Assembly: GCA_020845575.1 (NCBI GenBank)
Contig: JADLFL010000018.1
Coordinates: 1-64,000, forward strand
Source: Acidobacteriota bacterium
Lineage (GTDB): Bacteria > Acidobacteriota > Vicinamibacteria > Vicinamibacterales > Vicinamibacteraceae
Reading direction: 5' to 3'
DNA: 64,000 bases
Numbering within the stretch: position 1 is the stretch's first letter; each line of letters begins with the position of its first letter. Below are positions 1 to 64,000 of the stretch, piece after piece. Made by a program: the position numbers and the translations under genes. The notes under the pieces are model-generated. The model saw nothing but the letters and a program-made list of their open reading frames with translations, searched no databases and was not told where the DNA came from.

Positions 1-298
1 CCTCCGACCCGTCCTTGAACGTGTCGGGCACGATGCCTGTGTAGTTGGCACGCACGACCTGGCCGTTGTGCGTCACCTCGAACCGGTAGTCGAGCGAGTC
101 CGCCTTCCGGCGCACGTCCGACGCGTGTCCGTGCAACTGCAGCCGCTTGCCGTACCAGTCGGCCGGCTGCGTCATCACCTCGTCCACGTGTTTGTAGTAC
201 TGCGTGTCCTCGCGAAGGCTCGAGTAGAGCATGGCGCTGAACGCCACGCCGAGGACCAGGGTCGAAATCGCGATTTTGGCCGTTTTTGATCCGCTCAT
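1..298 (-). CDS. ccmE: Cytochrome c maturation protein CcmE, N-terminal part (partial)
   Basis: The gene runs off the left edge; 99 codons are visible. The product starts MSGSKTAKIA and has one hydrophobic segment (about residues 8-24) that would anchor it in the inner membrane. It continues with the OB-fold segment YGKRLQLHG and ends in YTGIVPDTFKDGSE, which fits the CcmE pattern in which YxGxxPDxF leads to the G-rich strand. CcmE is the periplasmic haem chaperone of System I cytochrome c maturation. The haem-binding His lies in the missing C-terminal third, so activity cannot be judged. A user of this pathway, the dihaem cytochrome at 46.4 kb, is in the window. The identification rests on this short match. 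Confidence 0.72.
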   Translation of the reverse strand, partial: MSGSKTAKIAISTLVLGVAFSAMLYSSLREDTQYYKHVDEVMTQPADWYGKRLQLHGHASDVRRKADSLDYRFEVTHNGQVVRANYTGIVPDTFKDGSE

Positions 299-386
299 GA
301 TGTGACGTGGGCCCAGGAACCGCCGGACGGCCCACGAAGCGAATTATGACCCCGTTAGCCGGTCAGCGCCACCGTCGGCTGACGAA

Positions 387-400
387 CGGGTTGAAACCCG
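387..400. repeat. Short palindrome CGGGT-TGAA-ACCCG
   Basis: A perfect small stem with a TGAA loop lies between divergent ccmE and the 3' end of maf. It has the same core (GGTTGAAACC) as the palindrome at 10571-10592 and is likewise followed by CTCCAT. It may be one member of a dispersed family or a weak terminator for maf. Confidence 0.5.
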
Positions 401-436
401 GTCGCTCCATGTCCCGGAGGCTGGAGGCCAGGAGCC

Positions 437-997
437 TCAGCCCCTGGCACCCCACCGTCGCAGGCGTTCCGCGACCTGGGCGACCGGCAGACCGACGACG
501 TTGGTGTACGAACCGTCGATGCGCGTGACGAAACGGGAGGCCAGTCCCTGGATCCCGTACGCGCCGGCCTTCCCCTCCGGCTCGCCTGACGCGACGTACC
601 ACGCGATATCGTTCTCATCCAACGGGGCCATCCAGACCACGGTACGCTCGACGAATGTCTCCACATCGTCGCCGGAGCGCAGGGCCACGCCCGTCAGGAC
701 CTCGTGCGCGCGACCGGACAGCCGGCGCAGCATGCGCGCGGCCTCGGCCGCGTCTGCCGGCTTGTTCAGAATCGCGCCATCGCACACCACCGTGGTGTCG
801 GCCGCCAGCACCAGTTCGCCCGCGGCGCACGGAACGGCGTGCGCCTTGGTCAGGGCGAGCCGCTGCACGAGCGCGTCGGCCGCTTCGCCGACGTGTGGCG
901 TCTCGTCTGCATCCGCCACGCGAATCGTGAACGCGAATCCCGCCGCCGTCAGCAACGCGGCCCGACGCGGTGACGCCGACGCCAGCACGATCGTCAT
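437..997 (-). CDS. maf: Maf-family nucleoside triphosphate pyrophosphatase
   Basis: The 186-residue product is full length for the Maf/HAM1-like family, house-cleaning enzymes that hydrolyse non-canonical or methylated nucleotides to the monophosphate plus pyrophosphate. Visible hallmarks are LASASPRR near the N-terminus (residues 5-12), the ADTTVV strand, the LTGVAL strand, and the C-terminal stretch GKAGAYGIQG followed by GSYTNVVGLPV. The start codon lies inside the 3' end of the upstream DUF721 gene (4-nt overlap), so the two are probably translationally coupled. Substrate preference (dTTP/UTP versus m7GTP) cannot be read with confidence. Confidence 0.93.
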   Translation of the reverse strand: MTIVLASASPRRAALLTAAGFAFTIRVADADETPHVGEAADALVQRLALTKAHAVPCAAGELVLAADTTVVCDGAILNKPADAAEAARMLRRLSGRAHEVLTGVALRSGDDVETFVERTVVWMAPLDENDIAWYVASGEPEGKAGAYGIQGLASRFVTRIDGSYTNVVGLPVAQVAERLRRWGARG

Positions 998-1287
998 CGC
1001 GCGGCGGCCCGAGCGCCCGAGACGACGGCGAACCGGCGACCGCGGTCACCAAGCACATCGCGAAGACGCGCTTCGATGACGCGGCGATGCAGGTCGAGCT
1101 GTTCGGCGATTCTCGCGTCGCGCGCCTCCACGTACACGACGCCGCCCGCATCGCGCGTCGGCCGGCTCAGGCGCGCCAGCGCCCCGCCGACGGCCATGTG
1201 CCAGGCCGCCTCGACCTTCCCTGCGCTGTGTGGCTGGCTGGCGATGAGTTTCGTCACAGACGGCATCAATTGCTGCGTGGGCACCAC
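994..1287 (-). CDS. DUF721 (DciA-like) protein
   Basis: This 97-residue protein has the DUF721 layout: an early Trp (AAWHMAVG), a Gly-Gly turn, then the strand [15 protein letters not shown] and a helix [13 protein letters not shown]. In DciA, the best-studied relative, the domain helps load the replicative helicase DnaB; that role is family knowledge and is not shown here. The GTG start at 1287 is preceded by TATTCT with a 6-nt gap and no Shine-Dalgarno, a leaderless arrangement. It is the first gene of a two-gene unit with maf. The start is divergent from the thiolase gene 23 bp away. Confidence 0.75.
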
Positions 1288-1310
1288 GGGTGGAGAATAG
1301 CAGTCTCGCC

Positions 1311-2503
<1,193 letters not shown>

Positions 2504-2507
<4 letters not shown>

Positions 2508-3352
2508 TTCAGTCCATCGGCGTTGTCGGCTCGGGAACGATGGGGAACGGCATTGCGCAGACGTTTGCGCAGCATGAGTTCGCCGTGACGCTCGTCGACG
2601 TCTCTCCCGCCGCGCTCGAGCGGGCGAAGACGGCGATTGGCAGGAGCCTCGGCAAGTTCGTCGAGAAGGGCACGCTGACGGCTGCCGATCGCGACGCCAC
2701 GCTCGGCCGGCTCTCATGGCACGGGTCCATCGACGCCCTCGCCGACGCCCACTACATCGTCGAAGCGATCGTCGAACAGCGCGACGCCAAGCGTGCGCTG
2801 TTCGCGAAGCTCGATGCGTTAGCCGGAGCTGACGTGATTCTCGCGACGAACACTTCGTCGATCTCGATCACCGACATCGCCGCGGCGACGCAACGCCCCT
2901 CGCAGGTACTGGGCATGCACTTCCTGAACCCGGTGCCGCTGATGCCGCTCGTCGAGTTGATCCGCGGCCAGGCGACGTCCGACGCGTCGATGGCGGTCGC
3001 CGAGCACCTGTGCCGTCAGTTGCGGAAAACGGGCATCGCCGCCAACGACTACCCCGGCTTCATCGCCAACCGAATCCTGATGCCGATGATCAACGAGGCG
3101 GTGTTCGCGCTGATGGAAGGCGTGGGCACGGCCGAGGCGATCGACTCGGTGATGAAGCTCGGGATGAACCACCCGATGGGTCCGCTCGCGCTCGCCGACT
3201 TCATCGGCCTCGACGTGTGTCTGGCGATCCTCGACGTCCTGCATCAGGGCCTCGGCGACCCGAAGTACCGCGCCTGCCCCCTCCTCCGCCGCCTCGTCGC
3301 CGCCGGCCACCTCGGTCGCAAGTCAGGGCAGGGGTTCTACAGCTACGCGTGA
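2504..3352 (+). CDS. 3-hydroxybutyryl-CoA dehydrogenase
   Basis: The 282-residue product has the usual length of single-domain-pair HbdA/PaaH enzymes. The N-terminal Rossmann motif [13 protein letters not shown] binds NAD(H). It is followed by [15 protein letters not shown], the catalytic-His region [15 protein letters not shown] and the C-terminal helical domain starting [10 protein letters not shown]. It should reversibly oxidise (S)-3-hydroxyacyl-CoA to 3-ketoacyl-CoA in the cytoplasm. It overlaps the thiolase stop by 4 nt, so the two are coupled and catalyse consecutive steps. Whether the pathway runs toward degradation or toward polymer/butyrate synthesis is not visible. Confidence 0.95.
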
Positions 3353-3360
3353 AAACAGAA

Positions 3361-3513
3361 CCGGCAACGGGCAACCGGCAAACCGGCAACCGGTCGGAGC
3401 CGAACCTGTTCTTCAAGTGGCAGGGCCGGCTCTCCAAGTGGTAGGGCCGGCTCTCCGAGCCCGGCCTTTCGACATGCCCAACCGGTTGCCGGTTGCCGAT
3501 TGCCCGTTGCCGG
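3361..3513. repeat. Long inverted repeat with heptamer units flanking a 21-bp tandem duplication
   Basis: In this convergent intergenic space an arm at 3361-3394 built of CCGGCAA-type heptamers is matched in reverse complement by 3481-3513, with one extra A in the left arm and one substitution. Between them lie two tandem 21-bp copies (3415-3435 and 3436-3456, one mismatch) containing AGGGCCGGCTCTCC. A stem follows at 3445-3466 (GGCCGGCTC/GAGCCCGGCC) with TTTC after it. The structure could act as a bidirectional terminator between the dehydrogenase and the membrane hydrolase. Confidence 0.75.
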
Positions 3514-3525
3514 ACCCGGCTCCGC

Positions 3526-4068
3526 TCACATCCGCCTGTTGGCGACTCGGATGAGGCGCCAGTAGGTGAACGCGGCCAGCGGGGCCACGACGACGAGTTC
3601 GCGGGCGACGGCTGTCAGATTGTGCGCAAGGAAACCGTCCACCCAGTAGCGCCGCGAGATCGGCAGGAACAGGTGCAGGTCGGATTGGTAGTAGTCGGGC
3701 CGGAACGGCCAGAGCGCCATGACGCCGATCGGCGGCGTGGTGTCGTGCCCGAGCCAGTCGAGCAGCGGGTGCGTGAGGTAGGCCAGGCTCGCGGCGATGG
3801 CCCAGCGCCAGCCGCCCGTGACGACGCGCGCGATGAGCAACACAATCACCGCCGCGCCGACGCTATGCGTGTACATCGAGTGCACACCGAAGAGCAGGTC
3901 GACGTCGGGCAGCGCGCCCAGCACGGCAAACGGGATCATCGCCAGGAGCGCCGTGTCGATGGGACGCTTGGCGGCCGGCGGGTCGATGGCACGAACGAGG
4001 GCGCGGGGGCCGGCGGCCAGCACGCCCACGGCCAGGCCGGCAAGGGCATGCCCCACGGGGCTGGGCAT
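3526..4068 (-). CDS. Membrane-bound metal-dependent hydrolase (YdjM/DUF457 type)
   Basis: From MPSPVGHALAG the protein has 180 residues and several hydrophobic segments, with the motif order of the YdjM family: an N-terminal His in VGHALAG, LPDVDLLFG, HSMYTHSVG and a later THPLLDWLGHD. These His/Asp residues probably bind a metal at the membrane face. The substrate is unknown for the family. The start at 4068 was chosen over one 36 nt upstream because it begins at the conserved N-terminus and because TACTGT lies 6 nt upstream (4075-4080) without a Shine-Dalgarno, as in other genes here. It is transcribed divergently from recA. Confidence 0.78.
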   Translation of the reverse strand: MPSPVGHALAGLAVGVLAAGPRALVRAIDPPAAKRPIDTALLAMIPFAVLGALPDVDLLFGVHSMYTHSVGAAVIVLLIARVVTGGWRWAIAASLAYLTHPLLDWLGHDTTPPIGVMALWPFRPDYYQSDLHLFLPISRRYWVDGFLAHNLTAVARELVVVAPLAAFTYWRLIRVANRRM

Positions 4069-4109
4069 CAGAGGACAGTAGCAATCCCTGCCACGCGCCG
4101 GCAACCTGG

Positions 4110-4215
4110 GGTGTGCATTTGCTGCACGCCTCAGACAGAGAGGCGAAAGTGATGCGATTCCGCAAATGACTATTTCATAGGTCTTTAGAGACAGTAGCCG
4201 CCTTCACTTTCGCTT
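4110..4215. promoter_or_regulatory. Candidate operator dyads upstream of recA
   Basis: Two dyads precede the recA promoter. One is GGTGTGCA (4110-4117) with TGCACGCC (4123-4130), 7 of 8 positions paired. The other is AGGCGAAAGTGA (4141-4152) mirrored by TCACTTTCGCTT (4204-4215), 11 of 12 paired, and its right arm runs into the recA -35 box. Such placement would suit a repressor such as LexA, but the motif does not match a LexA box I recognise. Confidence 0.4.
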
Positions 4216-4242
4216 GACTTGCGCCTGGCACATTCCTAGAAT
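4214..4242 (+). promoter_or_regulatory. Sigma-70-type promoter of recA
   Basis: TTGACT (4214-4219) and TAGAAT (4237-4242) are separated by 17 bp, close to the housekeeping consensus and the clearest such promoter in the window. Transcription would start near 4249, giving an approximately 80-nt leader that ends in AAGGAG (4315-4320), 9 nt before the recA ATG. Confidence 0.8.
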
Positions 4243-4329
4243 GCCCAAGGCGGCAGACACGCAATAGGGCCGCCGCGGCCCAACGCGTACGGACCAGCCA
4301 CGTTTCATCACCGCAAGGAGTTTCGAGTC

Positions 4330-5358
4330 ATGCCCGTTGACGACATCAAGGAACGCGTTCGTGCCATCGAGATGGCCGTTGGCCAGATCGAGAAGCAGTT
4401 CGGGAAGGGCTCGATCATGCGGTTGGGCCAGAAGGACGCCGTCGCCATCCCCAGCATCTCCACGGGTGCCATCAGCCTGGACTACGCCCTCGGCGTGGGC
4501 GGTGTGCCGCGGGGCCGTGTCATCGAGGTCTTCGGTCCGGAGTCCTCCGGCAAGACCACGCTGGCCCTGCAGGTGATCGCGCAGGCCCAGATGCTGGGCG
4601 GGATGGCGGCGTTTGTCGACGCCGAGCACGCGCTCGACGCGTCCTACGCGCAGAAGTTGGGCGTGAACCTCGAAGACCTGCTCGTGTCGCAGCCCGACAA
4701 CGGTGAACAGGCGCTCGAGATCGTCGAGGTGCTCGTCCGCTCCGGCAGCGTCGACGTGATCGTGGTCGACTCGGTGGCCGCGCTCGTGCCGCGCGCCGAA
4801 ATCGAGGGCGAGATGGGCGACGCGCAGGTGGGCCTGCAGGCGCGCCTCATGTCGCAGGCCCTGCGCAAGCTCACCGGCGTGGTGGCCAAGAGCAAGACCT
4901 GCCTGATCTTCATCAACCAGCTGCGCGAGAAGATCGGCGTGATGTTCGGCAACCCCGAGACGACCACCGGTGGCCGCGCGCTGAAGTTCTACTCGTCGGT
5001 GCGCATCGACATCCGCCGCATCGGCGCGATCAAGGATGGCGATCAGGTGACCGGCGGACGCACGCGCGTGAAGATCGTCAAGAACAAGGTGGCGCCGCCC
5101 TTCCGCGAAGCGGAATTCGACATCATGTACGGCGAAGGCATCTCGCGCGCGGGCGACCTGCTCGACCTCGCCGTCGATCGCAAGATCGTCGACAAGAGCG
5201 GCACATGGTTCTCGTACAGCGGCGAACGCCTCGGCCAGGGCCGCGAGAACGCCAAGCAGTTCCTCAAGGACAACCCCGCGACCTACCAGGCCATCGAGGA
5301 ACGTCTCCGCAAGGAGCTCGGCCTCGCCGCCCCAACCGCCGAGCCCGTCGCCGGATAG
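4330..5358 (+). CDS. recA: Recombinase RecA
   Basis: The 342-residue product is full length. It carries the Walker A loop GPESSGKT (residues 69-76), the adjacent catalytic-Glu strand [19 protein letters not shown], loop L1 region [30 protein letters not shown] (L2) and [12 protein letters not shown]. It forms the ATP-dependent filament on single-stranded DNA for homologous recombination and SOS signalling. The start is fixed by AAGGAG 9 nt upstream. It has its own promoter with a dyad overlapping the -35 box, so damage control is plausible. It is monocistronic, ending at a stem-loop before a convergent gene. Confidence 0.99.
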
Positions 5359-5388
5359 TCGACCACAGCGTTCCTCTCCCGATCTGTA

Positions 5389-5410
5389 GGGGCACCCCTT
5401 GTGGGTGCCC
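5389..5410. terminator. Stem-loop between convergent recA and desaturase genes
   Basis: GGGCACCC (5390-5397) pairs perfectly with GGGTGCCC (5403-5410) across a 5-nt loop. There is no strong T-run, so it may end transcription weakly in both directions or stabilise the 3' end. Confidence 0.6.
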
Positions 5411-5415
5411 GTTCG

Positions 5416-6585
5416 TCACTGTCGTCTCGACGAGCGCCTGAACGGATACAGCAACTGCTTCATCCACCCCACCGGTACGTCTGATGTGCTGGCAAGGCCG
5501 TACTGCGTCGGCCAGTGGCCCGGCAGGTAGTACGTCCCGAACAGGAGATCCCACAGCGGCGTGTGCACGGCGAAGTTCTTGTCGAGCGCGTCGCGCTCCG
5601 CGCTGTGGTGCCAGTGGTGGAACGCGGGCGTCGCAACGAATCGACCGAGCGCGTGGAACTCCCATCGGACGTTGGCGTGGATGAACGTCGCCTGCGCGGC
5701 GACGAGGAACACGTAGACCATCAGGGCCTGCCTGGAGAACCCGAAGACGAAGATCGGGACGTAGGTCAGGCCGCGCGTGAGGATCACGTCCACCAGATGC
5801 AGGCGCGAGCCTGCCAGCCAGTCCATCTCCTCCACCGAGTGGTGAATCGCGTGGAAACGCCACAGCACGGGCACCGCGTGGAACGCGCGATGCACCCAGT
5901 ACTGCGTCAGGTCGGCAACGAGTACCATCGCGAAGACCTGCACGAGCAGCGGCAGCGCCGCGATCGTGCGCTCGATGGTCGCCACGCGCGCCCAGTCGAA
6001 CAGCACGAGCGCCGGCGTCAGAGTCAGAAGCGTCAGCACTTCGACCAGCAACGAGTTCACGAAGAAGTACGACAGGTCCACGAGCCAGTGCCGGCGGAAC
6101 ACCGCCTGCGTCGTCTTCAAGGCAAACAGCCGCTCGAGCGGCACGAAGACCGCTGAATACAGCAGGAGGTTCAGCACGAAGAAGTCCGCGGCCAGCCAGG
6201 ACGATGCCCCCGTGACGGCGGTGTCCACGCCGACGCGCGACCCGCCGAGCAATGCCGCGGCGAGCGTGAATCCGATGCCCGTGAGGGCGAGCGCCTTGTT
6301 CGCACGGAGCATGGCGCTGACAGTGCCGAGGAGGAACGACGCGACGAGCGTCAGGTGAATCGCCGCGCGCAGGTACGGTGAGGCGTAGAGCGGGCGCAAT
6401 TCGCCAAAGGCGACGTATGTCGGGAAATGAAGACCGAGCACCAGACCGAGCCCGGCGATGCCCAGCAGGGCGGACATCAACCCGCTGATGAAGCCATGCC
6501 CGACAGACGTCGCCTCCGACGTCCTGAGCGCGAGGTGCGCGTGACGCCGTGGCGCCCTCCCGCCGTCACGCACGGATCCCGTCAT
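5416..6585 (-). CDS. Sterol desaturase / fatty acid hydroxylase family membrane protein
   Basis: The 389-residue protein is hydrophobic, with about six or more membrane segments from residue 35 to 300. It then shows the di-iron histidine boxes of the superfamily: HRAFH at 232-236, HAIHH at 245-249 and HHWHH at 323-327, with a further His at 303. These ligands suit an O2-dependent C-H oxidation of a membrane lipid; the substrate is unknown. The first ~30 residues are polar and Arg-rich and have no clear role, and no Shine-Dalgarno or -10 hexamer supports the first ATG. A later start near residue 37 is possible. Its 5' end adjoins tRNA-Phe on the same strand. Confidence 0.88.
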
Positions 6586-6653
6586 CCGTCATCCAATCGG
6601 TCAGGCGCTCGAACGCCTTGACTCGACAACGTCCACTGACAGGGAAGAGGAAA

Positions 6654-6729
6654 TGGTGCCGAGGGCCAGAATCGAACTGGCGACACTACGATTTTCAGTC
6701 GTATGCTCTACCAACTGAGCTACCTCGGC
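6654..6729 (-). tRNA. tRNA-Phe (anticodon GAA), CCA encoded
   Basis: The reverse strand folds into a complete 76-nt cloverleaf. The acceptor stem GCCGAGG pairs with CCTCGGC, followed by discriminator A and an encoded CCA (6656-6654). The D-arm contains CAGTTGGTAGAGC. The anticodon stem TACGA/TCGTA encloses CTGAAAA, giving GAA. The T-arm is GCCAG-TTCGATT-CTGGC. All features are standard for tRNA-Phe. Confidence 0.97.
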
Positions 6730-7028
6730 ACGAGGTGCGCGGCGGGAACAACCTGCGAAGAATAGCACAGGCCGCCTAACGGGCTGAAGCGCTTCTGAAG
6801 TTGGTGTAGGGGCCGGCCCCCTACATCTGCGGGAGAGGTGTGTGCGAGGGGGCGCCGCGTCCCGCGCCGGTCGCGCCGACGCAGCGCGAAGGCGGATGAG
6901 TCCGCTCGATTGCGACGAAAAGGCGCCGCGAGAGGGAACTGTTTGCGGCGTTCTTGCAGAAGTGCCCTGTCCGGAAGCTCTGGCGGACTGGCTCGGCGTT
7001 TGCTCTTGCGTGGAGCACCGTGAGCGAC
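6730..7028. other. Intergenic stretch without a recognisable gene
   Basis: Reading both strands I see no convincing coding region here. It holds the upstream region of tRNA-Phe and a near-perfect palindrome at 6805-6825 (TGTAGGGG-CCGG-CCCCCTACA) that resembles other palindromic elements in the window. Confidence 0.6.
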
Positions 7029-7406
7029 ATGCAGACTTCATCGACGGTGCTGCAGTTCCCATCCGACGGCAGGCGCGGCCGACGCATCGAGCCGCTGTCC
7101 TCCGGCGTTGCCCCACTCCCCGAGTTGCCGGGCGACCTCCTTGGTCCTCGTACGCCGGCGATCCCGCCGATCGGCAAGGATCGGGAGCGCGTCCTGCTCG
7201 ACGCCTGGCGCGAGGCGCACTGGTCGCTCCGCATGGCCCTGCAGGAAGTGGCACGTCAGCGGCCAGAGATCGGTCTCGACGCGCTGTACGACCACGCGCG
7301 TCGCTGCGACAACCTCCTCGCCGACTTCTACCAGGCCCGTGCCGAACTGCTCGCGCGAGAGGTGCGCGACCTGCAAGCCGCTCTCGCCAGCAGTGCCAGG
7401 GGTTGA
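7029..7406 (+). CDS. Hypothetical protein, small
   Basis: I do not recognise this 125-residue protein. From MQTSST it has a Pro/Gly-rich first half, then a charged helical stretch (about residues 55-120, DRERVLLDAWREAHWSLRMA onward) ending in a predicted coiled coil rich in Leu/Ala/Glu. GTG at 7020 is an alternative start, with GGAG at 7012-7015. Its last codons and stop (SARG) are written by the dispersed element starting GCCAGGGGTTGA at 7395, so the 3' end appears to have been fixed by repeat insertion. Codon use is like its neighbours. It may be real, but no family match supports it. Confidence 0.4.
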   Translation: MQTSSTVLQFPSDGRRGRRIEPLSSGVAPLPELPGDLLGPRTPAIPPIGKDRERVLLDAWREAHWSLRMALQEVARQRPEIGLDALYDHARRCDNLLADFYQARAELLAREVRDLQAALASSARG

Positions 7407-7419
7407 CAGTGATGTCCGT

Positions 7420-7440
7420 CCGCCGGATGAAATCCGGCGG
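7420..7440. repeat. Palindrome CCGCCGGAT-GAA-ATCCGGCGG
   Basis: A perfect 9-bp stem with a GAA loop lies just downstream of the small hypothetical gene and upstream of the 3' end of the DUF2490 gene. It resembles the other TGAA/GA-looped palindromes here and could serve as a terminator. Confidence 0.65.
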
Positions 7441-7524
7441 CTACCCTGCCCTGTGCTGGCCGGGCGACCTGTCGCGCCGTAGCCCGCGTAGGGCGCAGGC
7501 CGACGCCCGGCCCGATCCTCCGTT

Positions 7525-8235
7525 CTACTTTCCTGCGGTGTACGTCAGCCACGTGAACAGCGTGTGGCCGTGACGGGGGGCGCGAGTAGCGGTGGATGAG
7601 ACGAACTGCCACACGTAACCGGACTCCAACGTGACGCGCTTGCCCAGCGGGCGGATCACCGTGGCCATCACGCGGTTCTGATCGAAGCCCTGTTGCGGCC
7701 CTCCGCGCGTGTCGTCGAGCGTCACGAAGTATTCGTTCCACAGCGCTGCCGTCCAGCGGCTCGCGCCGAGCGGACGCGTCAGGCGCGCCATGGTGCGCAG
7801 GCGATGCGACGAGTCCTGCCACGCATCGAGGAACCGTTGCTCCACGCGGATGCGGATCGACGGCGTCCACTTCCCCACGTTCGGGAACGTCGTGCTCAGT
7901 TGCTGCCACACCCGCTGCTCGTCGTCCGCGCGCTGACCGTCGGTCCAGCGAGCGACCGTCGCCACACCGCCCCACAGCGTCGCACGCCGCCCGAGCCGGC
8001 GCCCGACCGATCCGCGCACGATGGCTTCATGCCGTTCGGAGAGGTCCTCCTTCCACCGCGGCTGCACCTCGGTCTGCAGCGTCCACTGTTCGCCGATCGG
8101 TATGAGCGCGACCAGCAGCAGCCACGCCTGCACGTCGTGCGTGGCAGGACCTGTCGCCTCCTGCGCGCGCGCCACACCCACACTCAGCACCACTCCCACG
8201 GCCAACGCCAGGACCATACGCACGATCACGCTCAC
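7525..8235 (-). CDS. DUF2490 family outer-membrane-type protein
   Basis: The 236-residue product has a signal peptide (MVLALAVGVVLS...ARAQ, cleavage near residue 25). The rest is built of alternating amphipathic strands with many aromatic ends, such as DVQAWLLL, TLQTEVQPRW, RVEQRFL, WTAALWNEYFVTL and TLESGYVWQFV, typical of DUF2490 beta-barrels. The function of the family is unknown. The GTG start at 8235 was chosen because GGAGG lies 6 nt upstream and GTGA overlaps the stop of the esterase gene by 4 nt, so the two are coupled. The pairing suggests a surface protein made together with a secreted esterase. Confidence 0.72.
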   Translation of the reverse strand: MSVIVRMVLALAVGVVLSVGVARAQEATGPATHDVQAWLLLVALIPIGEQWTLQTEVQPRWKEDLSERHEAIVRGSVGRRLGRRATLWGGVATVARWTDGQRADDEQRVWQQLSTTFPNVGKWTPSIRIRVEQRFLDAWQDSSHRLRTMARLTRPLGASRWTAALWNEYFVTLDDTRGGPQQGFDQNRVMATVIRPLGKRVTLESGYVWQFVSSTATRAPRHGHTLFTWLTYTAGK

Positions 8236-9971
8236 AACGTCCTCCCGAGCATCCTTGCCACGACGCGCATCCCACCGGCGCGCTGCAACCCTGGCACGAA
8301 GCACGCCTTCTCGAGTGTCGCATCATCGCCGGCCAACGTTGCCACGTCGAAGGTGACGCGGTGCCCGCCACCGGCAGCGGCAACGGCCACGGCCGCCCAA
8401 TAGCGCGCATCGCCCACGGCGAGCACGTCAGCCGCGACGCCCGACGGCAGCGTCGCAAGTGCCGCCGCGATGTCTTGGACGCGCGCCTGATCGTCGCTGA
8501 CGTTGAACGTCAGCCAGTGGTTGTGCGTCCTGGCACGCGGAGCCACCGATTCGCCCGTCTGGAACACTTCGACGATGAGGACGGGGCGACGCGCCTTGCG
8601 TGCGGCGGCGACCTCCGCGAGCGCGGCGCCTGCTGCGCGTCCCTCCGGGTGAATCACCACCAGCGGCCGGCCCTTGCCGGGCGTCCACGTGCTCGGCACG
8701 CGATCCCCCTGACCGCGCGTGATGATGCCGGCCCCGTCTCGCGTGGCCGTCACTTCGTCCGGCAGCGCGAGGATGCGACGCAACATTGTCCGCAGCGCCG
8801 CGTCGTCCTGCACGGCATCGGACTGCGCGGTGGCGGCACGTCGCCAGTCGGCGAACAGGCTGTCGTAGGTCGCGGCGTGGGTGGGCAGCGTTCGGCCCAT
8901 CAGCGCCAGCATGTCTCCCGGCTTCTCCACCGGCGCCGACCGTTCCTTCCCCTCGTCGGCCCGGCCGAACGCCTGTCGATCCATGAAGCGATACACCGCC
9001 TCGCGCGACGTCTGGTTGTAGTTGTGCGGCGCGTCCACCTGCAGGTGCGACAGACGATCGGCAGCCCCGTACAGGTCGTAGATCCGTCTGATCGCCGGGT
9101 ACTCCTCGTTCGGCACCTGCCTGGTCCAGTCGCCGGTCGCCGAGACCAGGAGCATCGGCTTGGGCGCGAAGGCGGCCGCGATGTCGAGATTGCTGATACC
9201 CAGGCGCAGGCCCGGTGCGTTCTCGCAATACGAGCCGCCCTGCATGTACGCCGACACCATGTTGACGGGGGCCGCGTACGCGATGCGGTCGTCGACGGCC
9301 GCGAGCAGGAACGTCTGCGTCGCACCGCCCGACGCACCGGTCGCCCCGATGCGTGTCGCGTCGACATCCGGCAGCGACGTCAGGAAATCCACCACGCGAA
9401 TCGAGTTCCAGAGTTGCAGGCCGAGCGGACCGAATGACCACAGTGTCTCGCGCGGACCATGGAACGAGTGCGGCACCTGCATGGTGTCGTCGTACCCGAC
9501 CATGTCGTAGATGAAGACCACATGACCGCGGCGCGCGAGGTTGGCAGCACGCATGGGCACCGACGCGAGCGGTTGATGTTCGAGCCTGCCGTAGTTCCAG
9601 TGGCCGTGCGGCGAGACCACGGCGGGATGCGGGCCCGGCGTGGCCGGCACGTACAGGTTGCCGCCGAGGAAGAACCCGGGCCACGTCTCGAGCAGGACCT
9701 TCTCGATCGTGTAACCGTCTCGTTGCAGTTTCCCGAAGCGCTGTGCGTGCAGCGGTGTCTTCTCCGGCATCGGGTCGAGCCCCGCAGCCGTGAGCACCTG
9801 TTGCCGCACACGCGTGCGGTGACGCTCCCAGGCCTCCTTCGTGTCGAACGGCTGCAACACCACATGCGTGTCCGTGTCGGGGACGTCGACATTGCGCCGA
9901 TCGGCGACATCCGCCGCGAGCGGAGGGGCGATTGGGGCCTGCAACAGCGCAACGAGCAGCAATGGCAGCAT
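8232..9971 (-). CDS. Secreted alpha/beta hydrolase (acetyl xylan esterase-like)
   Basis: From MLPLLLVALL the product has 579 residues with an N-terminal signal peptide (about 20 residues). An alpha/beta-hydrolase core follows: GGNLYVPA and HPAVVSPHGHWNYG strands, then the nucleophile elbow GATGASGG with Ser214 and Gly-Gly after it, and a likely catalytic His in DAPHNYNQ. A second half (about 360-579) is less conserved. It should be a periplasmic or secreted esterase acting on acylated sugars or related esters; the exact substrate is unknown. The start at 9971 is supported by TAGAGT (9979-9984) 7 nt upstream without a Shine-Dalgarno; an ATG 72 nt further upstream would leave a long polar leader. 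Confidence 0.8.
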   Translation of the reverse strand: MLPLLLVALLQAPIAPPLAADVADRRNVDVPDTDTHVVLQPFDTKEAWERHRTRVRQQVLTAAGLDPMPEKTPLHAQRFGKLQRDGYTIEKVLLETWPGFFLGGNLYVPATPGPHPAVVSPHGHWNYGRLEHQPLASVPMRAANLARRGHVVFIYDMVGYDDTMQVPHSFHGPRETLWSFGPLGLQLWNSIRVVDFLTSLPDVDATRIGATGASGGATQTFLLAAVDDRIAYAAPVNMVSAYMQGGSYCENAPGLRLGISNLDIAAAFAPKPMLLVSATGDWTRQVPNEEYPAIRRIYDLYGAADRLSHLQVDAPHNYNQTSREAVYRFMDRQAFGRADEGKERSAPVEKPGDMLALMGRTLPTHAATYDSLFADWRRAATAQSDAVQDDAALRTMLRRILALPDEVTATRDGAGIITRGQGDRVPSTWTPGKGRPLVVIHPEGRAAGAALAEVAAARKARRPVLIVEVFQTGESVAPRARTHNHWLTFNVSDDQARVQDIAAALATLPSGVAADVLAVGDARYWAAVAVAAAGGGHRVTFDVATLAGDDATLEKACFVPGLQRAGGMRVVARMLGRTL

Positions 9972-10148
9972 GACCTGCACTCTACGCACGTCCCTTCGCG
10001 GCACGCAACTGCGCGCGTCCGCCCATTGCAGGCGGCGCGACACGGTGGTACCGTCAACGTTTGGAAGGACAGCCAGACGCCATCACGCCTCCGGCCCGTC
10101 CCGGTGGCCGCGCGCAGCGGCCGGCACGTCAGGTCAGGAGGAACGGCA

Positions 10149-10556
10149 GTGGCGAAGAGCCTGTTCGTCGGCAACATCCCGTACCAGGTCAGCGAACCCG
10201 AACTCGAAGAGCTGTTTGCGCAGGCCGGCACGGTCGAGAGCGTGACGGTCATGCGCGATCGCATGACCGGCCGCCCGCGCGGCTTCGCCTTCGTGTCGAT
10301 GACCAACGACGATGAAGCACTGAAGGCGATCCAGCAGTTCGACGGCGCGCAGCTCGGTGGCCGCGCGATTGCGGTCAACGAGGCACGCCCGCGTCCGGAA
10401 CGCGGACCCGGCGACTTCGGTGGCGGCGGTGGATTCGGCGGCGGTGGTGGCGGATTCGGTGGCGGTGGCGGCGGTCGTCCCGGTGGCGGGGGTGGCGGCC
10501 GCAAGCCTGGCGGTGGCCGCGGTGGCTACGGCAACCGCCGCGAACCCCGCTGGTAA
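10149..10556 (+). CDS. Glycine-rich RRM RNA-binding protein
   Basis: The 135-residue protein has one RNA-recognition motif (residues 1-80) with RNP2 (LFVGNIPY) and RNP1 (RGFAFVSM), followed by a Gly/Arg-rich tail of FGGGGG and RPGGGG repeats ending NRREPRW. It resembles the cold-inducible RRM proteins of cyanobacteria and other bacteria, thought to bind and remodel RNA; the targets are unknown. The GTG start at 10149 is fixed by AGGAGG (10136-10141) with a 7-nt gap, one of the best ribosome-binding sites here. The much longer upstream open frame is antisense to the esterase. A strong palindrome follows the stop. Confidence 0.93.
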   Translation: MAKSLFVGNIPYQVSEPELEELFAQAGTVESVTVMRDRMTGRPRGFAFVSMTNDDEALKAIQQFDGAQLGGRAIAVNEARPRPERGPGDFGGGGGFGGGGGGFGGGGGGRPGGGGGGRKPGGGRGGYGNRREPRW

Positions 10557-10570
10557 GTCAGCACGAGTGT

Positions 10571-10592
10571 GCCAGGGGTTGAAACCCCTGGC
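10571..10592. terminator. Strong stem-loop GCCAGGGGTT-GA-AACCCCTGGC
   Basis: The perfect palindrome lies between the convergent RRM and serine dehydratase genes. The same left flank (GCCAGGGGTTG) and right flank (CTCCATCTG) recur at 26774-26801, and the left part recurs at 7395. It is therefore a dispersed element that may double as a bidirectional terminator. Confidence 0.7.
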
Positions 10593-10609
10593 CTCCATCT
10601 GACACTGAC

Positions 10610-12082
10610 TCAGCACTCGCTCAGACTGAGCGGGATGTGCACGGCCAGGCCTCCATCGGCCGTTTCCTTGTACTTCGCGCTCATGTCGAGCGCCGTCGTC
10701 CACATCGTGTGAATCACCGCGTCGAGCGACACCCTGGCGTACGCCGGGTCGCTCGCGAGCGCGAGCTGCGACGCCGTGATCGCCTTGATCGCACCCATCG
10801 TGTTGCGCTCGATGCACGGGATCTGCACCAGCCCCCCGACGGGATCGCACGTGAGCCCGAGATGGTGCTCCATCGCGATCTCGGCGGCCATCAGCGCCTG
10901 GCTCGGTGAACCGCCGTTCACTTCGGTGAGCGCGGCGGCAGCCATCGCCGACGACACGCCGATCTCTGCCTGACAGCCCCCCATCGCCGCGGAGATCGTC
11001 GCGCCCTTCTTGAAGAGGCACCCGACCTCCGACGCCACGAGCAGGAACCGCGCCATGCGATCGGGTGTCGACGCCGTCTGCCCGAAGACCACGTCGTACG
11101 CCAGCACCGCGGGCAGCACACCCGCCGCGCCGTTGGTCGGCGCCGTCACCACACGCCCGAAACACGCGTTCTCTTCGTTGACGGCGAGCGCGAACGCCGT
11201 CACCCAGTCGAGCGTCCATCCGAAGCCCGTCCCGCCGGCCGCGATCGCCGCAAACCACGCGTCGATCTCCGCCGCCGTTGTCGTCGCGCCCGACACGTGG
11301 TCGCCGGCCGGCAGATTCTGCGCTGAGAGGTCGCGCGTCCCCAGCAACCGCGCGTTGATATCCGCCGCACGGCGACGCACGTTCAGCCCGCCGGGCAACC
11401 GTCCCGGTGTGTGGCACCCGCGATACATGCACTCGCGCATCACGCGCCACACGCGCGCGATGAACGCGTCGGTGTCCGCCCGCGGCCGCCACGCCGCCTC
11501 GTTCTGCAGCACGACATCAGCGATCGATCCGCCCGTCGTCTCGCACCACCGCAGCAGATCCTCGGCGGTGTCGATCGGGAACGGCAGCGACACGCCGGAT
11601 CCCGACGCGCCGTCGCGCCCCTGCCACGCCACGAAGCCACCGCCGATCGAGAAGCACACGATCTCGTCACGACGGCCATCCGTCCACTGACTCACGAAGC
11701 GCATGCCGTTGGGGTGTTCCGGCAACGACTCCTGCTCATGGAAGGTGACGGCCAGCGACGCCGTGTCGCTTGTCGCCAAGGTGAGCGTGTGCGTCTCCAG
11801 CGCGTGCCTGACGCGCGCCTGCACGTCCACCATGTCGCACGTCTCTGGATCGGCACCGAGCAGCCCCGCGACGACGGCGATGTCAGTACCGTGCCCACGC
11901 CCCGTCTTGGCGAGCGATCCGTACAGGTGCGCCTCGATCGCCTCCACGCCGGCGAGGCCCGACTCGGCAGTCCAGCGCGCCATGCACTGCTCCGCCGCGC
12001 GCCACGGCCCGAGCGTGTGCGAGCTCGACGGCCCTACGCCAATCTTGAAGATGTCGACGACGGACAGTCGCTCGTCAGCCAT
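10610..12082 (-). CDS. sdaA: L-serine ammonia-lyase (serine dehydratase), single-chain iron-sulfur type
   Basis: The 490-residue product joins the beta domain (N-terminal, [14 protein letters not shown]) and the alpha domain, as in E. coli SdaA (slightly longer here). Cysteines that would hold the [4Fe-4S] cluster are visible in [19 protein letters not shown] and [11 protein letters not shown]. The enzyme converts L-serine to pyruvate and ammonia in the cytoplasm. No upstream Shine-Dalgarno or clear -10 was found. The 5' flank (12083-12179) is filled with ATTCGGC-type repeats. It is convergent with the RRM gene and appears monocistronic. Confidence 0.96.
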
Positions 12083-12094
12083 GGCAAGTCTGAA

Positions 12095-12175
12095 CCTCTG
12101 TCATTCGCCATTCGGCATTCGTCATTCCAATGCCCTGCATTCCGGGCATCGCGCGATCGCGGCATCGCGGCATTT
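12095..12175. repeat. Degenerate ATTCGGC/ATTCGTC heptamer repeats
   Basis: The spacer between the serine dehydratase start and the aldo/keto reductase stop is made of short direct repeats (CATTCGCCATTCGGCATTCG and GCATCGCGGCAT variants). Similar runs occur at 53189-53215 and, in the complement, near 45058-45085. Confidence 0.6.
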
Positions 12176-12179
12176 CAGG

Positions 12180-13157
12180 TCACTGCTCTGGCAGTGCTGC
12201 TTCGATTTCGTCGATCTCCGACAACGACAACCGCAGGTCCGCTGCGCCGACAACGCCATCGATCTGCGCCGCCGATCGGCCGCCGACGATCGCCCCGGTG
12301 ACGACAGGTCGCCGCAGCACCCAGGCGATCGCCACTTCGCCGGGCGACCGCCCATGACGCGCGCCAATCGTGCGCAGCACTTCGACGAGCGCGAGGTTCC
12401 GGGACAACTGCGGCTCCTGGTACTCCTTGTTGGTGCGCCGCCAGTCGCCGGCGGGCAGCGACGCCACGCGCTCCCGCGTCATCGCTCCGGTGAGCAGTCC
12501 CGAGAGCATGGGACTGTACGTCAGCACGCCGATGTCGTGTGCCTCGCAGTACGGAAGGATCTCCGGCTCGATCGCGCGGCGCAGCATCGAGTACGGCGGT
12601 TGCAGCGACGCCACAGGCGCGATCGCTTCCGCCACGCCGAGGTCCGCCACCGTGAAGTTCGAGACACCGATGTGCCGCAGCTTGCCCTGCGCCTTCAGGT
12701 CCGCGAGCGTGCCCCATGCCTCCGCCACGCTGCCCGGCGACGGCCCCTCCTGCGCAGTCCACCGCGGCCAGTGCATCTGATAGAGGTCGATGGCGTCCAC
12801 GCGCAGACGGCGCAGGCTGTCCTCGACTTCCCGTCTGATCGACGCCGCCGTGAGGTCGTGGTGCACGACGCGATCCGCGCCCCACACGAGCGTGCACTTG
12901 GTGAACACGTACGGGCGCTCGGACAACGGGATGTCGGCGAGCGCGCGCGCCACGACGTCCTCCGAGTGTCCGAGGCCATACGCAGGTGCCGTATCGACCC
13001 AGTTCATGCCGCGGCTCACCGCCTGTCGAATCGCCGCGATCGAGTCACCATCGTCCTGCGGGCCCCACCCGAAGCGCCATTCGCCGCCGATCGCCCACGC
13101 GCCGAAACCGATGGGCGTGATGTGCAGATCCGTCCTGCCGAGTTGTCGAGTATGCAC
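12180..13157 (-). CDS. Aldo/keto reductase
   Basis: The 325-residue TIM-barrel protein carries the complete aldo/keto reductase tetrad: Asp55 (VDTAPAYG), Tyr60, Lys87 (VFTKC) and His129 (YQMHWP). The NADPH-binding C-terminal loop region includes IAWVLRRPVVTGAIVGGRS. The substrate cannot be predicted. The start codon is GTG at 13157, with TAGAAT (13164-13169) 6 nt upstream and no Shine-Dalgarno, which fits leaderless expression; the hexamer overlaps the 3' end of aat 9 bp away. Confidence 0.94.
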   Translation of the reverse strand: MHTRQLGRTDLHITPIGFGAWAIGGEWRFGWGPQDDGDSIAAIRQAVSRGMNWVDTAPAYGLGHSEDVVARALADIPLSERPYVFTKCTLVWGADRVVHHDLTAASIRREVEDSLRRLRVDAIDLYQMHWPRWTAQEGPSPGSVAEAWGTLADLKAQGKLRHIGVSNFTVADLGVAEAIAPVASLQPPYSMLRRAIEPEILPYCEAHDIGVLTYSPMLSGLLTGAMTRERVASLPAGDWRRTNKEYQEPQLSRNLALVEVLRTIGARHGRSPGEVAIAWVLRRPVVTGAIVGGRSAAQIDGVVGAADLRLSLSEIDEIEAALPEQ

Positions 13158-13166
13158 GACGAGATT

Positions 13167-13769
13167 CTACGCCCGGTCAGCGAACGTACACGGAACGGCA
13201 AGCGCCGTCGTCAGGCGTTCGAGGTAGTCCGCCCGCGGGATCTCGCGCGCACCGAATTGCACGAGATGCGGCGTGATCCATTGCGTGTCGAGCAGGACGT
13301 ACCCTCGCGCGCGCAGACGCTCGACCAGCGCGACGAGCGCGACCTTCGACGCATCGGTCACCGTGTGGAACATCGATTCGCCGAAGAACGCCCCGCCAAT
13401 CGACACGCCGTACAATCCGCCGACCAGCACATCGTCCTGCCAGGTCTCCACCGAGTGCGCGTGGCCGAGCCTGTGGAGCGCCACGTAACTGCCGACGATG
13501 TCGTCGGTGATCCATGTCTCGTCTCGTGCGCTGCAGGCGCGCATGACGGCCTCGAACGCGGTGTCCACCCGCACGTCGAAGCGCGACTGCCGGACCACGC
13601 GCGCCAGGCGCGACGGGGCGTGGAACGTGTCGATGGGGATGACGCCGCGCGGGTCGGGCGAGAACCACTCGATGCGGCCTCGCCGGCCGGTGCCCATGGG
13701 GAACCAGCCGAGCGCATAGGCACGCAGGAGCAGGTCGGGGTCGATGGTCTGTCTGCCGCGCGCGCGCAT
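13167..13769 (-). CDS. aat: Leucyl/phenylalanyl-tRNA--protein transferase
   Basis: The 200-residue protein matches Aat over its length: DPDLLLRAYALGWFPMG, EWFSPDPRGVIP, then SVETWQDD, LVGGLYGVSIGGAFFGESMF and QWITPHLVQFGAREI. Aat adds Leu or Phe from tRNA to proteins with N-terminal Lys/Arg, marking them for ClpAP in the N-degron pathway. The start at 13769 was chosen over a longer frame because the upstream 81 codons are antisense to vanZ and unlike Aat. Its upstream DNA is shared with the divergent vanZ remnant. Confidence 0.95.
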   Translation of the reverse strand: MRARGRQTIDPDLLLRAYALGWFPMGTGRRGRIEWFSPDPRGVIPIDTFHAPSRLARVVRQSRFDVRVDTAFEAVMRACSARDETWITDDIVGSYVALHRLGHAHSVETWQDDVLVGGLYGVSIGGAFFGESMFHTVTDASKVALVALVERLRARGYVLLDTQWITPHLVQFGAREIPRADYLERLTTALAVPCTFADRA

Positions 13770-13794
13770 GGGCCTGCACGCTACGATACCGTCG

Positions 13795-14184
13795 ATGCGC
13801 CGGTTCGCAAGACTCCCACCTTGGATACCGCTGGCAGCGAGCGTCGTGGTCGTCCTCGCCGTGACGACAACGCCCTGGTCGGCGTACGTGGGGCATTCAC
13901 ACTGGGCGGACGTGGAATGGGTGCCGTTCACGCGAACGCTGCGCCCGCTCGATTTTCTGCTGAACGTGCTGTTGTTCGTCCCGTTCGGCGCCGCCGCAAC
14001 GGCGTAGCCCACAACGGGCGAGCGCGCGCGCCCGACAACTGCACGCCTCGCCCTCGTGGTCTGCGCCGGCGTGGCGCTGTCACTCCTGGTGGAACTGTTC
14101 CAGGTCTACTGCCACAGCCGCTCGCCCACCATGACCAATGTGGTGAGCAACGGGCTGGGCACCTGGCTCGGTACGCGACCGATG
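13795..14184 (+). pseudogene. VanZ-like membrane protein gene interrupted by an in-frame stop and cut at its 3' end
   Basis: Reading from MRRFARLPPW gives the VanZ pattern of a first helix, TTTPWSAY, and NVLLFVPFGAAAT. A TAG then lies at 14005-14007. The same frame continues without shift as ALVVCAGVALSLLVELFQVY and SRSPTMTNVVSNGLGTWLG, which is the rest of the VanZ core. Similarity ends near 14175-14185, where the frame runs into the 3' end of the opposing small gene. So the gene has a nonsense codon and has lost its end. TACGAT (13782-13787) 7 nt before the ATG is an intact leaderless-type promoter. Readthrough of TAG or a sequencing error cannot be excluded for the first defect. Confidence 0.7.
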
Positions 14185-14343
14185 CTACGCGTTGCGACGC
14201 CCATCGATGATGGTCCAGTTCGTGAGCGTGGCGTTCAGTCCATACGCATCGGCCGTGAAGTCGTCGAAGAACACAGGAGCCGCCTGCGCTGACGAAACAC
14301 CCAGTGACAGCACGACAACGAGCGGTGCGAGTCGCTTCAACAT
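14185..14343 (-). CDS. Truncated secreted protein, resembling the N-terminus of PEP-CTERM-type proteins
   Basis: This 52-codon frame begins at ATG 14343 with AAGGAGA about 5 nt upstream, a good ribosome-binding site. It encodes a signal peptide (MLKRLAPLVVVLSLGVSSAQA) followed by APVFFDDFTADAYGLNAT and TNWTIIDG, then stops at 14185. The segment FFDDF...GLN...NWTxxDG is what I know from the start of many PEP-CTERM or lectin-fold secreted proteins, which are 200 residues or longer. The body and sorting tail are missing. The stop lies where the opposing vanZ gene also loses its end, so this looks like a deletion remnant that could still be translated into a small exported peptide. Confidence 0.55.
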   Translation of the reverse strand: MLKRLAPLVVVLSLGVSSAQAAPVFFDDFTADAYGLNATLTNWTIIDGRRNA

Positions 14344-14482
14344 TCAAATCTCCTTGAAGACCACACAAGACCAGCCGTCTGGCAGCCCTGACTACCGACG
14401 CCGCCTCAGCACGCGGATGATGCTCCGGAACGACCGGTCAGGGCAGGCAGAGCGCTTGCCTGCGCCTGTTGCCAGGGACAGG

Positions 14483-15601
14483 CTACCGCATCACGTCGCT
14501 GATCGGACGGCCGGCATATCCCGTCAATTCGACGTAGCCGCGCCCCTTCACGGGCCGGCCGGCGGCTTCACCCTCGACCTCGACCGCGCCTTCCCAGTAC
14601 GTGACGCCTGTCGAACGGCGGGTCACCAGTTCCTGCGCGTCGAGTACGGCTCGCACGCGCAGGCGGGTCGCGTCACCCGGCACCGACACGTCCCATTCGA
14701 CGGGATAGGTCGCATGCGAGGTGGGCGACCGCCACGTCCGCCGCGGCTGGATGGCGAACGCGTCGGCCGCCAGTGGGCGCGACGCGCCATCGGCCGCCAC
14801 CCACGTGCCCGACGAATATGGGTCCACACCTCCGTCGGTCCGCCTGAACCGATACAGCATCAACTCCCGCCCATCGTCCAGTTGCAGCGCGAACCAGTCC
14901 CACCCTTGCACGTGTCTCTCGAGGGTGCTGGAGCCGAACTCATGATCCATCCAGCTCGCGCCCGTGACGCGGACGTCCTTCGAGCCGATGCGCAGCGTGC
15001 CGCTCGTCGGCATGCGCGTGAGGGAGTAGTAGTGCGACGCGTTGCCTGGATCGCTGCCTTTCCGGCTGTAGCCGCGGTCCCCCTGCAGGACTGCGGGCTT
15101 CCCCGGCTCGAGCCGGAGATCGAGCGCGAAGGTCTCGGCGTCGATCGCGAGGTGGTGACGACCGTCCGCGTCGAGAGACACGCGCCATGTCTCGTTCCAC
15201 ACATCGTAGCGATCGGTGCGGGCGCCGGCCCAGTGCAGGCCCGCGCGATTGATGCGGTCCTCGTAGAGGTGCACACCCGTCGCCCGATCCGTCACGGCAA
15301 CGTGCGCCATGAACAGATCGCGGACGGCCCACGGTGAGCGCGACGCAGGCTCGCGCACGAGGCCGTACCTGAAGAACGTCACCTGGTATCCGTAAGCACG
15401 TCCCTCCGCGCCAGTGACGTTGCCCGTGTAGTACCACCATTCGAGTCGGTAGTCGGGATGCGACACGTGATCGGCGGGCACCGACAGCACGCGCCCCGGC
15501 TCGGCCCGCCGCCAGTCCGTTGGCTGCGCGTGCGCGACGGTCATCGCCACCATCATCACCAGCGCGATGCGCATCGCCATCCCCTGCACGATTCGCGTCA
15601 T
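14483..15601 (-). CDS. Secreted lipocalin-like (AttH/CrtC-domain) protein of an ABC export system
   Basis: The 372-residue product has a signal peptide (MRIALVMMVAMTVAHA). The AttH/CrtC-like double lipocalin fold follows: HPDYRLEWWYYTGNV, AYGYQVTFFR, FMAHVAVTD, GSASWMDHEFG-type segment at TGASWMDHEFGS, WDWFALQLDDGRELMLYRFR and TYWEGAVEV. In AttEFGH-like clusters such a protein accompanies an ABC transporter; hydrolase or hydratase activity is predicted for the fold. ATG at 15601 overlaps the permease stop by 4 nt (ATGA), so it is the third gene of the operon ATPase-permease-AttH. The cargo is unknown. Confidence 0.85.
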   Translation of the reverse strand: MTRIVQGMAMRIALVMMVAMTVAHAQPTDWRRAEPGRVLSVPADHVSHPDYRLEWWYYTGNVTGAEGRAYGYQVTFFRYGLVREPASRSPWAVRDLFMAHVAVTDRATGVHLYEDRINRAGLHWAGARTDRYDVWNETWRVSLDADGRHHLAIDAETFALDLRLEPGKPAVLQGDRGYSRKGSDPGNASHYYSLTRMPTSGTLRIGSKDVRVTGASWMDHEFGSSTLERHVQGWDWFALQLDDGRELMLYRFRRTDGGVDPYSSGTWVAADGASRPLAADAFAIQPRRTWRSPTSHATYPVEWDVSVPGDATRLRVRAVLDAQELVTRRSTGVTYWEGAVEVEGEAAGRPVKGRGYVELTGYAGRPISDVMR

Positions 15602-18201
15602 TCGTCGCGCTCCGGGACGACGCTGACGTCGCGCATCGCGCGCCAGGCCGGGTACAACCCTGCGACGAGCGTGGCGATGACGACGAATGCGGACATCCGG
15701 GCGAGCGCACGCCACGGCACGTACCACTGGATGGTCCATCCGAAGCTCTGGACGAGCACCGTGTACACGAGGATGAGCGACAGCAGAAGGCCGACGCCAA
15801 GCCCCATCCCCTGCGCGATTGCGCCGAGCATCGCCGCCTCTCCCACGATCATCGTCGTGAGCTGCCTGCGCGACGTGCCGAGCGCGCGCAGGATCGCGAT
15901 CTCGCGCCGGCGCTCGATCACCAGCGTCATGAGCGTCCCGATGATGCCGAGCAGCGCGACGAGCACGGCGATTGCCTGCAGCGCGTACGTGACGGCGAAC
16001 GTGCTGTCGAAGATCCGCAGCACCTCTTGACGGAGCGCGCGGTTCGAGTGGATGAACACGCCAGCCGTTCCTTCGATGTCGCGCAACAACGCGTCCCGTA
16101 CGGCCACCGCGTCCGCCCCCTCGCGCAGGTACACGGCAAGCCCCGCCGGACGACGATCGCCGAAATGCCGCGTGAACACCGCGATATCCATCCGGACGAC
16201 GCCCCTGTCGTTCGAGTAGTCGTAGAAGACTGCCGCGACGTCGAACGTGCGCGGCCCCTGCGGCGTGGGCAGCGTCACGCGATCGCCGACGCGCAGGTCA
16301 TGACGCATCGCGAACGGCTCCGACACGGCCACGACATCACGGCCGGCGAGGGCCTGCAGCGCCGCACGGCCATCAACCGGCGCCTTCACCCGCAGTCCGC
16401 CATGCGACAGCAGCGTGTCCACATCACCGGCTACCAGCGTGATGGGAGTATCGTCATACGTCACCGACAGATTACGGAAGGCATCGACGGCTAGGACGTC
16501 CGGATGTGCGCGCACGACGGCTTCGACGGTCTGGGAGATGGCGACCGCTCGCGCGCCGCTGGCTCGCGTGGCGGGTCCGACGTAGAGATCCGCCCGCAAC
16601 GTCTGTCCCACCCACTCGATGACCGTCTCGCGGAAGCTCCCGACCATCACCGTGATGGCGACGGTCATCGCCAGGCTCGTCGCGAGGGCCGCCACGCTCA
16701 CGGCGACGCGCGACACATGGCCGCCGAGATTCGCGTGCGCCAGCCACCCGCCCACGCGCAGCAGCCGGAACGAGGCCGTTCGCCCGACGCGCGCCGCACC
16801 ACGCAGGACCGGCGGCGTCAGCAGCGCCGCGCCGAACACGAGTGCAGCGGCAGCCGCGTAACCGGCCAGCGGCAGGCCATCCACGGCAGGCACACGTGCG
16901 AGTCCTGCCGCAAGCACGATGAGCCCGACGCCCACCGCTGGCATCACGCCGCCGTTGCGTAGGCGAGCGGTGACGCGATCGGCGCCGCGCATCACGGCCG
17001 TCGGCGGCACGCGCGCTGCCTCGCGTGCGGGCAGCCACGCCGCGGCGAGCGACAGCGGGAGGCCGATGACCGCCGCGAGCAGCACGTCCCAACCGCTCAA
17101 CTCCGGCGTGGCCGCGGCTGATCTGACGTACAGCGTCGCGACGGTGGCCGACGTCAGGCTTCCCATCGCACTCGCGAGCGCGCGTCCCAGCGGGACGCCG
17201 GCGGCAACACCCAGCGCGCCGAACACGAGCGCCTCGCCGAGGAACAGCGCCTGCACCTGGCGGCTCGTGCCGCCGAGCGCACGCAGCGTCCCGATCTCGT
17301 GCCGGCGCGCGAGCACCGACACGGACACCGCGTTGTAGACGAGGAAGAGGCCGACGAGCAGCGCGATCGACGACAACGCCGTCAGGTTCATGTGGAACGC
17401 GGCGAGCATGCGCTCGACCTGCGCGCTGCGCCGCGACGGGCGCTGCACGTTCACACCATCGGGCAGTCGCGCGCGCACGGCGGCTTCGGCCTCGGCAACG
17501 TCGACGCCGTCGCGCAGCCTGATGTCGATGCGATCGATCCTGCCGGCGCGACCGAATGCGTCCTGCGCGGCAGCCAGGTCCATGAGCGCGAAGTGACCGT
17601 CGAGCAGCGCAGCAGGACCGTCTGCCGCGAGCAGACCGAGCACCGTGAGCGACACCTGCCTGTCGTCGACCAGCCCCACGAGTCTGTCTCCCACGGTCAC
17701 GCCATGGCGATCGGCGAACGCCCTCGTGACGACGATGGCGCCGGGCTCGACGAGCAGGCGGAGGATGTCTGTCGTACCGCGTGCCGCATCTGCCGTCGCG
17801 TACGTGCGCAATGGCGCGTCGCGCAGGACGTCCACGCCATACACACGGAGCAGCTCGGTCGGCTCATCCCCCTTGTCCACCGTAGCCCGCTGCGCGAAGG
17901 CGGAGGTTCGTACCACCAGGTCCGCGTCGATGACGGGACTCGCATGGCCGTACACGCGCAGCCAATCGAGATCGGCGATGAGTCGTTCGTCGAGCGTCCC
18001 GCCTACACCGAGAATCTCGAGCCCCGTGCGACCGGACGTCATGTCGAGCGCGGCGTCGAATCCGCGGAGGGCGCTCGCATTCGTCAACCTGATGGCCAGC
18101 ACCACGGCGATACCGACGGCCACGCCGACCGCCGTCACCATCGTGCGCAGGCGCTCGGTGGCGAGGCGCCTCACGATGACCTGCCGGAACAGCTGCGTCA
18201 T
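15598..18201 (-). CDS. ABC transporter permease with two FtsX domains (AttFG-like)
   Basis: The 867-residue protein has the architecture of a fused pair of FtsX/MacB-like permeases. An N-terminal helix ([15 protein letters not shown]) is followed by a periplasmic domain, three helices (about residues 255-400), a second helix with [17 protein letters not shown], a second periplasmic domain and three C-terminal helices ending [18 protein letters not shown]. It would work with the ATPase encoded just upstream, using ATP to drive events on the periplasmic side rather than classic membrane transport. It overlaps both neighbours by 4 nt. Confidence 0.92.
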
Positions 18202-18878
18202 GCCCCGGCCGCGCCGTCGGGCGCCGCGATCCGCCCGTCGCGCAGATGGATGACGCGCGTCGCACCCGCCGCGATGGCGCTGTCGTGGGTCGCGAGGACG
18301 ATCGTCAGCCCGAGCTCGCGATTGAGGGCGTGCAGCAGATCCAGCACGAGACCGCCGTTGGCGGAGTCGAGATTGCCCGTCGGCTCGTCGGCGATGAGCA
18401 GCAGCGGCTCGTGCACCACCGCGCGTGCGATGGCGGTGCGCTGCAGTTCCCCGCCGGAGGTCTGGGCGGGGTACGCGTCGAGGCGTGCGCCGATCCCCAT
18501 GCGCGCCCCGGCGTCTCTCGCGGCCCGGATGGCGTCGACGGGCCGGCGCCCGGCCAGCAGCAACGGCAACGCGATGTTCTCGGCCAGCGTGAGCGTGGGC
18601 AGCAGGTTGAAGAACTGGAACACGAACCCGATGCGCGACCGGCGCGTCAGCGTCAGCGCCTCATCGTCAAGGGTCGTGAGGTCGTCGCCGGCGAGCACCA
18701 CCCGGCCTGCCGTCGGGCGGTCCATTGCCCCGCACACGTGCAGCAGCGTGGACTTGCCGCACCCCGACGGTCCCATGAGAGCCACGAAGTCGCCGGCGGG
18801 CACGGTGAAGGACACGCCGGCCACGGCGTCGCGCGGTTGGTCGGGGTACCGCTTCCGGATGTCGTGCAGGTGCAGCAT
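18198..18878 (-). CDS. ABC transporter ATP-binding protein (LolD/MacB-like)
   Basis: The 226-residue ATPase has Walker [11 protein letters not shown]-loop [10 protein letters not shown], a signature [14 protein letters not shown] (Thr in place of the usual Leu), Walker [14 protein letters not shown] and H-loop LATHD. It is first in the operon with the FtsX-type permease and AttH-like protein, all with 4-nt overlaps. The start at 18878 was preferred over one 57 nt upstream because the protein then begins [19 protein letters not shown] (18886-18891) lies 7 nt before the ATG without a Shine-Dalgarno. Confidence 0.94.
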
Positions 18879-19152
18879 CGCTCTCAGGATAGGCCGGCCC
18901 GCTCGCCGTAGTATGCTGCTATCGACACGCACCACGACTCAACCAGGAAGACTTCAGGTAAGACATTACGCAATAAGCGTTTATCGCCCCTCAATAGAAT
19001 CGAGAGTCTTCCGTTTGCGGACCTTTGTTCACCGAACCGTCCCGTCTGGGCACGCCGTCTGTCATCCCGTGGGGCGTGCCGGGCCGGCCGAGGGAACTGC
19101 AGGATCGGCGCCCGAAGCCGATTCGTGAGGCACGAGCCGCGCTCGTCACGTC

Positions 19153-20229
19153 ATGACCATGTTGAAGAACGCCGAACAGGCTCAGCTCATCGGGACATCC
19201 GTTCAGATGACGGAGCTCAGGGAGGAAATCGAGCGCATCGCGCGCACCGACGCGAAGGTGCTCATCACCGGCGAGAGCGGCGTGGGCAAGGAACTGGTCG
19301 CCCGGGCGATCCACGTCCACAGCCAGCGTGCCGACAAGCCCTTCATCGCCATGAACTGCGCCGGACTGCCAGAGACGCTGCTCGAATCCGAACTCTTCGG
19401 GCACGTCAAGGGGAGCTTCACGGGTGCGTATCGCGACAAGCCGGGGAAGCTCGAATCGGCGCACGAGGGCACGATCTTCCTCGACGAGGTCGGCGAGATG
19501 ACCCTGCGGATGCAGGGCCTGCTGCTCCGCTTCCTCGAGACCGGCGAGTTGCAGAAGGTGGGCGCCGACCGCGGCGGGCGCATCGTGAACGTGCGGCTGG
19601 TGGCGGCCACCAACAGGAACCTGCAGGATCTCATCGCGCGCGAGCAGTTCCGCGAAGACCTGTACTACCGCCTCAACGTCATTCACTTCCAGGTCCCGCC
19701 GCTGCGGGAACGGAAGGAAGACATCCCGCAGATGATCGAGCACTTCCTGCGCCGCTACGTGTCATGGGGCGGCCATGCCGTACGCGGGTTCGAGCCCGAA
19801 GCGTTCCACCTGATGGTGGACTACGCCTGGCCGGGCAACGTGCGCGAGCTCGAGAACGTGGTCGAGCGACTGGTGGTGACGGGACGGCACGAGCTCATCC
19901 GCGCGGAAGACCTCCCGACGGAGGTCAAGTCGCAGCGCGGCGTTGGCGTTCGTCCGCGCCGCGAGCGCCGGCGCACGGTGGCCGACGACCTGTACAAGCG
20001 GATGATCGAGCAGCGGGAATCGTTCTGGACCGCCGTGTACCCGCTCTACATGGAGCGTGAGATCACCAAGCAGAACATGCGCGACCTCGTGCGGAAGGGC
20101 CTCGAGGAGTCGCGCGGCAACTACAAGATCGTCTGCCGGTTGTTCAACATGGACGCCGGCGACTACAAGCGGTTCCTGAACTTCCTGCGCAAGCACGACT
20201 GTCAGTTGCCGTTCAAGGACTTCCGGTAA
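19153..20229 (+). CDS. Sigma-54-dependent activator lacking a sensory domain
   Basis: The 358-residue protein starts almost directly at the AAA+ domain: Walker A GESGVGKE (40-47), the sigma-54 contact loop GSFTGA (87-92, Ser replacing the usual Ala of GAFTGA), Walker [11 protein letters not shown] (106-115) and an arginine-finger region [11 protein letters not shown]. After [14 protein letters not shown] comes a basic linker (about 267-280) and a C-terminal domain with [20 protein letters not shown] that looks like a divergent Fis-type helix-turn-helix. With no receiver, GAF or PAS domain, its control must lie in expression level, a partner protein or the C-terminus. No sigma-54 promoter was found nearby. 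The start could also be ATG 19159. Confidence 0.9.
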
Positions 20230-20235
20230 CCGCTG

Positions 20236-22068
20236 TCACCGGGGCGGCGTCGGCGCGGCCGGCGCTCGACAGGCGATGAGCTGCGCGCTCACGCGTGCTG
20301 CTTCCGCGGATCGACCGAGAGCCGTCAACACCTGGGCATAGTGGTCCAACCCGTCACAGAGTGTCGGATCCGTTCGTGTCGCGCGCGACAGGACCTCGGC
20401 TGCCGCTTGGCTGCGTCCGGCCAGGTGCCACACCCACCCAACCGTATCCAGGACGGTCGGCGACGTCTGGCCGAGTCGCATCAGCCTGTCCGCCAAGGGA
20501 ACTGCCGCGTCCACGTCGCCCGCCTGGACGGCGAGGTTGTACGCCAGGTTGTTCAGGGCGATGACATGGTTGGGGTCGATGGCCAGCACCGTACGATAGC
20601 TGGCACGCGCCAGGTCGTGATCGCCACGAGCCGTGTGGACGTCGGCCAGCAGCACATGGCCAGCCACGAACCTCGGAGCCTCGGCGACCACCTGCTCCAG
20701 AAGGTCGCGCACGACGCCCGATTTCGGCTCGAGGGCATTGGCCTTCAGGGCTGCAAGCCATCGCGCGGTGACCGCGTCCGAGGGCAACCCGAGGCGCGTG
20801 CGCATCGCCGCGACTCGGCGAGCCTGAAAGAGCGCCGGCTCACCGCTGGCGTCGTCGATGTCCGTTGCTTCCGGCGACGGCCACGTCCCGTCCGCCGCGC
20901 GGGCCAGTGGATCGCCGAACACCACGGCCTGCCAGCTCAGAAACGGCATCGCCATGTAGAAGCTCTCGGCCAGGGTGTAGCCGCGTGTCCATGCCTCGAA
21001 CAATGTCGCAGGGCGGAATGCCGCGTCGAGATACGGCTCCCCCACCATGGCGCCCAGTCCCGTGAGTCCGGCGTCGAGCCAGTCCACGGCGAGGGCCTCC
21101 GGGCCTCCGGCGTAGAACGAGTCGCGCCGATCCCATCGGCCCGGCATCCACTGGGCAGGCGGAGACGTCAGCGTGCGCGCGTCAGCACTCATGAACGACG
21201 CGGCGACAGCCGCCGGACCGAATGACACCGGCGGTGTACGAGTCCGCGTATCGTTGGAGCCCCAGCTGTAGTAGCCGGTCACGGCACCTTCGGCAGTCGC
21301 AACAGCGGCGGTCTCATCGAACACCGTGGCCAGCCCCTCTCGTCGCGGCGCCACGTCAGCCAACCGGCCTGGCACGTCGGCCAACCAGCGGCGCTCGGCG
21401 CCGCTGCGGTCGGCCGCGCGGCCATCAACCACGAATTGCCATCCTGAGGCGCGTTGTCGGCCACGCGCGAGCAGCGCGCGCGTCGCCGCCGTGGTACTAC
21501 CGTCAAGACGCGTCACCAGGTAGATGTCGTACGCGCGACGATCGAAGGGACGCGGTGTCGCCCCGATCGCGTCTGCCGTGAAATACGGGTTCGGCACGCG
21601 TCCGGCCCGCGCTACGACTGCGCCTGTCATCTGTCGGTACAGGAGGGCGAGTTCACTGTCGACGCTGGCTGATGTGCCATCACGACCGACGGTTCCGCCC
21701 ACGCGCAACGGGAGTCCCGGCATCAGGACGACGAATGTGATGCGATCCGTGGCACCGTTGTCGGCCAGCCACCTGGCGACGGGACCCGCGATGTCCCTCT
21801 CGTACGCATCCCTCGCGATCGTCGAGTCCACCGGAACGTCCACGGTGACCACCTGTGATTCCGGCACGGCACGAAGTCGCCGGTATTCCTCGGCAAGCTC
21901 ACCGCTGGCGGCGACCCGGGTGTTGACGACGAGCAGAACGGAGCGGCCATCGACGTCGGCCGCAGACGCTGCGCCGACCACGCCCAAGAGGGCCACAAGC
22001 GCGCCAAGGCCACGCCGGGCCAGACGCCAGCCGGCACGCGTGGCCCGGGTAGCGGCGGGTCGCGTCAC
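20236..22068 (-). CDS. TIGR03790-family protein with C-terminal TPR domain
   Basis: The 610-residue product has a signal peptide (ARRGLGALVALLGVVGAASA). The TIGR03790 region follows: LVVNTRVAASGELAEEYRRL, ITFVVLMPGLPLRVGG, YDIYLVTRLDG, VTGYYSWGSNDT, and AWTRGYTLAESFYMA with FLSWQAVVFGDPL. Residues from about 470 form TPR repeats (ARASYRTVLAIDPNHVIALN and similar). By its family definition TIGR03790 occurs almost only in genomes with exosortase, so a PEP-CTERM/exosortase system is probably present elsewhere. GTG at 22068 overlaps the small upstream gene by 4 nt (GTGA), which decides this start over a much longer open frame extending toward 23.2 kb. Function is unknown. Confidence 0.83.
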   Translation of the reverse strand: MTRPAATRATRAGWRLARRGLGALVALLGVVGAASAADVDGRSVLLVVNTRVAASGELAEEYRRLRAVPESQVVTVDVPVDSTIARDAYERDIAGPVARWLADNGATDRITFVVLMPGLPLRVGGTVGRDGTSASVDSELALLYRQMTGAVVARAGRVPNPYFTADAIGATPRPFDRRAYDIYLVTRLDGSTTAATRALLARGRQRASGWQFVVDGRAADRSGAERRWLADVPGRLADVAPRREGLATVFDETAAVATAEGAVTGYYSWGSNDTRTRTPPVSFGPAAVAASFMSADARTLTSPPAQWMPGRWDRRDSFYAGGPEALAVDWLDAGLTGLGAMVGEPYLDAAFRPATLFEAWTRGYTLAESFYMAMPFLSWQAVVFGDPLARAADGTWPSPEATDIDDASGEPALFQARRVAAMRTRLGLPSDAVTARWLAALKANALEPKSGVVRDLLEQVVAEAPRFVAGHVLLADVHTARGDHDLARASYRTVLAIDPNHVIALNNLAYNLAVQAGDVDAAVPLADRLMRLGQTSPTVLDTVGWVWHLAGRSQAAAEVLSRATRTDPTLCDGLDHYAQVLTALGRSAEAARVSAQLIACRAPAAPTPPR

Positions 22069-22301
22069 TCCGACCGCACGCCCGATGCCTGCATGGCTGG
22101 TGCGGTACGCGGCGGGTCCACGCCGACAGACGGGGCGATCTCGGCTTTCGTGTGCTGGTACACGTTGTTGGTGGCCGTACGAATCCGCACAGTGTACGCG
22201 ATAGGCAGGACCTCGAGAATCGGGCGTACGGCCGCCAGCACGACTTGCGCGACCCGGTCTTCGTCGTCTGGATTCAGGGATGAGATGAAATGGATGTCCA
22301 T
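22065..22301 (-). CDS. Small hypothetical protein coupled to the TIGR03790 gene
   Basis: I do not recognise this 78-residue protein. It begins MDIHFISSLNPDDEDRVAQV and continues through a compact alpha/beta-looking segment (AAVRPILEVLPIAYTVRIRT) to a Pro-rich tail. It lacks a signal peptide and membrane segments, so it is probably cytoplasmic. Its stop overlaps the GTG of the TIGR03790 gene by 4 nt, the main reason to regard it as real. No Shine-Dalgarno is seen. It might be a regulatory or assembly partner of the downstream protein. Confidence 0.55.
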   Translation of the reverse strand: MDIHFISSLNPDDEDRVAQVVLAAVRPILEVLPIAYTVRIRTATNNVYQHTKAEIAPSVGVDPPRTAPAMQASGVRSE

Positions 22302-22533
22302 GGGGGACGGTCTGTCCCACCGTCAGAGCAAACCTCGTTCCCGCCATGCGCCCCGGATTCCGCCTCACTGATCTACCGCAAATTCCTGACTTTCCCGAGC
22401 AAGGCAGCCAACATCTCAGGAAGTGGCAAGTGTACGTTGTCGGCACACCCTCGGCCAAAAGTCGCGCCATACACGACCTCTCGTCAGCCAGGGTTGACGC
22501 GGGTGTCTGCCACTCCCAGAATGGCAGCGCACC

Positions 22534-23421
22534 ATGGCTACCCTCAAGGGCATCATCCTCGCTGGCGGTTCGGGCACCCGCCTCTATCCGGTCACCCGCG
22601 GCGTCTGCAAGCAACTCGTGCCCGTCTACAACAAACCGATGATCTACTACCCGCTGGCCACGCTCATGCTGGCGGGCATCCGCGACATCCTGATCATCAC
22701 GACGCCCGAAGACACGGCCGCCTTCCAGCGTCTGCTCGGAACGGGCGATGACCTGGGCCTGTCGTTCTCGTACGCGCAGCAGCCCAGTCCTGACGGCCTC
22801 GCGCAGGCCTTCATCATCGGGCGCGACTTCGTCGGCGACAGTCGCGTGGCGCTCGCGCTCGGCGACAACATCTTCTACGGGCATGGCCTGCCGGACGTCC
22901 TCGAGGCGGCGGCCACACGCGCAACCGGCGCGACGGTGTTCGGGTACCTGGTGCGCGATCCCGAACGGTACGGCGTCGTCGAGTTCGATGGGAGTGATCG
23001 GGCCATCTCGCTGGAGGAGAAGCCTGCCACGCCACGATCGCCCTGGGCGGTGACCGGTCTGTACTTCTACGACAACGATGTGCTCGATGTGGCCGCGCAA
23101 CTCCGGCCCTCGCCGCGCGGGGAACTGGAGATCACCGACGTGAATCGCCACTATCTGGAACGCGGGGATCTGCACGTCGAGCGCCTCGGTCGGGGCTACG
23201 CGTGGCTCGACACGGGCACACACGAATCACTGCTGCAGGCATCGCAGTTCGTGCAGACCATCGAGGATCGGCAGGGACTGATGCTCGCGTGCGTGGAGGA
23301 GATCGCCTGGCGCATGGGCTACATCGACGCGGCACAACTCGCTCGGGTGGCGCAGCCGATGCGCAAGAACTCGTACGGTCAGTACCTCCTGCGCTTGCTG
23401 TCTCAGGACGACGCGCGATGA
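22534..23421 (+). CDS. rmlA: Glucose-1-phosphate thymidylyltransferase
   Basis: The 295-residue enzyme matches RmlA over its length: [66 protein letters not shown] and [13 protein letters not shown]. It makes dTDP-glucose from dTTP and glucose-1-phosphate, the first step to dTDP-L-rhamnose and related sugars. Its stop overlaps the rmlC start (ATGA). rmlB and rmlD are not in the window. The region 22302-22533 upstream is a divergent promoter region without clear boxes. Confidence 0.96.
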
Positions 23422-23987
23422 TCGTCCATGCCACGTCCCTGCCCGGCGTGCTCGTCATCGAACCCCGCGTGTTCGAAGACTCGCGTGGTTTCTTCCTCGA
23501 GACGTATCACGCACGGCGCTACGCCGAAGCCGGACTCGACGCGGTGTTCGTGCAGGACAACCATTCACGATCGGTACGGGACACGCTGCGCGGGCTGCAC
23601 TTCCAGGAGCAGCGTCCGCAGGGCAAACTCGTGCGAGTCATCGACGGCGCGATCTGGGATGTCGCCGTCGACATCCGCCCGGACTCGCCGACGTTCGGTC
23701 GGCACGTGGGTGTCGAGCTCACGAGCAGCAACTTCAGGCAGATCTACGTGCCACCCGGATTCGCGCACGGGTTCTGCGTGACGAGCGACGTTGCGCAGGT
23801 GGAGTACAAGTGCACGACGTACTACGACGCGGCCGACGAGCGCGGCATTGCCTGGGACGACCCGCGGCTGTCCATCCCGTGGCCACTGCCGGGCGCGCCG
23901 ATCCTCTCGGCCCGCGATGCAGCGAACCCGACGCTCGACGCGTGGCTGGCCGCTGGCGCCCCGCCGCACGACGCTCGCTCACGCTGA
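23418..23987 (+). CDS. rmlC: dTDP-4-dehydrorhamnose 3,5-epimerase
   Basis: The 189-residue cupin matches Rml[31 protein letters not shown] with catalytic His61, [16 protein letters not shown] (Lys71), and [13 protein letters not shown]. The [10 protein letters not shown] strand holds the catalytic Tyr. It epimerises dTDP-4-keto-6-deoxyglucose at C3 and C5. It is translationally coupled to rmlA. The last few codons overlap the 3' end of the convergent wecB remnant by 9 nt. Confidence 0.95.
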
Positions 23988-24239
23988 CCGTATCAGCGTG
24001 GCAACGATGCGTTCCGCGGCGCGCCCGTCCCAATACTCCGGCACACGCGCGCCCGTGCGGCCCGCCAGGGCGGCGTCGACCGCCGCCGGCACGGCCTGCG
24101 CATCGGTCCCCACCAGCACGTTGGTCCCTTCCGTTACCGTGATCGGCCGCTCCGTCGAGTCGCGGAACGTCAGGCACGGCACGCCCAGCGCCGTCGTCTC
24201 CTCCTGAATCCCGCCTGAATCGGTGAACACCAGCGTCTG
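23979..24239 (-). pseudogene. 3'-terminal remnant of UDP-N-acetylglucosamine 2-epimerase (wecB)
   Basis: Only the last ~85 codons of a WecB-type epimerase remain: TLVFTDSGGIQEETTALG, VPCLTFRDSTERPITVTEGT, NVLVG and a C-terminal helix. These are the conserved UDP-binding end of an enzyme normally near 370 residues. Upstream the frame is closed at once by TAG (24242-24240), so the N-terminal three quarters are gone. The GTG inside the fragment is not a credible start for a working enzyme. It adjoins the UDP-HexNAc dehydrogenase gene, the usual partner of wecB, which suggests a deletion of an intact neighbour. Confidence 0.85.
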
Positions 24240-24285
24240 CTAGGCTAGAGGGTCGCGTCGTACCGGAACTCGACGCCCATTCGCC

Positions 24286-25599
24286 ATGACCACTACGCTC
24301 GCTCGCATCACGGACCGCTCGGCGGTCGTCGGCATCATCGGACAGGGCTACGTGGGCCTGCCTCTCGCGCTCGTCTTCGAGGAAGCCGGCTTCCGGGTCC
24401 GCGGCTTCGACCTCGATCCGAAGAAGGTCGACGCCCTCACGCGCGGCGAGTCGTACATCCGGCACATCGGCTCGGACCGCGTGGCCGCCGCCATCGGCCG
24501 TGGTCGCTTCTCCGTGACGACGAACTTCGACCAACTGGCCGACTGTGACGCCATCCTGATCTGCGTCCCGACGCCCCTTGGCACGCACCGCGAGCCCGAT
24601 CTTTCGTACATCCACAACACCGCGCGCGAGATCGCGAAGCGGCTCCGCAAGGGTCAACTCGTGGTGCTGGAGTCCACGACCTACCCCGGCACGACAGACG
24701 AGGAAGTGCTGCCGATCCTCGAAGCCACCGGCCTGACATGCCCCGACGACTTCCTGCTCGCCTTCTCGCCCGAGCGCGAGGATCCGGGCAATCCGCACTT
24801 CAACACCAAGACCATCCCCAAGGTGGTCGGCGGCGTGAACGCGCCGTCCACCGAGGCGGCCGTCGCCCTCTACGCCGCGGGCGTGGACAAGGTGGTCCCC
24901 GTGTCGTCGGCACGCGTGGCCGAGTCGAGCAAGCTGCTCGAGAACGTGTTCCGCTCGATCAACATCGCGCTCGTCAACGAGCTGAAGATCACGTTCGACA
25001 GAATGGGCATCAACGTGTGGGAGGTCATCGAGGCGGCCAAGACCAAGCCCTTCGGCTTCACGCCGTTCTATCCGGGACCCGGCCTCGGCGGCCACTGCAT
25101 CCCGCTCGATCCGTTCTACCTGTCGTGGAAGGCATCCGAATACGGCATGTGGACGCGGTTCATCGAGCTCGCGGGCGAGGTCAACACGTCTATGCCGCGC
25201 TACGTCGTGAGCAAGGTGGCCGACGCGCTCAACGACGCGCAGAAGAGCGTCAAGGGCGCGAAGGTACTGGTGCTCGGCCTCTCCTACAAGGAGAACATCG
25301 ACGATGACAGGGAGTCGCCGTCGTACGAGCTGATCGAGTACCTGCAGGACAAGGGTGCGCTGGTCGACTACTGCGACCCGTACTTCCCCCACGCGCGGCA
25401 CGGGCGCCGGCACTCGCTCGAGCTGTCGTCGGTGCCGTGCGACAACGCGACGTTCCGCCGGTACGACGCGCTGCTCGTCTCCACCGCGCACGCGCAGTTC
25501 AAGGATCCGGCCCTCTACGCCGGGGTGCCGCTCGTGGTCGATACGCGCAACATCGTGAAGGCCGACCCGGCTGGCCCTGTGGCTGTCGTACGTGCCTGA
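24286..25599 (+). CDS. UDP-N-acetyl-hexosamine 6-dehydrogenase (WbpA/WecC type)
   Basis: The 437-residue protein has the three-part layout of nucleotide-sugar dehydrogenases: N-terminal NAD domain (VGIIGQGYVGLPLALV), central helices with ARVAESSKLLENVFRSIN, the catalytic loop PGPGLGGHCIPLDPFY with Cys271, and a C-terminal UDP-sugar domain (KVLVLGLSYKENIDDDRESP). The FGFTPFYPGPGLGGHCI form fits the WbpA (UDP-GlcNAc) group, which oxidises C6 to the uronic acid for capsule or O-antigen. WecC-like use of UDP-ManNAc is an alternative, especially beside the wecB remnant. No clear promoter boxes or Shine-Dalgarno were found. Confidence 0.92.
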   Translation: MTTTLARITDRSAVVGIIGQGYVGLPLALVFEEAGFRVRGFDLDPKKVDALTRGESYIRHIGSDRVAAAIGRGRFSVTTNFDQLADCDAILICVPTPLGTHREPDLSYIHNTAREIAKRLRKGQLVVLESTTYPGTTDEEVLPILEATGLTCPDDFLLAFSPEREDPGNPHFNTKTIPKVVGGVNAPSTEAAVALYAAGVDKVVPVSSARVAESSKLLENVFRSINIALVNELKITFDRMGINVWEVIEAAKTKPFGFTPFYPGPGLGGHCIPLDPFYLSWKASEYGMWTRFIELAGEVNTSMPRYVVSKVADALNDAQKSVKGAKVLVLGLSYKENIDDDRESPSYELIEYLQDKGALVDYCDPYFPHARHGRRHSLELSSVPCDNATFRRYDALLVSTAHAQFKDPALYAGVPLVVDTRNIVKADPAGPVAVVRA

Positions 25600-25670
25600 C
25601 ACAGACGACCGATTCCCGCACACGAGGCGCGACGCGTGCCGGCGGCCTTCTCATCTATACTTCCGGCACA

Positions 25671-26720
25671 GTGTCCACCCTGGCCGAACCGACGACACGG
25701 GCGCGCATCCTCATCGTCGACGACCAGGCCCCCAACGTCCGCCTGCTGGAACGGCTCCTCACCTCCGCCGGCTACCACCGGCTCTACTCCACGACGACAC
25801 CGGAGCAGGTGACGTCGCTGGTGTCGCAGGTCAACCCGGACCTGATCCTGCTCGACCTGCACATGCCTGGGCTCGATGGCTTCGGCGTCATGGAGCAGTT
25901 GCAGGGGCGCCTCAGCGAGGAACGCTACCTGCCCATCCTGGTGGTCACCGCCGACCTGAGCGTGGAGGTGCGCCAGCGCGCGCTCGGCGCCGGCGCGAAG
26001 GACTTCCTCAACAAGCCGTTCGACGCCGTCGAGGCGCTGCTCCGCATCCGTAACCTGCTGGTCACGCGGTTCCTGTACCTGCAGCTGGACAAGCACAATC
26101 GCAACCTCGAAGCGACGGTGCAGGAACGCACGCGGAAGCTGGAGATCGCGCGCTTCGAGATTCTCGAGCGCCTGGCCCTCGCCGCCGAGTTCAGGGACGA
26201 CAACACGGGCGAACACACCCGTCGCGTCGGACGCCTGGCCGGGCTGATCGCACGCGAACTGGGCCTGACCGGCGATACGGTGCTCACGATCGAACGCGCC
26301 GCGCCGCTGCACGACGTCGGCAAGATCGGGATCCGCGACGCCATTCTGCTCAAGGCGGGGCCGCTCGCACCGGAGGAGTTCGAAGAGATGAAGCGCCATA
26401 CGGTGATCGGCGCCGACATCCTCTCGGGCAGTCGCGGCGACCTCCTGCGTACCGCCGAGGACATCGCCCTCACCCACCACGAACGCTGGGATGGTACGGG
26501 GTATCCGTCAGGCCTCGCCGGTACCGACATCCCCCTGGCGGGCCGTATCACCCACGTTGCCGACGTGTACGACGCGATGACGCATCCTCACGGCGAACCG
26601 GCGCCCGATCGTCACGACGAGGCCGTCGCCGGCGTCACCCGCGACGCCGGAACCGCGTTCGATCCCGACATCGCCGCCGCTTTCGCCGCCGTCGCCGCAC
26701 GAGAGCCGTTGAACAGGTAG
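25671..26720 (+). CDS. Response regulator with HD-GYP c-di-GMP phosphodiesterase domain
   Basis: The 349-residue protein has a receiver domain with acidic pair D17-D18, phosphoacceptor D62 (LLDLHMPG) and Lys115. A coiled linker (about 135-165) leads to an HD-GYP domain with HD at 214-215 (LHDVGKIG) and HHERWDGTGYP at 269-279. It should hydrolyse c-di-GMP when phosphorylated, a fitting control for the adjacent exopolysaccharide genes. The output domain ends with AGTAFDPDIAAAF. The GTG start follows TATACT (25656-25661) by 9 nt without a Shine-Dalgarno. A longer open frame upstream overlaps the dehydrogenase and was discarded. No partner kinase is in the window. Confidence 0.93.
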   Translation: MSTLAEPTTRARILIVDDQAPNVRLLERLLTSAGYHRLYSTTTPEQVTSLVSQVNPDLILLDLHMPGLDGFGVMEQLQGRLSEERYLPILVVTADLSVEVRQRALGAGAKDFLNKPFDAVEALLRIRNLLVTRFLYLQLDKHNRNLEATVQERTRKLEIARFEILERLALAAEFRDDNTGEHTRRVGRLAGLIARELGLTGDTVLTIERAAPLHDVGKIGIRDAILLKAGPLAPEEFEEMKRHTVIGADILSGSRGDLLRTAEDIALTHHERWDGTGYPSGLAGTDIPLAGRITHVADVYDAMTHPHGEPAPDRHDEAVAGVTRDAGTAFDPDIAAAFAAVAAREPLNR

Positions 26721-26725
26721 GTAGA

Positions 26726-26801
26726 TCCGGCAACCGGCAACCGGCAACCGATCAGCGGCCGGGCAGGCGGCCTGCCAGGGGTTGCCTCCCCGGCCTCCAT
26801 C
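26726..26801. repeat. CCGGCAA heptamers, palindrome and a dispersed GCCAGGGGTTG...CTCCATCTG element
   Basis: The convergent spacer holds three and a half CCGGCAA-type units (26726-26749), a stem GGCAGG-CGG-CCTGCC (26762-26776) and a degenerate copy of the 10571 element (26774-26801). The stem is a likely bidirectional terminator. Confidence 0.65.
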
Positions 26802-26882
26802 TGTGGTGTGAGGAGCGCGTCCATCTGTCGTGTGGGCGCGCCTTCCTGCACCTTTGGACCTTTGAGCCGTGCGCCGTGAGCC

Positions 26883-28271
26883 CTAACCCGCTGGCGCCCT
26901 GAGCCGCATCGACACTGCGAGCGCTGTCGCTGACGCGGCGAGGCCCCAGATCACGGGGTCGATGCCGGCCAGGCCGGTGCTGCCGCGCCAGCTGTGCAGG
27001 ATCGCGGTCGTGGTGAGGCCGGCGATCATCGCCGCGAGCGCGTCGGGGCGGCGAGTACGCGGGAGAAACAGGCCCGCCATCACGGGCACGAACAGGCCCG
27101 CGCTCAACAGGGCGTAGAACACCTGCATTGTCTTCACGATGCTGCCGGCCCAGATCGCCAGGCCGATGCCGAGACAACCTGTGACGACAGCAGCGATGCG
27201 CACGACGCGGAGCTGGTCGGCCTGCGCGGCGGCCGGGTTCAGGTGTCCGGCGTACAGATCGCGCGCGAGCGACGTGGACAGCATGAAGAGCACCGCGTCC
27301 GCCGTGCTCACCTCCGCCGAGAACAGCGCCGCAAGCGCGAGCGCGCCGAGCCAGGGTGCCAAATCGTCGCGCAGGAGCGTCGGCAGCGCGAGTTCGTGAT
27401 TCGGCAGACCCGGATGATAGGTCCGCGCCAGCATGCCGAGCAGCACGGGCACGGCGGCAAACGCCAGCAGGACGAGCGCGTTGGCCAGCACCCCGACGCG
27501 CACCGCTCGCGCGTCGCGCGCACCGTACACCTTCTGAAGCAGGCCTGGCGACACGATGAACGACGGTCCGAGCAGCGCGAGATACGCGATGCCAGAGGAG
27601 CCGCTCGCGGTCGGATTCCAGTACGTGGCCGGTACGTCAACGGGGAGCGCCGCGGCAAGCCCCGACGCAGGCCACAACGCCGGCACGGCAATCAACAAGC
27701 CGAGCGTGAGCACGGCGACCTGCATGGCGTTCACGAATGCCGACGACAGCAATCCGCCGGAGACGAAGTACGCGATGGCCACCGCGCCGCCGATCGCACA
27801 CCCCCACGCGTGCGGCACGCCGGCGACGATGCGAAGCAGGCCCGCCAGCGCGATCAGCTGCGCGGCGAGAATCGCCAGCGACCCGACCCAGAGCAGGCCT
27901 GCCATCACCGCGCGGACGTCCGCGCCGAATCGCGCGTGCAGGTAGTCGCCGAGCGTCCGGTGATCGCCCTGCGTGGCCACCTGCCATATGCGCGGGCCGA
28001 CAACCAGCGCCAGCACGATCGAGCCGAGCCCTGCCGACCCCACCCACCACCAGGCGGCGATGCCGTCCCGATACCCGAGGCCCGCCGCGCCCACCGTGGA
28101 ACCGGCACCGATATTCGCCGCGATGAGCGTACCGGCCAGCAGCGGCGCCGAGAGTGTGCGCCCCGCGACGAAGAAGTCCGATGCCGTGGCGCGCCGCGAC
28201 GTCCACCATCCGAGCGCGACGAGGACCAGCGCGTACGCGACGAGGAACAGCAGCGTGGCGGGCGTCGTCAT
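26883..28271 (-). CDS. Sodium:solute symporter family protein
   Basis: The 462-residue integral membrane protein has roughly 13 hydrophobic segments and the SSS-family opening (WWTSRRATASDFFVAGRTLS, then IAANIGAGSTVGAAG with the Na+-site Gly/Ser pattern). It continues through GDHRTLGDYLHARFG and EVSTADAVLFMLSTSLARDL. It would import a small solute with sodium. The ATG overlaps the stop of the peptidase gene by 4 nt. The pair suggests uptake of the peptidase's product, such as amino acids or small amides; this is inference. Confidence 0.9.
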   Translation of the reverse strand: MTTPATLLFLVAYALVLVALGWWTSRRATASDFFVAGRTLSAPLLAGTLIAANIGAGSTVGAAGLGYRDGIAAWWWVGSAGLGSIVLALVVGPRIWQVATQGDHRTLGDYLHARFGADVRAVMAGLLWVGSLAILAAQLIALAGLLRIVAGVPHAWGCAIGGAVAIAYFVSGGLLSSAFVNAMQVAVLTLGLLIAVPALWPASGLAAALPVDVPATYWNPTASGSSGIAYLALLGPSFIVSPGLLQKVYGARDARAVRVGVLANALVLLAFAAVPVLLGMLARTYHPGLPNHELALPTLLRDDLAPWLGALALAALFSAEVSTADAVLFMLSTSLARDLYAGHLNPAAAQADQLRVVRIAAVVTGCLGIGLAIWAGSIVKTMQVFYALLSAGLFVPVMAGLFLPRTRRPDALAAMIAGLTTTAILHSWRGSTGLAGIDPVIWGLAASATALAVSMRLRAPAG

Positions 28272-29329
28272 CGAGACGCTGTCTCGAGGCTGCGAACCGA
28301 CGGCAACGACGGCAGCGGTTCGGCATGCCGCACCGCGTTGACGATCGCCCGTGCCATGACGTCTGCCGCCAGCGCCCCGATGAGGCCGACGTCAGCGACG
28401 CCCTCGTGCCTGGCGGTGGAGATGGCAAAGATCGTGTCGCCATCGGACGGCGTGTGGACCGGCGCGATGGCTCGCGCGAAGCCGTCGTGCGCCATGCGCG
28501 CCACGAGCGAGGCCTGCGTCTTGGTCAGCACGGCGTTGGTCGCCACGACGCCGAGCGTGGTGTTCTCGCCAGTGAGCGCCGGCGCGGGCGCGCCCTGCCG
28601 CAGCAGGATCCGCGCGTCGGCCAACCCGCGTCCGTCTGGAGTGCGGACGCCTGCGACAACGGCCCCGGTCGACGGGTCGATCACGTCGCCGCGCGCGTTC
28701 ACGGCAACCAGCGCTGCGATGATGACGCCGTCGGGCAGTTGGATCGACGCACTGCCGAGGCCACCCTTCATGGCCCGCGCCATCCCGTGCAACTTCCCCA
28801 CCGTGGCGCCGGCGCCGGCGCCGACGTTGCCCTGCCTCACAGGCGCGCTCGACGCAGACACCGCCGCCTCGTGCCCGCACGCCGCGTCTGGCCGGATCGC
28901 GCCGTCGCCAACGCCGAGGTCGAACAGGATCGCGGCAGGAACGATGGGAACGCGGAACGCACCGACGGGAAAGCCGATACTTTCGGATTCGAGCCAGCGC
29001 ATCACGCCCGTCGCGGCGTCGAGCCCGAACGCGCTGCCGCCGGCCAGCACGATGGCGTGCACGCGTTCGACGCTGTTGAGCGGATCGAGCAGGTCCGTCT
29101 CGCGCGTGCCAGGAGCGGCACCTCTCACGTCGACCCCGGCAACGGCGCCGTCGCGTACGACGACAACGGTGCAGCCCGTCGGCCGCTCGCGGCGCACGGC
29201 CTGCCCCACCAGCACGCCCTCGACGTCAGTGAGCGTACCGTTCAGCGGTCGTCGCGGCCCCGTCGTCTGTGCACCCGCCATCGCTGCCACCGCCGCCACT
29301 ACCAGCGCCGTCCCCCAGGTCCCCGTCAC
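28268..29329 (-). CDS. Secreted P1-family (DmpA/NylC-like) N-terminal-nucleophile peptidase
   Basis: The 353-residue protein has a signal peptide (GTALVVAAVAAMAGA) and the S58/P1 fold signatures LTDVEGVLVGQA, VLAGGSAFGLDAATGVMRWL, and GNVGAGAGATVGK. Self-cleavage is expected at Asn256/Thr257 in GENTTLGVVATNAVL, as in NylC, releasing Thr as nucleophile. Known relatives are D-aminopeptidases, beta-peptidases or nylon-oligomer hydrolases; the substrate here is unknown. The GTG start at 29329 follows TACGAT (29337-29342) by 7 nt without a Shine-Dalgarno. It is coupled to the symporter gene downstream. Confidence 0.87.
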   Translation of the reverse strand: MTGTWGTALVVAAVAAMAGAQTTGPRRPLNGTLTDVEGVLVGQAVRRERPTGCTVVVVRDGAVAGVDVRGAAPGTRETDLLDPLNSVERVHAIVLAGGSAFGLDAATGVMRWLESESIGFPVGAFRVPIVPAAILFDLGVGDGAIRPDAACGHEAAVSASSAPVRQGNVGAGAGATVGKLHGMARAMKGGLGSASIQLPDGVIIAALVAVNARGDVIDPSTGAVVAGVRTPDGRGLADARILLRQGAPAPALTGENTTLGVVATNAVLTKTQASLVARMAHDGFARAIAPVHTPSDGDTIFAISTARHEGVADVGLIGALAADVMARAIVNAVRHAEPLPSLPSVRSLETASR

Positions 29330-29342
29330 GGCGTCGATCGTA

Positions 29343-29470
29343 TCCCCAGTGCCCTTCCTTTGGCCCTTTGGCCCTTTTGACCTTTCGGGCCGGGCACGCC
29401 CGACCCCTACATCTTCGGACTTTCCCCTTCCGGCTTTTTCACTGTCCTTGTCCTTTACCCTTTGGCCTTC
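29343..29470. repeat. Pyrimidine-rich CCCTTTGG-type degenerate repeats
   Basis: The spacer between the peptidase start and the SGNH protein stop consists mostly of CCTTTGGCCCTTTGGCCC-like and CTTTACCCTTTGG-like runs. It shows strong strand asymmetry (pyrimidines on the + strand). No gene is visible; similar CCTTTGGACCTTTG occurs near 26851. Confidence 0.5.
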
Positions 29471-29477
29471 TCCCTTG

Positions 29478-30473
29478 TCACTGCGTGAGGATCCTGTCGA
29501 GCACCGGATCCAGTTGCTGGAAGAACGCGGAGGCGTAACGCTCGGCGCTGGCGTCGGTGAGATGGGACCCGTCCATCGTGCGCATGCCGGGCAGATCCGG
29601 GGCCACGAGGGGGACGTCGACGAGATCGGCGAGCATCTGCGCGTGCGTCAGTGACACGTCGCGCCCTGGCACCAGGGCGAAGATGAGGTGACCGCCACGC
29701 GCCTCCACCTCTCGCTTGAAGGCGCGCGCCAACTCCAGGTTGTGCGGACGTACGATGTCGCGGCCGCGATAGAACTCCTGCAGGCGCGCACCGTGTCCGA
29801 AGTCGGTGGCGATGAACCACGCGCCGTCCCGCTCCGACCGGTAGATCACGAACTCGCGCTCGCCGTCCCACAGGTCCGGCACGTGCGGGACGATGGTGTG
29901 CAGTTGGCGCCTGACGGCGTGCGAGATGGACGCCTCGGCCTGCACCTTCCACGCGTCGAACGCGGTGTCGTTCATCACGCGCGCGCCCCAGCGCGACGTC
30001 ACACCACCGAAGAAGTTGTCGACGTTGGCGATGACCACCTTCGGCCTGAGATCGTGCCGTCGCATCACCGCGAGCGGGAACTCGTGCTGCTCGAGATGCC
30101 CGAATCCCATCGCGAACGGCCACAACCCGCGCATCGTGAAGTACTGGCGCAGGGACTCGCCGCGCAGCGCGAACATCAAGCGCGAATTGCCCACCAGCAG
30201 GACGTCGGCCCGACGCATGTTCTGGAGCACGTCCCGGTCGGTACCGTGCAACAGGACGTGATGATCCACGTGGCCACCGCGGTCGTGCGCGAGAAAGTGT
30301 TGAGGAGGCGGATCGGCGGCCGTCGTGACATCGAGCTGGTAGCACCGAAGGGGGGTGTGTTTCCAGATTGCCCACCCCGACAGCACGCACACGGCGAGCG
30401 TGAGGAGCCCGACAACGATCTCCCGTCGCGCGTCCCTGCTCCGCCGCTCGCACCGCACACCCGTCTCCGTCAT
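29478..30473 (-). CDS. SGNH-type membrane-anchored protein partnering an MBOAT acyltransferase
   Basis: The 331-residue product has one N-terminal membrane segment (VVGLLTLAVCVLSGWAIW) and a periplasmic SGNH-like domain. The nucleophile block is DVLLVGNSRLMFA, a central VVIANVDNFFGG follows, and the C-terminal DGSHLTDAS has the Asp-x-x-His pair. DltD/AlgX-like proteins of this type work with MBOAT proteins in O-acetylation of surface polymers. The start overlaps the MBOAT stop by one base (TGATG), so they are coupled. Which polymer is modified is not visible, but the neighbouring sugar-nucleotide genes suggest an exopolysaccharide. Confidence 0.75.
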   Translation of the reverse strand: MTETGVRCERRSRDARREIVVGLLTLAVCVLSGWAIWKHTPLRCYQLDVTTAADPPPQHFLAHDRGGHVDHHVLLHGTDRDVLQNMRRADVLLVGNSRLMFALRGESLRQYFTMRGLWPFAMGFGHLEQHEFPLAVMRRHDLRPKVVIANVDNFFGGVTSRWGARVMNDTAFDAWKVQAEASISHAVRRQLHTIVPHVPDLWDGEREFVIYRSERDGAWFIATDFGHGARLQEFYRGRDIVRPHNLELARAFKREVEARGGHLIFALVPGRDVSLTHAQMLADLVDVPLVAPDLPGMRTMDGSHLTDASAERYASAFFQQLDPVLDRILTQ

Positions 30474-31888
30474 CAGAACTGGAAGTAGATGAACGCGTTA
30501 CTGGATCCGTACGCGATGAGAATCGTGTACACCATCACACCCGCCAGCACCGCGCGGCGCATCGGCGAGAGCGGGCGCACCCACTCGTGCTCCACGAGCC
30601 ACGTCCACGCGTGCGCCAGCACCACGGGCAGCAGGAACGCCAGCGCCGTCCACATCTCGCGATTCAGGGCCAGGCCATCGAGCGGCGCGACGTTGCCGAT
30701 GAACTGTGCCGCCCCCGCGAACGACGAACTGCGGAAGAACACCCACGTCACGAGCACCACCACCTGCACCACGAGCGCCCACGATACGCGCAGCCACCAC
30801 GGTCGCCGCTCGAGCCCGCGATGCAGTCCCAGCATCCGCTCCACGGCCAGTGCGCCGCCGTGCAGGGCGCCCCACGCCACGTAGGTCCATGCCGCGCCGT
30901 GCCAGAGACCGCCCAGCAGCATCACGAGCATCAGGTTGACGTACGTGCGCCGCGGCGACACCCGATTGCCACCGAGCGGCACGTACAGGTAGTCGCGCAG
31001 CCAGCGCGAGAGCGTGATGTGCCAGCGCTCCCAGAAATTCTTGAACGATCCTGCCACGTACGGGCTGTTGAAATTGACCGGCAGCTGATACCCGAGCAAC
31101 TGCGCGCACCCGCGCGCGATCTGCGAATAGCCGGCGAAGTCGCAGAAAATCTGGCCGCTGAACAGAAGCGAGAGCCACAGCACCATCCCGGCGCTGGCGT
31201 CGGTCGTGTAGCCCGTGTCCCAGTACTTGTCGACGTAACCGGCCAGGTTGTCGGCACACACCATCTTCAGGAAGTAGCCCTCGACGATGAGGGCGAGACC
31301 CGACGCGATGACCGGCCATCGCACGCGCCGTACGCGGGGGATCTGCGGCAGGAACTCCGTGGCTCTGACGATCGGCCCGGCGACCAGTTGCGGAAAGAAC
31401 GCGATGAAGAAAATGAAGTCCCTGAAGTTCGGGAGGGCCTTGAGCACGCCCCTGTAGACGTCGATGGTGTAGCTCATCGACTGGAACGTGTAGAAGCTGA
31501 TGCCCATGGGCAGCACCACTTCCCACGTCGGCCTGTCGAACGGCACGTCGAAGGCCTCGGCCAGCCACTGCAGGTTGTCGAGGCCGAAACCGAAATACTT
31601 GAAGAACGCCAGGAGACCGAGGTTGGTCGTGAGCGAGACGGCCAGGATGGCGCGCCGGGCCCTGACCGTCAGGCCGGGACGTTCCAGGGTCAGTGCCGCG
31701 AAGAAGTCGATGACCGACGAGGCCAGCAGCACCCAGAGATAGGACGGGATGTGCCAGCCGTAGAAGACCAGGCTCGCGACCAGCAGGATCCACGTGTAAA
31801 CGGGCTCGACCTTGCGGCGGCCCACCGTCAGGCGGGCCAACCACACGGTCATCAGGAGAACGGCGAACGACCAGGAGACGAAATTCAC
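30473..31888 (-). CDS. MBOAT-family O-acyltransferase (AlgI-like)
   Basis: The 471-residue protein is highly hydrophobic with about 11 segments. It has the AlgI/DltB pattern: VLPMGISFYTFQSMSYTIDV, LVAGPIVRATEFLPQI, NFWERWHITLSRWLRDYLY and the catalytic His in LLGGLWHGAAWTYVAWG. It should move acyl groups across the inner membrane onto a surface polymer with the SGNH protein. The GTG at 31888 (NFVSWSFAVLL) was preferred over an ATG 39 nt upstream because it matches the usual N-terminus and leaves room for the divergent gene. The divergent gap is only 48 bp. Confidence 0.9.
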   Translation of the reverse strand: MNFVSWSFAVLLMTVWLARLTVGRRKVEPVYTWILLVASLVFYGWHIPSYLWVLLASSVIDFFAALTLERPGLTVRARRAILAVSLTTNLGLLAFFKYFGFGLDNLQWLAEAFDVPFDRPTWEVVLPMGISFYTFQSMSYTIDVYRGVLKALPNFRDFIFFIAFFPQLVAGPIVRATEFLPQIPRVRRVRWPVIASGLALIVEGYFLKMVCADNLAGYVDKYWDTGYTTDASAGMVLWLSLLFSGQIFCDFAGYSQIARGCAQLLGYQLPVNFNSPYVAGSFKNFWERWHITLSRWLRDYLYVPLGGNRVSPRRTYVNLMLVMLLGGLWHGAAWTYVAWGALHGGALAVERMLGLHRGLERRPWWLRVSWALVVQVVVLVTWVFFRSSSFAGAAQFIGNVAPLDGLALNREMWTALAFLLPVVLAHAWTWLVEHEWVRPLSPMRRAVLAGVMVYTILIAYGSSNAFIYFQF

Positions 31889-31936
31889 GGGAAAACGTGG
31901 ACAACCAGACAGATGGCCCCTTACCATCGCATCAGC

Positions 31937-33574
31937 GTGCGTGTTCGTTCAACCCTGTGCTGCGTCGTCGCGGCCGTGCTGGCGTTTGCCGTTGTGGCTC
32001 CCGAGGCCGGTGCGCAGGACACCACGCCCCGCTGGCGGGGCGTGTACGTCGACACATTCAACACGCGTCTCGGTACGCCGGACGAGGTGACGCTGGCGGT
32101 GACCCGCGCGACGGCGATGCACGCCAACGTCCTGTTCGTGCAGGTCCGACGCCGGGGCGACGCCTTCTATCTCGACGCCGTCGAACCGCTGCCCGACGGC
32201 GTGCCGATCGATGGTGGCTTCGACCCGCTCGGCGATCTCCTCTCGAAGGCACGCGCAGCGGGGCTGGAGGTCCATGCGCTGCTGACCATCGGCCCCGTGT
32301 GGCACCTGTCCACAGCGCCCTCCGACCCTCGGCACGTCTTCAACAGACACGGATTCTCGGGCTCCCGCATCGTCGAGGGCGCGGAGAACTGGCTCACGCG
32401 AACCCTCGTGCCGGACGGCAACGGCTCGTCGATGGACGGGTACCGTTTCGGCACCGACTACTGGCTCGACTTCGGCCATCCTGCCGCTGTCGACTACGTG
32501 GTAGAACTGGTGACGCGTCTCGTCGAGCGCTACCCGGTGGACGGCGTACGCCTCGACGGCCTCCAGTACCCGGAGGCGCCTGGTGGCACGGCGAGCGTCG
32601 GGTACAACGCCGTGTCGGTGGCACGCTTCCAGGCGCGCGCGGGCGCCTCAGGCGTACCGAACGCGGTCGATGCGCGGTGGAGCGACTGGCGGCGCGAACA
32701 GATCACCGCGCTCGCGCGTCGCGTGACGGCGTCGGTCTTCGCCGTGCGCCCGTCGGTCGTCGTCAGCGTCTCCGGCGTGGTCACGGGTCGCATGCCCGGC
32801 GACACGCGCGCCACCATCGCGTATGCCCGCAGCTTCCAGGACTGGTTCGCGTGGGCCGCAGACGGCAGCGTCGACGTCGTGGTCCCGCAGGTCTATCGGG
32901 CCGCGCACACGGCCACGGGGGTCGACGAGTTCGACAGTTGGATCGGATGGGTCAACGCCACGCCGACTGCCCGGCCCGTGGTGATCAGCCTCGGCGGGTA
33001 CATGAATTCCCTCGAAGGCCTGCTGGCACAGGCGCACGCCGCGATTGCCGCCGCGGGACCGGTCGGTGGCGTGAGCTTCTTCTCGCTCGCGGCCAACAAC
33101 GCACCGGTCGTCAACAACCCCCTCTCGGCTCCCGCTGGCCGCGACACACCACAGCGGCCGTTCGAGGACGTCGCCTCGGCCCTGCGGACGGGGCGCACGA
33201 CCAGCGGACAGGTCGTCGACCACGTGCAACCCGGTCTATTCACCGTTGTCGTGCCCCGTGCCGCCGCGCCGTGGAAGGACGCCATCGGCTACGTGCTCGG
33301 TCGCCTCGTCGACGGCAACGGCGCCCCCGTCGACGGCGCGCACGTGTTCCTCGACAGCACCGGCGGCACGGCCGGCCCCGATGACGTGGTGAGCGACGGC
33401 ACCGGCGTCTTCTCGACACCCGGCATGACGCCCGGCACCTATCGTCTCCGCGTCGTCACGCCCACCGGCAGCGCGTTCATCGGCGACTGCACCATCGACG
33501 TGAGCGCTCGCGCCGTGGCACGCATCACCCTCGGCATCGATCCCTCGCGCACCGGTGTCGCGATCTGTCGCTGA
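31937..33574 (+). CDS. Secreted GHL10-like (DUF187) glycoside-hydrolase-type protein with C-terminal carboxypeptidase-regulatory-like domain
   Basis: The 545-residue protein has a signal peptide (STLCCVVAAVLAFAVVAPEAGA) and a TIM-barrel of the GHL10/YngK type: WRGVYVDTFNTRL, ANVLFVQVRRRGDAFY, DYWLDFGHPAAVDYV, VDGVRLDGLQYP, DVVVPQVYR and RPVVISLGG. Residues from about 455 form an Ig-like carboxypeptidase-regulatory fold (LGRLVDGNGAPVDGAHVF, GTYRLRV). Relatives are suspected polysaccharide hydrolases with unknown substrate. I chose GTG 31937, with TACCAT (31922-31927) 9 nt upstream; ATG 31913 is an alternative that would add 8 residues. It lies divergent to the MBOAT pair. Confidence 0.8.
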   Translation: MRVRSTLCCVVAAVLAFAVVAPEAGAQDTTPRWRGVYVDTFNTRLGTPDEVTLAVTRATAMHANVLFVQVRRRGDAFYLDAVEPLPDGVPIDGGFDPLGDLLSKARAAGLEVHALLTIGPVWHLSTAPSDPRHVFNRHGFSGSRIVEGAENWLTRTLVPDGNGSSMDGYRFGTDYWLDFGHPAAVDYVVELVTRLVERYPVDGVRLDGLQYPEAPGGTASVGYNAVSVARFQARAGASGVPNAVDARWSDWRREQITALARRVTASVFAVRPSVVVSVSGVVTGRMPGDTRATIAYARSFQDWFAWAADGSVDVVVPQVYRAAHTATGVDEFDSWIGWVNATPTARPVVISLGGYMNSLEGLLAQAHAAIAAAGPVGGVSFFSLAANNAPVVNNPLSAPAGRDTPQRPFEDVASALRTGRTTSGQVVDHVQPGLFTVVVPRAAAPWKDAIGYVLGRLVDGNGAPVDGAHVFLDSTGGTAGPDDVVSDGTGVFSTPGMTPGTYRLRVVTPTGSAFIGDCTIDVSARAVARITLGIDPSRTGVAICR

Positions 33575-35408
33575 GTCACGCCTGATCCCGTTGCTACTGG
33601 CGATCGGCCTCTCCGGCCCCGTCGCCATCGCGCAGGTGCACCCTCTTCCGCAGGATCCCGAGTCCTGTCGCGTGGTCCGCCTCTCCGACGTCGGCTGGAC
33701 GGACGTCACGGCCACGACGGCCGTCGTCTCGCAGGTACTGACCACGCTCGGCTACGAGCCGCGCGTGACGGTGCTCTCGGTACCCGTGACGTTCGCGGCG
33801 CTGCGCAACGGCGACATCGACGTGTTCCTCGGCCATTGGCTGCCCTCGCAGCGCGAGATGATCGCCCAGTACGTCGAAGACGGTTCGATCGACGTCATCG
33901 CCACCAACCTTCGCGGCGCGCGCTATACACTCGCCGTCCCCGCGTACCTGTACGACGCAGGCCTGCGCGACTTCCACGACATCAGTCGCTTCCGCGGGGA
34001 TCTCGGGGCGAAGATCCACGGCATCGAACCCGGCAACGAGGCCAACGACACGCTCCTGCGCATGATCGCGCGCAACGACGCCGGACTCGCGGGGTTCGAA
34101 CTGGTGGAGTCGAGCGAGCAGGCCATGCTGGCCGCCGTCGAGCGCGCGATGCGCGCCCGGGAGGCGATCGTGTTCCTCGGCTGGTCGCCACACCCGATGA
34201 ACACGCGTCTGTCCATCCGCTATCTCACGGGCGGCGACGAGTGGTTCGGCGCGGACTTCGGCGGAGCCACCGTCCACACCGTGGCACGCCGCGGCTACAC
34301 CGCCGCCTGTCCCAACGTGGCGCACCTGCTGCGATCGGTCGTCTTCAGCGTGGACGATGAGAACGGCTTGATGGACGCCATGCTGACGGATCGGCAGCCG
34401 GCCGCGCACGCCGCGCGTGCCTGGATCGCTCATCACGAGGATCGCGTGACCGCCTGGACGACGGGGGTCGTGCCATTCCGCGCAGACATGCGTACGAGTG
34501 CCCTTACGGACTCTTCCGCAGCCGACGCGATGGCCGCGCGCGTCGCGAGGCACAAGCTCCCTGTCGGCGATTGGGCCACCACGGGAGTCGACGTGGCGCG
34601 GCAGCACGCCGGCGTCGCGTTCGACGTCCTCTCGCGCGTCGTCGAACGAGTCGTTGGCGTGACGCACGGCGCGCTGGCCCGCACGCCGGCGGCGCTGCTC
34701 CTCGTGCTCGCGACGGTCGCCGCCTGGTACCGTCGCCGCGCCGTCGGCCTCACGGTGTTCGTTCCCGTGGCCCTGCTGCTCATCATGAATCTCGGGTACT
34801 GGGCCGCAACCGTGGAAACGCTGGCGCTGGTACTCGTGGCGGCCGGTGTCAGCACCGCGATCGGCATCCCCGTGGGCATCCTCGCGGCGCGCCGGCCACG
34901 CGTCCACACGCTGCTGCGTCCGTTGCTCGACCTGATGCAGACGCTGCCGACGTTCGTCTACCTCACGCCGGCGCTCGTCCTGTTCGGTCTCGGCGTGGTG
35001 CCGGGACTCATCGCGACGGTCATCTTCGCGCTGCCCGCGCCCATCCGGCTCACGCAGCTCGGCCTGACGTCCGTCCCTCGTCCCCTTCTCGAAGCGGGTC
35101 AGGCGTTCGGAGCCACGCCGTGGCAGTTGCTGTGGAAGATCGAGTTGCCGAGCGCCTCGTCGGCCATTCTCACCGGCGTGAGCCAGTGCATCATGCTCAG
35201 CCTGTCGATGGTGGTGATCGCGGCACTCGTCGGCGCGGGCGGGCTTGGCGTGCCCGTCGTCAGGGCGCTCAACACTGTGCAGGTCGGCATGGGCGTCGAG
35301 GCCGGACTCGCCATCGTGCTTCTCGCCATCGTTCTCGACAGGCTCGCACGTCCGTCGGACCGATCGATCGCACCGGCGACCTCTTCGGAGCGACAGGTGG
35401 GTCGATGA
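33555..35408 (+). CDS. Betaine/choline-type ABC transporter: substrate-binding protein fused to permease
   Basis: The 617-residue protein combines two subunits. Residues ~30-310 form an OpuAC/ProX-like binding domain after a signal-like segment (IPLLLAIGLSGPVAIAQ), with the aromatic-rich ligand regions DIDVFLGHWLP and IVFLGWSPHPMN. Residues ~345-600 are a ProW-like permease (ALVLVAAGVSTAIGIPVGIL, the EAA-type loop EAGQAFGATPWQLLWKIELP). The order is unusual: known OpuABC fusions carry the binding domain at the C-terminus. GTG at 33555 overlaps the GHL10 gene by 20 nt; a slightly later start is possible. The ATPase follows with an ATGA overlap. The ligand class (betaine/choline) is inferred from family. 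Confidence 0.88.
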   Translation: MSRSVAESRLIPLLLAIGLSGPVAIAQVHPLPQDPESCRVVRLSDVGWTDVTATTAVVSQVLTTLGYEPRVTVLSVPVTFAALRNGDIDVFLGHWLPSQREMIAQYVEDGSIDVIATNLRGARYTLAVPAYLYDAGLRDFHDISRFRGDLGAKIHGIEPGNEANDTLLRMIARNDAGLAGFELVESSEQAMLAAVERAMRAREAIVFLGWSPHPMNTRLSIRYLTGGDEWFGADFGGATVHTVARRGYTAACPNVAHLLRSVVFSVDDENGLMDAMLTDRQPAAHAARAWIAHHEDRVTAWTTGVVPFRADMRTSALTDSSAADAMAARVARHKLPVGDWATTGVDVARQHAGVAFDVLSRVVERVVGVTHGALARTPAALLLVLATVAAWYRRRAVGLTVFVPVALLLIMNLGYWAATVETLALVLVAAGVSTAIGIPVGILAARRPRVHTLLRPLLDLMQTLPTFVYLTPALVLFGLGVVPGLIATVIFALPAPIRLTQLGLTSVPRPLLEAGQAFGATPWQLLWKIELPSASSAILTGVSQCIMLSLSMVVIAALVGAGGLGVPVVRALNTVQVGMGVEAGLAIVLLAIVLDRLARPSDRSIAPATSSERQVGR

Positions 35409-36253
35409 CCGACGCGCTGTGCTTCGACAGCGTCGACGTGCTGTTCGCGCGCGGCAGAACCAGTACACGCGCGCGCCGCCTCGATGCAGCATTGAGGGCC
35501 TGCGACGATGGCGCGCCGCGCGAGCGCGTGGCGATGGACTTCGACGTCTTTGTCGCGGTGCGTGGAGCCGTGCTGCAGGTACGGCCCGGCGAGTTCTGCG
35601 TGATCGTGGGCCCATCGGGTTCCGGGAAGTCAACGCTGCTGCGAACCGCCAACGCGCTGACGCCCGCCACGCGCGGCCACGTTCGGATGCGCGACGGCGA
35701 CACGCTGGTCGACGTTGCCCGGTGCGCACCGGAGACCCTGCGTCGCCTGCGACGCTATCGCGTGGCGATGGTCTTCCAGCAGTTCGCGCTACTCCCCACG
35801 CGAACCGTCGGTGAGAACGTGGCGCTGGGTCTGGAACTGCGCGGCGACCCGCCCGACGCACGCGCACGCATCGTGGCCGAGAAACTGGAGATGGTGGGAC
35901 TTGGCGGATGGACCCATCGTCCCGTCGGCGAGTTGTCTGGCGGCATGCAGCAGCGCGTCGGCATCGCGAGAGCGCTGGCCACGGACGCCGACATCCTGCT
36001 GATGGACGAACCGTTCTCGGCACTGGATGCCGTGATCCGGCGGCGCCTGCAGGACGAACTGCGCGCCCTGCACCAGCGCCTCGGCAAGACGATCCTGTTC
36101 GTCACGCACGATCTCGCCGAAGCGGCCAGACTCGGCGACCGGATCGCCGTGATGCACGACGGGCGCATCGCTCAGACGGGCACACTCGATCAGGTGCTCG
36201 CCTCGCCGGCCACAGACGACGTGGCCCAGTTCCTCCACGAATTCCACCGCTGA
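35405..36253 (+). CDS. ABC transporter ATP-binding protein, ProV/ChoV-like
   Basis: The 282-residue ATPase has an N-terminal extension before the nucleotide domain, typical of ProV (residues 1-55). It then has Walker A GPSGSGKST, Q-loop MVFQQFALLP, signature ELSGGMQQRVGIARAL, Walker B ILLMDEPFSALD and H-loop FVTHDL. It ends after the catalytic core and lacks the CBS pair by which ProV/OpuAA sense ionic strength. So osmotic gating, if any, would need another route. It is coupled to the fused binding-protein/permease gene (ATGA). Confidence 0.93.
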   Translation: MTDALCFDSVDVLFARGRTSTRARRLDAALRACDDGAPRERVAMDFDVFVAVRGAVLQVRPGEFCVIVGPSGSGKSTLLRTANALTPATRGHVRMRDGDTLVDVARCAPETLRRLRRYRVAMVFQQFALLPTRTVGENVALGLELRGDPPDARARIVAEKLEMVGLGGWTHRPVGELSGGMQQRVGIARALATDADILLMDEPFSALDAVIRRRLQDELRALHQRLGKTILFVTHDLAEAARLGDRIAVMHDGRIAQTGTLDQVLASPATDDVAQFLHEFHR

Positions 36254-36263
36254 TCGGCCGCGC

Positions 36264-37154
36264 TCACCAGAGCCACGCCGCGCCGCGCACGCCGCTCGAG
36301 TCGCCGTAGCGCGCCTTGACCAATCGCGTGTCCACGCGGTCGGAGAACACCCACGTGTCCCAGAATTTCGGCACGTGCTCGTAGATGCGGTCCACGTTCG
36401 AAACACCGCCGCCGATGACAATCACGTCGGGATCGACGATGTTGATGACGCCGGCGAGGGCGCGGGCCAGCCGATGCTCGTAGCGCTGCCAGGCGTCAAT
36501 CGCCTGTGCATCGCCCGCGCGCGCGAGATCGTCGACCTGCGCGGGCGTCGCATCGCGCCCCGCCACGCGCCGGAACTCCCGGGCGAACGCCGGGCCCGAG
36601 AGCCACGTCTCGATACAACCGCTGAGGCCGCAGTAACAGGCCGGCCCGGGATACTCGTCGCTGTCGGGCCACGGCAGCATGTTGTGGCCCCATTCCCCGC
36701 CAATGGCGTTGGCCCCGATCACGGCGTTGCCGTGGACGACGAGGCCGCCGCCCACGCCGGTGCCGAGAATCACGCCGAAGACCACCTCCGCCCCCGCGGC
36801 AGCGCCGTCGGTCGCCTCTGACAGCGCCAGGCAATTGGCGTCGTTGGCCAGACGGACGTCACGCGCGAGCACGCGTTGGAGGTCCTCGGCGAACGGTTGG
36901 CCGTTCAGCCACGTGGAGTTGGCGTTCTTCACGCGCCCCGTGGCCGGCGAGATCGTCCCCGGCATGCCCACGCCGACAGAACCCGTGACACCTGTGGCCT
37001 CTTCGCAGCGCCGCACCAGTTCGGCGATCGCGGCCAGCGTACCGTCGTAGTCGTGACGTGGCGTGGGCAGTCGCTCCCTGTGCCGCTCTTGTCCATCATC
37101 GTCGAGGGCAAGTGCCTCGATCTTCGTGCCGCCGAGATCGATCCCGATTCGCAT
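36264..37154 (-). CDS. ROK-family sugar kinase (fructokinase-like)
   Basis: The 296-residue protein shows the ROK layout: ATP loop GIDLGGTKIEALAL (residues 4-17), catalytic Asp105 in RLANDANCLALSEA, GVILGTGVGGGLV, and the zinc site His157 with Cys173, Cys175 and Cys180 (ACYCGLSGCIE). Similarity is greatest to manno(fructo)kinases and N-acetyl-sugar kinases, so the substrate is a hexose phosphorylated at C6 or similar. The ATG at 37154 lies divergent to the pseudouridine synthase gene, 36 bp away. Confidence 0.9.
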   Translation of the reverse strand: MRIGIDLGGTKIEALALDDDGQERHRERLPTPRHDYDGTLAAIAELVRRCEEATGVTGSVGVGMPGTISPATGRVKNANSTWLNGQPFAEDLQRVLARDVRLANDANCLALSEATDGAAAGAEVVFGVILGTGVGGGLVVHGNAVIGANAIGGEWGHNMLPWPDSDEYPGPACYCGLSGCIETWLSGPAFAREFRRVAGRDATPAQVDDLARAGDAQAIDAWQRYEHRLARALAGVINIVDPDVIVIGGGVSNVDRIYEHVPKFWDTWVFSDRVDTRLVKARYGDSSGVRGAAWLW

Positions 37155-37190
37155 GGTCGGGCGGCAGCGTATACCCGGTACCCTAGCGGA

Positions 37191-38162
37191 GTGAAGAGCG
37201 ATCAGACGTGGGTGACGACGGCAGACGAGGAGGGACTGCGCCTGGACAAGTTCCTGGCGGCGGCCGGGCGGGCCGGCTCGCGCCCGCGCGCGGCGGACGC
37301 CATCGCCCGTGGGCGCGTGCTCGTCAACGACGAAGAGGTGCCGGCAGGCGCGGGAGCGCGACCGGTGAAAGCCGGCGACCGTATACGCCTCTGGATGGAT
37401 CGTCCGGGGTCGGCGTCACGCACCGTCAGGCCCGCGGCGCGCGATGGTCTCGTCATCCTCCACGAGGACGATGACATCGTGGTGATCGACAAGCCGGCGG
37501 GTCTGCTGACAGTGCCCCTGGACGGCGACAGCCAGGCACCGTCCGTGCTCGCGCTCGTCCACGATCGCTACAGATCCCACAGGACGCGCGAGCCGTTGGT
37601 GGTGCATCGCATCGACAAGGACACATCTGGCCTCGTGATGTTCGCGCTGCACGAACCGGCGCGCGCGGCGCTCGTGCGGCAGTTCGCCAACCACACGCCG
37701 GAGCGCGTCTATCTCGCGCTGGTGAACGGACACCCGGATCCGCCGGCTGGCACGTGGGCAGACCGGCTGTCGTGGGATGCCGACGCGTTCGTGCAGCGCC
37801 GGGCGCGGCCCGGCGATCCGGAGGCCCGCGACGCATCGTGCGCCTATCGCGTTGTCACGCGATTGGCCGACGCCTCGCTGCTGGAGATCCGCCTCCACAC
37901 CGGACGCCAGGGCCAGATCCGCGCGCAGGCCCAACTGCACGGTCACTCACTCGTCGGCGATCGACGCTACCGCCCGCGCGAAGGCGAGCCCGGACATGCC
38001 CTCCGCTTCCCCCGCCAGGCCCTTCACGCGCAGCGTCTGGGCTTCGAACACCCGTCCGACGGCAGGCCCGTCACGTTCACCGCTCCCATGCCAACAGATC
38101 TCCGCGACTACCTCGAGAAACTCCGAAAACAGACCAGACAGTCGCGGGGTGGGGATCGGTGA
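37191..38162 (+). CDS. RluA-family pseudouridine synthase with S4 domain
   Basis: The 323-residue protein has an N-terminal S4 RNA-binding domain (GLRLDKFLAAAGRAGSRPRA, about 14-70). The RluA catalytic domain follows with DIVVIDKPAGLLTVP and HRIDKDTSGLV carrying nucleophile Asp142, then RVYLALVNG and ALHAQRLGFEHP. It isomerises uridines in rRNA or tRNA; the site (RluD-like 23S or RluC-like) cannot be decided. The GTG start has TACCCT (37179-37184) 6 nt upstream and no proper Shine-Dalgarno. A long open frame upstream is antisense to the kinase. Confidence 0.93.
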   Translation: MKSDQTWVTTADEEGLRLDKFLAAAGRAGSRPRAADAIARGRVLVNDEEVPAGAGARPVKAGDRIRLWMDRPGSASRTVRPAARDGLVILHEDDDIVVIDKPAGLLTVPLDGDSQAPSVLALVHDRYRSHRTREPLVVHRIDKDTSGLVMFALHEPARAALVRQFANHTPERVYLALVNGHPDPPAGTWADRLSWDADAFVQRRARPGDPEARDASCAYRVVTRLADASLLEIRLHTGRQGQIRAQAQLHGHSLVGDRRYRPREGEPGHALRFPRQALHAQRLGFEHPSDGRPVTFTAPMPTDLRDYLEKLRKQTRQSRGGDR

Positions 38163-38237
38163 AATGCCGGTAATGCCGAGCATGCCGCATGTCCGACGCA
38201 CCGCACCTGCCGGAGCGCACGGGCTCGAGCGCGCTGG

Positions 38238-39278
38238 TCAGCAACAGTCGCGGATTTCGGCAAGGGTGACGACGCGACGTTCGGTGTACGCGCGTTCGAG
38301 TGCGCAGATGACTTCGGTGACGAGCACGCCCTGGTCGACGCCGGGACCGAGCGCCTCACCGCGATCCAGGCACGCCACCCACTCCTGCGCCATCCAGATC
38401 GGCGCGCCGACGAGGCTCGTCCCGATCCGGCCCGCCAGCGGCCCTCGCGCGTGCTGGCGATCGGTGACGAGCGTGAGGCCCTGATGGATCGGGTCGGCAC
38501 CGATCGCGCCATCAGTGCCAACGACCTGAAAGCGGAAGTCGACAATCGCATCAGTGCCATCGGGCAGGGTCCACGCCGACGTCAGCGATGCCGTCGAACC
38601 ATCGTCGAGCGTGATCAGGGCATGGACGACATCGATGGTGTCGATGCCGCGCGCGCGCAGCACGCCTCTCGACGCGACGGCCGTGACCGACACCGGCGTC
38701 CTGCCCGAGAGATGCGTCACCAGATCGATGGTGTGCGGCATCAGGAACCAGACGGGAGACGAACGGGCGGCCCACGACAGCATGGTCGTCGGCACGAACC
38801 ACGTGTTGGAGAGCGTCGCCGTCGTCATGATGTGCGCACCGATCGCGCCATCACCGATCGCGCGGTGCGCCTGGACGATGTGCGGGTTCCAGCGATTCTC
38901 GAACCCGACAAGACAGGTGGCCCCGCCGTCGCGCACGGCATCGCGAATCTCGTGCGCCTCGCCAACGGACATGTCCAGCGGCTTCTCGATCAGCAGGTGC
39001 CTGCCCGCGCGGGCGGCGGCAACGGCCGCGTCGCGATGCGCGAAGTCCGGCGTGGCGACGATCACCGCGTCGAGGTCGAACTGATCGAGCAACGCGACGT
39101 GATCCGAGACGACAGGGAGACCCAGGTCACGCCGAGCCGCGTCCGCCGTAGCCCCAGACGGTTCCGCAAAGGCGACGACATCCGACACAGGCGACTCCGC
39201 GAGCGCCGTCGCGAACAACCGACCACGCAACCCCGCCCCGACGATCCCGACCCTCACCACACGGTGCCTCGCTCTCAT
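38238..39278 (-). CDS. Gfo/Idh/MocA-family oxidoreductase
   Basis: From MRARHRVVRVGIVGAG the protein has 346 residues. The Rossmann motif GIVGAGLRGRLFA is followed by VIVATPDFAHRDAA, the EKPLDMSVGEA motif typical of the family (Lys for catalysis), and a C-terminal beta-sheet domain with WFLMPHTIDLVTHLSG. It should oxidise or reduce a sugar or cyclitol with NAD(P). The specific substrate is unknown. An earlier start (39419) would add a long Arg-rich leader and was rejected. It may belong to the sugar/organic-acid cluster that follows on the same strand. Confidence 0.9.
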   Translation of the reverse strand: MRARHRVVRVGIVGAGLRGRLFATALAESPVSDVVAFAEPSGATADAARRDLGLPVVSDHVALLDQFDLDAVIVATPDFAHRDAAVAAARAGRHLLIEKPLDMSVGEAHEIRDAVRDGGATCLVGFENRWNPHIVQAHRAIGDGAIGAHIMTTATLSNTWFVPTTMLSWAARSSPVWFLMPHTIDLVTHLSGRTPVSVTAVASRGVLRARGIDTIDVVHALITLDDGSTASLTSAWTLPDGTDAIVDFRFQVVGTDGAIGADPIHQGLTLVTDRQHARGPLAGRIGTSLVGAPIWMAQEWVACLDRGEALGPGVDQGVLVTEVICALERAYTERRVVTLAEIRDCC

Positions 39279-39476
39279 GACGACCACGCACCACCGCACG
39301 CCTCGTCCGCATGCCGGGCGATGGTCACACATCGCCATCGGATCGACAACACGGACATCGCGACGGGCGAACCGCACCCACACGGCGGGGGCGTTACGCC
39401 GTGTGAAGTCGCGCCCCATGCGGTCATCCCGCCGTCACGGCACCCTCCATCCGGGAGGTCCGGTGGTGACCACCGT

Positions 39477-41006
39477 TCACGCGAACGAGGCGGCGGGCAT
39501 CTCGCGGACGTGGGAGGTATCGGGCCTGAAGCCCATGTGGCGCAGGACGTCGCGATCGAGGTCGAGGCCGGGCGCGATCTCCACAAGGGACACGCCTCCG
39601 GGATCGAGGCGCAGCACGGCGCGTTCGGTGACGTACAGCACCTCCTGGCCGCCGCGCCGCGCGTAGTCGCCGCTGAACGTGATGCGCTCGACGCGCTCGA
39701 CGAACTTGCGCACCCTGCCCGGCGTGACGATCGAGAGGCGGCCGTCGGCCCATGCGATGCGTGAGCCCTGCGCATCGAACGTGCCGCAGAACACCACCTT
39801 CTTCGCGTTCTGCGCGATCTCGACGAACCCACCGGGGCCGATCAGGCTGCCACCGAGGTGCGACACGTTGACGTTACCGTGTGCGTCCACCTCGCCCATG
39901 CCGAGGAACGCGATGTCGATGCCGCCGCCGCTGTAGTAGTCGAACTGCTCGATCGACGGCACGATCGCGTCGGCGTTGCGCGCGGCGCCGAACAGGTGCT
40001 CGTCGAGCATGGCGCCGTTGTGCGTCCCCTGCTCCACGCTCATCCACAGTTGCGGGCCGAGCCCCTGCTCTGCGATCACGCCGAAGATGCCGCCGGGCAT
40101 CCCGAACCCGAAGTTGAGCGACGCGCCCGGGCGCAGTTCCATCGCCGCACGCCGCGCCACGATGCGCCGTTCGAGCTTCGCTGGAACCGCGGCCTCGTCC
40201 TGTCGCAGCGCCGCACGCCGCGAACCGCTCACCGTTTCGTCGTACGCGAGATCGTAGAACTGCTCCTGCTCCGGATCGACGACAAGGGCGTCGACCATGA
40301 TGCCGGGGATGCGGACGTGCCTGGCGGGAAGCGCGCCAGGCTCCAGCACCTGCCTGACCTGCGCGAGGACCCGGCCGCCGCCGTTGTGCGCAGCAAGCGC
40401 CATCGCGTGGACGTCCATGTCGATGGCTTCGCCTTCGGGACTGATATTGCCGCGCGTGTCGGCGTACGTCCCGCGAACGATCGCCACGTCGACGCGGAAC
40501 GGCTTGTAGTGCAGCACCTCGCGTCCATCGATGGTCAGCAGGTCGACGAGCGATTCACGGCTGCGGGCGTTGCACCGCCCGCCATCCTGGCGTGGATCGA
40601 CGAACGTGCCGAGCCCGGAGTGCGTGAAGAGGCCTGGCCGTCCCGCACCGATCTCCCGGAGCAGGTGCTGGATGACGCCGCCGGGCAGGCAGTACGCCTC
40701 GATCTTCTCGTCGCGAATCAGCGCCTGCATGCGCGGCGACCACGTGAAGTGGGCGGCGATCACCTTCCGCAGCATCCCCTCGTGCGCGAGGCGATTGGTG
40801 CCGCGAGCCTCGCGGTCGCCCAGTCCGAGCGAGTGGACGAGCGTGAGCTCACGCGGATGCCCGGTTTGCAGGAAGCGTCGTTCGAGTGCCGCCAGGATGG
40901 CTTCGGCGGAGATCATCCCGGCGCCGTTACCGCTGATGGCGACTGTCTCGCCATCGCCGATCAGGGCGGCAGCCTCGTCAGCTGTCATGAAGCGCGTATG
41001 GGCCAT
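39477..41006 (-). CDS. Acyl-CoA:acetate/3-ketoacid CoA-transferase (two domains fused)
   Basis: The 509-residue protein contains both CoA-transferase halves in one chain, as in YdiF/propionate CoA-transferase. It starts with TADEAAALIGDGETVAISG and carries the catalytic Glu325 in MSVEQGTHNG, which forms the glutamyl-CoA thioester. GMPGGIFGVIAEQG and the strand GGGIDIAFLGMGEVD are further signatures. It exchanges CoA between short acids in the cytoplasm. The upstream gene on the same strand encodes an enoyl-CoA hydratase, suggesting joint use in acid degradation. Confidence 0.93.
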   Translation of the reverse strand: MAHTRFMTADEAAALIGDGETVAISGNGAGMISAEAILAALERRFLQTGHPRELTLVHSLGLGDREARGTNRLAHEGMLRKVIAAHFTWSPRMQALIRDEKIEAYCLPGGVIQHLLREIGAGRPGLFTHSGLGTFVDPRQDGGRCNARSRESLVDLLTIDGREVLHYKPFRVDVAIVRGTYADTRGNISPEGEAIDMDVHAMALAAHNGGGRVLAQVRQVLEPGALPARHVRIPGIMVDALVVDPEQEQFYDLAYDETVSGSRRAALRQDEAAVPAKLERRIVARRAAMELRPGASLNFGFGMPGGIFGVIAEQGLGPQLWMSVEQGTHNGAMLDEHLFGAARNADAIVPSIEQFDYYSGGGIDIAFLGMGEVDAHGNVNVSHLGGSLIGPGGFVEIAQNAKKVVFCGTFDAQGSRIAWADGRLSIVTPGRVRKFVERVERITFSGDYARRGGQEVLYVTERAVLRLDPGGVSLVEIAPGLDLDRDVLRHMGFRPDTSHVREMPAASFA

Positions 41007-41047
41007 GAGCGTGTCGAATACGGTCGTGCAACCGGTGACGTGACGGA

Positions 41048-41812
41048 CTATCGATTGTGAAACAGGGGCTTACGCTTCTCGACGAAGGCGCGGACACCTT
41101 CACGGCAGTCGCCGGTGGCCGACGCCTGTGCCGCCGCTGCCGCGTGGTGATGTCGCAGATCCCGCCGCGACGCGGACAGCAGCCCCTTCACGAGCGCCAT
41201 CGCCGCAGGTCCGTTGGCGCAGAGACGCTCGATCCACGCATCGCACTGTCGCGAGAGCGCGTCGTGGTCCGGTGCGACGGCCGTGACGAGCCCCCAGTCG
41301 AGCGCCTGCGCGGCGGTGATGGGCGTAGCCAGGAGCGTCAGGTGCGCCGCGCGTGCCGGCCCGACGACGTCCGCGAGCCGCCCCACTCCACCCCATCCGG
41401 GAATCATGCCCAGGCTCACTTCAGGTGTGCCGAGTTTCGCGCCGGCGACGGCAAGGCGAAGGTCGGCGGCAAGCGCGAGTTCGAGGCCGCCGCCGAGCGC
41501 GTGCCCGTTGAGCGCCGCGACGACAGGCTGCGGCAGGGCCGCCAACCGCTCGAAGACATCGATGCCAGCGAGGATCCACGCACGGCCCATGTCGAGCGCC
41601 GACAGGTTTCCCCACGCCTCGATGTCGCCGCCCGTGCAGAAGAAGCGCTCACCCGCACCGCGCAGCACCACCGCTCGCACGTCGCGATCGCGCGCGACTC
41701 CCTCGGCCGCGTGTCCGATCGCGTCGAGCATCGGCAACGTGAGCGCGTTGCCCTTCTCCGGCCTGTCGAGCACGATCTCCAGCCACTGCTCGTGCCTCGT
41801 GACGCGAACCAT
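41048..41812 (-). CDS. Enoyl-CoA hydratase/isomerase
   Basis: From MVRVTRHEQW the 254-residue crotonase-fold protein shows the oxyanion-hole segment ERFFCTGGDI, the helix motif HALGGGLELALAADL with Glu111, and PEVSLGMIPGWGG with Glu131. Both catalytic glutamates of true hydratases are therefore present, 20 residues apart as in rat ECH. It should hydrate 2-enoyl-CoA. The ATG at 41812 has GGAGGA upstream with a gap of about 11 nt. A longer open frame to 42583 is antisense-type sequence overlapping the next gene and was discarded. Confidence 0.93.
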   Translation of the reverse strand: MVRVTRHEQWLEIVLDRPEKGNALTLPMLDAIGHAAEGVARDRDVRAVVLRGAGERFFCTGGDIEAWGNLSALDMGRAWILAGIDVFERLAALPQPVVAALNGHALGGGLELALAADLRLAVAGAKLGTPEVSLGMIPGWGGVGRLADVVGPARAAHLTLLATPITAAQALDWGLVTAVAPDHDALSRQCDAWIERLCANGPAAMALVKGLLSASRRDLRHHHAAAAAQASATGDCREGVRAFVEKRKPLFHNR

Positions 41813-41853
41813 CGACCCGGATTCCTCCACGCGTCTCCCCTTCGCCTGTCGCC

Positions 41854-42705
41854 CTAACACACGGTGAGAAGGCGTTCGACGCAGACGTCGAGCACGTCCT
41901 CGTCCGGACGCGTCCACCAGTTGGCCGCGGAAAGGATCTCCGCCTCCACCGGGCCGGCATAGCCGGCGCATTCCAGTACGCCGCGCATGCGCCGCAGCTC
42001 GATCACGCCGTCGCCCATCATGCCGCGATCGGCCACGAGATCGCGCGTGTCGCGCAACCAGTCCGACACGTGGAATCCGAGAACGCGGCCATCCCGGCAC
42101 GCGCGAGAGAGATCCGCGTCGAGATCTGGATCCCACCACACGTGATACGCGTCGACGATCACGCCGAGGCCGCCGCGCCGATCGGAATCGAGTGTCGTAC
42201 ACCAGTCGAGCGCCTGCGCCAGCGTGTTCAGGCACGATCGGTCCGCTGTCGTCATCGGGTGCAGCGGCTCGAGCGCCAGTGGGACGCCGACGTCGCGCGC
42301 GCGATCGAGCAGCGACGCAACGCCGTCCATGACCTGCCGGCGCGCGTCTTCCAGACTCCGTTGGCCTGGAGGCAGGCCGCCGACGACCAGCACGAAGCAC
42401 GCCGCACCGAGCTCCGCCGCCTCGTCGAGCGCGCGCGCGTTGTCGTCGATGGCCGCCCGTCTCTCCGCCTCCGACGACGCGGGGAAGTAGGTGGAGCGGC
42501 ACAGGCCGCTCACCGTCATCCCGTGGTCTGCGATTCGCGTTCGGAGGTCCGCCAGTCGCCGGCCCGCGATGTCGCGCCGCCACGGCGCGATCGCCCCGAA
42601 TCCCCGCGCGGCGCAGATGTCGATGACGTCTTCGAGCGTCCGGCGATGCCCGAGCGTGGCCGTGTTGAGGGAGAGCGCCGACCGACAGTCGCTCAACTCG
42701 CGCAT
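41854..42705 (-). CDS. Sugar phosphate isomerase/epimerase-like TIM-barrel protein
   Basis: The 283-residue protein has the xylose-isomerase-like TIM-barrel pattern: LSLNTATLG, IDICAARGFGAIAPW, CFVLVVGGLPPG, VPLALEPLHPM, GVIVDAYHVWWDPDL, VLGFHVSDWL, and PVEAEILSAANWW. Glu, Asp, His and Glu residues in these strands would bind a divalent metal. The substrate (inosose, hydroxypyruvate or another sugar) cannot be told. The ATG follows the SDR stop by one base (TGA-G-ATG), so the two are coupled. Confidence 0.85.
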   Translation of the reverse strand: MRELSDCRSALSLNTATLGHRRTLEDVIDICAARGFGAIAPWRRDIAGRRLADLRTRIADHGMTVSGLCRSTYFPASSEAERRAAIDDNARALDEAAELGAACFVLVVGGLPPGQRSLEDARRQVMDGVASLLDRARDVGVPLALEPLHPMTTADRSCLNTLAQALDWCTTLDSDRRGGLGVIVDAYHVWWDPDLDADLSRACRDGRVLGFHVSDWLRDTRDLVADRGMMGDGVIELRRMRGVLECAGYAGPVEAEILSAANWWTRPDEDVLDVCVERLLTVC

Positions 42706-42706
42706 C

Positions 42707-43486
42707 TCAGAATCTCGGAATCGTGAGGCCGCCGTCGACGGCCACGGACTGTCCGACCGTGTAGACCAATCGACCCTCGGCCATCGATCGCACGGTGGCG
42801 GCCACATCGTCCGGGGTACCCCATCGCCGTGCCGGGACGAGACCGTCTGCGATCGCCCTGTCGTAGGTGTCCTTCACCGGCAGCGTCATGTCCGTTTCGA
42901 TCACGCCCGGTCGTACCTCGTAGACGCCGATGCCGGCGTCGGCGAGTCTGACGGCGAACACTCGGGCGACCATGCTGGCCGCGGACTTCGAGACGCAATA
43001 CTCGCCCCGCGCGATCGATACGGCAACCGCGTTGCTCGAGGTGACGGTGATGATGCTGCGATGCTGTCCCGCCATCGCGGGCTGCGCCAGCATCACGCGC
43101 GCAGCGCGCTGCGTGAGGAAGAACACCGCACGTGTGTTGACGGCGATGCAGCGATCGAAACTCTCGGGCGTGACATCGAGCACGTCGCCGCGCTGCATCA
43201 CGCCGACGCCCGCGTTGTTCACGAGGCAGTCCACGCGCCCCCAGCGCGCTGTTGCAGCGTCGAGCAGCGACGCGTGCTGGTCGAGTCTTGCGACGTCAGT
43301 GACCACGGTCACGACGTCGACATCGCGTGCCAACACCTCATGCGCCGTCTCGCGCAGGGGACCGTCGGCGGTTCCCGGAAGGTCCGCGAGTACGGCGTTG
43401 AAGCCGGACGCACCGAGCGCGAGCGCGCACGCGCGCCCGATGCCCCGCGACGCTCCCGTCACGATGGCGACGGGACGCACGGACAC
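42707..43486 (-). CDS. Short-chain dehydrogenase/reductase
   Basis: The protein (259 residues from GTG 43486; the exact start is uncertain) has the classical SDR signatures: TGASRGIGRACALALG for NAD(P), the NNAG motif in CLVNNAGVGV, Ser of SSNAVAV, the YCVSK active-site pair, and RPGVIETDM. The C-terminus VGQSVAVDGGLTI is typical. It probably oxidises a sugar-type alcohol used by the isomerase and the CoA-dependent enzymes downstream. A TTG at 43549 would extend it by 21 residues of poor similarity. The toxin gene lies 72 bp upstream on the same strand. Confidence 0.88.
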   Translation of the reverse strand: MSVRPVAIVTGASRGIGRACALALGASGFNAVLADLPGTADGPLRETAHEVLARDVDVVTVVTDVARLDQHASLLDAATARWGRVDCLVNNAGVGVMQRGDVLDVTPESFDRCIAVNTRAVFFLTQRAARVMLAQPAMAGQHRSIITVTSSNAVAVSIARGEYCVSKSAASMVARVFAVRLADAGIGVYEVRPGVIETDMTLPVKDTYDRAIADGLVPARRWGTPDDVAATVRSMAEGRLVYTVGQSVAVDGGLTIPRF

Positions 43487-43558
43487 GACGGGGGCAGAAG
43501 AACCGATGGCCAGACGCGAGGCTCCGGAAACGTGGAGAGCATAGATCAAGCCGCTCCC

Positions 43559-43975
43559 TCACGTCGGGAGCGGCATGACCACCATCCGGAGCCCGGGGAT
43601 GTCGGCAAAGTCCTTGCGGTTGGTCGTCAACAGACCCAGATCCCGCTGGATCGCCTGCGCCGCGAGCCAGAGATCGTTGATCCGTACGTCGGGCGCCTTG
43701 CCCGACTTCCTGATCGCGGCGGCCAGTGTGCCGAACGTGGACGCGGTTTCGAGGGTGATCCGCAACTGCGGTTTGCGAAGCAATCGCCGAAGCGCCGCCG
43801 CGGCCTTCTGCTTCCGTGGGCCCGACGGCATGAGATCGAGACCGAAACGGATCTCGGCAACGTTGACCGGCGAGAGGTAGACGGGGTCGTGTCCGGTGAT
43901 CGCGTGGATGTCGGCCGCACCGATGGTGCCGCGCTCGACGGCGACCCAGAGACTCGTGTCGATCAGCCAGCCCAT
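43559..43975 (-). CDS. PIN-domain toxin (VapC-like)
   Basis: The 138-residue protein has the PIN nuclease pattern with acidic residues in WLIDTSLWVAVE, VNVAEIRFG, RINDLWLAAQAI and LLTTNRKDFADIPGL. Such toxins cleave tRNA or rRNA when not bound by antitoxin. The start at 43975 overlaps the antitoxin gene by 13 nt, the common arrangement with antitoxin first. The longer frame to 44260 is a shadow of the antitoxin gene. Confidence 0.9.
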   Translation of the reverse strand: MGWLIDTSLWVAVERGTIGAADIHAITGHDPVYLSPVNVAEIRFGLDLMPSGPRKQKAAAALRRLLRKPQLRITLETASTFGTLAAAIRKSGKAPDVRINDLWLAAQAIQRDLGLLTTNRKDFADIPGLRMVVMPLPT

Positions 43976-44238
43976 GGGTCGCGCAGTTCCGAGACCCGTC
44001 CGCGCCGGCTCTTGCGCTGCGTCGCCACGGCAGCAGTCAGGGCGTCGGCGGTGTCCTCGTCCAGCGTTCGATACAGATCGCCCAGCACGCTCAGGGCATC
44101 GTGCTGCGGCGCCTCGGGAACGAGGCGCGCAACCTGGCGCTGATTGCGCACGAGGATCACTTCTTCCTGGTCGAGTTCCAGGGCGTCGAGTACCGCGCTG
44201 AAGTTCCTTGCCACCTCCGTCACCGAGAGGGTCTTCAT
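43963..44238 (-). CDS. Phd/YefM-type antitoxin
   Basis: The 91-residue protein starts MKTLSVTEVARNFSAVLDAL, the DNA-binding fold of Phd/YefM antitoxins, followed by EEVILVRNQRQVARLVPE. The C-terminal half (ADALTAAVATQRKSRRGR) would cover the PIN toxin. It would repress its own operon. TAGCAT (44245-44250) lies 6 nt before the ATG, again leaderless, and two exact 10-bp repeats sit directly upstream. Confidence 0.88.
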   Translation of the reverse strand: MKTLSVTEVARNFSAVLDALELDQEEVILVRNQRQVARLVPEAPQHDALSVLGDLYRTLDEDTADALTAAVATQRKSRRGRVSELRDPWAG

Positions 44239-44244
44239 GCGGGC

Positions 44245-44269
44245 ATGCTATCTGATTCAATCTGATTCA
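44245..44269 (-). promoter_or_regulatory. Promoter and candidate operator of the toxin-antitoxin operon
   Basis: On the reverse strand TAGCAT (44250-44245) is preceded by TGAATCAGAT twice in tandem (44269-44260 and 44259-44250), exactly one helical turn apart and overlapping the hexamer by a base. This is the expected place for antitoxin binding and autorepression. The divergent truA -10 box lies 35 bp away. Confidence 0.6.
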
Positions 44270-44314
44270 GCAAGGTTGTCGAACCAGCGGGCCCCCGCTC
44301 CGTTACACTGCCTC

Positions 44315-45061
44315 GTGCCGCGTTTCAGGCTGCTCATCGAATACAACGGGACGCGCTACTCGGGGTGGCAGATCCAGCGCAATGCGCGGACGGTGCAGGG
44401 CGACCTGCTGGAAGCCGTCCACACGGTGACGGGTCGGCGCGACAAAGTGGAACTGTATGGCGCCGGGCGGACCGATGCCGGCGTGCACGCGCTCGGGCAG
44501 GTGGCGCATCTGGACGTGGCCACGTCGATCCCACCGGCCACGCTACTGACGCGGCTCAACGAGGCGCTCCCGTCGGACATCAACGTGCTCGACGTCAGGG
44601 TCGCGCACCACCGCTTCCATGCCAGGCACGACGCGATAGCGCGTCGTTACGTGTATCGCGTCAGCCGGCGCCGCACCGCGTTCGAGAAGCCGTTCGTGTG
44701 GTGGGTGCGCGATCGCATCGCCGTCGACGCGATGCGGCGCGGCGCGGCGAGCTTCGTCGGCCGGCTCGATTTCGAGGCGTTCTCCGACGATGATGCCAGC
44801 GAGAAGAGCACGCGCGTCCAGGTGGACGCGGTCGACATCGTCGAGGAGGGGCACCTGATCCTGATTCGCGTCACGGGATCCCACTTCCTGTGGCGCATGG
44901 TGCGCCGCATGGTCGGCGTCCTCGTCCGCGTGGGCACCGGCGACCTGCGCGAGTCCGACATCGCCAGCCTGCTCCGAAGCGACGGATCGGACGTCGCCAG
45001 GCTGACGGCCCCGGCATCAGGGCTGTTCCTCGAGGAGGTCATCTACAGGGACGGGCAATGA
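44315..45061 (+). CDS. truA: tRNA pseudouridine(38-40) synthase TruA
   Basis: The 248-residue product carries the TruA signatures LLIEYNGTRYSGWQIQ and YGAGRTDAGVHALGQ with catalytic Asp54, then RYVYRVSRR and GSHFLWRMVRRMVG. It modifies uridines 38-40 in tRNA anticodon arms. The GTG start at 44315 follows TACACT (44304-44309) by 5 nt without a Shine-Dalgarno; an open frame beginning 57 codons upstream overlaps the antitoxin promoter and was rejected. Confidence 0.96.
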   Translation: MPRFRLLIEYNGTRYSGWQIQRNARTVQGDLLEAVHTVTGRRDKVELYGAGRTDAGVHALGQVAHLDVATSIPPATLLTRLNEALPSDINVLDVRVAHHRFHARHDAIARRYVYRVSRRRTAFEKPFVWWVRDRIAVDAMRRGAASFVGRLDFEAFSDDDASEKSTRVQVDAVDIVEEGHLILIRVTGSHFLWRMVRRMVGVLVRVGTGDLRESDIASLLRSDGSDVARLTAPASGLFLEEVIYRDGQ

Positions 45062-45150
45062 CGAATGCAGAATGACGAACGACGGGAATCCTCGCGGGTC
45101 GGGCCCCTGCCCTGGCGCTCCATACCGCCGTGTCCCTTACACTGTGTCCC

Positions 45151-46353
45151 GTGACCGTCGTCTGTCTGGCCAGCTATTTCAAGGGCAACGAGTTCCTTCG
45201 CCAGTTGCGGCAGCGCGGGTGCCGCGTGGTGCTTGTCATCAAGGAGAAGCTGCGCGACGAGGACTGGGCGCACGAGGCGATCGACGAGGTGCTGACCGTC
45301 CACAATGGCGCGACGGCCGACCACTTCGTGGAGGCCGTCTCCGAGTTCGCCCGGCACAATCGCGTGGACCGCATCGTGGCGCTCGAGGAGTACGACGTGA
45401 TGCACGCCGCGACGATCCGCGAGCACCTGCGCATTCCCGGCATGGGCACGACGACGGCGCGCCTGTTCCGCGACAAGCTGGCCATGCGCGTGAAGGCATT
45501 CGGTGCCGGCATCCGCGTGCCGGCGTTCGTCCACGTCCTGAACTACGACGAGATTCGCGGCTACATGGAATCGGTCCCCGCCCCGTGGGTCCTCAAGCCG
45601 CGGTCTGACGTGTCTGCCGTCGGCATCCAGAAGCTGCACGAATCCGAATTGGTGTGGCGTGCCATCGACGCGCTCGACGCACGGCCGGTGGTCAGTGAGC
45701 GCTCCACGCACTACCTGCTCGAGCGCTTCGTGCCTGGCGACGTGTTCCACGTCGACTCGCTCGTCGAGAACGGCACCGTCATCTTCGCCGGCGTGAACCG
45801 CTACTGGCGTCCGCCGATGGAGGTCGCGCACAGCGGCGGCGTGTTCATCACCAACACCGTGCGCCGAGGGTCCGACGAGGAGCGCACCCTCCTCGACATG
45901 AATCGCGCGCTGCTCTCCGCGCTCGGGTTCATCCGCGGCGCCACGCACGCCGAGTTCATCCGCGGACACGACGGCGAGTTCTACTTCCTGGAAGTGGCGG
46001 GCCGCGTGGGCGGCGCGTACATCGCCGACTCGCTGGAGGCCGCGACGGGCGTCAACGTGTGGCGCGAGTGGGCCAACCTCGAGATCGGGGGCGGCGAGAC
46101 GCCATACGCGCTCCCCCCGCAGCGTGGGGACTACGGCGGCGTGGTGCTCGCGCTGGCGCGCCAGGAGTGGCCAGACACGAGCCGCTACACGGATCCCGAG
46201 GTCGTCCTCAGGCCCGCCAAACGCCATCACGCGGCCCTCGTCATCGGGTCGCACGACTACGACCGCGTGCAGCATCTGCTCGGCGAGTACGCACGGCGCT
46301 TCGAGCACGACTTCCTCGCCGTCCTGCCGCCGATGGAACGGCCGCCAGTCTGA
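45151..46353 (+). CDS. ATP-grasp domain ligase of unknown product
   Basis: The 400-residue protein has a pre-ATP-grasp domain (VTVVCLASYFKGNEFLRQL, VLVIKEKL, RIVALEEYDVMHAA). The ATP-grasp fold follows with PWVLKPRSDVSAVGIQKL, YLLERFVPGDVFHVDSLV and the metal-binding EFYFLEVAGRVGG (Glu and Asn/Arg). Members join a carboxylate to an amine through an acyl phosphate. There is no hint of the substrate. GTG at 45151 was chosen because TACACT (45138-45143) lies 7 nt upstream and the preceding codons have no family similarity. The tsdA-like gene starts 14 nt downstream. Confidence 0.85.
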   Translation: MTVVCLASYFKGNEFLRQLRQRGCRVVLVIKEKLRDEDWAHEAIDEVLTVHNGATADHFVEAVSEFARHNRVDRIVALEEYDVMHAATIREHLRIPGMGTTTARLFRDKLAMRVKAFGAGIRVPAFVHVLNYDEIRGYMESVPAPWVLKPRSDVSAVGIQKLHESELVWRAIDALDARPVVSERSTHYLLERFVPGDVFHVDSLVENGTVIFAGVNRYWRPPMEVAHSGGVFITNTVRRGSDEERTLLDMNRALLSALGFIRGATHAEFIRGHDGEFYFLEVAGRVGGAYIADSLEAATGVNVWREWANLEIGGGETPYALPPQRGDYGGVVLALARQEWPDTSRYTDPEVVLRPAKRHHAALVIGSHDYDRVQHLLGEYARRFEHDFLAVLPPMERPPV

Positions 46354-46367
46354 CGCACGCGTACCGT

Positions 46368-47396
46368 ATGGCCCGTTTCGTCTCTCTCACGGCGTTCGCC
46401 GCCATCACGTCCATCCTGCTGATCGGCCTCTCGTTCACCGGCTGCGCGCAGGATCACGCGATCGTCGACGCGACACAGGCACCCGCCCCACAGGAGGCGT
46501 CGACCGATGACGCACCCTCCACGCCCTACGACGCCGATGCCCTGCCAGACGATGCGTACGGACAACTCGTGCGCTACGGCAGAGACCTCGCGGTCCGGAC
46601 GTTCGCGCATATCGGCCCTGAGGTGAGCGACCCCTCGATGCGGTATGCCGGCAACAACATGGCCTGCACGTCGTGTCACCAGGGACTGGGCACCAAGGCG
46701 TTCGCGATGTCGTGGGTAGGCGTGTCCGCGACATTTCCGCAATACCGTGCGCGCGAGGACGCGATCAGCACGCTCGACGATCGCATCAACGGGTGCCTGG
46801 AGCGGAGCATGGCGGGCAAGGCCCTGCCGGCCGGCAGTCGCGAGATGAAGGCCTTCCTCGCGTACATGCACTTCCTGTCGGCGGGCGTGCCTGTCGGCAG
46901 TCGCCCCGACGGACTGGGCCTGCCGAAGTTCACGCCGCCCGAGCGACGCGCGGATCCCGCTGCGGGCCAGGTGGTGTATCAGGAGCGCTGCGCGCTCTGT
47001 CACGGTCCCGAGGGTGCCGGCCTTCCGGCCGGGCCGCCCGGCACGGCGAGCGGCTACGTGTTCCCGCCGCTCTGGGGTCCCGACTCGTTCAACGACGGCG
47101 CCGGCATGGCACGACTGCTGATGGCGTCTGCCTTCATCAAGACCAACATGCCGCTCGGCGCGCAGCAGGGCGCTTCGGTGCTCACCGACAACGAAGCGTA
47201 CGACGTGGCGGCCTTCGTCCTGAGCCATCCACGCCCGAGCAAGTCACATCTCGATCGCGACTTCCCCGCGCGCTGGAACAAGCCCGTCGACAGCGCGTTC
47301 CCGCCGTACGTGGACGAGGCGCCTGCCGACCAGCACAAGTACGGTCCGTTCCAGCCGCTGCAGGAGAAGATGAAGGCGCTTCGCGACGCGCGCTGA
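46368..47396 (+). CDS. tsdA: Dihaem cytochrome c, thiosulfate dehydrogenase (TsdA)-like
   Basis: The 342-residue protein has a lipoprotein-type signal peptide with lipobox LSFTGC (Cys26) and two c-type haem sites: CTSCH at 100-104 and CALCH at 208-212. The TsdA pattern lies around them: GVSATFPQYRAREDA, then RINGCLERSM with Cys143 at the position of the haem-1 cysteine ligand, EMKAFLAYMHFLS, and PPLWGPDSFNDGAGM. TsdA couples two thiosulfate molecules to tetrathionate, or the reverse. It requires the cytochrome c maturation machinery, of which ccmE is seen at the left edge. ATG 46368 was preferred to a longer antisense-like frame. Convergent with the MFS gene. Confidence 0.8.
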   Translation: MARFVSLTAFAAITSILLIGLSFTGCAQDHAIVDATQAPAPQEASTDDAPSTPYDADALPDDAYGQLVRYGRDLAVRTFAHIGPEVSDPSMRYAGNNMACTSCHQGLGTKAFAMSWVGVSATFPQYRAREDAISTLDDRINGCLERSMAGKALPAGSREMKAFLAYMHFLSAGVPVGSRPDGLGLPKFTPPERRADPAAGQVVYQERCALCHGPEGAGLPAGPPGTASGYVFPPLWGPDSFNDGAGMARLLMASAFIKTNMPLGAQQGASVLTDNEAYDVAAFVLSHPRPSKSHLDRDFPARWNKPVDSAFPPYVDEAPADQHKYGPFQPLQEKMKALRDAR

Positions 47397-47402
47397 CGCG
47401 CG

Positions 47403-48650
47403 TCAGTCTTCGACGTAGTCGAGGTCCTTGCCGAACGTCTCTTCGAGCCCGGACAGCGCGACGAAGCTGATGACCAGCGCAATCACGCCCACGATGAGCG
47501 CGCTGTACACCACCCCTACCTGTGGCCGCAGCCAGCCGACAGACGAGGTCAGGAGCACGACGGACCCGCGCACCACGTTGGGCACCGTGGTGGTGGCTGT
47601 GGCGCGAATGTTCGTGCCGAACTGTTCCGACGCCACCGTGACGAACACCGCCCAGTACCCGGCGCCGAACCCGAGCGCGACGCAGAGCGCGTAGAAGGCG
47701 TTCAGCGAGAACGGCGCCAGGAAGAAGTACACGGCCACGAACGCCGCCGTGATCGTCTGGAACACGAGCACCGCACGACGACGGCTGCCGATGTACTGGC
47801 TGAAGAACCCGCTCCCGATGTCGCCGGCCGCCAGTCCCAGATAGGCGAACATCACCGCACGTCCCGCCGATGGCGCCTCTGCCATCCCGAGCGCGAGTCC
47901 GAGTTCTGGCGAGAACGTGATCAGGATCCCGATGACGTACCAGATCGGCACGCCGATCAGGATCACGGCGATGTACTTGCGCGCGCGATCCCACCGGTTG
48001 AACAACTGCAGGACGTTGCCGCGACTGGCGCCCGCCTTGCGCACCTGCTCGAACATCCCAGATTCGTACACGCCGATGCGCAGCGCGAGCAGCGCGAATC
48101 CCATCACGCCGCCGACGATGTACGAGATGCGCCAGTCGAAGAAGTCGCCGACGAGCGCGGCGACTACGGCCCCGAGAATGCCCGTGGCCGCGACAACGGC
48201 GGTCCCATAGCCGCGCGTCTCCTTGGGCATGATCTCGCTCACGAGCGTGATGCCCGCGCCGAGCTCACCTGCCAGTCCGATGCCGGCCAGGAACCGCAGC
48301 CACGCGTAGGCCTCCACCGAGTGGACGAACGCATTCGCGATGTTGGCTGCCGAGTACATGAAGATCGACCCGAACAGCACGCTGATCCGGCCGCGTCGAT
48401 CGCCGAGCACACCCCACAGCAGGCCGCCGAGGAGCATGCCCGACATCTGCATGTTCAGCAGGCGCTCGCCCGCGCGCAGCAATTCGTCGCCGCTGATGCC
48501 CATGCTGCGCAGGCTCGGCACGCGGACGATGCTGAAGAGGAGCAGGTCGTAGATGTCGACGAAGTAGCCGAGCGCGGCCACCACCACGGACAGCGTGACG
48601 GCGCGCTGGCCGGCCTGCCGCAGCGGTGCCGCGGAGTCTGGCTGAAGCAT
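47403..48650 (-). CDS. MFS transporter
   Basis: The 415-residue protein has 12 predicted membrane segments and MFS signatures: GVLGDRRGRISVLFGSI (motif A between helices 2 and 3), RFLAGIGLAGELGAGITLV, and a symmetric second half. The resemblance is to organic-acid/metabolite:H+ symporters. The substrate is unknown. The ATG at 48650 follows TAGAAT (48657-48662) by 6 nt without a Shine-Dalgarno; this hexamer overlaps the last codons of the RND gene, which lies 9 bp upstream. Confidence 0.93.
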   Translation of the reverse strand: MLQPDSAAPLRQAGQRAVTLSVVVAALGYFVDIYDLLLFSIVRVPSLRSMGISGDELLRAGERLLNMQMSGMLLGGLLWGVLGDRRGRISVLFGSIFMYSAANIANAFVHSVEAYAWLRFLAGIGLAGELGAGITLVSEIMPKETRGYGTAVVAATGILGAVVAALVGDFFDWRISYIVGGVMGFALLALRIGVYESGMFEQVRKAGASRGNVLQLFNRWDRARKYIAVILIGVPIWYVIGILITFSPELGLALGMAEAPSAGRAVMFAYLGLAAGDIGSGFFSQYIGSRRRAVLVFQTITAAFVAVYFFLAPFSLNAFYALCVALGFGAGYWAVFVTVASEQFGTNIRATATTTVPNVVRGSVVLLTSSVGWLRPQVGVVYSALIVGVIALVISFVALSGLEETFGKDLDYVED

Positions 48651-48659
48651 CCGGGGATT

Positions 48660-51600
48660 CTACGCCGCGGTGCGCGTCGTCGGCCTCAGATTCGCGAGGC
48701 GTGCCCGCAGGCGGTGCCAACCCTCCGTTGCGGCCAGGTCCTCGAAGACCGAGTAGGCGACGGGCGTGACCAGCAGCGTGAGCAGCAGCGACAGCGTCTG
48801 CCCGCCGATGACCACGACGGCGATGGTCCGTCGTTCCTCGGCACCAGGCCCCATGCCGAGCGCCAGCGGCATCATGCCGCCGACCAGCGCCAGCGTCGTC
48901 ATCAGGATGGGGCGCAGGCGATCGCGGTTGGCCTGCATGACGGCGTCGAGGCGCGGCATCCCCTGCGCGCGCAGGTTGTTCATGTGATCGATCTGCAGAA
49001 TCGAGTTCTTCTTCACCACGCCGAACAGTACGAGCAGGCCGAGCGCGGAGAACAGGTTCAGCGTGGTGCCCGTTGCCCACAGGGAGAGCAGCGCGAAGGG
49101 AACGGCCAGCGGCAGCGACAGGAGAATCGTGAACGGGTGGATCACGCTCTCGAACTGCGCCGCCAGGATCATGTACATGAAGATCACCGACAGCGAGAAC
49201 GCCCAGAGGAACTCGGTGAAGGTCTTTTCGAGCTCCTTGCCGCGGCCGCCGATCGTCAGGACGTAGCCCGCGGGCAGGTTCATGCTCGCGGCTTCCTGCC
49301 TGATGGCCGCGAGGCGGTCGGCCAGCGCGTAGCCATGCATCACGTTGCCGCGCAGGCGCGCGTCTCGCTGTCGGTCCAGACGGTCCACGCGCGACGGGCT
49401 GGTCGACTGTTCGATGGTGACGAGGTTGTCGAGGCGGATGAGCCGCCCGTCGCGCGACGGCACGAGCAGCCGGCCGATGGTCGCCACGTCCTGGCGATCG
49501 GTATCGGTCAGGCGCAGCTGGACGTCGTAGTCGTCGTTGAGCGCCACGTCGCGATACCGGGTGACCTCGTCGTCGCCGCCGACCAGCAGGCGGAGCGCCG
49601 TCGCGACGTCCTGGGTGTCCACGTCGAGATCGGCAGACCGCGCGCGATCGATCTGCACCCGCAGTTCGGGGCGATCGAGCTTCAGCGTGGTGTCGGCGTC
49701 CACGATTCCGAGTTCGGGTGCGCGCTCGCGGAGTTCTTCGGTATAGCGCGCGAGCTCTTCGAGCACCGGCCCCTGGACCGACACGTCGATCTCGAACGGT
49801 CCGCCGCCGAAATTGAACGTCTGCATGTTGCGCGGACCGCCTCGCAACTCCGGGTACGCGCGCAACACCTCCCTGACGCGTGTCATGACCTCCCGCTGCG
49901 TGTAGTTGCCTTCGAAGGCCTTCCATGGCTGGAGGCGCAGCGTTTCGCGCGCAAGACGTCCGACCGAGAACAGACGCTCCTCGTGCGGCGCGATCCTGAT
50001 GTAGGCCCGTCCCTGGTTGACCGATCCCAGGAAGCTGCTGCCCACCGTGGCCAGCACCGTCCGCACGCCGGGGATCTCGCGGATCTGCTGCTCGATCTGC
50101 CGCATGGCGTCGTCCATCGCGACCATGGCCGTGCCTTCCGGCGCGTTGACGCTCAACTCGAACTCGGCCTCGTCCACGTCACTCGGTACGTATTCCTGTT
50201 TCACGATCGAGTAGAGCGGAATCGACGAGAGCGCGACCAGGAGACCGATGCCCATGATCACGGTCCGGTGGCTCATCGACCAGCCGAGCGCGCGCGTGTA
50301 GAACGCGTCGATGTGGCGATAGAACCCGGCGCGGGACGCCGCGCCATGCGCGTCCTTGTGCTTGGCGGCTTCGCCGCGCAGCAGGCGGGCGCTCATCATC
50401 GGCGTGAGCGTGAAGCTCACGAGCAGACTCACGAGGATCGCGACGGCCGCGGTGATGCCGAACTGGTAGAGGAAGCGCCCGGAGATGCTCGACATGAACG
50501 AGACCGGGATGAAGATGACCGCGAGGCTGAGCGTGGTGGCGAGCACGGGCAGCGCGATCTCCGCCGTGGCGTGGCGCGCCGCCTCGAACGCGTCCATCTT
50601 CTTCTCTTCCACCCAGCGGAAGATGTTCTCCAGCACCACGATGGCATCGTCGATCACGATACCCACCATCAGCACGAGCGCCAGCATCGTCACGCTGTTG
50701 AGCGTGAAATCGAGCGCCCGCATCATCCCGAACGTCGAGACGACGGACGCCGGAATCGCGATACCCGCGATGATGGTGGAACGCCAGCTGCGCATGAAGA
50801 GCATCACCACCAGGCACGCGAGGATGCTGCCGAGCACGAGGTGGATGTTGATCTCGTGCAGCGCGTTGTAGATGTAGCGCGACTGGTCGGAGATGATTTC
50901 GAGCGACACGTCGGCTGGAAGCTGGGCCTCGACACGCGGCATCGCCGCCTTGATGCCCTCGATGACGGCGACGGTGTTCGAGCCCGACTGCCGGCGCACC
51001 TCCATGACCACCGTCGGCTTGCCGTCGAGGCGCGCCAGGCTCCGCTGTTCCTTGGTGCCGTCCTCGACGCGGCCGATGTCGCTGATGCGCAGCGGGACGC
51101 CGCCACGATTGGAGATGACGATGTTGGCGAAGTCCGCGGGCTCCTGCACGCGCCCCATCGTGCGCAGGACGCGCTCCTGCACGTCGGTCGTGACGTTTCC
51201 GCCAGGAAGATCGGCGTTCTGGCGCACCAGCGCGTCTCGCACGGCGCTCACCGGAATGCCGTAGGCCGCCAGGCGGTTGGCATCGAGCCAGACGCTGATG
51301 GCGCGTTCCTGCCCGCCGACGATCAGGACCTCGCCCACACCCGGACGCCGTTCGAACTGGACCTTCGCCACCTTGTCGGCCAGTTCCGTGAGCTCGCGCA
51401 GGGAACGGTTGCCGGACAGCGCGATGGACATCACCGGTGCCGAGTCGTTGTCGAACTTGGCAATCACCGGCGGCCGGGCGTCACGCGGCAGGCGGGAGAG
51501 CACCGTCGCCACGCGGTCGCGCACGTCCTGCGCCGCCACGTCGACGTTGCGATTCAGGTCGAACGTGACCATGACGAGCGACATGCCCTGGCCCGAGATG

Positions 51601-51848
51601 CTCCGCAGCTCGGAGATGCCTTCGACGGTGTTGACGACTTCCTCGATGCGCTGGCTGACGAGGACCTCGACCTCTTCGGGCGACGCGCCGGGCAGCGACG
51701 TCTGCACGCGCACCGTCGGCAGGTCCACCGATGGGAACCTGTCAACCCCCAGCCCGAGATAGGCGGCCGCGCCGACCACGACCAGCGACAGCACGATCAT
51801 GCTGGCGAAGACGGGGCGACGGATGCAGATGTCAGCAAGCGTGTGCAT
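48660..51848 (-). CDS. RND efflux pump inner-membrane subunit (HAE1/AcrB-type)
   Basis: The 1062-residue protein is full length for AcrB/MexB-like pumps. It starts with IRRPVFASMIVLSLVVVGAAAY. It shows porter-domain segments, the proton-relay pair of Asp in GIVIDDAIVVLENI on helix 4, SFTLTPMMSARLL, and the second-half repeat ending LLLTLLVTPVAYSVFEDL. It exports hydrophobic or amphiphilic compounds in exchange for protons. The adaptor gene lies 15 bp upstream in the same operon. The outer-membrane channel is not in the window. Confidence 0.96.
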   Translation of the reverse strand: MHTLADICIRRPVFASMIVLSLVVVGAAAYLGLGVDRFPSVDLPTVRVQTSLPGASPEEVEVLVSQRIEEVVNTVEGISELRSISGQGMSLVMVTFDLNRNVDVAAQDVRDRVATVLSRLPRDARPPVIAKFDNDSAPVMSIALSGNRSLRELTELADKVAKVQFERRPGVGEVLIVGGQERAISVWLDANRLAAYGIPVSAVRDALVRQNADLPGGNVTTDVQERVLRTMGRVQEPADFANIVISNRGGVPLRISDIGRVEDGTKEQRSLARLDGKPTVVMEVRRQSGSNTVAVIEGIKAAMPRVEAQLPADVSLEIISDQSRYIYNALHEINIHLVLGSILACLVVMLFMRSWRSTIIAGIAIPASVVSTFGMMRALDFTLNSVTMLALVLMVGIVIDDAIVVLENIFRWVEEKKMDAFEAARHATAEIALPVLATTLSLAVIFIPVSFMSSISGRFLYQFGITAAVAILVSLLVSFTLTPMMSARLLRGEAAKHKDAHGAASRAGFYRHIDAFYTRALGWSMSHRTVIMGIGLLVALSSIPLYSIVKQEYVPSDVDEAEFELSVNAPEGTAMVAMDDAMRQIEQQIREIPGVRTVLATVGSSFLGSVNQGRAYIRIAPHEERLFSVGRLARETLRLQPWKAFEGNYTQREVMTRVREVLRAYPELRGGPRNMQTFNFGGGPFEIDVSVQGPVLEELARYTEELRERAPELGIVDADTTLKLDRPELRVQIDRARSADLDVDTQDVATALRLLVGGDDEVTRYRDVALNDDYDVQLRLTDTDRQDVATIGRLLVPSRDGRLIRLDNLVTIEQSTSPSRVDRLDRQRDARLRGNVMHGYALADRLAAIRQEAASMNLPAGYVLTIGGRGKELEKTFTEFLWAFSLSVIFMYMILAAQFESVIHPFTILLSLPLAVPFALLSLWATGTTLNLFSALGLLVLFGVVKKNSILQIDHMNNLRAQGMPRLDAVMQANRDRLRPILMTTLALVGGMMPLALGMGPGAEERRTIAVVVIGGQTLSLLLTLLVTPVAYSVFEDLAATEGWHRLRARLANLRPTTRTAA

Positions 51849-51863
51849 GGCCTGGCCTGTTCC

Positions 51864-53117
51864 CTACGGCGTGACGCGCACGGCTTCCCCGCCCACGAGG
51901 TTGCCGGGTTCGACGATGACGCGGTCGCCCGCCGTCAGTCCCTTGAGGATCTCCACCGACTCCGCCTGACGCCGTCCGAGCTCGACGCGGCGCTCCACGA
52001 CCTTCGCGTCTGCAACCGTCAGCACCTTCTCGACGCCGGCGAAGCTGACGATGGCGGTGGCGGGTACGACGATGGCGGGCGTGGCTGCCGCGACGAGGAT
52101 GTCGGCGGTGGCGAACGAGCCGGGGCGGATGGTGGCGGCCTCGTTGCCGACCTGTGCTTCGATGCGGAGCGAGCGGCTCTGCTCGTCGATCGCCGGGCTC
52201 ACCCGCACGACCCGCCCGTCGTACGCAACGGCATCGCCCTCCACCCGGACCCTCACCGTCTGCCCCACCTTGACGCTGCTCGCCTCGCGCTCGGGCACGT
52301 CGGCCTGCAGACGAAGCGGGTGCATGCGAACGAGGGTGGCGACCGGGGCGCCGGCGTTCACGTACTGGCCGGGAGAGACGGACCGTTCGCGGATGATGCC
52401 CGCAAACGGGGCAATGAGCACGGTGTCCACCAGCTCCTGTCGCGCGAGGTCCAGTTCCGTCTTGCGTTGCGTCAGCAACGCCTGCCGGTTACGGACCTCC
52501 TCGAGGGCGTCCTCGTAACGGCCGTCGGCGACCTGCAGGGCGGCTTCGGCCGAATCCAGCTCGGCGCGAGACGCGATGCCGCGTTCCACGAACGTCTTCA
52601 CGCGGCTGTGGCTCAACTTCGCTTCGTCCAGCACGGCGCGGGCCTGACGCACGACAGCCGTTCGTTCGGGATCGACGCGATCGGTCGTGCCGGCCGGCTC
52701 GAGTCCGAGGCGCGCGCGCGCCTGCTGCAGGGCCGCCTCGGCCTGCTGGACACGCAGTTCGAAGTCGACAGGCGCGAGGCGCGCGATGGTCTGGCCTGGC
52801 CCGACGCGCGAACCGAGATCCACCGCGATGCCCTCGATACGGCCGGCCACCTTGAAGCCCATGGCGACCTGATCCTCGGCGGCCAGCGTCCCCGTGACGG
52901 TGACGGTGCGCACGAGCGTGGTTTCACGCGCGGGCTGCACGCGCACGGCCGTCGGCTCACCGGACGTGCCGTCGCCAGCCGCGCCGGTGGCGGCCGGCGC
53001 GGCCCCGCCGCACCCGGCCGTCAGCAACAGGACCGTGACCAGCATCGGGCACAGCACAAGCGGGAATCGCACGAAACACGGAACCGACACGAGCATGGCA
53101 GGAGCGGCGAAAGACAT
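51864..53117 (-). CDS. RND efflux periplasmic adaptor (membrane fusion protein), lipoprotein
   Basis: From ATG 53117 the product has 417 residues with a lipoprotein signal ending LTAGC (Cys36). The lipoyl halves (GRIEGIAVDLGSRVGPGQTI and LIAPFAGIIRERSVSPGQYVNAG) flank a coiled coil, followed by beta-barrel (VGQTVRVRVEGDAVAYDG) and C-terminal segments. It bridges the RND pump to an outer-membrane channel. TACTCT (53129-53134) lies 11 nt upstream of the ATG. A start 81 nt earlier would overlap repeat sequence and was rejected. It is first in the operon with the pump gene. Confidence 0.92.
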   Translation of the reverse strand: MSFAAPAMLVSVPCFVRFPLVLCPMLVTVLLLTAGCGGAAPAATGAAGDGTSGEPTAVRVQPARETTLVRTVTVTGTLAAEDQVAMGFKVAGRIEGIAVDLGSRVGPGQTIARLAPVDFELRVQQAEAALQQARARLGLEPAGTTDRVDPERTAVVRQARAVLDEAKLSHSRVKTFVERGIASRAELDSAEAALQVADGRYEDALEEVRNRQALLTQRKTELDLARQELVDTVLIAPFAGIIRERSVSPGQYVNAGAPVATLVRMHPLRLQADVPEREASSVKVGQTVRVRVEGDAVAYDGRVVRVSPAIDEQSRSLRIEAQVGNEAATIRPGSFATADILVAAATPAIVVPATAIVSFAGVEKVLTVADAKVVERRVELGRRQAESVEILKGLTAGDRVIVEPGNLVGGEAVRVTP

Positions 53118-53188
53118 TGATCCACACAAGAGTACGACGGACGGCTGCAGTCCGCTTAGAGGGGACTCACGGGGCAGGGCGTACGGCG

Positions 53189-53215
53189 CATTCGGCATTC
53201 GGCATTCGGCATTGC
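53189..53215. repeat. GCATTCG heptamer run
   Basis: Three tandem GCATTCG units followed by GCATTGC lie directly upstream of the inorganic pyrophosphatase promoter. The same unit occurs degenerately at 12095-12175. Confidence 0.75.
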
Positions 53216-53233
53216 CGTAGAATCACCCCCTGT

Positions 53234-53782
53234 ATGCATCCCTGGCACGACATCTACGTCGACGACCATCTCATCGCCAAGACCTTCCCTGTCGTCATCG
53301 AGGTGCCGATGGGGAGCAAGAACAAGTACGAGCTCGACAAGGAGTCCGGATTGATGCGGCTGGATCGCGTGCTCTACAGCGCGGTCTACTACCCGGCCAA
53401 TTACGGATTCATCCCGCGGTCGTTCTGCGACGATGGCGACCCGCTCGACGCGCTGGTGCTGGGACAGGAGCCCGTGCACCCGCTCACCGTCGTGCAGGCG
53501 CGGGCCATCGGTGTGATGCGCATGCGCGACGAGAAGGGGCTCGACGACAAGATCATCGCCGTCAGTACGCTCGATCCGGCCTTCAACGAGTACTCCGATC
53601 ACACGCAGTTGCCGGGGCACACCCTGCGCGAGATCAAGCGGTTCTTCGAGGACTACAAGCAGCTCGAGAACAAGCTGGTCGAGGTGACCGACTTCCTGGG
53701 CCCCGAGGAAGCCCTCAACATCCTCAAGGACTCGCTCGACATGTATCGCCGGCTGCGGCGCGGCGAGCTCTACGGCAAGTAG
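53234..53782 (+). CDS. ppa: Inorganic pyrophosphatase
   Basis: The 182-residue family I enzyme shows PVVIEVPMGSKNKYELDK, YPANYGFIPRSFCDDGDPLDALV with the metal-binding Asp cluster, and KRFFEDYKQLENK. It hydrolyses pyrophosphate to phosphate. The start at 53234 is preceded by TAGAAT (53218-53223) with 10 nt between and no Shine-Dalgarno. It is first in a run of four co-directional genes (mscS 25 bp downstream, then two membrane synthase-like genes). Confidence 0.97.
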   Translation: MHPWHDIYVDDHLIAKTFPVVIEVPMGSKNKYELDKESGLMRLDRVLYSAVYYPANYGFIPRSFCDDGDPLDALVLGQEPVHPLTVVQARAIGVMRMRDEKGLDDKIIAVSTLDPAFNEYSDHTQLPGHTLREIKRFFEDYKQLENKLVEVTDFLGPEEALNILKDSLDMYRRLRRGELYGK

Positions 53783-53807
53783 CACTCGCATCGAGTCATC
53801 GACGCCG

Positions 53808-54989
53808 ATGATCCAGGGACTTTTCGACGGCTATCCAGACTGGGCGCGAGCCATCCTCGTCGCCGTCATCGTCCTGACGGTGGCCTACATGGTCGCCGAG
53901 GCGTTCTCGCGCCTCGTGGGCGCGCTCATCGGTCGCATCGATGCGCGCGTATCGGGCGAACTGGCGCGCCGCCGGGCCACGCGTGCCGGCCTGCGCGTGG
54001 TACGGCTCATCGTCACGCTGCTCGTGGCGGCGGTCCTGATGTTCCCCTCGATGGCGCTCGTGGGCCTCCGTCCCGGCGTGGGCCTCACGCCCGAGAGCCT
54101 CGCCATGTGGATGACCGGTTCGGGCCTCCGCATCGGCCTGGTCGTGCTGCTCTCCTGGCTGGTGACGCACGTCGTCGCGCTGGGCGTCGCGCGACTCGAA
54201 AGCGACGTCGGCACCGGAACGACGGTTGACGCGATCGAGCGCACCAAGCGCGCCCGGACGCTCGGCACGCTGGTGCAGACCACCGCGTACACGCTGGTGT
54301 CCTCGATCGCGCTGCTCATGATCCTTCGCGAACTGCACGTGGACATCACGCCCATCCTCACGGGCGCCGGCATAGTCGGCCTGGCCGTGGGGTTTGGCGC
54401 GCAGTCGCTGGTAAAGGACATCATCAGCGGGTTTTTCCTGATTCTCGAGGACCAGGTGCGCGTGGGCGACGTCGCCAACATCGATGGCACCGGTGGGCTC
54501 GTCGAACGGATTACGCTGCGCACGATCATCCTGCGCGACGAGACGGGCACCGTGCACGTGATTCCCAACGGCAGCATCCAGCGGCTCTCGAACCTGACCA
54601 AGGACTTCTCGTTCTACGTGACGAGCGTCGGCGTCAGCTATCGCCAGGACACCGACGATGTCATCGCCGTGCTGCAGGAGGTCGCCAATGGGATGCAGGA
54701 CGATCCGGCGTTCGCCCCGTTCATGCTCGCGCCGCTGGATGTGATGGGCGTGAACACGCTCGGTGAGTCCGTGGTGGAGATCAAGGTGCGTCTCAAGACC
54801 ATCCCGGCCAAGCAGTGGGCCGTCGGGCGAGAGTTCCTGCGCCGCGCGCGGATGGCATTGCTGCGCGCAGGCGTGGAACTGCCGGCTCCCGCGCGCCGCG
54901 TGCTGCCATCCGTCGGGCCGGGTTCACTGGCGCACGCGAGCGAGGCGCCCGCGCTCGACACGTCCACGCCATCCGAACCGGACGCATGA
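53808..54989 (+). CDS. Small-conductance mechanosensitive channel (MscS family)
   Basis: The 393-residue protein has four or five membrane segments. The pore-lining helix and the following signature are GAGIVGLAVGFGAQSLVKDI, then SGFFLILEDQVRVGD and the beta domain NIDGTGGLVERITLRTII and HVIPNGSIQRLSN. It opens under membrane tension in hypo-osmotic shock. It lies downstream of ppa, and its stop overlaps the next start by 4 nt (ATGA). The betaine/choline importer at 33.5 kb would handle the opposite stress. Confidence 0.95.
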   Translation: MIQGLFDGYPDWARAILVAVIVLTVAYMVAEAFSRLVGALIGRIDARVSGELARRRATRAGLRVVRLIVTLLVAAVLMFPSMALVGLRPGVGLTPESLAMWMTGSGLRIGLVVLLSWLVTHVVALGVARLESDVGTGTTVDAIERTKRARTLGTLVQTTAYTLVSSIALLMILRELHVDITPILTGAGIVGLAVGFGAQSLVKDIISGFFLILEDQVRVGDVANIDGTGGLVERITLRTIILRDETGTVHVIPNGSIQRLSNLTKDFSFYVTSVGVSYRQDTDDVIAVLQEVANGMQDDPAFAPFMLAPLDVMGVNTLGESVVEIKVRLKTIPAKQWAVGREFLRRARMALLRAGVELPAPARRVLPSVGPGSLAHASEAPALDTSTPSEPDA

Positions 54990-57067
54990 CCGGCAGCGCA
55001 GTGTTCGGCCTCGCCATCGCGCTCGGCGCCTGCCTGCTCTTCCAGGTCCAGTTCCTGCTGGCCAAGCTGATCCTGCCGTGGTTCGGCGGGTCGCCGTCTG
55101 TCTGGTCCACGAGTCTGGTCGTCTTCCAGGTTCTGCTGCTGGCGGGGTACGCCTACGCGCACGCCATCGCGGCCCTGCCGCGACGCGCGCAGTTGACGCG
55201 ACACGTCGCGGTCGTCGCCGTGATACTCGGCGTACTGATCTGGCGCGCGGCGACGTGGCCGTCTCCCGTCACGCCGGGTGATGACTGGAAACCGGATCCT
55301 GACAGGTCGCCAATCGCGCAGATTCTCGTACTGCTGACGGGTGCCATCGGCCTGCCCTTCCTGGTACTCGCCAGCACGAGCCCCCTGCTGCAGCGCTGGC
55401 ACGCCGACCGCTGGCCGGATCGATCGCCGTACCGGCTCTACGCGCTCTCGAACCTCGGATCGCTCGTCGGCCTCGTGTCGTATCCGTTCCTCGTCGAGCC
55501 GCACCTCGACGTCTTTCAGCAGGGTCGATGGTGGGCGCTCGCGTACGGGCTCTACGCCGTGGCAGTCATGGCGTGCGTCAGGGGCATGCGGACCATCCCT
55601 GTCGCGACGCAGCATGGCGCTGCAATCGCGCCCACCGTGGGCCTCGACGCTCCCACGACAGTCCGACGTCCCAGGCTCGGTGATCACGTCCTGTGGCTCG
55701 TGCTGGCGGCCGTGCCTGCCGCACTGCTGCAGGCCACCACGACGCGAATCACACAGGACATCGCCGCCGTACCGTTCCTCTGGATGGTGCCGCTGGCCGT
55801 CTATCTCGTCACATTCATCGTGGCTTTCGAGTACCCGCGTGCGTTCCACCGCGGCATCCTGACGGTGCTGCTGGCGCTGGGCATGGCGGCGGCGATCCCC
55901 GAGTGGTCAGTGAAGTACACGCTGTCTGCCGTGCTCGGCGAACTCGCGTTGGTGGGCTGGTGCTTCCATGGCGAACTGGCCGCGCGTGCGCCGGCACCGG
56001 CGTGGCTCACGCGATATTTCCTCGTCGTGTCTGCCGGCGGCGCGATGGGGAGTGCGCTCGTGGCGTTCGGCGCGCCCGCCTTCTTCAACGGTCTGCTCGA
56101 ATACCCGCTCACGCTGATGCTGGCCGCGCTCGTCCTCGGTGCCGTCTACGTCCTGCGCGGGGAGCACGCCGCGACCATCGGTGCCGCGCGTCTCGCCAGA
56201 ACCGTTGGCGTGATGTTGGCCGTGCTGGGAGGAACCGTGGGCGGCAAGACGCTCCTTGGCTGGAACAGCCTCACCTCCGATGCGATCTTCGCGTCGCGGA
56301 GCTTCTTCGGCGCGCTGCGCGTGCGGGAACAGCAGTTCGACGATGGCGCGCGCTATCACCGGTTGCTGCACGGCACGACCCTGCACGGCCTGCAGCATCT
56401 CGGCGCGGAGAAGGCACGCAGGCCCACCACCTACTACACGCCGACGAGCGGTGTGGGGCAGGCCTTGAGCGCGCTCTCGTTGCAGGAGCAGCCGGTGCGC
56501 GTCGGGGTGATAGGCCTCGGCGCGGGCACGCTCGCGGCGTACGGCCGCAAGGGGGATGCGTACACGTTCTTCGAGATCGATCCGCAGGTCGTCGCGCTGT
56601 CAACGGCACCGGCGCCGCTGTTCACGTACCTCCGCGACTCGGAGGCACGCGTGGACATCACGGGTGGCGACGCGCGGTTGAGTCTCGAGCGCGCCAGCCC
56701 GTACGGATTCGATCTGCTCGCCGTCGACGCCTTCAGCAGCGATTCGGTGCCCGTCCACCTGCTCACGCGCGAAGCCTTCGCGCTGTACGCGCGCCACCTG
56801 CGATCGCCGCAGGGCGTGCTGGCCGTCCACGTCTCCAACCGCTTCCTCGAACTCGAAGCGATCGTGCAGGCCGGCGGCGCCACAGCGGGATTCACCACCG
56901 TCCAGGTGGACGACGACATCGAGACCGACGATGCGGATCGCAGCACGTGGATGCTGCTCGCCCGCGATCCGTCGGTGCTCGCCCATTTCGGCGATGCGTG
57001 GAACGACGCACCGGTGACCCCGTGGACCGACGCGTCGAGCAACCTGTTCCAGGCCCTGCGCTGGTGA
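54986..57067 (+). CDS. Fused membrane protein/spermidine-synthase-like protein, copy 1
   Basis: The 693-residue protein has an N-terminal membrane domain of about 12 segments (ALGACLLFQVQFLLAKLILP at the start; VPAALLQATTTRITQDIAAV and VPLAVYLVTFIVAFEY in the middle). The C-terminal Rossmann methyltransferase-like domain of the spermidine-synthase fold has RVGVIGLGAGTLAAYG, YTFFEIDPQVVALS and DLLAVDAFSSDSVPVHLLT. Whether it makes polyamines is doubtful, because such fusions are of unknown function. Start and mscS stop overlap (ATGA). Copy 2 follows 7 bp later, so this is a tandem duplication. Confidence 0.87.
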   Translation: MTGSAVFGLAIALGACLLFQVQFLLAKLILPWFGGSPSVWSTSLVVFQVLLLAGYAYAHAIAALPRRAQLTRHVAVVAVILGVLIWRAATWPSPVTPGDDWKPDPDRSPIAQILVLLTGAIGLPFLVLASTSPLLQRWHADRWPDRSPYRLYALSNLGSLVGLVSYPFLVEPHLDVFQQGRWWALAYGLYAVAVMACVRGMRTIPVATQHGAAIAPTVGLDAPTTVRRPRLGDHVLWLVLAAVPAALLQATTTRITQDIAAVPFLWMVPLAVYLVTFIVAFEYPRAFHRGILTVLLALGMAAAIPEWSVKYTLSAVLGELALVGWCFHGELAARAPAPAWLTRYFLVVSAGGAMGSALVAFGAPAFFNGLLEYPLTLMLAALVLGAVYVLRGEHAATIGAARLARTVGVMLAVLGGTVGGKTLLGWNSLTSDAIFASRSFFGALRVREQQFDDGARYHRLLHGTTLHGLQHLGAEKARRPTTYYTPTSGVGQALSALSLQEQPVRVGVIGLGAGTLAAYGRKGDAYTFFEIDPQVVALSTAPAPLFTYLRDSEARVDITGGDARLSLERASPYGFDLLAVDAFSSDSVPVHLLTREAFALYARHLRSPQGVLAVHVSNRFLELEAIVQAGGATAGFTTVQVDDDIETDDADRSTWMLLARDPSVLAHFGDAWNDAPVTPWTDASSNLFQALRW

Positions 57068-57074
57068 CGATCGC

Positions 57075-59216
57075 ATGAGCCGTGCCGCGCCGCTCGCCTG
57101 CGCCATCACGCTCGGCGCCTGCCTGCTGTTCCAGATCCAGTTCCTGCTCGCGCGACAGATCCTCCCGTGGTTCGGCGGCTCTCCCGCCGTGTGGTCCACC
57201 AGTCTTGTCGTGTTCCAGGTCTTGCTGCTGGCGGGCTACGCCTGGGCGCACGGCCTGGCGCGCCTGCCATCGAAGCGCTGGCAGGCCGGCCTGCAGGCAG
57301 CGCTCGTCATCGCAGGTCTGGGCGTCGTGGCGTGGCACACGATAATGTGGCCATCGCCGGTGATGCCCGGCGCCAACTGGAAACCTGTCGCTGACCAATC
57401 ACCCATCGCATCGATCGCGGTGCTGCTCGTCGCGACGATCGGCGTGCCGTTCCTGACGCTCGCAAGTACGAGTCCCCTGCTCCAGCGATGGCATGCGGCG
57501 GGCGTCTTCACGCGGCGCGCAGACACATCGACAGTCGGCCGTACCGGCTCGCCCTATCGCTGGTACGCCGCCTCGAATGCCGGATCCCTCGTCGGCCTGC
57601 TCTCCTATCCCCTCGTCGTCGAACCGAATCTCGATCTGCTCCGCCAGGGTCGCTGGTGGTCGCTCGGGTACGTCGCATTCGCCGCCGCCATGCTGGCGTG
57701 CGCGTGGATGGCGGGGACGGATCCGGGCACCGGGCACCGGGCAGCGGGCACCGGAACACGGCCGGACACCGGGGACGGGACAGTGCGCACCGGAGAACAG
57801 TCGGGCACCGGCAGCGCGGCGGACGCTCGTGGCGGTGCCGCGGCGATGGCGCTCGCGGCGGTGCTGGCGGCCGTGCCGGCGGCGCTGCTGCAGGCGACCA
57901 CGACCCTGCTCACGCAGGACATCGCGGCGGTGCCCTTCCTCTGGATGTTGCCGCTGGCGGTGTATCTCCTCACGTTCATCGTGGCGTTCGAGCGCCCCGC
58001 GGTGTGCCCGCGCGCGCCGCTGGCCATCGCGCTGGCCATCGGCGGTCTCCTGTCGATCTGGCGAGGACCGGCAGGCGTGGCGCTGGTCCTCGCGCTGGCC
58101 ACCATGGCAGTCGCAGGGTTGGCGCTGCACGGTGAACTCGCACGCCGGGCACCACCAGCCGACAGGCTCACGCGGTACTACCTCGCAGTCGCGGCGGGCG
58201 GCGCGGGCGGCAGCGCGCTCGTGGCGTTCGGCGCACCGCTCACGTTCGCGCGCGTCATCGAGTATCCCGTGACCCTCGTGGCGGCGCTCGTCACGCTCGC
58301 CCTCGTCGTGTGGAGCGACAGGCACACGTCATCACACCCGCAGAAACAGCGCCTGCTTGCGCAAGGGTTGATGCTCGCGGCACTGGTGCTCACTGCAGCG
58401 ACCGATATCGAATCCCGACTGGTCGCCATGCAGACGACGCACGCGTCGCGCAGCTTCTTCGGCACCGTTCGCGTGCGCGATCTCCGTACCGCCGACGGCG
58501 CGCACATACGACACCTGATCCACGGCACGACGCTGCACGGCATGCAGATACTGGACGACAATCGCCGGCTCGAACCGACGGCCTACTTCAGGCCCACGAG
58601 CGGGATCGGCCGCGCGATGGCGGCGCTTCGCGCGCGCCGCGAGCCACTGCGCGTGGTGGTCGTCGGTCTCGGGATCGGCACGCTGGCCGCATACGGCCGC
58701 GAGGGCGATCGCCTCACGTTCATCGAGATCGATCCGCAGGTCGCGGCGTTGTCGGCGGGCCCGAGTCCGGCGTTCACGTTCCTGCGCCAGGGGCCGGCCA
58801 CGACCGACATCGTCGTTGGCGACGGACGGCTCGTGCTCGAACAGCAGCCGCCCCTTCACGCCGATCTCCTCGTCGTCGACGCGTTCAGCAGCGACGCGGT
58901 GCCCGTGCACCTCATCACCGTCGAAGCACTCGGGCAGTACGAACGGCATCTGCGCGACGCACGAGGGCTCATCGCGATCCACGTATCCAACCGCTACCTC
59001 GACCTCGTCGACGTCGCCGTCGCCACCGCGCACGCGCACGGGCTGACCGCCGTCCACATCGAGGACGCAGCCACGACACTCACCAGTCGCGCGTCGGACT
59101 GGGTCCTCCTCGCACGCGATCCCGCCAGTGTCACGCCCTTTGGGGCCGTCGCCTCGTCCAACGCACACCCCTGGACCGACACATGGAGCGCCCCGTGGCA
59201 GGCCAGGAAGCGGTGA
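57075..59216 (+). CDS. Fused membrane protein/spermidine-synthase-like protein, copy 2
   Basis: The 713-residue paralogue has the same layout as the gene before it (LGACLLFQIQFLLARQILPW; VVVVGLGIGTLAAYG; FIEIDPQVAALS; LVVDAFSSDAVPVHLITVE). It differs in one inter-helix loop, where residues ~215-255 are a Gly/Thr-rich stretch coded by GGGCACC heptamers (57725-57752 and beyond) that copy 1 lacks. The loop changes little in the predicted fold. Both copies keep the GxGxGT-like cofactor loop, so both may bind a nucleoside cofactor. It ends the run ppa-mscS-copy1-copy2; hemQ has its own promoter. Confidence 0.87.
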   Translation: MSRAAPLACAITLGACLLFQIQFLLARQILPWFGGSPAVWSTSLVVFQVLLLAGYAWAHGLARLPSKRWQAGLQAALVIAGLGVVAWHTIMWPSPVMPGANWKPVADQSPIASIAVLLVATIGVPFLTLASTSPLLQRWHAAGVFTRRADTSTVGRTGSPYRWYAASNAGSLVGLLSYPLVVEPNLDLLRQGRWWSLGYVAFAAAMLACAWMAGTDPGTGHRAAGTGTRPDTGDGTVRTGEQSGTGSAADARGGAAAMALAAVLAAVPAALLQATTTLLTQDIAAVPFLWMLPLAVYLLTFIVAFERPAVCPRAPLAIALAIGGLLSIWRGPAGVALVLALATMAVAGLALHGELARRAPPADRLTRYYLAVAAGGAGGSALVAFGAPLTFARVIEYPVTLVAALVTLALVVWSDRHTSSHPQKQRLLAQGLMLAALVLTAATDIESRLVAMQTTHASRSFFGTVRVRDLRTADGAHIRHLIHGTTLHGMQILDDNRRLEPTAYFRPTSGIGRAMAALRARREPLRVVVVGLGIGTLAAYGREGDRLTFIEIDPQVAALSAGPSPAFTFLRQGPATTDIVVGDGRLVLEQQPPLHADLLVVDAFSSDAVPVHLITVEALGQYERHLRDARGLIAIHVSNRYLDLVDVAVATAHAHGLTAVHIEDAATTLTSRASDWVLLARDPASVTPFGAVASSNAHPWTDTWSAPWQARKR
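57725..57752 (+). repeat. In-frame GGGCACC heptamer array inside a coding region
   Basis: Four 7-bp units (57725-57731, 57732-57738, 57739-57745 with one change, 57746-57752) are followed by degenerate copies to about 57825. They lie inside copy 2 of the membrane synthase-like gene and keep its frame open. Confidence 0.85.
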
Positions 59217-59245
59217 GCGGCATCACTCGCGCTACCCTATCCCCG

Positions 59246-60085
59246 ATGCTGACTGCGCCTGAATCGCTCGAAGGCTGGTGCCTGCTGCACCAGATGTTCC
59301 GCGTCAACTGGTCGTCACTGCAGGACGCGACGCCTCACGACTGCGCCACGCTGGCGAGCGGTCTCCAGGACTTCCTCACGGGCGTCACGCCCGACGATGG
59401 GAGCTCGATCGCCGTGGCGATGCTCGGACACAAGGCCGACCTGATGCTCGTCCACGCGCGGCGCTCGTTCGACGCGCTCGTGCAGGCGCAACTCGACGTG
59501 GCACGCCTGCCGATGGCCGAAGTGCTCGAATCCGCGACGTCGTACGTGTCGGTCGTCGAGCTCGGCATGTACGAGATGACGGCCAAGATCGACGAGCAGC
59601 TGAAGGCGCGCGGTCTGACGCACGGCTCCGACGAGTATCGTGCGGCGATGAAGGAGGCGATGGACGCCCAGCACGGACGCGTGAGCGGGCGCCTGTTCGC
59701 GCCGTTCCCGGCACGCCGCTACGTCTGCTTCTACCCGATGGACAAGCGGCGCGGCGAGATCAAGAACTGGTACGGCGCGCCGTTCGAGAAGCGCGCGGCG
59801 ATGATGCGTGAACACGGACACATCGGCAGGCTGTACGCCGGCGCCGTGACGCAGATCATCTCCGGATCGATCGGGTTCGACGACTGGGAATGGGGCGTGG
59901 ACCTGTTTGCCGACGACCCGATCGTGTTCAAGAAGCTGATTTACGAGATGCGCTTCGACGAGGCGAGCGCCGACTACGGCGAATTCGGCCCGTTCTACAC
60001 GGGGGTGCAATTCTCCGCGTCGCAGGTCGCGACATGGCTGGAGGGCCGGACGCCCGCGCTCCTGCCTGCAGGCGCGGGTCAGTAA
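59246..60085 (+). CDS. hemQ: Coproheme decarboxylase HemQ (chlorite-dismutase family)
   Basis: The 279-residue protein matches HemQ: FYPMDKRR with the likely catalytic Tyr163, [25 protein letters not shown] with the haem-ligand His190, and [17 protein letters not shown]. HemQ decarboxylates coproheme to haem b in the coproporphyrin-dependent route. A preceding region (95-160) contains the usual helical domain, lengthened by about 20 residues. The ATG at 59246 follows TACCCT (59233-59238) by 7 nt without a Shine-Dalgarno. It overlaps the convergent deoC by 7 nt. Confidence 0.95.
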
Positions 60086-60966
60086 CCCGACGCGCCGCTT
60101 ACCGGCGCAACGGTCGCGCCCTTCGATTCCTGCACGATCTTGACGCCGGCGCTCGCGCCAATGCGCGTGGCGCCGGCCTTGACCATCTCCTGCGCACCGC
60201 TCAGGTCGCGCACGCCGCCAGCGGCCTTCACGCCCATCTCCGCGCCCACCACGCGCCGCATCAAGGCGACGTCGGCAGGCGTCGCGCCCGCACGCGCGAA
60301 GCCCGTGGACGTCTTCACGAACGTCGCGCCCGCGGCCTTGGCGAGCGTACAGGCGGTGACCTTTTCCTCGTCGGTGAGCAGCGCCGTCTCGATGATCACC
60401 TTGCTCACCACACCTGCCGCGCGGCACGCGTCGACCACGGCATCGATGTCCAGTTGCACCGTACGCACGTCGCCGGACTTGAGCGCGCCGATGTTGATCA
60501 CCGTGTCGACCTCAGTCACGCCGTCGAAGATCGCGCGACGCGTCTCGTACTGCTTCACGTCCGGCGTCGTGGCGCCGAGCGGGAATCCCACCACCGTACA
60601 CACGCCCACGGGACTCCCGTGCAGCAGGCGCGCCGCGAGCGTGATCCACGTGGGATTGAGGCACACCGTCGCGAAGCCGTGTGCGCGCGCTTCGGCGCAC
60701 AGCGTCTCGATCTCGGCCTGCGTCGCGTCGGCCTTCAGCAGCGTGTGGTCGATCAGTCCGGCAACGGTCCCCGCCGGCGCACCTGACGCCTGCAGCCCGA
60801 GGCGGCTCGCGCCCGCATCGAGCACGCCGCGCAGTCGATCCGGGCAGCAGTCGACGTGCACGCTGTGGCACGTACACCTGCCCCCCGGCGCACCGCCCGT
60901 CGCGCGCAGCACTTCCTCGGTGACAATCTGCACCAGCCGTTCGATGTCCAGCGTCGAGTAGCTCAT
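60079..60966 (-). CDS. deoC: Deoxyribose-phosphate aldolase with N-terminal extension
   Basis: The catalytic part (about residues 68-280) matches Deo[24 protein letters not shown], Schiff-base Lys218 in [10 protein letters not shown] and Lys247 in [10 protein letters not shown]. It splits 2-deoxyribose-5-phosphate into glyceraldehyde-3-phosphate and acetaldehyde. The first ~65 residues are extra: an amphipathic helix ([20 protein letters not shown]) and a Cys/His cluster ([11 protein letters not shown], 31-41) unlike ordinary DeoC. The helix resembles encapsulation peptides of bacterial microcompartment enzymes; the Cys cluster could bind a metal or iron-sulfur cluster. The rpiB gene lies 35 bp upstream in the same operon. 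Confidence 0.93.
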
Positions 60967-61001
60967 TCCGTATCCGGTACGACCACGCTCGGCGAGCGGG
61001 C

Positions 61002-61637
61002 CTACCCGTCCAGCCGTTTCAGTTTCAGCACTCTCCGGATGTAGCGCGGTTCGGTCATGGACGTCGTGAAGAACGTCACGGCGATCGCCAGCGCATCGCT
61101 CGTGGAGACGAGCGTGGCCCCGAGCGCGAGGACGTTGGCGCCATTGTGCTGCCGCGCGTAGCGGGCCAGCGTCTCGTTGAAACACAACGCCGCACGCACG
61201 CCCCGCACCTTGTTGGCCGCCATCGTCGATCCGAGCCCGGCGCCGTCGATCACGATGCCCGCATCGGCCTCGCCACGCACCACCACGAGGCCGACCTGCT
61301 CGGCGATGTCCGGGTAGTCGACGGGCGCTGGCGATGCGCCCTCTGGTCCGACAGCCTGTACGGCAAGTCCTCGCCCGCGCAGCGCAGACACCAGGAACTG
61401 CTTCAGCGCCACGCCCGTGTGGTCGCTGCCAACGACGACACGCCTGACGTCGGCCACGGGCATGAGATCCGCGCCGTCACCGTCGACGACCTGGTCGGCG
61501 CGCAGGACCGTGATCCGCCTGTCGCGTAGGGTGTCGGCGGCCAGCGGCGTGACGTGGCCGCCCGGCAACAGCTCCACCGTGCTGCCCTCGGGCAGCATGC
61601 GGGCGTCGGCCTCCGTGATCATCGCGAAACGTGCCAT
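61002..61637 (-). CDS. rpiB: RpiB/LacAB-like sugar-phosphate isomerase with N-terminal extension
   Basis: Residues ~66-211 are RpiB-like: [43 protein letters not shown]. They should interconvert ribose-5-phosphate and ribulose-5-phosphate or a related pair. Two features are odd. The usual catalytic CGTGxG is replaced by DGAGLGS, so the Cys base is missing, with Asp in its place. The first ~60 residues ([20 protein letters not shown], then [13 protein letters not shown]) resemble the small N-terminal module of EutT-like microcompartment proteins. Its ATG at 61637 is divergent from hpt, 22 bp away. It forms an operon with deoC. Confidence 0.85.
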
Positions 61638-61659
61638 GTGTGCTAGCCTGCGCCGGCCG

Positions 61660-62211
61660 ATGACTCTCGATCCCGAGTCCCTGCCCGACCACCCTGCCCC
61701 GCTGCTCACGCAGGAGGCGATCGCCATCAGGGTCGCCGAGATCGCCGCGCAGATCCGCGCTGATTATGCCAGCACCCGCGACCTCCACCTGATTTGCGTG
61801 CTGAAAGGCGCCTTTGTCTTCTTCTCGGACCTGGTCCGCCAGCTCGATCGTCCGGCCACGCTGGACTTCATCGTGGCGTCGAGCTACCACAAGGCGACGC
61901 GGTCGTCGGGTGAAGTACGCCTGATCAAGGACCTCGACACCGGCATCGAAGGGCGGCACGTGGTGATCGTCGAGGACATCGTCGACACGGGCCTCACGCT
62001 CACGTACCTGCAGGACATCCTGCGCGCGCGCGGCCCGGTGTCCGTGAAGACAGCGTGCCTGCTCAGCAAGCCGTCGCGGCGCGAGGTCGACGTGATGGTC
62101 GACTACACGGGATTCACGATCGAGGACCGCTTCGTGGTCGGCTACGGCCTCGACTACGCCGAGAAGTACCGCAACCTGCCCTACATCGGCGTCCTCGACG
62201 CCAGGACCTGA
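61660..62211 (+). CDS. hpt: Hypoxanthine phosphoribosyltransferase
   Basis: The 183-residue product has the type I PRTase motifs LICVLKGAFVFFSDLVR, the flexible-loop SSYHKATRSSGEV, the PRPP loop VVIVEDIVDTGLTL, and the C-terminal DRFVVGYGLDYAEKYRNLP. It salvages hypoxanthine/guanine with PRPP. The ATG lies 10 nt after TAGCCT (61644-61649) without a Shine-Dalgarno. It faces the rpiB gene. Confidence 0.96.
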   Translation: MTLDPESLPDHPAPLLTQEAIAIRVAEIAAQIRADYASTRDLHLICVLKGAFVFFSDLVRQLDRPATLDFIVASSYHKATRSSGEVRLIKDLDTGIEGRHVVIVEDIVDTGLTLTYLQDILRARGPVSVKTACLLSKPSRREVDVMVDYTGFTIEDRFVVGYGLDYAEKYRNLPYIGVLDART

Positions 62212-62253
62212 GCGGCCGATGAGAGATGGAGCGAACGGGCGTCAGTCCGCTGG

Positions 62254-63687
62254 TCAGCGCAACGCCGCGCGCACGCGGTCGGCCATGCGTTGGGCGTCGG
62301 CGAGGACGGCCTTCGCGTCGAGCGTCCTCACGATGCGGTCGTGCATGAGGATGCGGCCGTTGACCACCGTCGTGCGCACGTCGCTGGCCTTGGCAGCGTA
62401 GACCACCTGCGCGATTGGATCGAACATCGGCTGCAGGTGCGGCTGCGTGGTGTCCACGACGATGACGTCGGCGCGGCGCCCTGGCGTGATCTGTCCCAGG
62501 CGATCGGCCATGCCGATGGCCCTCGCGCCACCGCGCGTGGCCATGTCGAGCACGAATGACGCTGGCGCGACTGTCGGATCCGCGCGCACCACTTTCTGCA
62601 GAAACGCCGCCTGTCGCATCGCCTCGAACATGTCGAGGTCGTTGTTGCTCGCGGCACCATCGGTCCCGAGACCGACGGTGACGCCCGCCGCGGCGTAGTC
62701 GCCGAGCGGCGCGGTCCCGCTCGCCAGCTTCATGTTGCTTTCGGGATTGTGCGAGATGGCCGTCCCCGACTCGGCCACAAGCCGGATGTCGTTCGGGCCG
62801 AGCCACACACCGTGCGCACCGATCACGTGAGGTCCGAGCAGCGCCAGCTTCGCGAGATATCCGGTCGGCGACAGCCCGAGCGTTCTGATTGCGTCTTCGC
62901 GTTCGGTGCGCGTCTCTTCCAGATGGATCAGCAACGGCACTCTCCGCTCGCGTGCCAGACGATCGGTGGCACGCAGCGTGTCGGCGCTGAGCGTGTACAT
63001 CGAATGCGGTGCGACGGCCGGCGTCACGAGCGCGTCGCCCTTGTACCTGGCGATGAACGTCTGCGCGCGTGCGAGTGCCTCCTCGGGCGTTCTCGCGTCT
63101 CCGACCGGGAACTGGATGATCGTCTGGCCGAGCACACCGCGCAGACCGGCTTCCTTCGCCGCTTCGGCGACCTCCTCCTCGAAGTAGTACATGTCGACGA
63201 AGGTGGTCGTGCCGCCGAGGATCATTTCGAGCGCCGCGAGGCGCGTGCCCGCGCGTACGAACTCGGGCGACACCGTCTTCCCTTCCGCCGGGAAGATGTA
63301 CTTGGACAGCCAGTCCTGCAGGTTCAGGTCGTTGCCGAGCCCGCGATACAGCACCATCGCGGCGTGCGTGTGTGTATTGATGAGCCCCGGAAGCACGACC
63401 TGCCCTGTCGCGTCGACCGTCTCGGCAGGTGAGAATGCCGCGGCAATCTCCTCCGGTGTCCCCACGCCGACGATGTCGGTACCCGCAACGGCGATCGCCC
63501 CGGGCGAGAGGACATGCCGCGCATCGTCCATCGTGACGATGGTGCCGCCGGTGATGACCAGCGACGCCAACTGTCGTCCGTCCTGCGCATCGGCGGCCGG
63601 CCGGCACGCACTACCCGCTGCCATGGCGAGCGTCGCGACCACCCGCAGGCACACACGCGTCAACGCGTTCCGCTCGATGCGCATCAT
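62254..63687 (-). CDS. Exported lipoprotein amidohydrolase (methylthioadenosine/S-adenosylhomocysteine deaminase-like)
   Basis: The 477-residue protein has the MtaD/TrzN-like amidohydrolase signatures: GLINTHTHAAM with His106 and His108, HLEETRTE, GAHGVWLG, and GLGTDGAASNN. The C-terminal RADVIVVDTTQPHL completes the fold. It should hydrolyse an aminopurine-like ring. The N-terminus VVATLAMAAGSACRP is a lipoprotein signal with Cys28, which is unusual because MTA/SAH deaminases are cytoplasmic. The ATG at 63687 has GGGA nearby and follows the ychF stop by 6 nt; it may be co-transcribed. Confidence 0.85.
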   Translation of the reverse strand: MMRIERNALTRVCLRVVATLAMAAGSACRPAADAQDGRQLASLVITGGTIVTMDDARHVLSPGAIAVAGTDIVGVGTPEEIAAAFSPAETVDATGQVVLPGLINTHTHAAMVLYRGLGNDLNLQDWLSKYIFPAEGKTVSPEFVRAGTRLAALEMILGGTTTFVDMYYFEEEVAEAAKEAGLRGVLGQTIIQFPVGDARTPEEALARAQTFIARYKGDALVTPAVAPHSMYTLSADTLRATDRLARERRVPLLIHLEETRTEREDAIRTLGLSPTGYLAKLALLGPHVIGAHGVWLGPNDIRLVAESGTAISHNPESNMKLASGTAPLGDYAAAGVTVGLGTDGAASNNDLDMFEAMRQAAFLQKVVRADPTVAPASFVLDMATRGGARAIGMADRLGQITPGRRADVIVVDTTQPHLQPMFDPIAQVVYAAKASDVRTTVVNGRILMHDRIVRTLDAKAVLADAQRMADRVRAALR

Positions 63688-63693
63688 GCGTCC

Positions 63694-64000
63694 CTACACG
63701 TTGAAGCGGAACAGAAGGACGTCGCCGTCCTGCACGACGTACTCCTTCCCTTCCGATCGCACCAGCCCCTGCTCGCGAGCCGGCTTCCAACCACCCACTC
63801 GCACGAAGTCGTCGTACGCCACGGTCTCGGCGCGGATGAACCCCTTCTCGAAGTCCGTGTGGATCACGCCGGCGGCGGCCGGTGCCTTGTCGCCCGCGTG
63901 GATCGTCCAGGCGCGCACTTCCTTCTCGCCCGCCGTGAAGTAGCTGCGAAGGCCGAGCAGGATGTAGGCCGCGCGCGCGAGCCGATCGAGTCCTGATTCC
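63694..64000 (-). CDS. ychF: YchF/Obg-like GTPase, C-terminal part (partial)
   Basis: The gene enters from the right edge; 101 codons are visible. They encode [58 protein letters not shown] and a TGS-domain end [18 protein letters not shown]. This is the conserved C-terminus of YchF, a ribosome-associated ATPase of the Obg family. The stop is at 63694-63696. Confidence 0.95.

Follow-up and report, generated by a model that had tools for sequence, protein, structure and literature searches.

The TIGR03790/TPR gene (20236..22068, minus strand) in this stretch of Acidobacteriota DNA (64,000 nucleotides, hereafter the window) directly follows a gene for a 78-aa protein (22065..22301, minus strand), and the locus raises the question of whether this small protein is a conserved, translationally coupled partner of TIGR03790, as the earlier note had suggested. 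The coordinates of both genes and their overlap were confirmed, with the GTG start of TIGR03790 at 22068 sharing four nucleotides with the TGA stop of the small gene. The larger gene encodes 610 aa and scores 182.7 bits against the TIGR03790 model (curated cut-off 67); its domain (20932..21942, minus strand) precedes a C-terminal part matched by TPR models, where the PrsT model covers residues 455–593 (20290..20706, minus strand). Our literature searches found no paper on TIGR03790, on exosortase with Luteitalea, or on exosortase, PEP-CTERM and Acidobacteria together.

The small gene and its link to TIGR03790

The small frame can be distinguished from a chance ORF by profile-search homologues in 24 of 162 Vicinamibacterales genomes (25 copies, counting a partial one in G045), by start positions that coincide across 20 aligned proteins, and by differences at the three codon positions of 222:147:579 (53 codons, seven family members). 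Conservation covers the start and the first ∼53 residues, with a variable tail. A single-sequence search detected homologues in 19 of 100 drawn Vicinamibacterales genomes, and in a phylum sample of 297 genomes the gene was found in five, every one of them Vicinamibacterales. On these comparisons, the 78-aa frame is a real gene of an unnamed protein family. Searches of Pfam, NCBIfam and the PDB with this family returned no relative. The AlphaFold2 model (pLDDT 77.1) predicts a helix (residues 11–30) and a β-hairpin (residues 36–52) with a low-confidence tail, for which Foldseek and VIA-align gave no convincing match, the best (Z 2.9, MADS-box proteins) being taken as chance. Inspection by eye revealed neither a signal peptide nor a membrane helix.

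A leader or chance ORF, with TIGR03790 starting far upstream (the caveat attached to the earlier note), would be consistent with the TIGR03790 frame being open back to 23223 in the window. However, similarity to seven of nine relatives begins only at residues 41–43 of the TIGR03790/TPR protein (residues 9 and 21 in the other two), just past a stretch that by eye resembles a signal peptide, which makes GTG 22068 the credible start. The open frame upstream of it is not supported as coding sequence, and this reading, contradicted by where the similarity begins as well as by the conservation and codon-position signature of the small gene, is very improbable.

That the 78-aa protein is a dedicated TIGR03790 partner, be it a chaperone, an inhibitor or a co-translated cofactor, is suggested by gene order. 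The small gene immediately precedes TIGR03790, in the same orientation, in 10 of its 25 copies, five from the window's genus and five from three other families (four families of Vicinamibacterales in all); in G367 TIGR03790 follows ∼2.4 kb downstream, and in G040 both genes are near contig ends where adjacency is unreadable. Other copies precede different genes, however, with PrsT next in L027 and L028 and a PEP-CTERM protein gene, then PrsT, in L036. Nor is the four-nucleotide overlap that favours co-translation in the window conserved: of the 10 adjacent pairs, those in the window and at L039 (1 or 4 nt) are the only ones to show it, while the likely TIGR03790 start in the other eight lies 7 to >500 nt past the small stop. 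Conserved translational coupling is therefore rejected, the overlap in the window notwithstanding.

Genome co-occurrence is likewise two-sided. TIGR03790 is present in 14 of the 24 small-bearing genomes (p = 3.6e-8, Fisher, 162 genomes, kinship ignored) and exosortase in 18 of the 24 (p = 1.3e-7, by the same test with kinship ignored), and among exosortase-positive genomes only, the association with TIGR03790 is weak (p = 0.028, Fisher, kinship ignored). In every genome the profile searches scored those candidates that ranked best in a preliminary pass (the best 34 of 128 in the window's own genome, for instance); among these candidates, TIGR03790 is unmatched in 10 of the 24 small-bearing genomes and the small gene is likewise absent from 10 of the 24 TIGR03790 genomes, two of which (G045 and G091) are included on weak, below-cut-off matches. 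Completeness is 90% or more for six of the ten genomes in either group. The small gene thus accompanies TIGR03790 in 14 of 24 genomes rather than wherever TIGR03790 is found. Also at odds with a dedicated partnership is the start of the TIGR03790 protein, which by eye is signal-peptide-like where that of the small protein is not. On the neighbour survey and the co-occurrence we reject the dedicated partner, to which we give little credence; the link between the two genes probably reflects a common promoter without an obligate complex. What stands of the proposed partnership is a recurrent companion at exosortase loci.

The predicted sigma-54 promoter, the GACTTT element and the activator

The companions of the small gene are a predicted sigma-54 -24/-12 promoter and an enhancer-like GACTTT element, both of which are present in the window. 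The putative promoter (GGAACGAGGTTTGCT, 22327..22341, minus strand) matches GGNACGN4TTGCW exactly and ends 25 nt before the small-gene start, providing GG-N10-GC with flanking consensus. This exact pattern occurs once in the 64-kb window (expected 0.19; at least once in 16 of 100 shuffles) and is not enriched across the window's own genome (10 occurrences against 15 in the reversed control), so that the promoter assignment rests on position and conservation. With the textbook consensus, the best site had a shuffle p ≤ 0.05 in 13 of 20 small-gene upstream regions. The rule was loosened at one position after this test, and with that position freed, 19 of 24 upstream regions had p ≤ 0.05 (combined p 4e-20, overstated because the upstream sequences are related). 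A significant site is missing in the remaining five of the 24 (L033, L037, L038, L039 and L104); the partial copy in G045, the 25th, stood outside this test and is preceded by a site under the relaxed pattern. For control stretches taken downstream at 23 of these loci the combined p was near 1, and 12 TIGR03790 genes without the small gene directly before them (two of which, in G057 and G040, come from genomes with the small gene elsewhere) gave a combined p of 0.96, yet one of the 12, L111, does have a site.

Two copies of the enhancer-like element, AAAGTC (22388..22393, minus strand) and GACTTT (22458..22463, minus strand), lie further upstream and were identified by hexamer count. In regions of 150 bases upstream of the sigma-54 sites, this hexamer occurs in 14 of 22 (leaving out L037, L038 and G045), compared with a shuffle mean of 1.55 and maximum of 6; it was chosen from the same regions used for its test, and in 300 shuffles no hexamer whatever exceeded 12 regions. 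Its density is 4.85 per kb in these upstream regions, compared with 0.165 per kb over the remainder of the loci, and two of the six copies in the window are upstream of the small gene. GACTTT is also found upstream of five of the 12 TIGR03790 genes not preceded by a small gene. A search of the upstream regions for a repeated palindrome (halves of 5–6 bases, gaps of 0–15, at least three sequences) found none.

Three further observations were made on these sites. A perfect 6-bp inverted repeat with a 7-nt loop (22306–22324, minus strand) is located between the sigma-54 site and the small-gene start, coinciding with the expected transcript start. G025 carries two copies (L037 and L038) of a block comprising the small gene, the activator, a nucleotidyltransferase and a sugar transferase, in which the small gene begins with TTG and an exact sigma-54 site is located after it. 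Elsewhere in the window's own genome, GGAACGCCGTTTGCT (L127, G000:C20:36094-36108, minus strand) resembles the small-gene site and lies 65 nt before a frame that by eye resembles a membrane protein with a PDZ domain; GACTTT was not found in the 200 bases upstream of it.

A -24/-12 site with an upstream activator element before an exosortase-linked gene is reminiscent of the PEP-CTERM upstream motifs associated with PrsK/PrsR (PMC1569441, Haft 2006). In that report, these motifs are confined to Proteobacteria and to PEP-CTERM genes, with an element ending in TTTACA, whereas those described here are from Acidobacteriota and precede the small gene; the hexamer most shared among our upstream regions is AAAGTC/GACTTT, and not a motif 1 ending in TTTACA.

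A candidate for the protein acting on this promoter type is encoded at 19153..20229 (plus strand), convergent with TIGR03790 and separated from it by 6 nt. This stand-alone sigma-54 activator is of the PspF type, with its AAA+ domain starting at residue 12 (PF00158 at residues 12–179 of 358) and neither a receiver nor any other N-terminal regulatory domain. A close homologue is present in 23 of the 24 small-bearing genomes versus 51 of 138 others (p = 2.6e-8, Fisher, kinship ignored), and among exosortase-positive genomes only, the association has p = 0.34 (Fisher, kinship ignored). In 8 of the 25 copies a stand-alone activator is divergent from the small gene within ∼1 kb, the distance staying below 0.35 kb at L029–L032, L104 and L107 and below 1 kb at L037 and L038. 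In three more copies (L033, L035 and L039) a GGDEF gene intervenes between the two. In the window's family, rmlA (22534..23421, plus strand; profile match) takes the place of the activator, being divergent from the small gene here and at six other loci (L023–L028), that is, in 7 of 7. Activators beside the small gene elsewhere are 50–59% identical to that of the window, whose closer homologues (61–84%) are usually remote from the small gene (∼40 kb in G003, ∼8 kb in G057); the window's activator thus belongs to a different subfamily from the divergent ones.

The exosortase locus and the predicted fold of TIGR03790

The proximity of activator and TIGR03790, which the earlier note had remarked on, is not conserved. 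In G003, a complete single-contig congener (7,480,314 bases), ∼38 kb separates the two genes, and they adjoin in the window because this block is absent at the junction (20230..20235), with gene order on both sides of it as in G003. The G003 block holds a PrsT-like gene (302 bits, cut-off 312.2) and an exosortase above the TIGR02602 cut-off (130.2 bits), the G016 relative of which scores best with XrtA, below the XrtA cut-off. The best NCBIfam matches of other genes in the block are to an XrtA-system deacetylase and glycosyltransferase (over cut-off), and to XrtA-system tyrosine kinase, ATPase, chain-length and export proteins (below cut-off). Since the small gene and the activator are also 58–59 kb apart in G016 and G056 (with an exosortase between them in G056), the simplest reading of these comparisons is that the XrtA-type/exopolysaccharide block has been lost from this locus in the window lineage; the junction may also be a misassembly. 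Despite the missing block, both the small gene and TIGR03790 are intact in the window. A second difference from G003 is found between rmlC and the UDP-sugar dehydrogenase gene, where ∼7 kb with a PEP-CTERM gene is replaced in the window by an 83-aa end piece of a UDP-N-acetylglucosamine 2-epimerase (23979–24230, minus strand; profile positions 263–346 of 347). This piece, apparently a gene remnant, has no match in the G003 stretch compared, which contains other genes.

Consistent with the earlier note's claim that TIGR03790 is nearly confined to exosortase-bearing bacteria, 23 of 24 TIGR03790 genomes within Vicinamibacterales, the one order covered, have an exosortase (TIGR02602 match at E ≤ 0.001). 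The search for exosortase and PEP-CTERM genes that the earlier note had called for was also productive in the window's own genome (assembly 95.84% complete). Its one exosortase-like gene is XrtC-like, scoring 231.6 bits to XrtC TIGR04151 (cut-off 300) and 94.5 bits to TIGR02602 (cut-off 105.55), and was counted as an exosortase on the basis of a related gene that falls below both cut-offs. It is located on another contig (L042, G000:C51:54000-69727), in a group spanning positions 4569–12452 of L042 that also includes PrsK (over cut-off), a frame which by eye resembles a response regulator, and VPDSG-CTERM proteins. Nine PEP-CTERM matches over cut-off (L131–L139) were obtained from a search that also gave such matches in 2 of 14 control genomes. 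Several of these proteins look genuine by eye, though no XrtA-type exosortase was found in this genome. Of the eight whose frame is readable (all but L134), none has both a sigma-54 site and GACTTT/AAAGTC upstream, and a general PEP-CTERM regulon in this genome is therefore rejected. At L132, an overlapping ORF in another frame is preceded by a 13/15 site and AAAGTC.

The AlphaFold2 model of TIGR03790 residues 38–440 is of moderate confidence (pLDDT 64.6, pTM 0.73, five sequences) and suggests a gingipain-like fold. Foldseek returned no match at E ≤ 0.001, with gingipain K in fourth place (E 0.097, probability 0.33), and 997 of its 1000 top chains were realigned to the model. In this realignment, gingipain R reached Z 18.6 (272 residues, rmsd 3.6) and 18.1, and gingipain K 16.6 and 16.3, followed by separases and TPR-CHAT at 8.6–9.8; these three groups make up the top 12 rows, and every other row is at or below 7.3. 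As Z values of 7 to 8 are typical for models without a clear match according to the aligner's guidance, the fold claim rests on the gingipain rows; those of separase and CHAT are no more than consistent with it. Profile searches with 23 TIGR03790 members gave no C25 family match at E ≤ 1 and neither a credible Pfam family nor a PDB relative, there being no gingipain among the six PDB profile matches at E ≤ 10; a viral structure library searched with the model yielded nothing useful.

Clan CD peptidases have a strictly conserved His and Cys (PMC4626109). Both residue types are missing from the TIGR03790 domain of the window, 17 of the 23 members lack any Cys, and the best Cys and His columns reach only 4 and 14 of 23, respectively. 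Without an invariant His or Cys, TIGR03790, if it works at all, does so other than as a cysteine peptidase of clan CD, at any rate within Vicinamibacterales. The protein therefore differs from gingipain and PorU in these residues and in its lack of a Pfam match, while it is predicted to share their fold; on this model it resembles a pseudo-peptidase that is exported and bears a TPR tail, in the fold family of PorU. A role for TIGR03790 near protein sorting is attractive because PorU, a member of the gingipain family, is implicated as sortase of the T9SS (PMC7468200). Relative to the TIGR03790 family in general, to which this protein belongs by score and by its exosortase-bearing hosts, what is particular here is the sigma-54-linked small gene in front and a fold proposed from a predicted model.

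A possible enhancer-dependent unit

Comparison across the order demonstrates a gene family, a putative -24/-12 promoter, a candidate GACTTT element and a frequent place at exosortase/exopolysaccharide loci. The small gene would accordingly be placed as first cistron of an enhancer-dependent exosortase/exopolysaccharide unit, where it perhaps encodes a cytosolic regulator. In the explanation that we consider best, with a probability of roughly 45%, the small gene and TIGR03790 would form the front of a sigma-54, enhancer-dependent unit at a Vicinamibacterales exosortase/exopolysaccharide locus. An activator, probably one of those that stand alone and have no receiver domain, would bind GACTTT and fire the promoter. 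Made first, the 78-aa protein would stay cytosolic and regulate the locus or serve it as an adaptor. TIGR03790 would be exported and, as a pseudo-peptidase of gingipain fold carrying a TPR arm, would bind without catalysis; its targets may be sorted surface proteins or polysaccharide.

PspA and HrpV are known to exert control in trans over activators that lack a cis-regulatory domain (PMC7057263; PMC4145663). The present locus resembles PspF/PspA and HrpS/HrpV in having an activator of this kind which, in many genomes, is near a sigma-54 unit led by a gene for a soluble protein. By this analogy, trans control of the PspA/HrpV type is the best model for the small protein, which most plausibly would exert feedback on the stand-alone activator, in the manner of PspA with PspF or HrpV with HrpS. 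The likeness is one of genomic association, in that the small protein, unlike PspA and HrpV, is unmatched to the families searched and the activator also occurs without the small gene.

Several observations count against this explanation: the activator family is found in 51 genomes without the small gene, the window's activator is of the other subfamily, upstream regions without a significant site and exact sites without enrichment are both on record, GACTTT precedes TIGR03790 genes that have no small gene, and the TIGR03790 model is moderate. It is possible, with somewhat lower odds, that the small gene encodes no regulator at all and is instead a target of sigma-54 that contributes structurally or metabolically to exopolysaccharide formation. 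Sigma-54 promoters usually drive target genes, and the small gene is often beside rml, sugar-transferase, PrsT or exosortase genes, as would be expected for such a role. Against it are the very small helix-hairpin domain, which has no family match, and the 11 of 25 copies that stand opposite an activator or GGDEF gene. We favour the enhancer-dependent unit with a cytosolic small regulator over this target reading and over the dedicated partner considered above.

The partner interpretation of the earlier note was thus half right, the small gene being a conserved companion at exosortase loci and not an obligate partner of TIGR03790. In our judgement, a better handle on the family than partnership is offered by the promoter and activator, and by the predicted pseudo-peptidase fold of TIGR03790. 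The small gene gives the Acidobacteriota exosortase locus a defined, if predicted, promoter, a candidate enhancer and a candidate regulator, on none of which our literature search found a paper for such a locus. The window genome may also serve as a natural experiment, with the XrtA-type/exopolysaccharide block gone from the locus and the small gene and TIGR03790 intact. TIGR03790 is an old puzzle of exosortase genomes, and a fold without catalytic residues would turn it into a testable question of binding versus cutting, while tying the family to the fold of PorU, the T9SS sortase. More speculatively, TIGR03790 could be an exported, catalytically dead exosortase helper of the gingipain/PorU fold, for example a receptor or scaffold, whose expression in Vicinamibacterales is led by a new family of small cytosolic sigma-54 regulators. 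If this doubtful proposal is true, exosortase sorting and the sortase of type IX secretion would be linked by shared descent.
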